A stretch of 40,949 nucleotides of DNA from a bacterium (GCA_027309555.1 DAIDCO010000013.1:1-40949); one strand, 5' to 3'. Positions 1 through 40,949 are shown, counted from the first letter of the stretch. Notes: generated from the sequence alone by a model not told the origin. Program-made: numbers and translations.

Positions 1-2
1 AG

Positions 3-545
3 CCCAAGCCGTTCAAGAGGTTCCAGCGGCGTCACGTCGATTCGCTCTGGCAGGTGGACGTCTACAAGTTCCGAATCGCCGGGGTCTCGGGACACGTCTA
101 CGTCCACACCATCCTCGACGACCGGTCCCGGTTCCTTGTGATGGCTCGAGCCTATCGGCGCGAGCGGACGATCGAGGCCACGAACAACCTCTGGTGGGCG
201 CTCAAGAAGGGACGGACACCCAAGGCGGTCTATGTCGACAACGGGAGCTGCTTCATCTCGAAGGAGTTCCGCGAGTACTGCGCGGCGCGCGGCATCTCCG
301 TGATCTATGGGCGACCCTACAACCCGAGGGGTCGGGGAAAGCTCGAGCGGTTCCACGGGATCCTGACCCAAGAGCTCGTGGGGCGGATCCACTTCCGCTC
401 TCTCAGCCACTTCCGTCAGGAGCTCTACCAGTGGCGAGGTCAGTACAACCACCAGCGGATCCACGGAGGGATCGGTTGGCAGACCCCCGGAGAGGCCTAC
501 AACGACCGCAAGCTGATGAGCCGGGCCGCGTTCAGGAAGGCCTGA
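3..545 (+). CDS. IS481/IS3-like transposase, integrase catalytic (rve) domain, 5'-truncated by the window edge
   Basis: Frame is open to the window edge (PKPFKRFQRRHVDSLWQVDVYKF...). rve-type DDE context: 'WQVDVYKF', 'VYVDNGSCFISKEF', 'GRPYNPRGRGKLERFHGILTQEL', 'YNHQRIHGGIGWQTPGEAY'. Confidence 0.92.
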   Translation, partial: PKPFKRFQRRHVDSLWQVDVYKFRIAGVSGHVYVHTILDDRSRFLVMARAYRRERTIEATNNLWWALKKGRTPKAVYVDNGSCFISKEFREYCAARGISVIYGRPYNPRGRGKLERFHGILTQELVGRIHFRSLSHFRQELYQWRGQYNHQRIHGGIGWQTPGEAYNDRKLMSRAAFRKA

Positions 546-547
546 GG

Positions 548-598
548 GCGGCCAGATCTCCTGGCAAGTCAAGCGGCCACATGTCCTGACACACTACA
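548..598 (+). repeat. Putative right terminus of the transposon: two direct copies of GCGGCCA(G/C)AT(C/G)TCCTG, then TGACACACTACA
   Basis: GCGGCCAGATCTCCTGG at 548-564 and GCGGCCACATGTCCTGA at 573-589, 25 bp apart, directly after the transposase stop. Reverse complement of the end reads TGTAGTGTGTCAGGACATG..., a TG-starting terminus. Confidence 0.6.
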
Positions 599-599
599 A

Positions 600-1673
600 T
601 TAGCCCAGTCGAAGCCGGGTCGAGAATGCCACCGGCGGCGAGAGGGAAGCGACCGCTACGGGTGGCGGTGGGGGCAACTGCGAGACCCCTGAGGATTCGG
701 AAAGGCTGAGATAGAGCAGACCCCAGCCAGTGGGGTAGTTCCCACTCCCGCCAAGGCCGAAGTAAAAGTGTGATGAACCGAGGTCGCCCGAGGCGGGCCG
801 CAGGAAACCGTAGGTCGACAGATTCACCCAGAGGCGATAGTCGACACCCGACTCTCGGGCGTCGGCAACTTCCGCCGTGAGGAAGTTCGTCTTCAATGAG
901 TAGCTGGCGTTGAAGCGTAGGTACTGGTGAGGATCAGGTACGGCCTTCGACGGGATTCCGATCTCTCCAAGGCTCAGAATGTCCGACGGACGCACTACTC
1001 CGTGCCCCCCCGGGTGGACAAGGTAGACGTTGAATGCGCGGGGCTCCGAATACACCGGATCCCACTGAACGACGATGTAGGGCTGGGTCGAGTACGGAAA
1101 CATTACGTCGCCCTGAGGGTCCAAGAGAGTTCCGTTCGCGCCTTCCGGGTTCGTCGCGTAGTACGGGGTCGACCAGTTGCCCGTGTGGGGCGGCGTCAAG
1201 AGGAAGTACGCCTCGAATCCATCTCCCGCGGTTCCGCCCCCCGGGCCGTTCAGGCTGTAGGCGCCCACCGCGTGAATAGTCATGATCTGAGCTCCGGGGG
1301 ACTCGAAGAGCAGGACACCGGTGTCGTGACCCTGGGTCGTGGCTGGCAGATAGGGCGCGAGCATCATTACCGGATTGGATACACTCCAGAACCGGTGAGT
1401 CGCGGACCCCGTGAGGAGCACTGGAAAGTCGCGGTTGTTCGTGTTCTTGTAGCCATTGTACACGAGCGACGGAGAAACGTACGTTCCGTGCTCAAGATTG
1501 ATTTCAGTGAGCGAAGAAGTGGGATGGGCCGAAACCGCCATCCCAAAATTCGAAGGAAACGCCTTGAGCGAGCTTCCCGACCCCTGGACCGAAAGGATCA
1601 GAACCACTACGACCGCGGAGGCTAGCCACGGGGTGAGCGTAGCGCAATGCCGACGAAAATCGGCGCTAAGCAT
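600..1673 (-). CDS. Exported protein with L-type lectin/concanavalin-like features
   Basis: 357 aa, N-terminal hydrophobic segment (LASAVVVVLILSVQG). 'GDGFEAYFLLTPP...QPYIVVQWDPVYSEP' and a C-terminal 'VNLSTYGFLRPASGD...HFYFGLGG' resemble the order of legume-lectin-fold motifs. Confidence 0.7.
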   Translation of the reverse strand: MLSADFRRHCATLTPWLASAVVVVLILSVQGSGSSLKAFPSNFGMAVSAHPTSSLTEINLEHGTYVSPSLVYNGYKNTNNRDFPVLLTGSATHRFWSVSNPVMMLAPYLPATTQGHDTGVLLFESPGAQIMTIHAVGAYSLNGPGGGTAGDGFEAYFLLTPPHTGNWSTPYYATNPEGANGTLLDPQGDVMFPYSTQPYIVVQWDPVYSEPRAFNVYLVHPGGHGVVRPSDILSLGEIGIPSKAVPDPHQYLRFNASYSLKTNFLTAEVADARESGVDYRLWVNLSTYGFLRPASGDLGSSHFYFGLGGSGNYPTGWGLLYLSLSESSGVSQLPPPPPVAVASLSPPVAFSTRLRLG

Positions 1674-2192
1674 CGTCGCCCTTCTGGACCGCGGGACGAT
1701 ATCCTAAGGGATAAACCCACGTATTCGGCGCTTCGACAGGCCACCCTCTCGGCGGACCGTCCGAGCGGCGGTGGAACCGTAGCGACCCTCGAGGGCGAAA
1801 TGTTCCCTTCTCACGCTTACGCCAGAGCGTCGGAGGCGTCGCCATTACGATTCAAGTCCCGTCCATCAACGGCGGTTATGATATTGCGCTTCGAGGGCTG
1901 CGAGAGCTCTCGCATCTTATGCAAACCTCCGAGAACGACGCGAGGTCGGCCCCGCCCTCTTGTTTTCGCTGCGCCGCGCCGATGGTTCCGGCCACGCCGC
2001 GTTGGGGGGAGGCGCACGAGCGGGGGCGCGGATCACCTCCAGTCACTTGATGCTGCGTTCGGCGTCGGCGGGACTCTGATTGCCCGTGGTTGGCGACCAA
2101 GGGGAATCGTCTCGTAGCAGCCGCTACAGCCGGTGCGTGCCCCAACCCTCGGTGAGCGGAGGCATTAACAGCGTCGCTGCAAATGCGGAGGC

Positions 2193-2582
2193 ATGGCTGA
2201 GGTGATCACCGGGCTTCACGCCGTGACGATTCACGTTCAAGACATTCAGCGGTCCCGGGCGTTCTACCAAGATGTCCTCGGGCTGAACGAACTCAACTTC
2301 GATGAAAAGCTAAGCCGGGCCGTATTCGCTATCCCGGGGACGTCAACCCTTCTGACGATGCACATCCAAGCCCCCGGCGAGGGAGGGCGAGATCCCGGAA
2401 CGGTGACCGGCGTCATCTTCCGGCACCCCGACCCCGGTGCGGCTTGCGAAGAGATCAAGCGTCGCGGGGGAACGGTGACGGTCGAGCCGAAGCTCATCGA
2501 GTCTCCCTTCGGGCAGTTCGTTCGAGCCGTCATCGCGGATCCGGACGGGAATGAGTTCGTCATCTCCAACCGTACGGACTAG
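2193..2582 (+). CDS. VOC family (glyoxalase/bleomycin resistance-like) protein
   Basis: 129 aa: 'ITGLHAVTIHVQDIQRSRAFYQDVLGL...' through 'ADPDGNEFVISNR' is the standard VOC layout. Confidence 0.92.
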   Translation: MAEVITGLHAVTIHVQDIQRSRAFYQDVLGLNELNFDEKLSRAVFAIPGTSTLLTMHIQAPGEGGRDPGTVTGVIFRHPDPGAACEEIKRRGGTVTVEPKLIESPFGQFVRAVIADPDGNEFVISNRTD

Positions 2583-2731
2583 CCCAAGTCCCTTCGACTG
2601 GGGCGGGCCAGCGGCTGGCGCATCGGAGGACATCGCCTGCTCGGGTGAGGGCGGTTATTAGGGATAATTTCAACCCGTCACGCCCGAGGGAAGTAGAACC
2701 CCATTGGCCCGCCGCCTCACGTGCTGGAAGT

Positions 2732-3172
2732 TCAGCGAGATTGCGTCTCGCGAAGCGCCGCGATCGCGGACGCATCGTCCATATCCGCGCTCTCGAGGAG
2801 TCTCAGGAATACCCTCTTTGCTTCCGCCGAGGTGAAAACCTTCGATTGCACATCGCCATAGACATCCACTTGGGTCTGGTTCCCCTTGGGACGATAGAGG
2901 ATCACGAACCGCGTTCCGGTAAAGTCACCCTCGACCTCCTCGTCGCAGACGCAGCACGGCGGGAAGTCGCCCGATTTGCTCAGGAACGTCGACCACTTTC
3001 CGTTGAGGTAGCGCTCGGCCGACAGTACGGCGGTAGTCTTTAGGGTCTCATTGACCCGAAAGTTTCGCGCGCTCTTCGAGTGGGCCGGCCAGTATTGCTC
3101 GGATACGAGATACTCCCGGCCGAACTTGACCGGTGCATCGATTACCGTTCCCGGGTCTTCGAAGTAGACCAT
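2732..3172 (-). CDS. Small conserved protein (146 aa), possible SRPBCC-like fold; related to 8168..8602
   Basis: Coding-like part of ORF 2732..3535 begins at MVYFEDPGTVID (ATG at 3172). It ends 'RFVILYRPKGNQTQVDVYGDVQSKVF...', matching the ORF at 8168..8602. Confidence 0.7.
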   Translation of the reverse strand: MVYFEDPGTVIDAPVKFGREYLVSEQYWPAHSKSARNFRVNETLKTTAVLSAERYLNGKWSTFLSKSGDFPPCCVCDEEVEGDFTGTRFVILYRPKGNQTQVDVYGDVQSKVFTSAEAKRVFLRLLESADMDDASAIAALRETQSR

Positions 3173-3309
3173 CTCTCCTCTCCCACCGCGTGAAATCCGT
3201 ACGCCACGATCTCCGCGCTCGTGGGCCTGCCTCGTTGGCGCGAACGCCGAACCTTCAACCTTCGCCTCGGGAGCTCCGACCCTTGCTGGGCCATCGGCTG
3301 GGGGGGTGG

Positions 3310-3906
3310 TCAGGACCGTGAGGGTCGGTCCCAGTTCTGGACCTCGGCACGGCGGAAGCAATCGTTCGCGTGATCGTTCACCAGGCCGCACGCTTGCATC
3401 CACGCATAGACAATGACCGGCCCCACGAATTTGAAGCCTCGATCCTTCAGGGCCCGGGACATCTGCTCGGAGAGGGGGGTCTTCGCGGGCACTCGTCCCG
3501 TGTTCTGAATCGGCCGCCCGCCGGTAAAGCTCCATACGAAGGTCGAGAAGTCATCCCCGGCTGCGTTCATGGCGAGAAACGCACTAGCGCCTGCCACCGT
3601 GGCCTCGATCTTGGCCCGAGATCGGACTATCCCGGGGTCAGCGAGCAAGCGGTCCACGTCGGCTTTCCGAAAGCAGGCGACGCGCTCCGGAACAAAGTCC
3701 TTGAATGCCTTGCGAAACGCATCGCGTTTGCGGAGGATCGTGAGCCAGGAGAGACCCGCCTGGAAACCGTCGAGCGCGAGCTTCTCCCAGAGTCTTCGGC
3801 CGTCGTGCTCGGGGAGACCCCACTCCGCGTCGTGGTAGATGCGGAGGAGGGGGTCGCTCTCCGCCCACGCACAGCGGCGGATCGCTGTCGTAGCTCTATG
3901 GACCAT
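3310..3906 (-). CDS. tag: DNA-3-methyladenine glycosylase I
   Basis: 198 aa: 'RCAWAESDPLLRIYHDAEWGLPEHDGRRLWEKLALDGFQAGLSWLTILRKRDAFRKAF' ... 'QACGLVNDHANDCFRR'. ATG at 3906; the N-terminal part of the longer ORF is not Tag-like. Confidence 0.95.
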   Translation of the reverse strand: MVHRATTAIRRCAWAESDPLLRIYHDAEWGLPEHDGRRLWEKLALDGFQAGLSWLTILRKRDAFRKAFKDFVPERVACFRKADVDRLLADPGIVRSRAKIEATVAGASAFLAMNAAGDDFSTFVWSFTGGRPIQNTGRVPAKTPLSEQMSRALKDRGFKFVGPVIVYAWMQACGLVNDHANDCFRRAEVQNWDRPSRS

Positions 3907-4423
3907 GCTCACTCCCCCACGGCGGCGACCGTTTCCCCGATGGGTCGGACTCCTAATGGATTGTGCTGGTGGATCGGGCGGTCCGTTGTACCCGACCCGG
4001 CGGTGCGGGGAGTTTCTCCCCCGGTGTCCGACAGCCGCGGGCGGGTACAACGGCGGAAACTTACGGGATGAGCGGTTCTTCTTCTCGCGCTCTCTCAACC
4101 GGGGCGCGGCGGATGTTCGTCGCCCAAGGTGCGCGTCCCCACCGGTGCGAGTGCGCTCGAACGTCGACAAAACTCCCGCAGGGGGTTGATGGCGCTCCTG
4201 GAATCTCTTCGAGGCCGTCTCCGTCGCCCTCCGCCCGCGGTCCACGGGACGCACAGGAAGTGGACGTCGCTTTCGACCTCGTGCAGTCAGCCTACAAGGA
4301 CGCCGGCCGGAGTCCGCAGAGGCCGTAAGAGATCAACGGGCACGTCGATCCGCTCGACTCCGGACACCTGAGGCGGTCGGCCCGAGACGGGGAGCGCCGC
4401 GGAGTCTTGCCTTGGCTCGGTTC

Positions 4424-5335
4424 CTAGGCCGCCGGGGCCATCACTCGAGACCAGTCCTGGGAGTTGGCCCATTCCTTGAACGAGCGCCAGCGTACCTTCG
4501 GATACTCCTGCTTCAGTTTCGCGATGTTCACACTGTAGCCGACCCGGTTGAACCAGTCGTACATCTTGGCGGAGTCTTCGCTCTGCTTGCGCAACACTTC
4601 GAGAGGGACCGGGAAGTAGGCGACCTTCCTACTCGAGGCGTCCGAAACCAACCGAGCCATCTCGACGGGTGTGAGTGCGTCGGAGGCGATGTCGATCCTC
4701 TTGCCCCGGAAAGAACGCGGATCTTCAACGGCGAGTGCCGTGAACTCTGCGATCTCGGCCAAGGAGATCACCTGCAGTTTTCGGTCCGGAAGGACCCCCA
4801 TCTCAAGAGTTCCCTTGGCCAGACCCGAGGCCATCCACGGTCCGAGGAGGTTGTCCATGAAGAACACCGGCGCGACGATGCAGTAGTCGGTGCGGAGTCC
4901 CTTGAGGTGTTCCTCGACCTCGAATTTGCTATCGAAGTGGGGGATCTCGGTCTTCCGATTCGCATCGCTCACCGAGGAGTAAACGAGGTATGGGACTCCC
5001 GCGGCATGCGCCGCATCGAGGCCCGTCTTTCCGAACCGGATCTCGGCCTGTGTACCCTGTTCGTACGGGGTGGCCACGATATACGCGACATCGATCCCCT
5101 TGGCCGCTCGTTCGAACGAGGACCGATCTCCCAAGTCACCCACAACGACCTCGACCCCGGCTTTCTTCAGGGCGAGCGCGGCGGCGCTCTCCGGCTTCCG
5201 GGTCAGGGCCCGGAGGCGATGCCCCCTTCGGAGGAGCACTCGCGCGAGTTCGCCGCCCTGCTTCCCCGTAGCGCCGGTTACGAGTACGTGCTTGATCTCT
5301 GAGGACCGGACATAGAGCTGCTTTGCATCGGACAT
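4424..5335 (-). CDS. NmrA-like NAD(P)-binding protein
   Basis: 303 aa: 'VLVTGATGKQGGELARVLLRRGHRLRALTRKPES' Rossmann motif and NmrA-like body. Confidence 0.92.
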   Translation of the reverse strand: MSDAKQLYVRSSEIKHVLVTGATGKQGGELARVLLRRGHRLRALTRKPESAAALALKKAGVEVVVGDLGDRSSFERAAKGIDVAYIVATPYEQGTQAEIRFGKTGLDAAHAAGVPYLVYSSVSDANRKTEIPHFDSKFEVEEHLKGLRTDYCIVAPVFFMDNLLGPWMASGLAKGTLEMGVLPDRKLQVISLAEIAEFTALAVEDPRSFRGKRIDIASDALTPVEMARLVSDASSRKVAYFPVPLEVLRKQSEDSAKMYDWFNRVGYSVNIAKLKQEYPKVRWRSFKEWANSQDWSRVMAPAA

Positions 5336-5454
5336 CGATCGCCCGACCGGTGTTTGCCCCCGGCGCAGATAGCCTCGGGCTTAACCGAAAGTAACCACCC
5401 ACGGCCGCTGGATAGGCCTCTATAGACTCGTGAGCTGACCTGCCCGAGTAAACC

Positions 5455-6186
5455 GTGGCCGCAGACCTCCGTTCGATCGCCCAGCAGCTCACCCGCCAGC
5501 TCGGACTAGAGCTTCCTCCAGTCCAGATCACCTATCTCGAGGACGCCCCGAAGGGCGTTGCGGAGCACCCTGGCGGCGTCCCCTCCGTCTGCACCTTCTT
5601 CGCCCTGGGGACGCGCTCGGCATTCTACGCCGGACTTCCGAAGCACGAGGACTGCGAGATCGGCGCCTTCGTTCTGGGTGTCCCTCCGGAGGGCGCGGTG
5701 GGGGGCCGGCTGATGTCCACGCTGGGCCAGATGCAAGTGGAAGGGTACCTCGCTCCGGGAGAAGAGACGCGGATCCCGCATAACCCCGTGGCGCCCAACT
5801 ACGTGGCGTACGGGCCCCTCGGCTCGCTTCCGTTCGCGCCGACGGGGGTTCTCATGTTCGCGAATCCCCACGGGGCGATGCTCGCGAGCGAAGCCGCGGG
5901 CTCCGGCCACGAGTCCTGGACCGTACCGATGAACGGTCGGCCCATGTGCGCCATCCTGCCCGTCCTCAACCAAGGGGCGCCGACCGCGCTCTCCCTGGGG
6001 TGCACCGGGTCCCGAATCTACATCGATCTCGGTGTGGACAAGATGGTCGTTGGGGTCAAGGGCGACCGGCTTACGGAGTTTGCCGCCAAGCTCGACCGGA
6101 TCGTGCGCGCGAACGATTTCGTCCGCTCGGAAGACGCCCTTCGCAAATCGAGGTCCGCGGTGTCGTTCCACGCGGCGGCAAAGTGA
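5455..6186 (+). CDS. DUF169 family protein
   Basis: 243 aa with GTG start: 'LPPVQITYLEDAPKGV', 'HEDCEIGAFVLG', 'VLMFANPHGAML', 'LGCTGSRIYIDLGVDKMVVGVKGDRL' typical of DUF169. Confidence 0.8.
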   Translation: MAADLRSIAQQLTRQLGLELPPVQITYLEDAPKGVAEHPGGVPSVCTFFALGTRSAFYAGLPKHEDCEIGAFVLGVPPEGAVGGRLMSTLGQMQVEGYLAPGEETRIPHNPVAPNYVAYGPLGSLPFAPTGVLMFANPHGAMLASEAAGSGHESWTVPMNGRPMCAILPVLNQGAPTALSLGCTGSRIYIDLGVDKMVVGVKGDRLTEFAAKLDRIVRANDFVRSEDALRKSRSAVSFHAAAK

Positions 6187-6376
6187 ACGGGGCGACCCGG
6201 GGCCGCGGGTAAGCCGTTCGCTTCGTCCTCCCTGCTTTCCATTTCCTCACGTTTCCCGGTGCGATCGCGGAGGCGCGGCGCAGGGAAGGACTCGCCCGGG
6301 CCGGGGGATTCCCTTCTTTAATACGGTCCGCCCCTCGGGCGGTGCCGGTCCGCGCGTGGACCCGGAAACGATACGA

Positions 6377-8098
6377 ATGCAGCGGGTCGCGGATGTGCTG
6401 GTGGACACCCTCGTGGCCGCAGGGGTACGGAACGTCTACGGAGTGGCCGGGGATTCCCTGAATGCGGTCACCGATTCCCTCCGACCGCGCACGGAGATCC
6501 GTTGGGTGCACGTGCGCCACGAGGAGGCGGCGGCGTTCGCCGCCGGTGCGGAGGCCCAGCTCCATGGCGGACTAGGGGTCTGCGCGGGAAGCTGCGGACC
6601 GGGCAATCTCCACCTGATCAACGGACTGTACGACGCCCAGAGAAGTCGGGCGCCGGTCCTGGCGATCGCCTCGCACATCCCCACCCCCGAGATCGGCACC
6701 AATTACTTTCAGGAGACGCACCCCGAACTGGTCTTCCGGGAGTGCAGCCACTTCCGGGAGCTCATCTCTCACCCCGAACAGCTTTCCCGCGTCCTCGAGA
6801 CCGCGATCGAGACGGCCTGGGCCCGCCAAGGGGTGTCGGTCGTCGTCCTTCCCGGCGACATCGCGCTCCTGCCCGCGGCCGACCGTGCTCCGCGGCCCCT
6901 CGGCCCCCGTCCGACCCCCCGGTTCGCCCCTTCCGACGCGGAGATCGGGCGCCTCGCGGACGCGCTGAACGGCGCGAAGAAAGTGACGATCCTCGCCGGA
7001 AGCGGTTGCGCGGGAGCCCGCGACGAGCTGCTCCAGGCCGCGGCGAGGCTCCGGGCGCCGATCGTGCATACCCTGCGCGCCAAGGAGGCGCTCGAGTACG
7101 ACAACCCGTTCGACGTGGGGATGACGGGACTGATCGGCTTCTCCTCGGGATACCACGCGATGCTCGACGCAGACCTCGTCCTCCTGCTCGGAACCGATTT
7201 CCCCTATCGGCAGTTCTACCCCGAGCGCGCTACGAAGGTCCAGGTCGACATCGCGGCCGAACAGATCGGGCGCCGCACGGGCATCGACCTCGGCCTCGTG
7301 GGCGAGGTGGGGGCCACGCTCCGAGCCGTGTTGCCGAGGCTCGTGGAGAAGTCCGACAGCGGTCATCTCTCTGCCTCGCTCGGGCACTATCAGCGGTCGC
7401 GCCGGGAGCTCGACGGGCTCGCGGGCGGAGAGCCGGGAAAGGCTCCCCTGCATCCCCAGTTCGTGGTCAAGGTGCTCGACGAGCTCGCCCGTGACGATGC
7501 GGTCTTCACGTGCGACGTGGGCCTACCCACCGTATGGGCGGCCCGGTACCTGCGGTTCAACGGGCGGCGCCGTCTGATCGGTTCGTTCTGGCACGGGTCC
7601 ATGGCCAATGCGCTCCCCCAAGCGATAGGGGCGCAGTGCACGGAGCCGGACCGGCAGGTCGTGAGCCTATCGGGCGACGGAGGGATCGCGATGCTGCTCG
7701 GGGAGATTCTCACGCTTCGGCAGCTCGAGCTCCCGGTCAAGGTGATCGTGTTCGACAACGGTTCCCTCGGGTTTGTCGAGCTCGAGCAGAAGTCGGCCGG
7801 ATTCCTCGAGGCCGGCGTCGACCTCACGAATCCCGACTTCGCAGCGGTGGCCCAGTCCTGCGGGCTCCTCGGCCTCCGGGCGGAAACGCCCGAACAGGTC
7901 CGACCGATGATCGCCCAGCTCCTCGCGCATCCCGGACCGGCGCTCCTCGACGCGGTGGTCGCGCGACAGGAGATCGCGATGCCTCCGTCGATCGAGCGGT
8001 CGGTCGTGAAGGGCTTCGGACTCTGGCTCATCAAGGCGGTCCTCAGCGGGAAAGGCGACGAGATCGTCGATCTCGCGCGGGTCAATCTCTTTCGCTAG
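6377..8098 (+). CDS. poxB: Thiamine-diphosphate enzyme, pyruvate oxidase / PoxB-like
   Basis: 573 aa from ATG 6377: 'VADVLVDTLVAAGVRNVYGVAGDSLNAVTDSLR', 'HEEAAAFAAGAEAQLHGGLGVCAGSCGPGNLHLINGLYDAQRSRAPVLAIASHIP', and ThDP motif 'SLSGDGGIAMLLGEILTLRQLELPVKVIVFDNGSLGFV'. Confidence 0.92.
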   Translation: MQRVADVLVDTLVAAGVRNVYGVAGDSLNAVTDSLRPRTEIRWVHVRHEEAAAFAAGAEAQLHGGLGVCAGSCGPGNLHLINGLYDAQRSRAPVLAIASHIPTPEIGTNYFQETHPELVFRECSHFRELISHPEQLSRVLETAIETAWARQGVSVVVLPGDIALLPAADRAPRPLGPRPTPRFAPSDAEIGRLADALNGAKKVTILAGSGCAGARDELLQAAARLRAPIVHTLRAKEALEYDNPFDVGMTGLIGFSSGYHAMLDADLVLLLGTDFPYRQFYPERATKVQVDIAAEQIGRRTGIDLGLVGEVGATLRAVLPRLVEKSDSGHLSASLGHYQRSRRELDGLAGGEPGKAPLHPQFVVKVLDELARDDAVFTCDVGLPTVWAARYLRFNGRRRLIGSFWHGSMANALPQAIGAQCTEPDRQVVSLSGDGGIAMLLGEILTLRQLELPVKVIVFDNGSLGFVELEQKSAGFLEAGVDLTNPDFAAVAQSCGLLGLRAETPEQVRPMIAQLLAHPGPALLDAVVARQEIAMPPSIERSVVKGFGLWLIKAVLSGKGDEIVDLARVNLFR

Positions 8099-8167
8099 GC
8101 GCGCTCCTCCGGGGGACGGGAGAGGCGCTGCCGCGCCCGTCCTTCCGACGGGGCCCGGGCCACGAGG

Positions 8168-8602
8168 CTACGGGCTCCGTTGAAGGGTCTCGATCGCGGG
8201 TCGGTCCTCGTCGAACGACTCCTCGAGGTAGGCGAGCGCGGCGCTCCGAACCTCCTCGGGCGGCAGCACCGGTGAGATGAACTCGCCGTAGACGTCGACG
8301 CGGGTCCGGTCCCCCTCGGGAGTGTATACGGTGAACAGTTTTGACCCGGCAAAAGGGCCGGCGAGGAACTCCTGAACGAAACCGAGCGGTGGGAGAACGG
8401 TGAGCCGGTTCACGATCTTGACCCACTCCCCTCTCCAGTGACGCTCCATCGTGGCCTCCATGACGTTCTCCCCCAGGTTCTTGCTCTCGCGGTTCCGAAC
8501 GCTCCGATGCGCTCGGGCGTGCGGCTCGCCCGACGAAAGGAACCGCCAGACGGATTGGATCGACGCCTCAACGTAGCTTCCTTCGTCCCTCACGTGCACC
8601 AT
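8168..8602 (-). CDS. Small conserved protein, related to 2732..3172
   Basis: 144 aa: 'KLFTVYTPEGDRTRVDVYGEFISPVLPPEEVRSAALAYLEESFDEDRPAIETLQ' aligns with 'RFVILYRPKGNQTQVDVYGDVQSKVFTSAEAKRVFLRLLESADMDDASAIAALRE'. Confidence 0.7.
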   Translation of the reverse strand: MVHVRDEGSYVEASIQSVWRFLSSGEPHARAHRSVRNRESKNLGENVMEATMERHWRGEWVKIVNRLTVLPPLGFVQEFLAGPFAGSKLFTVYTPEGDRTRVDVYGEFISPVLPPEEVRSAALAYLEESFDEDRPAIETLQRSP

Positions 8603-8638
8603 GGACCGGCCCTCGGGGGCCGGATTCGGCTGGGGGTA

Positions 8639-9364
8639 TTAGGACCCTCGTCCCGCCCCGCGTTCGGACGGCGCCGTTGCCCTCGACCGTGCCTGACGTT
8701 CCGGGTCGCGGCGGGCGGGACACCTCGGTGACTCGGGGGCTACGGCCGACCGGTTCGCCCGAGAAGCGACGGGCGAGCGGGGTCGTTGGGTCGTACGCCG
8801 AGCCTCCACATCCTGCACGGCTCGCTCGAGAGCGGGTACCAGTTCGCGCGGCGGTGGATCGTGCTCCCAGCGTTCCCGGATGACGCAGATCAGCTGACGC
8901 GTCTGGTCGAGGTAGTTGCGTCGCTGAGAGGACCCCCAGGGCGCATGGGGCATGTCGCCGAGGTTGTCCCACCGGTCGGCGAGCTTGACCAGAACCGCAC
9001 CCCAGGAGATCTGTCTCGCCCCGGCGAGGACGACTGCGGTCTTCCGGGTCGAAGGCACCGAGGGTCCGTGGAACTGAGGAGGGATCGTGAGCTCCTCTAC
9101 CAGACGGGCCGCCCGTCGGCCGAAACGGCGTGCGAGGGCGCGCGGGAGAGTGCCGGTATCCTCCACCGTGTCGTGGAGGACGGCCGCGCACAGGAGGTCC
9201 GGCTCGACGATCCCGAGGTCGCTCGAGAGGTACCTCAGCACCGCGAGCGGATGCACGATGTAGGGGGTCCGTCCGTCCTTTCTGCGCTGGCCATCGTGGG
9301 CTTCAAAGGCGAACGACATCGCGGAGGTGACCCGTGCCCGAGCCGCCCCACGAACCCTACTCAC
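8639..9364 (-). CDS. HD-domain phosphohydrolase, SpoT/MESH1-like
   Basis: 241 aa: 'AFEAHDGQRRKDGRTPYIVHPLAVLRYL', 'LLCAAVLHDTVEDTGT', 'VKLADRWDNLGD' = HD motifs of SpoT-type hydrolases. Confidence 0.82.
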   Translation of the reverse strand: MSRVRGAARARVTSAMSFAFEAHDGQRRKDGRTPYIVHPLAVLRYLSSDLGIVEPDLLCAAVLHDTVEDTGTLPRALARRFGRRAARLVEELTIPPQFHGPSVPSTRKTAVVLAGARQISWGAVLVKLADRWDNLGDMPHAPWGSSQRRNYLDQTRQLICVIRERWEHDPPPRELVPALERAVQDVEARRTTQRPRSPVASRANRSAVAPESPRCPARRDPERQARSRATAPSERGAGRGS

Positions 9365-9528
9365 GCCGCGCCGAACCGGAGAGTCTACAAATCAGTTGGT
9401 CCGTGGCGAAGGTCACCGGACGCGGCCCTCCCGCGGTGCGGTCCGGTCGGTTGCCGGCCCATACGAGCGGTTCCGTTACGGGGTCGGGCATGGGAATCCG
9501 CTGCCTGCCCGACGGACGGGGACCGGGG

Positions 9529-10317
9529 CTGTCCCGGACAAACTGTCTATGGCCACTCGCGGCGCGCCCCGCAGGGATGGTCGACGACACCACGCACGGG
9601 GAACGCCCAACCGGCATTCGCCAGGTACCCCGGTAGATCGCCCCGCCCCTCGCACTGAGCGTGTTCGGCATCACCGGGATGAGCACCTACTTCGGAGTGG
9701 CAGAGGTCGGGGACGTAGTACAAGCGGGAGAAACGCTCGTGGTCTCGAGCGCGGCCGTCGCGGTCGGCTCGATCGCCGGGCAGATTGCGAAGATCCGTGG
9801 CGCGCGCGTGATCGGGATCGCCGGGGGGGCCCGCGAAGTGCACATGGATCCGGACCGACGCGGGGCTCGACGCGACCATCGATCACCGTTCTGAGCCGGT
9901 CGGTCCCCGGCTCGCTGAGCTCTGCCCGGAGAGGGTCGATGTCAGTTTCGACGACGTCGGGGAAGGGTTCCGGAGGAATCGCCGTCCCACAGCAACCTGC
10001 ACGCCCGGGTCGTTCTTTGCGGGGGGATCTCGGGCTACGCTTCGCGCGAGTTCCGTCGGCTCTTGAACTACGTCTGGCGCACGGTGCGACGGGGCCGAAT
10101 GGAGGGCGTCATCATCCTCGATTATACCGCCCGGATCTCGGAGGCTGTGCCGATGCTGGCCGGATGGCTCGCAGAGGGCCGACCGAAACAGACAGATGCC
10201 ATCGCGCACGGGCTCGAGAACGCCCCGACGACCCTCGCGCGGCTCTTCCAGGGCAAGAACTTCGGTGAGCAGCTCTTGCAGATCGCCAACCCCGACCATC
10301 CGGTCCGTACCGGGTAG
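9529..10317 (+). pseudogene. Decayed NADP-dependent oxidoreductase (CurA/PTGR-like MDR family)
   Basis: Family segments in order across different frames: 'NCLWPLAARPAGMVDD', 'FGITGMSTYFGVAEVGDVVQAGETLVVSSAAVAVGSIAGQIAKIRGARVIGIAGGA', then 'TDAGLDATIDHRSEPVGPRLAELCPERVDVSFDDVG', then 'HSNLHARVVLCGGISGYASREFRRLLNYVWRTVRRGRMEGVIILDYTARISEAVPMLAGWLAEG...LFQGKNFGEQLLQIANP'. Confidence 0.85.
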
Positions 10318-10461
10318 CTACATTCCATCGCGCCGAGACGCCCGCTGCGGCGGGAGGGCCCGCCCGGACTCGACTTCGCTTTTTGGGCTGCCCGGTCTAC
10401 CCGCGGGCCGTTCGTACCGGTCAGATATACGTCCGCGGGATGACCCGTCACGGCACCGGTC

Positions 10462-11889
10462 ATGAGTCGCGCGGGGCTGGGGGCGCTGGTCGTAGTCGCG
10501 TGGTTGATCGTCCCGGGCGTCGCCGCGGGAGCGGGCCTGAGCGCTTCGACGTTCTCCTCGGCGGTACAAGCTCCCCGGGGCGATTCGCCGGTGGCGCTCC
10601 CGGGCCTGGGTTCTTTTGCGTTCGTGGCCAACTTCGAGGACCGGGGTCTCGACGGGTGGACTGTCGCGAGCGGTACCGCCTCGGTGGTCTCAAGCCCGAA
10701 TTACAATGGGGAGCCGACCCTGAGGTCCGTGGCAACCCGGTCAGCCCCCCAGGTCGACCTGGCCGGGGCGGCAAGCGGCGTCGTCGCAGGCGACCCCTTT
10801 GTCTCGTTCCAGGCGGAGGTGCATCCCGGCACGGGAGTCGGGTTCGTGGGGCTCGCGAGCGCGTCGGGTGCGCCGCTCGCCGTGATCGGCGCCGGCGACG
10901 GTTCGGTCTGGGCCGGTACGGGTCCAAGCGTCGCGGTGGCCGTGGAGCCGATTCCCTTGGGAACCGCGCAGCCGTGGGGTTGGGTCTACCTTGCCGCGAA
11001 CGTGTACGAAGTCCCCGCGCAGGCTCCCACACCCCCCGCGTGGGTGATGGACGTTTTCGCGGACCGAACCGACCAGCTCGCCGCGTCGCAGGTGCCGGTC
11101 CCCGCGGCCGGGAGCTATGCGGCGTTCTTCCTCAACACGACCCGGGGCACGGTCGACTACACGAACACGGTCCTCACGGACTACCAGATCCCGACCCAGA
11201 TCCCCGGGTACAACAACATGGACGGGTACGGCCAAGGCTCGGGCCTCTTGGTCCAGCTGCTCCCGGCGTTCACGACCCTCACGGCGACAATGCGCCTCAC
11301 CGACTGGAACACGCCCGAGGCCGGCATACTGAGCTTCCAGATCAACGCCATGAACTACTACGGCACCACGCGCTCCACGTGCAAGGGGTTCTTCCAACTC
11401 GGCGTCGACCTCAACCCGGAGGGACGGATCGCACCATGGTACGTACCGGGGTCGAACTGCGTCGCGCACTACTTCGGGAAGTCGAATACCCCGGCCATCT
11501 CCGACGGGTTCTTCTCGCCGCCCGGCACCGTTCTTCACCTCGAGATCCAGGACCGGCCTGCGGAGAAGCAGGTCTTCTTCCAGATCATCGATACCTCCTC
11601 CGAGATTGCGGCGGCCGACCGCTACTGGAACGCGAGCGTGGCCTACGGCGGGAGCGCCTTCTACGGGACGTACACCCAGGTCGAGTGGCAGCCGTGCTGC
11701 TCGAACTCTCCGATCGCCGCCTACTTCCTCAACGGCACCCTTCGCGATATGGAGATCTCGGGGGGTGAGGTCGGGGTCCCATTGCCCCTCGCCGCCGACT
11801 ACATGCTCCCCTTCGCGCTCGACCTGCCCCCTTCCTGGAACCTCAACTTCTACGACTCAACGATCGCCGGCTACCACCAGGTGGGCTGA
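10462..11889 (+). CDS. Large exported protein of unknown function
   Basis: 475 aa, signal peptide-like N-terminus 'GALVVVAWLIVPGVAAGAG', beta-rich body, 'VANFEDRGLDGWTVASGTASV' jelly-roll-like opening. Confidence 0.78.
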   Translation: MSRAGLGALVVVAWLIVPGVAAGAGLSASTFSSAVQAPRGDSPVALPGLGSFAFVANFEDRGLDGWTVASGTASVVSSPNYNGEPTLRSVATRSAPQVDLAGAASGVVAGDPFVSFQAEVHPGTGVGFVGLASASGAPLAVIGAGDGSVWAGTGPSVAVAVEPIPLGTAQPWGWVYLAANVYEVPAQAPTPPAWVMDVFADRTDQLAASQVPVPAAGSYAAFFLNTTRGTVDYTNTVLTDYQIPTQIPGYNNMDGYGQGSGLLVQLLPAFTTLTATMRLTDWNTPEAGILSFQINAMNYYGTTRSTCKGFFQLGVDLNPEGRIAPWYVPGSNCVAHYFGKSNTPAISDGFFSPPGTVLHLEIQDRPAEKQVFFQIIDTSSEIAAADRYWNASVAYGGSAFYGTYTQVEWQPCCSNSPIAAYFLNGTLRDMEISGGEVGVPLPLAADYMLPFALDLPPSWNLNFYDSTIAGYHQVG

Positions 11890-12004
11890 AGGAACCGCGG
11901 GGTACCCTCCGGTCCACTGGCTCGCTCCGGGCTGCGCGAGCTGAGCCCGAAACATAGGGGTTTAACCCGTCGCGACGTACGAGGTTCTCGGAGAGTCGGC
12001 CACG

Positions 12005-12901
12005 GTGGGTCCCCCGGAGTTCCTCCGCATCCATTCGGGACCCCTCTTTCTCGTGGTCGGAGTGGTAATCGGACTCGTTGTGGGCGGGCTCGCGGGAGCG
12101 GTCCTCTTTTCCTCGTCCGCCTCCCCCGGCAATTCGCCGGGAGGGAGCACGGCCGTCGCGGTTTCTGTGTACAGCCACGCGGGAGCGGTCAGCCCCAATT
12201 CGACGGTGGTCGCCCCCGCCGCGCCCGTGCTTGCCGGCAGCTCGGTCTTCGTCTTCGCGGGGTATGTGACCAATGCGATCGGCGGCGGCGTCGTTACGTC
12301 GGTCCGGGACACGTTTGGTGACGTCTACTCGCTCCTCCTCACGACGTCGTTCGCGGTGAACCACTCCGAGGCCCTCTTCTTCTCGGGGCCGGTCGGTCGA
12401 ACCGGCGATCTCAGTGTCTCCGTGTCGTTCGGTTTCGGGGACACGCCGATGGGCGGGTCGGTCGCGGTGGTGGACGTCGCCGGCTCGGGCCTCGCGTTCA
12501 TCGATGGCATCTATACCGAGAGCGGAGTCGGTCCGGTCGCGGCCGTGAACATGGCGACCAACCATACGGGAGATCTTTTTCTCCTCGGCGTCTCGGGACA
12601 GATGATCGACGCTCCCTTCGGTGCCGGGCCGGGGGAGACCCGGCTGGACACGGCCGGGGCCATCGTGGGGCCGTTCACCGATGGCATCGGGTACGGGACG
12701 TTCGCGAGAGCGACGAACTCGACGAACGTGCTCCTCTCGGCCAGCCTGAGCTCCCCCGCCGTGTGGAACGCGATCGGCCTCGGGATCCACGCCATCGCGC
12801 CCCAGCTGCTCTTGTTTGCCGCAGCGGGATTCACTGGAGCGAACGGGGGGGTGTCCGGCGAAGCCGCGCCCGCCGCGATCGCCCGGTCCCTGCCGGAGTG
12901 A
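12005..12901 (+). CDS. Exported/membrane-anchored protein of unknown function
   Basis: 298 aa, N-terminal TM 'GPLFLVVGVVIGLVVGGLAGAVLF' followed by a beta-rich Ser/Gly/Val extracellular body; TTTAAC-type element about 50 bp upstream. Confidence 0.75.
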   Translation: MGPPEFLRIHSGPLFLVVGVVIGLVVGGLAGAVLFSSSASPGNSPGGSTAVAVSVYSHAGAVSPNSTVVAPAAPVLAGSSVFVFAGYVTNAIGGGVVTSVRDTFGDVYSLLLTTSFAVNHSEALFFSGPVGRTGDLSVSVSFGFGDTPMGGSVAVVDVAGSGLAFIDGIYTESGVGPVAAVNMATNHTGDLFLLGVSGQMIDAPFGAGPGETRLDTAGAIVGPFTDGIGYGTFARATNSTNVLLSASLSSPAVWNAIGLGIHAIAPQLLLFAAAGFTGANGGVSGEAAPAAIARSLPE

Positions 12902-12997
12902 CCCCGCCCTCGCTTCCCGGGCCCTTGCGGCGGGTCCGAGCGCGGGTTAATCCGCGCGCCCGATCCTCTCCCGACCCCGGTCGGGGAGAGCGCATCG

Positions 12998-13654
12998 ATG
13001 CCCGTCAACCTGCGTCTGAGCCTGACGATCTTCAAGGTCGGTTTCCTGGTCGAAGGCGCCGGGAGCTTTGTCGCCCTTACGACAAACGCCTCCGAGCTCC
13101 CCTTCCACGGCTACCTCCTGCTGGTCGGCCCTCTCTTCTCGGTGTTCGGGATTCTGTTCCTCTGGGTCGGCCGCCACGAGTGGAACGAGCTCCATCACCG
13201 TCGCGTGGGCCACGCGCGCATTGCCTTCGGGCTCAGCCTCGCTGCGATCGCCCTCGCGGGGGCTCCGATCGCCTATCTCGCCGGGGTCGGCGCCACCTCG
13301 CCACCCGGCTGGCTCGGATTCGAGTTCGGGATCTCGATCGCGCTCGTGTTCGCCCTGACGTTCGTGACGTACGCCCTCGTCGCGGCCCACCTCGTGGGAC
13401 GGGTCGGAGAGATCGCGATCGGGATCGGGCTCGCCTGGGCGCTCCTCCTCTCCGGGTTGATCGGGCTCGCGCTATCTCCCCAGCTCGGGTCGATCGTTCG
13501 GTCGGTGGTAGCGAGGTCGACGGCGATCGAGGTGGTGGCCCGACCGATCGTGCTCCTGGATGCCCTGCTCGGATTCAGCTACCTCGCGTTCTTCGTTGCC
13601 TTCGCCGACGCGCACTATCGAGTCGCCCGCGGCGCCCCCTCGACCCCTCCTTAA
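12998..13654 (+). CDS. Multi-pass membrane protein
   Basis: 218 aa with roughly 6-7 hydrophobic segments, e.g. 'GYLLLVGPLFSVFGILFLWVG' and 'IGIGLAWALLLSGLIGLAL'. Confidence 0.78.
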   Translation: MPVNLRLSLTIFKVGFLVEGAGSFVALTTNASELPFHGYLLLVGPLFSVFGILFLWVGRHEWNELHHRRVGHARIAFGLSLAAIALAGAPIAYLAGVGATSPPGWLGFEFGISIALVFALTFVTYALVAAHLVGRVGEIAIGIGLAWALLLSGLIGLALSPQLGSIVRSVVARSTAIEVVARPIVLLDALLGFSYLAFFVAFADAHYRVARGAPSTPP

Positions 13655-13956
13655 CGGTCGCGCCTTTAGGAGGAAGGCCCGCTGGCGAAGGGGGACGTCG
13701 CCGCGGGGAGGATCCTCGAGGTCGCCAAGGGCGTACTCGGACGGCCGGCCGTGGATTCCCGGACGCACTCCCCGGGCGCTCGCCCGTTACGGCGGGGAGG
13801 GTCTCGCCAGTGGCCGAGGGCGGTTCCGGAACACCACCGGCGAGTCGAAGATCTCGCGACTCGCCCGCCTCCGCCGTGACTTGCACCAAGCAATGCGGGT
13901 CGCGCACCAAAAGTGGCAACCCCCTTGCCGACCACCGGTGGGTCGAGGCAAGACCG

Positions 13957-14271
13957 ATGCCGGCACCGTTGGTAGGAGTGATCCTCGCGGCGCTGCTCGT
14001 TTCGGGAGTAGCCGGAGCTGCCCTGGCGGTCAGTCATCCCGCCGCGGCGACTCCGTGCTCCAGCAGCACCGTGAAGGACTCGAGCGTAGGCGCGCATAGT
14101 CTCGACAGCCAGCAGAACGTGACCGAAAACGACACGGGGGACCTGAACGATTCAGGGGACCTCAACGACACGGGCGACAGCGGGAGCGGCTCCGGGTGCA
14201 GTTCACCGGACTCCTCCTCCGCCAGCAGCCCGGACGGCAGCGGGGTCTCTCCCTCGGTTCGGTTCGCGTAA
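13957..14271 (+). CDS. Small exported Ser/Asp/Gly-rich protein with NDTGDLNDSGD repeats
   Basis: 104 aa from ATG 13957: TM/signal 'LVGVILAALLVSGVAGAALAV', then 'TENDTGDLNDSGDLNDTGDSGSGSGCSSPDSSSASSPDGSG'. Confidence 0.55.
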   Translation: MPAPLVGVILAALLVSGVAGAALAVSHPAAATPCSSSTVKDSSVGAHSLDSQQNVTENDTGDLNDSGDLNDTGDSGSGSGCSSPDSSSASSPDGSGVSPSVRFA

Positions 14272-14403
14272 CCCGTTCCTTCCCGATGGGTCGGTTCCCG
14301 TGGATCGGGAGCCGGCCCATTCCCCGACCGTCCCCAGACTGCTAACCGGGAGTCCCCCGGGAGTGCGCGACCTTTTCTCTCCCGGCTCTAGGACCCGACA
14401 CCG

Positions 14404-15078
14404 ATGGACTCCGTCCGCCCCAAGGCCCTGGTCTCCTGGAGCAGCGGGAAGGACTCGGCGTACGCGCTCTCCGAGGTCCGGCGCGCCGGGGAGCTCGAGG
14501 TCGTGGGTCTCCTGACCACCGTGACCCGCGACTTTCGGCGCGTGTCGCTGCATGGAGTACGGGAGGTCCTGCTCGAAGCGCAGGCGCGCGCCACCGGACT
14601 CCCGCTCCGGAAGATCGAGATCCCTTTCCCGTGCCCGAACTCGGTGTACGAAGAGGCGATGGCGAGCGCGGTCGCGACGATGCGGTCGGAAGGGGTCACG
14701 CACCTCGTGTTCGGAGACCTTTTCCTCGAGGAGATACGGGCGTATCGCGAGACGCGGCTCGCGCCGACCGGTATCCAGCCCGTGTTTCCCCTGTGGGGGC
14801 GCCCCACCTCCGGGCTCGCCCGCTCCATGGTGGAGAGCGGACTCGAGGCCCGCGTCGTCTGCTTGGACCCCGCACGGCTTCCGACCTCCTTTGCCGGCCG
14901 GAGCTTCGACTCCGACTTCCTGCGCGACCTTCCCTCGTCGATCGATCCGTGCGGCGAACGGGGCGAGTTCCACACGTTCGCGCTGGCGGGTCCGATGTTC
15001 GCCCACCGGATTCCGGTCGCGTTAGGGGCCACCGTGGAGCGGGACGGTTTCGTCTTCACGGACCTAGTGCCGGCATAG
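14404..15078 (+). CDS. Dph6-like ATP pyrophosphatase (diphthine-ammonia ligase family)
   Basis: 224 aa: PP-loop 'SWSSGKDSAYAL', 'THLVFGDLFLEEIRAYRE', C-terminal 'CGERGEFHTF'. Confidence 0.88.
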   Translation: MDSVRPKALVSWSSGKDSAYALSEVRRAGELEVVGLLTTVTRDFRRVSLHGVREVLLEAQARATGLPLRKIEIPFPCPNSVYEEAMASAVATMRSEGVTHLVFGDLFLEEIRAYRETRLAPTGIQPVFPLWGRPTSGLARSMVESGLEARVVCLDPARLPTSFAGRSFDSDFLRDLPSSIDPCGERGEFHTFALAGPMFAHRIPVALGATVERDGFVFTDLVPA

Positions 15079-15111
15079 CGGCCGACCTCGCCCGGTCGGG
15101 ATCTCTACGGC

Positions 15112-15567
15112 TCATCCGGTATCGCGAGGACCCACGGCGGCCGTGACCCGGATCCCCTCACGGACCGCCCCCGAGACGGTGCAGAACTCCTCGAAGATCG
15201 CGACGCAGTGCTCGAAGCGGTCCCGGTCCTCGGGACGAAGGGGAGCGGTCTCGATCTTCACGCCCAGAGCGAGGACCCGCAACCGTCCCCGAGCATTCCG
15301 CCCGACCTCCACGCTCACCCGCGTCCGGATCGGCTCGGCGGGTACATGGGCTCGCTCGAGCGTGTTGACGAGCGTCGAGCTCATGCAGTGGCCGACCGCC
15401 AAGGCGAGGGCCCTCGTGGGATTCGGTCCACGGTCCTGGCCCATCGGTGCCGGTTCGTCGACCCGCACTGCGGGGAACGGCGTGCCGGGGAAGGTGCCCG
15501 TGTACTCGTATCGCTCCACTTGCTCGAGCTCGACCTGGACCTCCGGCGCGGACGGCGGCGACGCCAT
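15112..15567 (-). CDS. OsmC family protein
   Basis: 151 aa: 'GPNPTRALALAVGHCMSSTLVNTLERA' and 'CTVSGAVREGI' conserved-Cys contexts of OsmC/Ohr. Confidence 0.85.
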   Translation of the reverse strand: MASPPSAPEVQVELEQVERYEYTGTFPGTPFPAVRVDEPAPMGQDRGPNPTRALALAVGHCMSSTLVNTLERAHVPAEPIRTRVSVEVGRNARGRLRVLALGVKIETAPLRPEDRDRFEHCVAIFEEFCTVSGAVREGIRVTAAVGPRDTG

Positions 15568-15887
15568 GGTCGGTCAGGCTCGAGGACCCCATAACTCCGC
15601 CGAAGAGTGCCTCCGGCGGATCCCTCCGATCCGCACGGTCGGCGGCACGGGGTCCGACGGTCGCGGATGCGGGTTCGTCCGACCCGCCAACGACCGGACC
15701 GCGGCCATGGAAAGGGACCTCTCGGGAGGGGCCGGTCTGAGCGAGGTGGTATCCCCGCCGCGCTGCGACCGGTCGACGAACGAGCCGCCCTACGGGCCCG
15801 GCCGCTCCGGGACGACCACCTCGCCTGACTTCCGGATGGGCCGCCGGCGCACCGGGGCGGGAGTTGGCGCGCGCCGCGCGACGGTGG

Positions 15888-16310
15888 CTAGAGGAGTCCC
15901 CAGGTCGCGTTCACCCAGACCGGAACGCTGCCCGCCATCCCGGGGCCCGCGGGCTCCGCCCAGCACCGGAACGTACCGCCCCAGGTTCCGAACGAATAGG
16001 AGTCCCCCCCGGCCGCCTCGCGGTGACTGAACATCATCCCGGAGGGGCCGTCCATTCCGTACATCATTGCGGCGCCGAACGGATGGCTGAAGTGCACGGT
16101 CACCCACGCCGCCTGGGGCACCGTGACGGACGCCGAGGCGGTAGTTCCATCCGAGACCTGGAGAAGCTGGGACGAGGAGTGGACCGGGACGAAGATCGCC
16201 GCCAGCAGTCCGGAGGCCGCGAGCACCACCCCCACCACGATCATGACGAGCCAACGGTGTCGCCGAGACTTCGGAGCGTTGAGCGGTTGGGAGCCGAGCG
16301 TCATGCTCAC
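15888..16310 (-). CDS. Membrane-anchored exported protein of unknown function
   Basis: 140 aa, TM 'RHRWLVMIVVGVVLAASGLLAAIFVPV' followed by a beta-rich domain. Confidence 0.7.
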   Translation of the reverse strand: MSMTLGSQPLNAPKSRRHRWLVMIVVGVVLAASGLLAAIFVPVHSSSQLLQVSDGTTASASVTVPQAAWVTVHFSHPFGAAMMYGMDGPSGMMFSHREAAGGDSYSFGTWGGTFRCWAEPAGPGMAGSVPVWVNATWGLL

Positions 16311-16802
16311 GAGAGCGCGCCGGCAGACTTAGTCACGTTTGTGAATCCGGTTTCACTTCGCCCCGACCGCCGGGCTCCAGCCCTCAGGGCACTCCCTCTC
16401 GCCGCAATCCCCGGGTCCACCACACCGCGCCCATTGAACCGCAGAGAACGAGGAGGGATTCGATGATGATTTTCGCACCACGATGCGCTGGAAGAGCGTA
16501 GACCCCGGCGGCCGGAAGGCCCGGTAGAGGAGCGACGGGCCGATCGAGACGACCGGCGCGCCGATCGAACGGACCGCTCGCCCAGGAAACCGCCCGTCGC
16601 CATGTGCCGCTCGGGAGGCGTCATCGACTTCTGCGAAACGGAGGCCGGCATCACGGAGGTCTCCACGCCCACGCTCGCGAACCTTCCCAGAACGGAACCG
16701 TCGACCGGATTCCCCACCGTCCGGGTGGCCGGCTCCGCGCGCCGGCCGTTTGGGCACGAACCGGCTATCCTCTAATATCGGAGATCCGCTCGAGAAACCT
16801 CC

Positions 16803-17237
16803 GTGTCCGGCTTTTTGCTCTCGCCCGGTATCACCCCTGAGCTCACGGACGTCTTCGTCGTCGAACTGCCGATCGTGGTCGGGCTCGGTTACCTATTCGG
16901 CAAGCGTACCGGCTTCGAGATCGCCTTCGCTCTCAACGCCCTCGCCCTGGGCGTCGTGAAGGGGGTCACCGATTATCTCGACCTCCCGGACGTGATCGTC
17001 GCGGCGGCGGCGATCGTGGGGGGCGCGCTCTGGCTGGCCGTGGCGACGGGACAGCTCCCGCCCGGCCGCGCGCGCCGCACCGTGTTCCCCGTGCTCGCGC
17101 CGATCTTCGTCATCGTCGGACTCTCCAAGCTCACCGACTTCTACGATCCGTTCGACATCCTGCTCGCGGACGCGGTCATCGTGGCGGCCGCCGCGCTCTG
17201 GACGTACCGGGTCCGGGGCCGCGTGCTCTCGGTGTGA
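16803..17237 (+). CDS. Multi-pass membrane protein
   Basis: 144 aa with 4 or more hydrophobic segments. Confidence 0.7.
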   Translation: MSGFLLSPGITPELTDVFVVELPIVVGLGYLFGKRTGFEIAFALNALALGVVKGVTDYLDLPDVIVAAAAIVGGALWLAVATGQLPPGRARRTVFPVLAPIFVIVGLSKLTDFYDPFDILLADAVIVAAAALWTYRVRGRVLSV

Positions 17238-17335
17238 TCCGGCCGCTGGAAGGGCCGGAAGGGGGGTTCCCCTTCTCGGATCCGGCCCGAGGCGGCCGCT
17301 CCCCATCGATACGGCGGCAGGCGGGGTCTGCGGTA

Positions 17336-18181
17336 CTACGCCGCCGGTGGCCGGGGGACCGCCAGGGCGTTCAACTCGTCGAAGGTGATCGCGCCCTCGA
17401 CCAGGGAGTCGAACGCCCCGTGCTCGAGGATCTCAGCCCCGACCCGCCGAAGGAGCCCCATCGTCGCGTACGAGGCAGCGGGGCCGAAGCTCACACGCTT
17501 TACTCCGAGCCGCCCGAGCTCGGCAAGGGACGGGAGCCCCTTGCGGACCATCACGTTCACGGGGCAGGAGAGTGCTGCGACGAACGTCTCGATGGAGGCC
17601 GCATCGGTGAGCCCCATCGGGTAGACGCAGTCGGCGCCGGCGTCGCGGTACGCCGTGGCACGTCGGATCGCCTCGCGGAGCCTCTCCGCGTGCTCGCCGG
17701 GCGAGTGCCGTAGCGCGTCGGTGCGGGCGTTGATCACGAGCGGGACCCCACGGGACGCCCCGAGCTCCCGGATCGCCCGGAGCTTTCGGACCTGGGCGGC
17801 GACGGGGAAGAGTCCCTCCCGGGCGGGGTCGAGGTCCTCGAGATTGATCCCGATCGCGCCCGCATCGAGCACCCGTCCCACGGTTCGGGCTACTTCTCGC
17901 GGACCGCGCCCGAAGCCGGCGACCACGTCGGCGCTGAGCGGGACCGAGAGCCGGCCCGCGATCCTCCCGATCGCCGCGAGGAACTCCCGCTTCGGCATCG
18001 CTTGGCCGTCCGGGTACCCGAGGGATACCATGAGGCCCGCGCTCGAAGTGGCGATCGCGGGGAATCCTGCGTCCTCAAAGATCCGCGCGCTCGGCACGTC
18101 CCAGGCATTGGGGAGGACGAGCGGGGTCGTACCGTGGTGGAGGCGTCGGAACTCCTCGGCCTTCTCGGGCAGGGTTCGCAT
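17336..18181 (-). CDS. Isocitrate lyase / PEP mutase family protein
   Basis: 281 aa: 'PLVLPNAWDVPSARIFEDAGFPAIATSSAGLMVSLGYPDGQAMPKREFL', 'LSADVVAGFG', 'GINLED', 'VINARTDAL'. Confidence 0.93.
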   Translation of the reverse strand: MRTLPEKAEEFRRLHHGTTPLVLPNAWDVPSARIFEDAGFPAIATSSAGLMVSLGYPDGQAMPKREFLAAIGRIAGRLSVPLSADVVAGFGRGPREVARTVGRVLDAGAIGINLEDLDPAREGLFPVAAQVRKLRAIRELGASRGVPLVINARTDALRHSPGEHAERLREAIRRATAYRDAGADCVYPMGLTDAASIETFVAALSCPVNVMVRKGLPSLAELGRLGVKRVSFGPAASYATMGLLRRVGAEILEHGAFDSLVEGAITFDELNALAVPRPPAA

Positions 18182-18598
18182 GGTCGACCTCCGAATTCAA
18201 GGCTCCTAGTTGACCTCTTGCGGTGGAGAACGTGCAGGCCCCGGACGCCTCCTTCACCGACCCCTAGAAGGAGCGGGATCCCGCGAAATCGACGAACGGT
18301 GAGACGAGGCCAGAGCCGGTCGCCCTTCCGAGCCGAGCGTCACCATTGGCGGAAGACCCGGGTCCGGGGTCCATCGGGCGGTAGAGCAACTGAGGAGGAC
18401 CGCGGCGGGCGGTGGGCGGGGGCGCCCTGGCGTCGCTCGGAGGTCCCGCCGACGTTGCCTCGGCCCCGGGTAACGTCCGGGAGTCGCTCCGGCTCCGAAC
18501 GCGTTTCCCGTCCCCCGCAAGAACTATACCCTCGGTCTCGAGCAGGAGCGACGAGCGCGGAGCCGGGCCCGCGCCACCGGGCCGCAGGGGCGAAGTAC

Positions 18599-19567
18599 GT
18601 GGGATACGAGGACCTCAAGATCCGAGATATCAGCCGCCTGACGGGGGAGTGGACTCCCCCGATCGGGGCGATGGGGGGGCCTCCAGCCCACGAGCTCTAC
18701 CGAGACCTCGTTCTCTTCGCCGACCTACGGTTGTTCCAGGACGCGCGAAGCCGGCCCTGGGTCGTCCTGCGGGACGGGGCCCAGCGCCGGGCGTTCCCGG
18801 TGCCCAGCGCCGAGCTCCGACGCGCTCTCGACCGGTTCCGAATGCGACGGAACCTTCGCCCCGTTCCGGAAGACGACATCGACGAGTTCGGGCGGATCGT
18901 CGAGGCCCACATCTCCGACCCGGACGTGAAGATCCCCACCCTGCAGGGACCGGTCCTCGAGCGGACGTCGATCCCCGACCCACGAGGGCCGATCCGCGAG
19001 CGTACCTCGATCCTCGAGCCGGAGGGGGTGCCGCTACCCCTCGAGGCGGAGGATCCGGTTCCAGCCCAGATGCGTCTCGCCGACGAGGTGGATGCGATGA
19101 TCCGTGCCCTCGAAGAGGGACAGATGGCCGGACCGTCGTCGGTCGGGATTCCCGATCCCGAGCGCGCTCCTCCCCGGCCAAAGCGTACGCATCCCCCATC
19201 CTGGGTCCCCCCCGCGGAGCCGCTCGACCTCTCCGTGTCGGGGGGGCGGGCCCTCCCCGTAGCGGGCGAAGCGCTGCCCCGGTACGTACGAGTGTTCCAG
19301 GAGCTCATCCGGGACGGCGGCTGGATGGGGACGACCCGAGAACTCGCGGAGCGGACCGGCGACGATCCGTTCACCCTTTTCGACTCGCTGATCCGCTACC
19401 GTGCGGAGCTGGCCGGCCAGGGCATCCTCGTCGCGAACGTTGAGGTGGGCGACGGATTCCGCTGGCTCGCGGTCGATCGTTCCCGGATCCACGATGGGAC
19501 CGCGGCTTCGCTGCTGGTGAGCTCCGTAGGAGCCTCGGGCGATCTCGGGGAACGCACGGCTCCCTGA
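18599..19567 (+). CDS. Protein with a C-terminal winged-helix-like region and short linker repeats
   Basis: GTG at 18599 gives 322 aa 'VGYEDLKIRDISRLTGEW...'. Linker duplication 'GPVLERTSIPDPR/GPIRERTSILEPEG'; C-terminal 'FQELIRDGGWMGTTRELAERTGDDPFTLFDSLIRYRAELAGQGIL' looks winged-helix-like. Confidence 0.68.
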   Translation: MGYEDLKIRDISRLTGEWTPPIGAMGGPPAHELYRDLVLFADLRLFQDARSRPWVVLRDGAQRRAFPVPSAELRRALDRFRMRRNLRPVPEDDIDEFGRIVEAHISDPDVKIPTLQGPVLERTSIPDPRGPIRERTSILEPEGVPLPLEAEDPVPAQMRLADEVDAMIRALEEGQMAGPSSVGIPDPERAPPRPKRTHPPSWVPPAEPLDLSVSGGRALPVAGEALPRYVRVFQELIRDGGWMGTTRELAERTGDDPFTLFDSLIRYRAELAGQGILVANVEVGDGFRWLAVDRSRIHDGTAASLLVSSVGASGDLGERTAP

Positions 19568-19719
19568 TCGATCGCGGCATTCCCCGAACTCGACCGGCCG
19601 TCGGCGGTGCCCGATGGGCGAGTGGAGGCCGTACGGGGCGCTTCCAGGGCCGCGCGCTCGAGAACGGCTGCGGCCGCGGGGGACCCCCTCGGGGTCACGC
19701 GTCCGGAAGCCAAACCGGG

Positions 19720-20358
19720 TCAGAAGGAGAGCGAAACGTTGCCCGCCGCGAGGTTGGCCATGATGAAGATGAGTGCCACCTGGAAGATGGCTTGAACGCC
19801 GGCGAGGCGGGCGTTCAGCAGGCCGAGGCGCCCCACCTTTCCGAGATCTGGGCGGGTCTTCCGCAGCTCGAGCACGATGCGGACCTCGTTCGGCAGGAAG
19901 ATCCCGAACCCTTGACCGGCGAGGAGGATCACGAAGAGGCCCGCGAGTTGGATCGCGAGGAAGTTGAGATGGAACAGGTCCTCTTGGATCGCGAGGTAGA
20001 TGCCGGCCGTGATCGTGGCGGAAGCGATCGCGGGCATGAGGAAAAGCATGGTCGGGACGAGCCGCTGGACGAAGTCGGCGCGGGCGGGACCGCTCATCCG
20101 TCCCAGGATCGGGCCGATGACGATCCCCATGAACAGGTCGATGCCGGTCCAGAGGGCGCCGAGGATCACGTGAACGTAGTCGAGGGCCACGAAGGTGCCG
20201 ATCGCGAGCGCGATCAGCAGGGAAGCGACCGGGACCCCCAGCAGAGGGATCGCCCGCCAGGTGACGAGGGGTGGCGGGGAGGAGGCCGCGGCCGGCAGGC
20301 CCTCGGCACCCCGGCCCCCCTCCGGCTTCCCCTGCTCGGGCGGTAGCGCTGCGTTCAT
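19720..20358 (-). CDS. Multi-pass membrane protein, CopD-like topology
   Basis: 212 aa from MNAALPPEQ (ATG at 20358), with four or more TM segments: 'VALDYVHVILGALWTGIDLFMGIVIGPIL', 'FLAIQLAGLFVILLAGQGFGIFL'. Confidence 0.82.
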   Translation of the reverse strand: MNAALPPEQGKPEGGRGAEGLPAAASSPPPLVTWRAIPLLGVPVASLLIALAIGTFVALDYVHVILGALWTGIDLFMGIVIGPILGRMSGPARADFVQRLVPTMLFLMPAIASATITAGIYLAIQEDLFHLNFLAIQLAGLFVILLAGQGFGIFLPNEVRIVLELRKTRPDLGKVGRLGLLNARLAGVQAIFQVALIFIMANLAAGNVSLSF

Positions 20359-20534
20359 CGAGCGGAGTCGAGAGGGCTCCCGGTCTATGGACCGCCCGTT
20401 CGTACTCCGGGGGGACCGACCGGCAGAGCGGTGGCCGCACGGATTCCAGGGCTTGGGCCGCTCCGGACCAGAGGGACCTTGCGCACGATCGAGGCCCCCC
20501 GAAGCAAAAGCCGTGCCCCCCTCGAAGGAGTGAG

Positions 20535-20541
20535 TTTTAAA
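20535..20541 (+). promoter_or_regulatory. TATA box (TTTTAAA) for the GHMP kinase gene
   Basis: Centre about 31 bp upstream of ATG 20569, in otherwise GC-rich sequence. Confidence 0.6.
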
Positions 20542-20568
20542 CCGGCGCACCGTGCACGATCGAGCGGA

Positions 20569-21567
20569 ATGGGCGAATTCGCGGTCGTCACGAAGACTCC
20601 CTTCCGACTGACGTTCGCGGGAGGCGGGACCGACCTACCAGAGTTCTTCCGTTCCTACGGTCCCGGTGCCTGCGTCGCGGGCGCGATGGACAAGGGGATC
20701 TACGTCATGGTCGTGGAGAACTTCAACGCGGACGAGCTCCGGGTGAGCTACCGGGTCACCGAAGACGCGAAGCGCAGCATCGACGAGATCGCCCACGGGT
20801 CGATCCGGGAGGCGCTCCGTCTGCTGCGCATCCCGAGCGGCGTCCAGGTGATCACCGCGACCCAGATGCCGTCGCGCGGTACCGGCATCGGGTCGAGCAG
20901 TAGCTGCGCCGTGGGCGTGCTCCACGCCCTCCACGCCTGGAAAGGCGAGCGGGTCGGTCCCCGCCAGCTCGCCAAGGAGGCGGTCCGCATCGAGCGCGAG
21001 ATCCTGAAGGAGCCCGGGGGGATCCAAGACCAGTACGCCGCTGCCTATGGCGGGCTGAACCTCATCCAGGTCGATCGGGACGGCTCGGTCACCGTCCACA
21101 GCCTGGGGATCGACCACGACGGCCTCGAACGGCTGAACGACCAGCTGATGCTCTTCTACACCGGGACCGAGCGGCGCTCGGCCGACATCCACACGAACCA
21201 GGTCAGCCAGATCGGGTCGCACCTGGACGAATACCGAGCGATGCGCGACCTCGCGGTGCGCACGGCGAAGGCGCTCGAGAACCTCGACTTTCCCGAGATC
21301 GGCCGGCTGATGAACGAGAACTGGCAGCTCAAGAAGCGTCTCTCCGAAGGGATCAGCACTCCCTCGATCGACCGTGTCTACGAGCTCGCCCGCGAGAACG
21401 GGGCGCTCGGAGGCAAGCTGATGGGCGCGGGAGGAGGGGGGTTCCTATTCTTCCTCGCGCCGCCCGAGCGCCAGCGGGAGGTCCGACGAGCCCTCGAAGG
21501 GGCGGGGCTCGTCCCAAAGTCCGCGCGGCTCGAGATCGAGGGGAGCACGGTCGTTCACGAGGAGTGA
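20569..21567 (+). CDS. GHMP kinase (heptose-7-phosphate kinase-like)
   Basis: 332 aa from ATG 20569: 'TKTPFRLTFAGGGTDLPEFFRSYGPGACVAGAMDKGIYV', 'PSRGTGIGSSSSCAVGVLHAL', 'GALGGKLMGAGGGGFLFFLAP'. Confidence 0.93.
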   Translation: MGEFAVVTKTPFRLTFAGGGTDLPEFFRSYGPGACVAGAMDKGIYVMVVENFNADELRVSYRVTEDAKRSIDEIAHGSIREALRLLRIPSGVQVITATQMPSRGTGIGSSSSCAVGVLHALHAWKGERVGPRQLAKEAVRIEREILKEPGGIQDQYAAAYGGLNLIQVDRDGSVTVHSLGIDHDGLERLNDQLMLFYTGTERRSADIHTNQVSQIGSHLDEYRAMRDLAVRTAKALENLDFPEIGRLMNENWQLKKRLSEGISTPSIDRVYELARENGALGGKLMGAGGGGFLFFLAPPERQREVRRALEGAGLVPKSARLEIEGSTVVHEE

Positions 21568-21785
21568 ACCTCCGGGGTGGCCGGTCCGGCGCCACTTCGG
21601 GGCCGCCGATCGAGGAGCGTACGGCGGGGGGCTTGGGCCCCGGCTCCCCCGAACGGGTACCGGTTGCCGAGCGACTGCCGCCCCTGGTGGCCGCCGATCC
21701 TCACGAAGTGGTCGACCGGTACGACCCAGTCGATCCGGGTCCGCGATGCGATTCAGACGACCTCGTCGACCTCTTTCGCGCTCAG

Positions 21786-22210
21786 GGGGGATCGCCGTCG
21801 GCTCGTACCCGTGGGCCAGGGTGAGGGAGGACCCATCGGTCGGGAGGGAAGTGCGGCCGGGGGTCCGGAGCGGCCGGGGACGCCGCGTCCCACACCGCCC
21901 GGTGGAACGCGCGCAGTCCGGCCTCCCGCTCGACACGAAGCTACACGACGGGCCACGACCCACCGAACGTCGCGACCGCCCGCACCCGTACGGTGAGCGG
22001 TCTCGACCGCCCGGCGAGGGCGTGGAGCCGGGCGTCGAGCGCGCCCGTGTCGAGTCGACCGGCGTCGGGATAGGAATGGTGCGGGAAGGGGGTGACCCGA
22101 ACGCCCGAGAGCCCGGTTCCGTCTTCGATCCGCTGCCACAGCTCCTCGACCTCCCGCGAGCGTCGGTGGTCGTGCAGCGAGGCGATCCCCTTCGGAGGGG
22201 GCGGGGTCAT
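21786..22210 (-). pseudogene. Probable decayed 2'-5' RNA ligase / 2H phosphoesterase-like gene
   Basis: From ATG 22210: 'KGIASLHDHRRSREVEELWQRIEDGTGLSGVRVTPFPHHSY...VRVRAVATFGGSWPVV', in-frame TAG (21941-21943), then same frame 'LRVEREAGLRAFHRAVWDAASPAAPDPRPHFPPDRWV', then a frame change to 'LTLAHGYEPTAIPPER'. Confidence 0.6.
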
Positions 22211-22738
22211 GGGGCGCCGAGATGCGAACAGTCGCGGGGGATCTGATCGATCCCGACAGCGGGAGTGCCGAAGGGGATGGTGCGGAGGCGGATCCGGGTC
22301 ATCGCGGAGAATGTGCCGGTACCGGGCCGGAAACGGGCGGGCTCGATCGGGAGCGCGCGGGCCCGCGAGGCGTGCGCGGGGCAGCGGTCGGTGGCGCTTT
22401 CTCGGTCCCGGAACCCCGAAGGCCTCAACGCGCTCCAGCGCGGGGACCCGGGGAGCTACCGTGGCTCGACCGCTGGCCACCTCTCGGCCGCCCTGCTGGC
22501 CCGGTTCGGCCGCGTCCGGATCGGCTTGGGAACCGTGGCATCGCACCGCGCCCCGGACGTCCCGGGGGGAAACCCTCCCCGTTGCGATCGACGCCGAGGC
22601 CGGGAGGCGCTCACGAACTATCTCAGACGGCGGCCTGCTCGTGGGACGTGGCCCCCCAACCGATATCCGAGGCGAGGGTTGAGGCGAAGACCAGACGGGA
22701 CGCCGCCCTCGCGCGGCCCGGGGCGAGTGCGATCGATC

Positions 22739-23668
22739 GTGGTGCGGGAAGGTTGGAACGACCTGGCCGACTGGCGCGACCAGCGCATGGGCGAGCGAGG
22801 GGATCTCTGGCACCGGGCGATCATCGACCCAACGCTCCTCCGCGTCGTGGGCCGGGTCCGTGGAATGCGGGTGCTCGACCTCGCGTGCGGGAACGGCTAC
22901 CTGACCCGGCGGTTCGCGCGCGATGGCGCATCGGTCGCGGTAGGGATCGACCTCTCCCCTCGCAGCGTGGACCATGCCCGACGCCGCGAGCGGGCCCGCC
23001 CCTCCGGTGCGAGATTCCTCGAACGGAACGCAACGCACCTCGAAGGCCTCACCAACGGGAGTTTCGACCTCGTGGTGGCCAACATGGCACTCCTCGACAT
23101 TCCGGATGCGGAGGGCGCGATCCGGGAGGTGGCGCGCGTGCTCGCCCCCGAGGGTCGGTTCGTCTTCTCGGTCTCGCATCCCTGCTTCGACCTCGACGAG
23201 CGCTCGGGATGGATCGTCGAGCGCGTTCGCGAGCCGGACGGCCACTGGCACGACGTCATTTGGCGGAAGGTCCGGAACTACCGCGAGGAGCGTTCGGTAC
23301 AGGTCCCGTGGAAGATCTCGGAGACCGAGACGGCGTTCACGGTTTCCTACCACCGAACGCTCGCCACCTACTCCCGGCTCCTGCGCGACTGCGGCTTCGC
23401 GATCACTCGTCTCGAGGAGCCCGCCCCGCGACCCGAGGCCGTCCGTACGAGCCCGCAAGGTCCCTACCTCCGCACCCTCCCGCTCCACCTCGTCGTGGAG
23501 GCCCGCCCTCATCCGGGCCTCGCGCTCCGGCCCCGCGGCCCCGCCGCTACCGCACCGGGGTCGCGAGCGTCGGAAGGTACCGCTCCGAAAGCCAACCGAC
23601 GATCGGGATCCGGTGGCCGCAGCCGCGGCAGCGGTTCTCGGCGTCGAGGTTCCAGGATCGGATCGTGA
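22739..23668 (+). CDS. SAM-dependent methyltransferase (class I)
   Basis: 'VREGWNDLADWRDQRMGERGDLWHRAIIDPTLLRVVGRVRGMRVLDLACGNGYLTRRFARDGASVAVGIDLSPRSVDHARRR...FDLVVANMALLDIPD'. GTG start at 22739 or 22742; the last ~50 aa are low complexity. Confidence 0.85.
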   Translation: MVREGWNDLADWRDQRMGERGDLWHRAIIDPTLLRVVGRVRGMRVLDLACGNGYLTRRFARDGASVAVGIDLSPRSVDHARRRERARPSGARFLERNATHLEGLTNGSFDLVVANMALLDIPDAEGAIREVARVLAPEGRFVFSVSHPCFDLDERSGWIVERVREPDGHWHDVIWRKVRNYREERSVQVPWKISETETAFTVSYHRTLATYSRLLRDCGFAITRLEEPAPRPEAVRTSPQGPYLRTLPLHLVVEARPHPGLALRPRGPAATAPGSRASEGTAPKANRRSGSGGRSRGSGSRRRGSRIGS

Positions 23669-24614
23669 ACCCGAAGCGATGGACCGCGACCGCGTCGCAC
23701 TTCGGGCAGTACGTGTGCTCGAGCGGATGGCCCCAGACGTTCCCGAGGTAGACGTACTCGAGCCCCTCGGCCTTCGCGACGGCGTGCAGGCGCTCCAAGG
23801 TCGCGACCGGCGTCTCCGGCAGGTCCAGCATCCGGTAGTCGGGGTGGAAGCGCAAGAGGTGGAACGGTGTCGCGGGCCCGAGCTCCTCCCGGACGAACCG
23901 CGCGAGCCGCCGGGTCGCCTCGACGGACTCGCCGACGCGCGGCACGATGAGGTCGGTCACTTCGATGTGCACGCCGCGGCGACGGAGGCCGACCGCGCTC
24001 TCGTAGATCGGCTCGGGGCCCTTCGCCGCGATGTACTTGCGCAGGAATCCGGCCTCGCCGCTCCCCTTGAAGTCGATGCTCACCGCGTCGAGGTGCGGGC
24101 CCAGGCACTCCACCGCTTCGGGGGTCATGTAGCCGTTCGTGACGAAGTTCGCGAAGAGCCCCGCGTCATGGGCGAGCCGGATCACATCGAGGGCGTACTC
24201 CGCGAAGATCGTCGGCTCGTTGTAGGTGAACGTGACCCCCTCGCAGCCGTACCGCTTCGCCACTGCCACCGCGTCCCGAGGAGAGAGCGGGCGACCGGTG
24301 ACCTCGCGTTCCTGGGAGATCTCGGCGTTCTGGCAGTACTGGCATCGCCAGTTACAGCCGACCGTGCCGATGGAGAGGACGCGCGTCCCCGGCCGGAAGT
24401 GCGAGAGCGGCTTCTTCTCCACCGGGTCGACCTGGACGGCGGAGGCGATGCCATAGCTCAGGAGCACCAGCCGACCCCCCACGTTCTTGCGGACGAAGCA
24501 GAATCCGTGCGATCCCTCGGGAATCGTGCAATAGCGCGCGCACGCGGTGCAGCGGACCTTGCCGCCGTCGAGCGGTTCGTAGAGGGTGGCCGGGTGGCCG
24601 ACGAGCGCCGCCAT
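23547..24614 (-). CDS. amrS: AmmeMemoRadiSam system radical SAM enzyme
   Basis: 355 aa from ATG 24614: 'CTACARYCTIPEGSHGFCFVRKNVGGRL', radical SAM 'GCNWRCQYCQNAEISQ', 'GVTFTYNEPTIFAEYALD', 'HLLRFHPDYRM'. Confidence 0.92.
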   Translation of the reverse strand: MAALVGHPATLYEPLDGGKVRCTACARYCTIPEGSHGFCFVRKNVGGRLVLLSYGIASAVQVDPVEKKPLSHFRPGTRVLSIGTVGCNWRCQYCQNAEISQEREVTGRPLSPRDAVAVAKRYGCEGVTFTYNEPTIFAEYALDVIRLAHDAGLFANFVTNGYMTPEAVECLGPHLDAVSIDFKGSGEAGFLRKYIAAKGPEPIYESAVGLRRRGVHIEVTDLIVPRVGESVEATRRLARFVREELGPATPFHLLRFHPDYRMLDLPETPVATLERLHAVAKAEGLEYVYLGNVWGHPLEHTYCPKCDAVAVHRFGFTIRSWNLDAENRCRGCGHRIPIVGWLSERYLPTLATPVR

Positions 24615-24716
24615 GGGCTCACCTACTCGAAAGGCCCCGCGACCGATAAGCGCTGGCCCCCCTTCCGACGTTTCGAGGGGAGGTTTCATCTGGGCGCGAC
24701 GGTCCAGCGAAGACCG

Positions 24717-26129
24717 ATGAGCGGCCCCGGGATGACCCCCGAAGCGGCCCGCGCCGCCGACCGGGTCGAGGCCTCGGCCGCGGCGCGTATCGCGCCCTCG
24801 GCCGAGTTCCTGGACCGCGTCGCCCGCGTTCGGGTCGAGCTCGTCCGCACGGTGGAGGAGGCGGCCCGAGCGCGCGGGAGCCCGCTCGTACGGGCGCTCG
24901 TCGCGGGTAGCGCGGCGCGAGGTACGTTCCTCTCCGACCGCCTGGACATCGACCTCTTCCTGCTCTTCCCGCCCGACCTCCCCCGCGAGCGCCTGCGGGA
25001 GGAGGGGCTCGCGCTCGGCCACGCGGTGCTCACCGAGCCGCGGGTCCGCTATGCCGAGCATCCGTACCTGCGCGGCCGGTACGAGCTGTTCGAGGTCGAC
25101 GCCGTGCCCGGCTACGCCGTGGACGACCCGTCCCGACCGCTCTCGCCGGTCGACCGCACACCGTTCCACCAGGCGTACCTGGCCGAGCGCGAAACCCCCG
25201 AGCTCGTCACTGAGGTGCGGCTCACGAAGCAGTTCCTCCGGCGCTTGGGCATCTACGGTTCCGAGGCGAAGACCGAGGGGCTCTCGGGCTACTTGGTCGA
25301 GCTGCTCGTGCTGCGCTTCGGCTCGCTTCGGACCCTCCTCCTCGCCGCGCGGCACTGGCGGATCCCCGTTCGTCTCGCCGAAGCCGGTCGGGAGCCGCCG
25401 CGCCTGCCCGAGGAGGTCGCCCTGATCCTCGCCGACCCGGTCGATCCGAACCGCAACGTCGCAAGCGCCCTCTCCCGACGCAACCTCGCGACGCTGGTCC
25501 TCGCGGCCGGTGCCTACCTCGACGCACCCAGCGAGGCATGGTTCGAGCCTCGGCCCGTCCGGCCGTTCTCCCGGGCGGATGCAGAGGCGCTCGTACGGGA
25601 GCGGGACAGCCACGTCACCGTCGTCGCGCTGCCGCGCCCCGATCTCGTCGACGACACGTTGTTCCCCCAGGTCCGCAAGGCCGAGCGCGCAATCGCGCAG
25701 GAGCTCGGACGTTCGGGATTCGAGCTCCTCGGCTCGTCCGCGGCGACCGACCCGGCCCACGTCTACCTGCTCTTCGAGGTCGCGCACCGGAACCGGGCCG
25801 CGGTCCGCCGCCAGGACGGGCCACCGGCGGGGATCGACCGGGTCGGACAGTTCCTCGACAAGTGGAGCGCGAAGGACGCGCCCGTCCTCCAGGGGCCCTA
25901 CGTCCGCGAGGACGGCAGTCTCGGGGTCGAGACGCGCGTCGCCGAGCGCCACGTCGAGGGAGTCCTTCGGGCCGTGTTCCCCCGTCTCTCCCTCGGGAAG
26001 GATCTTACCCCGGCCGACCCCACCGCGACCGACATCCGGTCGCTGCGCGAGACGCCCGAGGTCCCGGCGATCGCGGACGCGCTCCGCGTGCTCCTCGGAA
26101 AGCGTCTCCCTTGGCTCGACCGGGCGTAG
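24717..26129 (+). CDS. cca: CCA-adding tRNA nucleotidyltransferase, archaeal class I
   Basis: 470 aa from ATG 24717: 'VAGSAARGTFLSDRLDIDLFLLFPPDL', 'VDRTPFHQAYLAER', 'EVRLTKQFLRRLGIYGSEAKTEGLSGYLVELLVLRFG', 'DPVDPNRNVASALS'. Confidence 0.95.
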   Translation: MSGPGMTPEAARAADRVEASAAARIAPSAEFLDRVARVRVELVRTVEEAARARGSPLVRALVAGSAARGTFLSDRLDIDLFLLFPPDLPRERLREEGLALGHAVLTEPRVRYAEHPYLRGRYELFEVDAVPGYAVDDPSRPLSPVDRTPFHQAYLAERETPELVTEVRLTKQFLRRLGIYGSEAKTEGLSGYLVELLVLRFGSLRTLLLAARHWRIPVRLAEAGREPPRLPEEVALILADPVDPNRNVASALSRRNLATLVLAAGAYLDAPSEAWFEPRPVRPFSRADAEALVRERDSHVTVVALPRPDLVDDTLFPQVRKAERAIAQELGRSGFELLGSSAATDPAHVYLLFEVAHRNRAAVRRQDGPPAGIDRVGQFLDKWSAKDAPVLQGPYVREDGSLGVETRVAERHVEGVLRAVFPRLSLGKDLTPADPTATDIRSLRETPEVPAIADALRVLLGKRLPWLDRA

Positions 26130-26138
26130 GCGCCGCCC

Positions 26139-26504
26139 TCAAAGGGCGTGGGGCGAGACGTTGAGCAGGACGAACCAGAGCGCCATCCAGCCGAAGAACT
26201 CCATCGCGATGAGTCCGGCCCAGTCCCCCTTCGTGTAGAGGTGGGATTTCGACCGGACGCGCCGGAGCACGAACGGGCTCGCGATGAGCCCGAGGAATCC
26301 GAGCCCGAGCGGCACGTAGACCGAGAGGCCCACGACGGTGAGGACCCAGCCCAGGATCCCGAGGAAGGCAGTGATCGTCCCCGCGACGAGCAGCGCTCCC
26401 ATCATCTCGAACTCCTTTGCGACAAACGCAACCTCGTCGAAGACCGGGAACTCGAACGCCGCGGCCTCTTCCTCCTCGAGCTTCTTACGGACCTTCTTGG
26501 CCAT
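26139..26504 (-). CDS. Small membrane protein
   Basis: 121 aa from MAKKVRKKLEEEEAAAF (ATG 26504), about three TM segments. Confidence 0.78.
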   Translation of the reverse strand: MAKKVRKKLEEEEAAAFEFPVFDEVAFVAKEFEMMGALLVAGTITAFLGILGWVLTVVGLSVYVPLGLGFLGLIASPFVLRRVRSKSHLYTKGDWAGLIAMEFFGWMALWFVLLNVSPHAL

Positions 26505-26511
26505 CGGTCGT

Positions 26512-27420
26512 TCAGCCTCCGCGGGCGGCGTACGCCCGGCGATAAAGCTCCTTTGCATGGTAGGAGCTTCGCACGAGCGGGCCCGCCTCGACGCCCGCGA
26601 AACCGAGGCCGATCGCTTGCGCTTTCCATCCGGCGAACTCCTCGGGCGGGACGTAGCGTGCTACCGGGACGTGCTCCGCGCCGGGCCGGAGGTACTGGCC
26701 GAGGGTCAGCAGGTCGACGCCGGCCTGCCGAAGGTCCCCGAACGCAGCCCGAAGGCCCGTGTCGGTCTCGCCCAATCCGAGCATGATCGAGCTCTTCGTC
26801 ACGAGGTCCTCCGGGCCCTGCCGGCGAGCCGAGGCAAGGACCGCGAGCGAGCGGTCGTAGCCCGCCCGCGGGTCGCGGACTTTCCCGGAGAGCTCGCGCG
26901 TCGTCTCGAGGTTGTGGGCGAGCACGTCCGGCGGGTGGCTCCAGAGCGGTTCGAGCGCTCCCGAGGAGCCGCCGAGGTCTCCGATGAGGAGCTCGACGTG
27001 CGTGCCCGGCGACTCCGCCCGGATGCGCCCCACGGTCTCCGCGAGGTGCCGAGCACCGCCGTCGGGAAGGTCGTCGCGGCAGACCTGCGTGAGCACTACG
27101 TACTGGAGCCCCCAGCGCCGAACCGCCTCCGCGACCCGGGCCGGCTCGGTCGCATCGACGCGGCCGCGCGGCCAGTGCGTCGGGACCGCGCAGAACCCGC
27201 AGCGGCGGGTGCACTCCGTGCCAAGCAGCATCAGCGTCGCCGACCCTTCCGACCAGCATTCCGAGAGGTTCGGGCACCGGGCCGCGCGGCAGACCGTTCC
27301 GAGTCCCAGTTCCTCGAGGAGACCACGGACCTCGGGGTAGAGCGCACCGCGGGGCGGTCGAACCCGGATCCACTCCGGGAGCCGAGAGAGCTCGCCGGCC
27401 GGCACGGTCGAGGTCGCCAC
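26512..27420 (-). CDS. lipA: Lipoyl synthase
   Basis: 302 aa: 'LPEWIRVRPP', 'CRAARCPNLSECWSEGSATLMLLGTECTRRCGFCAVPTHWPRGRVDATEPARVAEAV', 'LGLGETD'. Confidence 0.97.
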   Translation of the reverse strand: MATSTVPAGELSRLPEWIRVRPPRGALYPEVRGLLEELGLGTVCRAARCPNLSECWSEGSATLMLLGTECTRRCGFCAVPTHWPRGRVDATEPARVAEAVRRWGLQYVVLTQVCRDDLPDGGARHLAETVGRIRAESPGTHVELLIGDLGGSSGALEPLWSHPPDVLAHNLETTRELSGKVRDPRAGYDRSLAVLASARRQGPEDLVTKSSIMLGLGETDTGLRAAFGDLRQAGVDLLTLGQYLRPGAEHVPVARYVPPEEFAGWKAQAIGLGFAGVEAGPLVRSSYHAKELYRRAYAARGG

Positions 27421-27444
27421 GGCCCGAGGACGGGCGGAGGCGGC

Positions 27445-28632
27445 TTAGCCTTTGCCCGCGCGGCCCCGGCCGAGCCGTTCCTCGAGTAGCGTCGAAAGAT
27501 AGCTCGCCGGAAGCTCGTCCATCGCGACCTGGCTCGACTCGCCCGTCCCCGCGTTCTCGAGCGTCACGAGGCCGTCCCGCTCGAGCTCCTTGAGCGTCCG
27601 CCAGAACGTAGTTCGGCTCATCGTGGGCGCGCCGAGCTCCTCGAGGAGGGCCGAGTGGCCCACCCTCAGTTTCTGGCTGGTCACCGACCCCCCGCGGCGC
27701 TTCAGCGTCCGCGAGATCGCGAGGAGAACTCCGAGCTGGTTCGTGGAGAGCGCTTCGAGCTGAGACTCACTCACCGTGGGGAGGAGCGAGCCCTTCGCCC
27801 GCCGGACATGCTCGGCCAAGACCGCATCGGCGCCCGCGTCCTCGGCCGCGTGGGCAGCACCGTTGAGCAGCTCGAGCGCGAACCGGGCGTCCCCGTTCGG
27901 CGCGGCGATGCGAGCGATCTGGTCAAGGACCTCCCGGTCGACGCTGCCGGGCCGGCAGGCGAGCTCGGCCCGCGCCGCGAGGATCTCGACGAGCGCGGCC
28001 CGGTCGTACGGGGCCAGCGAGAGCCGGTGCGTCACGCCGAAGCCCGACCGGCTCGCCGGGTCGAGGTACGGGAAGAGGTCCTCGGTGGCGATCAGGACGA
28101 GCGAGATCGAGCCGAGCTCGACCTCGTGGGAGCGCGTGAGCAGGTAGACAAGCTTCGTCTCCTGGCGGACGAGGCTCGACGCTTCGTCCAGGAGGACGAG
28201 CAGGTGTTGGGGCTGGCGGCGGATCCCCTGCTCGAAGACGTCGAGCATCTCGGAGAGGCTGTAGCCACGATCCGGCAGCGAGACGTTCACCGTCCGCAGG
28301 AGGTCGAGCATCACCGTGCGGTCACTCGCCCGGCGCCAGCAGTTCACGTAGGCGGCCTTGAGCGGGAAGCCCCCGAGCCGACCGCCCCGCTCGAGGTCGA
28401 CGCCGAGTCGTCGCGCGAGCGCGGTCTTTCCGCTGCCGACCCCGCCGGTGAGCAGCAGATGGTACGGGAGTCCCTTCCCGAGCGCCTCCCGGTAGCGTCG
28501 GAAGGTAAGCTCGAGCTCCTTCTCCCGCCGGACGAGCCGGGGCGGTACGAACGACGGGTCGAGGGTCTCCTCCTTGAGCAGGATCCGTGCCACAGGGGTC
28601 ACCGTGCGCTTCGCCGCACGGGAGCGGGCCAT
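27445..28632 (-). CDS. Orc1/Cdc6-family AAA+ ATPase with C-terminal winged helix
   Basis: 395 aa: 'RREKELELTFRRYREALGKGLPYHLLLTGGVGSGKTALARRL', Walker B 'LLVLLDEASSL', 'HRLSLAPYDRAALVEILAARAELACRPGSVDREVLDQIARIAAPNGDARFALELLNGA', C-terminal WH. Confidence 0.92.
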   Translation of the reverse strand: MARSRAAKRTVTPVARILLKEETLDPSFVPPRLVRREKELELTFRRYREALGKGLPYHLLLTGGVGSGKTALARRLGVDLERGGRLGGFPLKAAYVNCWRRASDRTVMLDLLRTVNVSLPDRGYSLSEMLDVFEQGIRRQPQHLLVLLDEASSLVRQETKLVYLLTRSHEVELGSISLVLIATEDLFPYLDPASRSGFGVTHRLSLAPYDRAALVEILAARAELACRPGSVDREVLDQIARIAAPNGDARFALELLNGAAHAAEDAGADAVLAEHVRRAKGSLLPTVSESQLEALSTNQLGVLLAISRTLKRRGGSVTSQKLRVGHSALLEELGAPTMSRTTFWRTLKELERDGLVTLENAGTGESSQVAMDELPASYLSTLLEERLGRGRAGKG

Positions 28633-28633
28633 A

Positions 28634-29272
28634 TCATCTTCGCTGCCGGCCCGGACGGGCCGTCCGCCGCGCCCGGGGGAGCCGGAGCGCCGCGACGGCC
28701 GCCCTCACGAGCTCGGCGGACGGACGCCGGGCATCGAGGACAGTCCAGCGACGGTTTCGCCCAAGGTCGCGGTAGGCCCGGGCGACCCGTCGGAGGATGC
28801 GGAGCCGTTCGAGCGGCCCGCGGGCCGCTCGGCGGCCGCCCAGCCGTCCGAGCGCCTCCCGCGGCGAGAGGTCGAGGAGGAGCACTCGGTCGGGGACGAC
28901 GGTCGCGCCCCGCTCGAGCTCGTCGAGGCGTCGTCGTTCGCGGGGCGGAAGCACGCTGCCCTGGTAGGCGAGGGTCGAGTAGAACGACCGGTCGCTCAGG
29001 ACGAAGTCGTGCCCGGCGAGAGCGCGCTCGAGGTTGGGGCGCGCGAGGTAGCGATCGACCGTGAAGTAGACGGCGCCGGTCCACGCGTCTTCCCGACTCA
29101 CGCGCTGCGCGAGCTCCCCGAGCCTCGGGTCGGACGGTTCCCGGCGACAGGCGACCGAGAAGCCTCGACGGCGGAGAGCGGCGGCGAGCCCTCGAATGAG
29201 GGTCGACTTCCCGGCCCCGTCGATCCCTTCGAGGGCTACGAGGGTGCCTCGCTTCGGTCGTCGGGCGCTCAC
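28634..29272 (-). CDS. tmk: Thymidylate kinase
   Basis: 212 aa: 'GTLVALEGIDGAGKSTLIRGLAAALRRRGF', 'REPSDPRLGELAQ', 'DFVLSDRSFYSTLAYQG'. Confidence 0.93.
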   Translation of the reverse strand: MSARRPKRGTLVALEGIDGAGKSTLIRGLAAALRRRGFSVACRREPSDPRLGELAQRVSREDAWTGAVYFTVDRYLARPNLERALAGHDFVLSDRSFYSTLAYQGSVLPPRERRRLDELERGATVVPDRVLLLDLSPREALGRLGGRRAARGPLERLRILRRVARAYRDLGRNRRWTVLDARRPSAELVRAAVAALRLPRARRTARPGRQRR

Positions 29273-30141
29273 GGGGCGCTCCCGGCCCGCGGTTCGGGAC
29301 GGAATCCGTAGACCTTTTCCACGGAGTCCATGAACGGGATCCAGAGGAGCTCCCCGTCCGCGGGAGAGCCCTGGGCGATCGCGGCGGCCCGCCGGGGAAC
29401 GGTCGCCAGGTCGAGGACCGCTCCCGGCCGTTTCCGGTCGTCGAGGAAATCGGTCTCGAGGAACCAGGGCGCCGGGTCGTGGAGGACCTCGCGAACGAGC
29501 TCCCGTCGGGCGAGGTAGGAGGGCGTCACCGGACTCCGGTCGGCCGGCGCGAAGCGCGCCCGGGCATAATGCTTCACCACGCGACCGGCCCGAACCCCGG
29601 CCTCGGCGCCCCGAGATGCGAGCTCGCGAACTCCGGCGGTGTCGAGGTCATCGCTGTGGACGATGGCGGGGCAGTTCGACTCGCGCGCGACCACGAGGGC
29701 GTGCCGGAACGCGGTCTCGATCGCCGAGCCGATCTCGGGCGAAACGGGAAAGTGCGGACGTCCGACTTCGCCCAGCGCCACCGCGCGTCGCTCTCGCACC
29801 CAGCGGCCGGCGAGGTCGAGCGCGGCAAGGTGCAGCTCCAGCGCCGCTGCCACTCCGAGTTCGGGGGCGACGCGGACGAGGTCGATTGGGTACGGCGCGA
29901 CGACCGAGTAGACGACCACGTCGGCCTCGGCCGTCACTCGACGGGCGAGCGCTTCGGTGGTCTCGAACTGCGCCCGGTAGTCGTCGACCGACCGCGGGAC
30001 GCGCGCCGCGTAGTTCTGCGTCGCGAGGAACAAATGAGTACCGCCGGCGGCGCGGAAGCGCTTCGCCGCCGTGACCCCCTCCCCGGCCGGGGATAGGTGA
30101 CAGTGGTGGTCGACAACCGGCAATCCCGGGGGAAGCGTCAC
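29269..30141 (-). CDS. TatD-related metal-dependent hydrolase
   Basis: 290 aa from GTG 30141: 'VTLPPGLPVVDHHCHLSPAGEG...', 'ALGEVGRPHFPVSPE', 'IVHSDD', 'FLETDFLDD'. ORF extension to 30957 is antisense to tbp and rejected. Confidence 0.9.
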   Translation of the reverse strand: MTLPPGLPVVDHHCHLSPAGEGVTAAKRFRAAGGTHLFLATQNYAARVPRSVDDYRAQFETTEALARRVTAEADVVVYSVVAPYPIDLVRVAPELGVAAALELHLAALDLAGRWVRERRAVALGEVGRPHFPVSPEIGSAIETAFRHALVVARESNCPAIVHSDDLDTAGVRELASRGAEAGVRAGRVVKHYARARFAPADRSPVTPSYLARRELVREVLHDPAPWFLETDFLDDRKRPGAVLDLATVPRRAAAIAQGSPADGELLWIPFMDSVEKVYGFRPEPRAGSAP

Positions 30142-30161
30142 GCCCCGTGTCCGGAGACGGA

Positions 30162-30710
30162 TCAGCGGAGGAGGCCCGCGCCCTGGAGCTCCTTCGTGAT
30201 CTTCTTCACGGCGACCTCGACGTCGGACGGCTTGCGCGCGCCCGTGCAGACCAGCTTCCCGCTGCCGAACAAAAGGACGACCACGCGCGGCTCCTCGATG
30301 CGGCAGACGAGGCCGGGGAACTGCTCGGGTTCGTACTCGACACGGTCGAGGCCGAGGGTGACCGCGATCGCGTTGAGGTTGATCTCGCTCTCGAGGTCGG
30401 AGCTCGCGACGATGTTCTGCACCTCGATCTTCGGGTGCATGTTGATCTTCTGGCCGCCCTTCTTGATCTGGGCCGCGACGGTGCGAATCGACTCCTCGAC
30501 CTCGTGCATGCTCTTTGCGCCGGTGCACACGACCTTTCCCGAACGGAAGAGGAGGATCGCGGTCTTCGGCTGCTTCAATCGGTAGATGAGGCCGGGGAAC
30601 TGCTCGGGCTCGTACTCCGCGCCGTCGAGGCCGAGGGCGATCGACTGCAGGTCGAGCACATCGCCCAGGGACGTCGAGGCCACGACGTTCTCGATTCGGA
30701 TCTTGACCAA
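30162..30710 (-). CDS. tbp: TATA-box-binding protein
   Basis: 182 aa, two direct repeats: 'IENVVASTSLGDVLDLQSIALGLDGAEYEPEQFPGLIYRLKQPKTAILLFRSGKVVCTGAKS' and 'VQNIVASSDLESEINLNAIAVTLGLDRVEYEPEQFPGLVCRIEEPRVVVLLFGSGKLVCTGARK'. Confidence 0.98.
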   Translation of the reverse strand: MVKIRIENVVASTSLGDVLDLQSIALGLDGAEYEPEQFPGLIYRLKQPKTAILLFRSGKVVCTGAKSMHEVEESIRTVAAQIKKGGQKINMHPKIEVQNIVASSDLESEINLNAIAVTLGLDRVEYEPEQFPGLVCRIEEPRVVVLLFGSGKLVCTGARKPSDVEVAVKKITKELQGAGLLR

Positions 30711-30731
30711 GGAAATCCCTCGGCGCGGGAG

Positions 30732-30751
30732 TATTTAAGGAGGTATTTAAA
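30732..30751 (-). promoter_or_regulatory. Two tandem TATA boxes upstream of tbp
   Basis: Plus-strand gTATTTAAggaggTATTTAAAtgg. Nearest TATA centre about 25 bp upstream of the TTG start at 30710; the second about 12 bp further. Confidence 0.75.
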
Positions 30752-30842
30752 TGGTTGGTCTTCGCCGGCCACCGTTCGGAGCGGGACCGGAGGGCGGGCG
30801 CGTCAAACGCTCGTGGCCAGGGGGAGTCGGGACCACCGACTC

Positions 30843-31493
30843 CTACGTGGGGGAAGACCCGGGGCGGCCGAACGGCGGTGGCCCGCCGGGCCCCGCGAGG
30901 ACCTCCTCGGCCGGGAATCCAAAGAAGTCCCGCAGTACGCGCCGGGTGAATCCCCACAGAACCTCGCCGTGAGCGACCGTGGCGTGCACCTCGCGGGGGC
31001 CGAGGTGGGTCTCCCGGACTACCCGTCGGGTCTCCGCGAGCGCGGACCGGGGGAGCCAGAACACGTGGGCCACTTCCCCCGGGCTTCTCGGGGCGGGCGG
31101 TGCGGCGACCGGTCCGAGCGCCGCGGCGAACACGCCGACCGTGAGGCCGAAGCGCGGGGCCGGGCGGAGCGCGACGAAGCAGGGGGGCCCCACGAGATCC
31201 GCGAGCCCGAGCCCCACCTCTTCTTCAAGCTCGCGGAGCGCGGTGGTCGCAAGCGAGCCGTCCCCGTCCGAGACGTGCCCACCCGGTAGGGCGACCTGGC
31301 CCGAGGCGGGGTCCTCCGGGTTCGAGGCCCGAACGATCAGCAGCGTCTCGACCTCCGCTCGTCCTTCCCGAAGGACGAGGGTCACGGCCGCGCCGGCCGC
31401 GGAGACCGGCGGGGTAAGGACGGGAAACCGAGCGACGAGATCCATAAGGGCGAGGGGCGCCGCGCCGAGGGGGGCCGCCCGAGGGGCCGACAC
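30843..31493 (-). CDS. NUDIX hydrolase (CoA pyrophosphatase-like)
   Basis: Nudix box 'GGHVSDGDGSLATTALRELEEEVGL' and upstream 'ASNPEDPASGQVALPGG'. Start may be 31493 or MDLVARF at 31445. Confidence 0.9.
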   Translation of the reverse strand: MSAPRAAPLGAAPLALMDLVARFPVLTPPVSAAGAAVTLVLREGRAEVETLLIVRASNPEDPASGQVALPGGHVSDGDGSLATTALRELEEEVGLGLADLVGPPCFVALRPAPRFGLTVGVFAAALGPVAAPPAPRSPGEVAHVFWLPRSALAETRRVVRETHLGPREVHATVAHGEVLWGFTRRVLRDFFGFPAEEVLAGPGGPPPFGRPGSSPT

Positions 31494-31496
31494 GGA

Positions 31497-31670
31497 TCAC
31501 CCTTGCCAGTCGTAGACGACCTTTTTCCGGACGGTGGTTTCGTCTGTGGGGTGTTCGGACCCGGCCCCCATGAGGCGCTCGAGGGCGGCGAGGCGACCGC
31601 GCAGTGCCTTGAGCTCGCGGTCGAGCTCGTCGATCCGCTGGCGAAGTTCGGAGGACCCCGGATCGACCAT
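31497..31670 (-). CDS. Small coiled-coil protein
   Basis: 57 aa 'MVDPGSSELRQRIDELDRELKALRGRLAALERLMGAG...'. Start set by TATA-like TTTATCAT at 31694-31701; the longer 64-aa ORF starts at 31691, too close to that box. Confidence 0.65.
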   Translation of the reverse strand: MVDPGSSELRQRIDELDRELKALRGRLAALERLMGAGSEHPTDETTVRKKVVYDWQG

Positions 31671-31706
31671 CGCTTCCTCGATGGAATGCACAGATGATAA
31701 ACTAAC

Positions 31707-32546
31707 TCAAGCCCGAGAATCGGGGCCCGCGGGGGACGGTGAGCTCGGGGCCCCTGTTTCGACCCGTCGAATCCAGGCGCCGATCGCGTCGACCGTTTCC
31801 CGAGGTCGTTCGACCGGGATCATGTGGCCGGTCTCGGCGAGGATGCGTATCTGGGCGCCCGGGATCGACTGCCGGAGGATCCTCCCGTGGGAGGCATCCA
31901 CCACGGCATCGTCCATCGCCTGGATAATGAGGGTCGGGACCTTGAGGCCGGCGATGCGCGGGCGCTCGTCGAACTCCTTCATCGTCCGAGCCCAGCGAGT
32001 CGCCGGGCCGAACTCCTGGTGCTTCACCTGCTCGCGCAGCGTGTCGGCGAAGTCCATGTGGGCCTCGATCCAATCCGGGTAGTACAGGTCCTTGAGGAGG
32101 CGCAGGGCGAACGGGTCCGGCCCCTCCTTCGCGTAGACCTCCGCCCACCGGTCCGCGACCGCTCGCGTATGGGAATCGGTGTAGGCGGACCCGCTGATCA
32201 GCACGAGACTGCGCGCGGCGTCCGGGTGGTCGAGGGCGATGCGAAGGGCGAGGAGGGCCCCGCCGCTCAGTCCCACGAGGTGAACCGGACCGGTCGCACG
32301 TTCCTTCAGGAGCCGGCCGAGGTCTCCCTCGAACTCGAGGAACGAGTAGCGGGAGTCGGTGGGCGCCGGACTGCGGCCGTGGCCCCGGAGGTCGGGCGCG
32401 AGGACGCGGGACTGCTTCGCGAGGCTCGGCAGGACCGCATTCCAGACGGTGTGGTTGCCTCCCACCCCGTGGAGCAGCAGGATCGTCGGACCGGTCCCCT
32501 CGTCGCGGCAGTAGAGGTCGACCGGCGCAGTCGCTTCTTCGGCCAT
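31707..32546 (-). CDS. Alpha/beta hydrolase
   Basis: 279 aa: 'PTILLLHGVGGNHTVWNAVLPSLAKQSRVLAPDLRGHGRS', nucleophile elbow 'VHLVGLSGGALLAL', 'ETGHMIPVERP'. Confidence 0.95.
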   Translation of the reverse strand: MAEEATAPVDLYCRDEGTGPTILLLHGVGGNHTVWNAVLPSLAKQSRVLAPDLRGHGRSPAPTDSRYSFLEFEGDLGRLLKERATGPVHLVGLSGGALLALRIALDHPDAARSLVLISGSAYTDSHTRAVADRWAEVYAKEGPDPFALRLLKDLYYPDWIEAHMDFADTLREQVKHQEFGPATRWARTMKEFDERPRIAGLKVPTLIIQAMDDAVVDASHGRILRQSIPGAQIRILAETGHMIPVERPRETVDAIGAWIRRVETGAPSSPSPAGPDSRA

Positions 32547-32569
32547 CGTGCGAACGACCGCGACGCGGT

Positions 32570-32611
32570 ATTTACCTCCGCGCCGCCCGGGCGCGGCGCA
32601 CCCCTAAAATA
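32570..32611. promoter_or_regulatory. Divergent promoter pair between the alpha/beta hydrolase and the ThiI-like gene
   Basis: Minus-strand GTAAATA (32570-32576) centred about 27 bp upstream of ATG 32546; plus-strand TAAAATA (32605-32611) centred about 29 bp upstream of ATG 32637. Confidence 0.6.
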
Positions 32612-32636
32612 GCGGAGGGGGACGTAGAGGGCGACC

Positions 32637-33263
32637 ATGGTGCGCGGCGTGATGCTCATGAGTGGCGGGATCGACTCGCCGGTCGCGCTCAACCTCGTGC
32701 TACGCCAGGGCCACGAGATGGTCGCGGTCCACATGGACAACCGCCCGTTCACGGACGATACCCCGCTCGAGAAGGTCGTGGACCACCTCGCGCTCCTGCG
32801 GGCCCGGTACTCGCAGCCGATCCCGCTCTACCTCGTCCCCCACGGGTCGACCCAGGTGACCCTGATGCGGAACACCGACCGCCACGTCGGGTGCGTACTC
32901 TGCCGCCGATTCATGTGGCGCTCCGCCGAGCGGATCGCGGAACGGGAGAACGCGACGTTCCTCGTGACCGGCGAGGCACTCGGCCAGGTCGCTTCCCAGA
33001 CGCTGTCCAATATGCGCAGTGCGACCTCCTCGGTCCGCTTGCCGATCGTTCGCCCGCTGATCGGGCTCGATAAGCAGGAGATCGAGCAGGCCGCGAAAGC
33101 CCTCGGTACTTACGGGATCTCGACCCGCCCGGGGGTCTGCTGCCAAGCCGTACCGGACAAGCCCGCGACGCGCTCGAACCTCGTCCAGATTCTGCGCGAA
33201 GAAGAGCGGGTCGACGTCGAGTCAATCTTGGACGAATGCGTACGCAAGTCAGTCCTGCTCTAG
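32637..33263 (+). CDS. ThiI-like PP-loop tRNA sulfurtransferase domain protein, no THUMP domain
   Basis: 208 aa: 'VMLMSGGIDSPVALNLVLRQGHEMVAVHMDNRPF', 'GCVLCRRFMWRSAERIAERENATFLVTGEALGQVASQTLSNM', 'RPGVCCQAVPDKPATRS'. Confidence 0.92.
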   Translation: MVRGVMLMSGGIDSPVALNLVLRQGHEMVAVHMDNRPFTDDTPLEKVVDHLALLRARYSQPIPLYLVPHGSTQVTLMRNTDRHVGCVLCRRFMWRSAERIAERENATFLVTGEALGQVASQTLSNMRSATSSVRLPIVRPLIGLDKQEIEQAAKALGTYGISTRPGVCCQAVPDKPATRSNLVQILREEERVDVESILDECVRKSVLL

Positions 33264-33394
33264 TTCCTCGGACGCGGTTGGGCCAAACGCGGGCCCGGCC
33301 GACTCGCGGAATCCTGGCCTTGATCGGCTGAGTAAGCAGGGCCCTCGGCCGTGCATGCCGGGAGCCCCGCTGTTCGGGCTCATCGGCTCTTGGT

Positions 33395-34474
33395 CTAGTG
33401 GGCCGTAACTGACAGACGTTGTATTTTGCGGACCTTCCGCAGGATCGTCTCAGCGTCCTTGGTCCACACGAACGGTTGGGCTCGCTCGTTGCTGACTTCC
33501 GCATACTCCTCGATCGCACGCTTCAACGAGGCCACATTGCGGAAGCTCCCTCGAAGGAGCGCCTTTCGGGTGAGCTTCGAGAACCACCCCTCCACCGCGT
33601 TCAGCCAGGACGATCCGGTCGGTACCTGATGGAGTTGGAACCGCGCGTGCCGGCGGAGCCATCGCTCGACCTCCTCGGTCAGATGGGAGCTCGCGTTGTC
33701 CATGATCACATGCACGGCGAGATCGCGGGGGGTGAGGTCATCGAGCCGCTGGAGGAAGGAGAGGAACTCCTGGTGCCGATGCCGATGGTGGAATTCGGTC
33801 ACTACCGTCCCATCGAGGATGTTGAGCGCCGCGAACAGGTCGATCGTCCCGTGGCGTGCGTAGTCGTGGGGACGACCCTCCGGGAAGTTGGGACCTAGGG
33901 GTAACACCGCTTGAGTGCGCTCCAGTGCCTGGACCTGAGGTTTCTCGTCGACCGAGAAGACGATCGCCCTCTCGGGAGGATTGCGGTAAAGCCCCACCAC
34001 GTCGACCAGTTTCTCCTCGAAGCGAGGGTCGGTGCTGAGCTTGAATGACTGCACGCGGTGGGGTTGGAGATGGTGGTCCACCCAGACCCGGTGGACGGTC
34101 ATGTGGCTCACGCCGAGCTCTGCGGCGAGCGTGCGGGTTGACCAGTGGGTCTCTCCCCGCGGCTTCGAGTGGAGGGTGCGGTCCACGATGCGCTGGACGA
34201 TCTCGGGCGAGAGTTCGGGTCGTCGACCCGGTCGAGGAGCATCCCGTCGGATTCCGGGAATACGGAGGAGGGCGAAGCGAGAGCGCCACCGTCCCACCGT
34301 GATAGGGTTGGTGCGCAGGTCCTCGGTAATCTGCCGGTTGGACTGACCGTCGGCGGCGCGCAGGACGATCTGGGAGCGGAGGACCAGGCGTTGAGGGACC
34401 GATCGGCCGCGAGACCAGTGCTCGAGTTCTCGGCGTTCTTCGGGGGTCAGGGTGATCGACGGCGCCCGACGCAT
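33395..34474 (-). CDS. IS630 family transposase
   Basis: 359 aa: HTH 'ERRELEHWSRGRSVPQRLVLRSQIVLRAADGQSNRQITEDL', DDE context 'IVFSVDEKPQVQALERTQ', 'LAVHVIMDNASSHLTEEV', 'TGSSWLNAVEGWFSKLTRKALLRGSFRN'. Confidence 0.97.
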   Translation of the reverse strand: MRRAPSITLTPEERRELEHWSRGRSVPQRLVLRSQIVLRAADGQSNRQITEDLRTNPITVGRWRSRFALLRIPGIRRDAPRPGRRPELSPEIVQRIVDRTLHSKPRGETHWSTRTLAAELGVSHMTVHRVWVDHHLQPHRVQSFKLSTDPRFEEKLVDVVGLYRNPPERAIVFSVDEKPQVQALERTQAVLPLGPNFPEGRPHDYARHGTIDLFAALNILDGTVVTEFHHRHRHQEFLSFLQRLDDLTPRDLAVHVIMDNASSHLTEEVERWLRRHARFQLHQVPTGSSWLNAVEGWFSKLTRKALLRGSFRNVASLKRAIEEYAEVSNERAQPFVWTKDAETILRKVRKIQRLSVTAH

Positions 34475-34530
34475 GAAGGGCGTAACGCAAGCGGGTACAA
34501 TAATGTACTCATTTCAGTTACGGCCCACTA
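33396..34530 (-). mobile_element. Complete IS630-family insertion sequence
   Basis: Perfect inverted repeats CTAGTGGGCCGTAACTGA (33395-33412) / TCAGTTACGGCCCACTAG (34514-34531), flanking TA duplication, one full-length transposase. Confidence 0.93.
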
Positions 34531-34578
34531 GCCTTGCCGGGTCGTGCGCTCGGGCATCCTCCCCGCGCATCACCTGGC

Positions 34579-34866
34579 TCAGAGGGCAGAACCGCACTTG
34601 GAACAGCGAGTCGCCCCGAGCATATTGGTCGCACCGCAACTCTTGCAAGTGGACGGGGTCGGAGTCGCCGATTGGCTGAACACGGGAGCCGACGGCGCCC
34701 GGGTGCGCTCCTTGGTGTAAGACAACACGCCCCAAGCGATAAGCAGTAGTGCCACTAGGAGGAATGGCAGTCCTAGCACGAGTCCGATTCCAAATGGTAT
34801 CGCGAAGAGTCCCAACGCGAAGATCAGCAGTATGCCGCCGCCCACGATGCGTCGTATTCCACCCAT
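34579..34866 (-). CDS. Small two-TM protein with C-terminal zinc ribbon
   Basis: 95 aa: hydrophobic N-terminal half and 'CKSCGATNMLGATRCSKCGSAL'. Confidence 0.82.
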   Translation of the reverse strand: MGGIRRIVGGGILLIFALGLFAIPFGIGLVLGLPFLLVALLLIAWGVLSYTKERTRAPSAPVFSQSATPTPSTCKSCGATNMLGATRCSKCGSAL

Positions 34867-34880
34867 GTTTCTTTTCTCCT

Positions 34881-36023
34881 TCAGGATAGAGGCTCCTTAC
34901 AGTAGGGACAAAATTTCGGAGTTTTAGGTAAGGCCAAATCCTTTCCACAGTACGGACACGCAGCATAACGGCCGGGAGCGGCTGAGGCGGACGGAGCACT
35001 CGACGAAGCCGCTCCTCGAGGCGGAGGGTCGGGAGCCGAGGTCGGGGCGTTCGGTCCTGCCGTCGGCTTGAGCGGAGTACCGCACTTTGGGCAGAACGCC
35101 GAATCGGTGGATGCATGCGCCCCGCACTTCGCGCACTGGACGACCACCTGTGGACCGGAGGCCGAAGGGGTCAGCACGGATTGCATTGTCCCCGCCATCG
35201 CACCGAGGGGCAGAACCGAGATCATCTGTCCTCCCATCGTCCCGCCGCCCTGTGGATTCTGGGCGAACGTCTCCATGATCCGGATCTGCTCCGCCTTCAG
35301 GAAGGCATCCGAGCTTTTTCCCGTGAATCCCAGCACACGGTTGAGCTGGGCCTTTGAGTCATCGTCCGTGTCCACTGACTCAATCTTCAGGTCAAGCAAC
35401 TCGAGTCCCCGTTGAGTGAACGCCTCAGCCGTGTTCACTTTGGCCTGAGTGGACACCCCTTCGAGCTTGCCGTAGACCTCGGTGAAGAAGTACTTCGCGA
35501 AGTTCTGGGTCAGCCGTTCGACGAGGAACATCCGGATATACGAGTTCACGGAGTCGGAAGTGAAGCTGGATAGACCACCCACGAGCTGCTGGAGAAAGAC
35601 GGGAGGATCCGCCACCCGGAATTGATAACCGCCGTTAGCCATCATCGGAATGAAGATGGTATCAAACTGGGGATCGGCCCGAACGTTCAACCGGAGCCCC
35701 CAACGGCTGGGGAACATCTTTTGCTGCACGAAGAAGAGCGTCGCTTTGAACGGGGTATCCCGCTGACCCGCGGCGTCCCGGAAGCCGCCGAACAGATTGT
35801 ATATCGAAGTGAGCACCCTCAGGTTCTGGGTCGTGAGGACATGGCGGCCCGGACCGAAGACGTCCATCAACTTGCCGTCCCGCATGAACGCGGCGGCTTC
35901 GTACTCGTGAACGATTAGTTGGCTCCCCAGGGCGAAGTTCTCGTTGGGCCAGCGAAAGACAATGTCGTCTGCCCCTGGGGTCTGCCACTCGATGACTTGC
36001 TTTTGCATAGGTCCGCTGCTCAT
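34881..36023 (-). CDS. SPFH-domain YdjI-like ('virion core protein') with two C-terminal zinc ribbons
   Basis: 380 aa: 'VIEWQTPGADDIVFRWPNENFALGSQLIVHEYEAAAFMRDGKLMDVFGPGRHVLTTQNLRVL...', then 'CAKCGAHASTDSAFCPKCGTPL' and 'CPYCGKDLALPKTPKFCPYCKEPL'. Confidence 0.9.
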   Translation of the reverse strand: MSSGPMQKQVIEWQTPGADDIVFRWPNENFALGSQLIVHEYEAAAFMRDGKLMDVFGPGRHVLTTQNLRVLTSIYNLFGGFRDAAGQRDTPFKATLFFVQQKMFPSRWGLRLNVRADPQFDTIFIPMMANGGYQFRVADPPVFLQQLVGGLSSFTSDSVNSYIRMFLVERLTQNFAKYFFTEVYGKLEGVSTQAKVNTAEAFTQRGLELLDLKIESVDTDDDSKAQLNRVLGFTGKSSDAFLKAEQIRIMETFAQNPQGGGTMGGQMISVLPLGAMAGTMQSVLTPSASGPQVVVQCAKCGAHASTDSAFCPKCGTPLKPTAGPNAPTSAPDPPPRGAASSSAPSASAAPGRYAACPYCGKDLALPKTPKFCPYCKEPLS

Positions 36024-36565
36024 GGTCTACCCTCTGACTTGCCGAGTTCTTCGATCCCGATCATCACCTGTTTGCGTGCGATGAACGTTCGGTCGAGCGC
36101 CTCCAGGTCGGACCGGACGGTCTCGAGAAGCTTGGCGGAGGTCTCCGCGCGGAAGGCTCCGATGTCGGATCCGATCCTCCGGGCGCCGTCGAGCAGCGAA
36201 TCATCGAACTCGATCGCTCGGTCGAGCTGTGCGTCCAGGATCTTCGCCCCATCCCACCGGCCCGAGTACCCTCGAGATGCATGAGCGATCGCTTGCTGCA
36301 GTCTGTCCAAGATACGGACGGCGGAGTCGACCTCTGATGCCAGCACGTCGTTGCCACCGTTTACAAGGGACTTGTACGCGTCCTTGAGCGCTCCGAGGGC
36401 TTTGCGGAGCTCTAGTGCGACTGCATCACGGACCAATTGATCCGTGTCGCGGATGAGGTCGCGGCCCCGGTACCCCCGATATCCGGGTATCATCAGGAGA
36501 ACCCTCTCCCAGGCACTTCGACTCTGTTTCACTCGGTCGTAGGCGTGTCCGCCGCTACTAGCCAT
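36020..36565 (-). CDS. Helical/coiled-coil protein of the SPFH cassette
   Basis: 181 aa from MASSGGHAYDRVKQS (ATG 36565), long predicted helices; 4-bp overlap with the SPFH gene. Confidence 0.78.
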   Translation of the reverse strand: MASSGGHAYDRVKQSRSAWERVLLMIPGYRGYRGRDLIRDTDQLVRDAVALELRKALGALKDAYKSLVNGGNDVLASEVDSAVRILDRLQQAIAHASRGYSGRWDGAKILDAQLDRAIEFDDSLLDGARRIGSDIGAFRAETSAKLLETVRSDLEALDRTFIARKQVMIGIEELGKSEGRP

Positions 36566-36947
36566 GGTTTCTTGCCCTCCCGCTCTGAGCCCCAAAAAAC
36601 ACGACGATGACGGTCACGGCAATCCACACGTAAAGGAGGTAGAACCCGAGACCAGAGACATAGGTGGCCACTAGGAGCAACGCCCCAGTGACGAGCAGAA
36701 TAGTTCCCCAGCCTGCAGTAAAGACCGAGGAAGGCGCACCGAAGAACGGCTGTGCGCGCCCCGATGCCGGCTCCGTTGGGGATAGAGGTCGCTGGGAAGC
36801 CGTGGCAAGGAGGTAAACTCCCGCCGCCCCGATGAACATGGGCACCATCGCATACCAGTGAGAAGGGTCGAGTATTGCAATGACGAAACCGAACGCAGCG
36901 ATGACAATTGCCGCGATGAGTCCCGGGGACCAGAGAGAATCGGTCAT
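36558..36947 (-). CDS. Four-TM membrane protein of the SPFH cassette
   Basis: 129 aa with four hydrophobic segments; 8-bp overlap with 36020..36565. Confidence 0.8.
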   Translation of the reverse strand: MTDSLWSPGLIAAIVIAAFGFVIAILDPSHWYAMVPMFIGAAGVYLLATASQRPLSPTEPASGRAQPFFGAPSSVFTAGWGTILLVTGALLLVATYVSGLGFYLLYVWIAVTVIVVFFGAQSGRARNHG

Positions 36948-36951
36948 GGTA

Positions 36952-38481
36952 TTACACGCTCAACCCCGCGAGCACTGTGGCGTTCCCAGTCTCTCGCGGC
37001 GCCATTGCTCCCAGCTGCGGAAACGAGAATCGCTGTCCGTCGTACTGGGTGGGGACATAGGCGAGCTCGACGACCCGCGGGGCGGAGAGCCGAAGTTTGT
37101 CTCGAACCTTGGCATCACTGTTGATAGTTGTGTTGAGGTAGCTTGTTGCCATCTCCGCCGCGTCGTTTTCGCTCGACAGGGCAGGGATGGCCGGCATCGA
37201 GAGATGTGAGTTCGTGGCCTGGGCCAGCAGCGTCGAGAGTCCCCCCCCACTGATGGAAGTCTCCTTGCCCGTTAGCCCATCGAGGACTCCACCCTTAGCC
37301 CGCGCCCGGAAGACATCGCTCACAGCCCCCGGCGAATTCCAAGCACCCCCGGCAAAGGCGTCGGCCGCGACAAGGAGAAGCTCGGAAACCTCTTTGCCTT
37401 TCTTAGTCCAGAGAGCTCCGGTCGAGAAGCTGTACTTGAGGTCGATTACCCAGAACGGGTACAGGAGGTTCCCGCTACCGGGGAGCACCCGCATGGTGGC
37501 CATGGCTTTGCGAGCGGCAATCGTAGTCTGGAGCCGAGAGATGATCCCCTGCACCCGGGTAGGGTTCGAGTAAACTTGAGGGAACGATTGAAGGACTCCG
37601 ACGATTGCCTGTACCTGAGTCACCAGCTTGGCATCTACCATCGAATCGCCCGTACTGGCTTGGGTCAGCGACATGATCGAGTCAGCGATGAGACGTTCAT
37701 CTCGTATGGCCTGGCTCATCACGGTCGAGGTCATGCTGGATGCCGCCAACCCACCCGCTGTCTCATAGAGCGCCAAGGCCCTGGAAGAATTCCTGTGCGA
37801 TTCGGGCAGCTTGCCGTTGACGAAAGCGTCCGACGCGGTGGCACTGAGCGCGTTCGCCTGAAGGCGTTCTACCAGACCAGGGTACATCTCGTTCGCAGCT
37901 TCCATCGCCTTCGCGGCGGACGAGAAGTTATCCGCCATGAGGGCAAAGCGGTCACCCTTCGGCTCGTGGAGGAGCTTGGCGTTGTTCAGGAGGTAGGCAT
38001 ACGACACAGCTACTGCGTTTGCATCGTCGACCGCCTTCTTGGCTTCTGGATTCACGGCCAGCGGATAGACCGATTGCACCTTGGCTTGAAAAGAGAAGAC
38101 CTCCTTCGGGTCGTTCGAAGGATGAATCTGATCGTTCAGAATATACGGAAAAGTTGTGAGGTTTTGGGAAAGGAGCGACGCCATGTTGAAGCGGTACTCC
38201 GTGAATTCAGTGTCGAGCCGCGGCTTGACATTATTGACGAAGACCCCGTATCGGGCCACGGGGTCGACGTTCGCACTGTGGGAGAGGTCCATCCCGACGG
38301 GTACGGCCTTCCGGAGCCATTCTGAAACGCTTAGCTTGAGTTCCTCGAGATACTGTCGGGCGTCAAGCAGCTTCTGGGCCGTTCCGCACGAGCGGCACAC
38401 GACTGTCTCGACTCCGGCCGCGGGCGCTTCTAAGGGAGCAGAGCAGTAGCGGCACCGAAGTGACTGGAGCTCCTGAGTCAA
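36952..38481 (-). CDS. N-terminal zinc-ribbon protein of unknown function in the SPFH cassette
   Basis: 509 aa: 'CRYCSAPLEAPAAGVETVVCRSCGTAQ', helical central region, later 'YPFWVIDLKYSFSTGALWTKKGKEVSE'. Confidence 0.85.
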   Translation of the reverse strand: MTQELQSLRCRYCSAPLEAPAAGVETVVCRSCGTAQKLLDARQYLEELKLSVSEWLRKAVPVGMDLSHSANVDPVARYGVFVNNVKPRLDTEFTEYRFNMASLLSQNLTTFPYILNDQIHPSNDPKEVFSFQAKVQSVYPLAVNPEAKKAVDDANAVAVSYAYLLNNAKLLHEPKGDRFALMADNFSSAAKAMEAANEMYPGLVERLQANALSATASDAFVNGKLPESHRNSSRALALYETAGGLAASSMTSTVMSQAIRDERLIADSIMSLTQASTGDSMVDAKLVTQVQAIVGVLQSFPQVYSNPTRVQGIISRLQTTIAARKAMATMRVLPGSGNLLYPFWVIDLKYSFSTGALWTKKGKEVSELLLVAADAFAGGAWNSPGAVSDVFRARAKGGVLDGLTGKETSISGGGLSTLLAQATNSHLSMPAIPALSSENDAAEMATSYLNTTINSDAKVRDKLRLSAPRVVELAYVPTQYDGQRFSFPQLGAMAPRETGNATVLAGLSV

Positions 38482-38483
38482 TT

Positions 38484-39401
38484 TTACCTCCGCATGTTCT
38501 GAATCTGTTTCCGGAGAACCTCGATCTCCGCTTCGAGCTTGGTGTAAACCTCTTGGGCCCGTTTCTGAGCCCAGCTGTCCGAAAGCGTGTTCATGGTCGA
38601 GTTACAGCCCCGGCACGAAAAGATCTGGTTCGTCCCGTTGTCAAAGGAAGGAAGCACCGCCGCGGACTCAGTCTTGGTGAGGGAGAGCGTGAGTTCCGAC
38701 GGTAGCTGGAAAAAGCTCACACCTTGTCCCGTCACCTCACGACCGCAGAACCAGCACTTGGCCGACTTCTGGTATTGCTGCGCCCGGCTCCGCGCGTCCG
38801 CGGAAGCCTGCTTGACTCCGGCCTGCTCCCAGAAGAGACTGGCTTGTTGGTAGTGCTCCCCTGCCTTCTTCGGGTCGGTGAACACGGTCGATTCGCCCAT
38901 CATCTCCTCGGAGAGGGCGAAGAGCGTAAACGCGCGAGAGGCACCGGTGCCCGTCTCCTTCTGGAACATCTCCTTGGTGAGAATCACGTTGGTCCGGATG
39001 ACCGACTGGTATCGCAATCCCACTTCGCGAAGCCTCTGGGCACGATTCGTCTGTTCGATGACACTTTGACTCGGCATCATCACCGCGGCCAAGTCCTCGC
39101 CGAGGATGGCGACCTCGTTAGAGAGTGACGAGGCCGAAACATCCCGCAGTCCAATCTTGAGAGTGGCGCCCCCTAGAGTCTGCAACGACTGTGCAGCGCG
39201 CCCGTAAATCGCGGGGTCGCCTCCCGCGCGCGCTAAAGCCAAAAAGGCCGCGTACGCCATCGCGAGCTGGGCATTTGTCGAATCCCCCTCGCGGGTCAGC
39301 TTGGCGGCGGCGTCCGAATACCTCTCTTCGGCTTTCGCGAAGTTACCCTGTTTCACCAGGTCGTTCGCTTGCTCTAGAAGCTTGGAACTGCTACGGAACA
39401 T
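38484..39401 (-). CDS. TPR-like helical repeat protein with paired Cys motifs
   Basis: 305 aa: 'LLEQANDLVKQGNFAKAEERYSDAAAKL', 'CWFCGREV' and 'CRGCNSTM', C-terminal coiled coil. Confidence 0.85.
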   Translation of the reverse strand: MFRSSSKLLEQANDLVKQGNFAKAEERYSDAAAKLTREGDSTNAQLAMAYAAFLALARAGGDPAIYGRAAQSLQTLGGATLKIGLRDVSASSLSNEVAILGEDLAAVMMPSQSVIEQTNRAQRLREVGLRYQSVIRTNVILTKEMFQKETGTGASRAFTLFALSEEMMGESTVFTDPKKAGEHYQQASLFWEQAGVKQASADARSRAQQYQKSAKCWFCGREVTGQGVSFFQLPSELTLSLTKTESAAVLPSFDNGTNQIFSCRGCNSTMNTLSDSWAQKRAQEVYTKLEAEIEVLRKQIQNMRR

Positions 39402-40554
39402 GAACTACTCCCGTGGACGTGTCGACTACTAGTCTCGCAGGAATCCGCCTTCCGAACGGTCGAAAACAGTACTGGGAAAGCGAATAAGCCGAGAGAATCG
39501 GTCCGAATCCCCCCATCCCAGTGACCTAGCTTCGGGACGCTGTAGAAGAGATAAATGTAGCGAAGCCCGGTATCTTTCCGACCGACGGCATGTAGGAACG
39601 AAACCCGCAGGTCACTGCGCTCCCAGCCGAGGACCCGAGGTTGGTTGGTTTCTGGGAGGGGTCGTGCGCAACATCTGGTGCTCTCTTCAAACAGTTCCTG
39701 GGGCCCGGCTCTTCCCGATGACCCGAGTACGATTTCGCCTGGAAGAGTGCCGGCGTCCGACAACCTAACAACGCCACCGTCGGCAGGCGAGACTCCGGGA
39801 CCGATGTCCGGTCTGCCGACAGGCACTCGGCCTTTCATGCCCCACTCCCCCTCAAGACCATCCACTGCAATGTGCCCACCGCCGAACCTGGAGACCGGCT
39901 TGCGCTCCTCCCACTCGGTCATCGAGGCCGTACGGGCCATGGGTAGCAAGACTCCCTGGTGATTGTCCGATGCCGTGGTCATCCTTTCCCAACTCGGGGA
40001 AGAACTGCTCGGAATGCGCCCCTGGTCCCTGGTTGCATCTCTCTCTCTCGGGGTATGCCGGAACTGCGGGGAGACCGGGACGCCCAGGGTGTTGGCCGCG
40101 AGTGCCGCACTCATGCACGTCGATCTCGAGTGACTCGCCGCCTCGATGTGGAGATGTAGGGGCCCCCGCCCTGAGGGGCCTACGCCGTTCGTTCCGTTCG
40201 GCCCTCGGCGCGGTCTTCCACGCGTTAGTCATGAACTGATGGTGTCGGACAGAGCGCACCGGCATCGATGTCCCCAGTCTAAGTTTGCCACGCTCCTAAA
40301 GGGCCAGACAAGCATGGCTACCCTCGAGCTTCTCCAGTAGGTCGACGGCCGAGTTCTTCGTACTCCGGGGGACTGAATCCCCTCGAGGAGCGTCGCCTTC
40401 GGCTAGACTCCGGCCAGAAGTCGCTCCGTCTCTGGACCGGTGGGGTGAGTATTCCCGTAAGGTTGTCCCCCGCCAGGCCCCTCGCCTTAAGGGGTTCGAG
40501 GCCACCGATGCGAACCGAGATGACCCCCGTCGGCTTGGTTGGAACCGTGGGCCC

Positions 40555-40887
40555 ATGTATCGCGCGCTCCGGGTCTGCTCGAACCGCGGGGGCCTCGAGG
40601 CCCTCCCCGACCCCCCGTTTCCGATCGACCTCGCCAAGGCCCGGCGGCGGCTCGAGGCCGCGGGGGTAGCGGTCGTCGACGCGAGGGTGATGCTGATCGT
40701 CGCTCTCGACCCCGAAGTGACCGTGAGTCGGAACGGACGACTACTGTTCAAGACGTCCGATGCCGAGCTTGCCCAGCGAGCGTTCGAGCGGCTAACGCAG
40801 CTGCTCGCGCTCCCGGTCGGGCCGGGGCCGCTCGCGAGGGCCGAACGCGGCGCGAGGCGGCCGGGCGAGAGGGGCCTTGGGACATAA
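40555..40887 (+). CDS. Small conserved-looking protein
   Basis: 110 aa: 'PDPPFPIDLAKARRRLEAAGVAVVDARVMLIVALDPEVTVSRNGRLLFKTSDAELAQRAFERL' has a compact alpha/beta pattern; Arg/Gly-rich tail. Confidence 0.6.
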   Translation: MYRALRVCSNRGGLEALPDPPFPIDLAKARRRLEAAGVAVVDARVMLIVALDPEVTVSRNGRLLFKTSDAELAQRAFERLTQLLALPVGPGPLARAERGARRPGERGLGT

Positions 40888-40949
40888 TTAGGGGACCGGC
40901 CGTGCGAGGGCCGAGAGGTCCTCCGGCGTCGGTTTGATGACCCTCACCT

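Follow-up and report, generated by a model that had tools for sequence, protein, structure and literature searches.

Proteins that join an SPFH domain to zinc ribbons are already known, as are their links to PspA and to ESCRT (PMC8581546, PMC11237479, PMC10936438). In Bacillus, soluble YdjI depends on two membrane proteins, YdjG and YdjH, for reaching the membrane, and PspA in turn is recruited only if YdjI is present (PMC8581546). YdjG consists of two ribbons, an NTF2-like domain and a transmembrane (TM) segment, YdjH has a TPM domain, and Ravi et al. propose chaperone-like roles for the band-7 and TPM partners of PspA (PMC11237479). In Methanobacteriales, the Meth_adaptin ESCRT loci include an SPFH protein with a coiled coil and a zinc ribbon (Makarova et al. 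2024; PMC10936438). Here we describe a block of five to six archaeal genes whose products probably assemble into a protein scaffold at the cell membrane, a putative function read from gene order and domain content. An earlier note on this DNA had suggested that the partners of its SPFH protein had not been grouped before, and in the open-licence literature we indeed found no description of their grouping with genes A, B and C or of the families of A and B, and no paper on Methanomassiliicoccales together with SPFH.

The window, the whole 40,949-nucleotide stretch of DNA that was analysed, contains six ORFs on the minus strand that span positions 34579-39401 and are transcribed in the order A-B-C-D-E-F. 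These genes and the mobile element next to them are as follows.

38484..39401, minus strand: gene A, TPR and zinc ribbon, 305 aa, first gene of the predicted operon (ORF, profile and neighbourhood)
36952..38481, minus strand: gene B, zinc ribbon and large domain, 509 aa (ORF, alignment and AlphaFold2 model)
36558..36947, minus strand: gene C, 4-TM protein, 129 aa (hydropathy, G021 copy and profile match)
36020..36595, minus strand: gene D, two-hairpin four-helix or coiled-coil protein, 191 aa from a TTG start and 181 aa from an internal ATG
34881..36023, minus strand: gene E, SPFH domain and double zinc ribbon, 380 aa (Pfam)
34579..34866, minus strand: gene F, 2-TM protein with C-terminal zinc ribbon, 95 aa, accessory (Pfam, hydropathy and G021 copy)
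33395..34531, no strand assigned: IS630 element with transposase at 33395-34474 (NF033545, terminal inverted repeats), a neighbour outside the operon

Adjacent ORFs are separated by 2 nt (A/B), 4 nt (B/C) and 14 nt (E/F) or overlap, by 4 bp in D/E and, counted with the 181-aa start of D, by 8 bp in C/D; the ORF coordinates thus agree with the positions and spacings that the earlier note gave for six minus-strand genes. Its count of Cys pairs in four of the six products is also right, because C and D have none. The ribbons lie in A, B, E and F, and those of A, B and E do not reflect chance, since their cysteines are invariant in alignments. The flanks are likewise as it had described them, with an IS630 element on the 3′ side and about 1.1 kb without a convincing gene on the 5′ side. 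The IS630 transposase matches its NCBIfam family with E 8.8e-71, and perfect 18-bp inverted repeats (CTAGTGGGCCGTAACTGA) form the ends of the element at 33395-33412 and 34514-34531; the element stops 47 bp beyond the F stop codon and leaves F uninterrupted. The stretch upstream of A (39402-40550) may hold a promoter site. The window's copy of the cassette may have been acquired by transfer: G+C content is about 60% across its region (33001-40000), whereas most of the contig has about 69%, although the first 5 kb are also lower, near 62-64%. No RNA families or tRNAs were found within the window.

The 380-aa product E, proposed at the outset to be an SPFH protein, matches Pfam Band_7_1 (PF13421; E 1.1e-28, 100.7 bits against a cut-off of 24), with the SPFH domain at residues 23-228, and also PF01145 (E 5e-10). 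Its C-terminal double zinc ribbon at residues 297-375 (DZR; E 3.7e-9, 37 against a cut-off of 27.3) has eight cysteines that are invariant in our alignment (n=11), and hydropathy gives no TM segment. E is thus a YdjI-like Band_7_1 protein, with the SPFH domain, the C-terminal ribbon and zero TM segments of that type.

E has a constant neighbour in D, which lies directly upstream on the same strand in 29 of 29 loci with room for it that came from E-only searches. The AlphaFold2 model of D (pLDDT 83.6) consists of two helical hairpins, or four helices. That D is PspA or ESCRT-III found no support: hhalign of its profile against E. coli PspA gave a probability of 0.3%, the shape of the model did not speak for it, and a fold search in the PDB gave no match under E 0.08. 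D does match the NF047596 model (LIMLP_15305, Leptospira) over about 130 residues, as do all ten D proteins tested; with E 1e-9 and 38.4 bits, far below the family cut-off of 210, it can be no more than a distant relative and is not a member. The single paper found to name the LIMLP_15305 locus gives no function for it.

The likeness to the YdjI/PspA system that the earlier note had drawn therefore extends to the architecture of E but not to the system as a whole, as PspA, a TPM-domain YdjH and the YdjG architecture are absent. As in the pspA-ydjGHI locus of B. subtilis, the SPFH protein carries Band_7_1 and C-terminal ribbons without a TM segment, and a helical partner gene and genes for TM proteins adjoin the SPFH gene. 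However, D is unrelated to PspA by profile, and A and B have no counterpart in the B. subtilis locus. The PspA-YdjGHI system is further marked by induction under envelope stress and by membrane foci; for the archaeal genes, the membrane-stress role suggested in the earlier note is a putative one. None of the six products matched a TPM domain in Pfam, and PspA_IM30 (PF04012) went undetected in the window's own genome and in 24 other Thermoplasmata genomes, complete ones included, in family searches that, like those for ESCRT components below, can miss very divergent homologues.

The gene order of the cassette is conserved across genomes far beyond chance. First, a second genome of the same genus (G021, locus L061) carries all six genes in the same order, with identities of 60% for A, 57% for B, 44% for C, 59% for D, 71% for E and 55% for F. 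Second, the order A-B-C-D-E is common to these two genomes and to Methanomassiliicoccales, with proteins that are only about 25-40% identical. The co-occurrence expected by the earlier note is therefore found elsewhere, for six genes in G021 and for A-E in Methanomassiliicoccales. Third, a B profile run against 84,980 species genomes gave 64 loci, nearly all in Thermoplasmatota and mostly in Methanomassiliicoccales, of which six were cut by a contig end and 58 were uncut. A lies directly before B in all 60 loci with room for it, at a median gap of 3 bases; D-E follows downstream of B in 46 of the 58 uncut loci, and a 4-TM gene in the position of C was detected in 43. What flanks the cassette varies: the methanogen example has glutamine synthetase III and glutamate synthase nearby, and neither was seen beside the window's cassette.

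Fourth, gene trees point in the same direction. In the E tree, the proteins of the window and G021 cluster with the cassette E proteins of Methanomassiliicoccales (100/99). The window's own genome encodes another D-E dyad (contig C67, locus L063), and the E of this dyad falls apart from that cluster, among the E proteins of the remaining genus members. In the B tree, which is midpoint-rooted and has some long branches, the window and G021 take an intermediate position, with the methanogens on one side and A-B pairs from other Thermoplasmata on the other. Together, these placements indicate that the cassette travels or is inherited as a unit.

By gene content, the core of the cassette is modular, with D-E across Thermoplasmata and A-B almost only in Thermoplasmatota. 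Among 400 Thermoplasmata genomes, D turned up in 283 and B in 70; with D beside E in all 29 loci with room, D-E has the look of an old dyad, and A-B that of a second, rarer pair. Many genomes have D-E without A-B. Several have A-B without an adjacent D-E, including one (G218) with A-B, no D and no strong E match, so A-B may function independently of D-E. The solo D-E dyads of Thermoplasmata, of which the second dyad of the window's own genome is an example, likewise have adjacent coiled-coil and SPFH/ribbon genes; unlike the cassette, their E falls in a separate, well-supported clade, their D has an N-terminal ribbon and A-B-C is missing. At that locus (L063:5898-12221), where D has the N-terminal zinc ribbon, E has a ribbon-bearing frame and the gene of a large PKD-domain protein downstream.

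A and B appear to belong to protein families that are so far unnamed. The earlier impression that these products of 305 and 509 aa are unannotated was confirmed by searches of Pfam and NCBIfam, which gave no family for either beyond short ribbon or TPR stretches. A starts with TPR-like helices, with profile matches to TPR structures over about residues 6-70, and continues with a zinc ribbon (C216, C219, C263 and C266, invariant in 20 homologues) and a C-terminal coiled coil. B has a single ribbon at its N terminus (C10, C13, C29 and C32, invariant in the 19 homologues aligned), no TM segment, an all-helical middle (residues 38-324) and a C-terminal alpha/beta domain (about 325-509) with a PFW..YxFxTG motif; ribbon, helical middle and alpha/beta domain are all seen in its AlphaFold2 model (mean pLDDT 85, pTM 0.84). 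Neither a fold search against solved structures in the PDB nor a sequence-profile search of the PDB gave anything significant for B. A 464-aa protein encoded near an SPFH gene on a Butyrivibrio plasmid was rejected as a homologue of B, as only the ribbon aligns, and no plasmid homologues of B or D were found.

Hydropathy gives four TM segments for C and two for F. C matches the 4-TM protein in the same slot of Methanomassiliicoccales by profile (probability 78%, E 1.8e-5) and, judged by its topology and position, is likely a membrane anchor. F has a weak zinc-ribbon match in Pfam and adjoins the cassette only in the window's own genome and G021, both of the same genus; it is an accessory gene.

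The conserved order, the close spacing, the SPFH and ribbon domains and the inheritance as a unit support reading the block as a scaffold unit, and we propose, with confidence evenly divided for and against, that a single operon builds a membrane-associated scaffold for membrane maintenance. E, without a membrane segment of its own, would oligomerise on the cytosolic face of the membrane, and C, joined by F in this genus, would hold it there; this division of labour is suggested because E has no TM segment, C has four and F has two, and follows the same logic as for YdjI. The four-helix D would bind E and fill the slot held by PspA next to YdjI in Bacillus; we infer this functional replacement from the position of D and the absence of PspA. 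A and B, as a TPR/zinc-ribbon pair, would deliver client proteins or a signal to the scaffold. The whole would most likely serve to keep the membrane or its protein complexes intact, in archaea in which neither PspA nor an MIT-domain Vps4 was detected.

A broader version of this scaffold proposal, which we put forward tentatively and with rather more doubt than belief, is that the cassette may represent an archaeal machine for membrane maintenance that has not been described before: a modular system built on an SPFH protein, where the PspA role beside a YdjI-like scaffold has passed to a four-helix protein without relation to PspA, the new families A and B act as an adaptor pair, and the whole is inherited as a single operon in Methanomassiliicoccales and a few other Thermoplasmata. 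The operon is a concrete candidate for membrane protection or organisation in archaea without PspA or a recognisable ESCRT, and the cassette is present in most sampled genomes of Methanomassiliicoccales, which are host-associated and other methanogens. It also gives two unnamed protein families a genomic context, and suggests that an SPFH scaffold may keep its role while its helical partner is swapped.

SPFH proteins of the HflK/C type form cages with proteases. The cassette could similarly encode a quality-control or chaperone scaffold for membrane-protein assembly, HflK/C- or prohibitin-like, with E as the cage and A and B as TPR co-chaperones; TPR and zinc-ribbon domains are typical of co-chaperones, and chaperone-like roles have been put forward for PspA's band-7/TPM partners (PMC11237479). 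However, Pfam detects no protease or ATPase domain in the six products, and HflK/C-type SPFH proteins carry their own TM anchors, which E does not; we consider a scaffold of this kind unlikely.

It is improbable, in our judgement, that the cassette represents an archaeal ESCRT-like sorting machinery, as a remnant or in variant form, with D or B doing the membrane remodelling. The Meth_adaptin loci (PMC10936438) do resemble it in that an SPFH protein bearing a coiled coil and a zinc ribbon has helical and ribbon proteins as neighbours, but their Vps4, ESCRT-III, adaptin appendage and GOLD domain were not found in the present cassette, which has no Vps4, Snf7 or PspA gene. At the genome level, family searches left the MIT domain (PF04212, Vps4) undetected in 18 genomes with a positive Sulfolobus control, and gave no Snf7 match (PF03357) in the window's own genome, with a model that is weak even in the Sulfolobus control; no MIT, Snf7 or PspA domain was found in the genomes tested. 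The fold search with B returned several Bro1 domains, which are ESCRT adaptors, but at E 1.3 and above, with probability up to 0.69 and TM-score <=0.37. These matches are far from significant, other helical solenoids match B as well, and the search does not assign the Bro1 fold to B. D, for its part, is a short two-hairpin bundle without PspA profile similarity.

Two observations would fit a role in conflict or defence, in a module linked to DO-GTPase/GAP1-N2 systems: the two co-directional genes that follow F in G021 (L061:281-4676) encode DO-GTPase2 and GAP1-N2, and DO-GTPase2 is present in 37 of 48 genomes of family f8 with B versus 6 of 16 without B. The association nevertheless tracks genus: genomes of g53 that have no B keep the GTPase, and genomes of g8 and g71 that have B lack it. 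Moreover, DO-GTPase2 (PF19993) was not found in the window's own genome, and of the other family members with A-B that were tested only G021 matches. In the methanogens examined, the GTPase loci are away from the cassette, the sole annotated one carries HSP70 genes, and PADLOC gave no match worth keeping. As the distribution follows genus and not the cassette, and the genes stand beside the cassette only in G021, we rejected the link, and a defence role is very unlikely. The G021 DO-GTPase2 has weak beta-propeller matches, and the window has its IS630 element at that place.

Finally, that the six genes are unrelated neighbours that face the same way by chance is highly implausible and, for A-E, refuted by the conserved order: A-B and D-E do also occur apart, but the order is kept across families at mostly under 40% identity and with gaps of a few bases, and co-inheritance of the cassette type is evident from the E tree.

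Some loci depart from the common arrangement. A divergent variant in family f8 (L080:4085-12739) retains A-B-E; next comes the gene of a 4-TM protein that ends in a helical tail, and upstream lie genes for a ribbon-rich protein, a ribbon/transglutaminase-like protein and ribbon/TM proteins. The shape of its 4-TM protein, four TM segments plus helices, is suggestive of a fusion of C and D, but it has no profile similarity to either and was rejected as such. Besides the standard locus, G307 and G369 each have another B match, which is divergent. An A-B pair on a 5.8-kb contig labelled Thorarchaeota (L081) groups with Thermoplasmata (100/99), so this label is probably a binning error.
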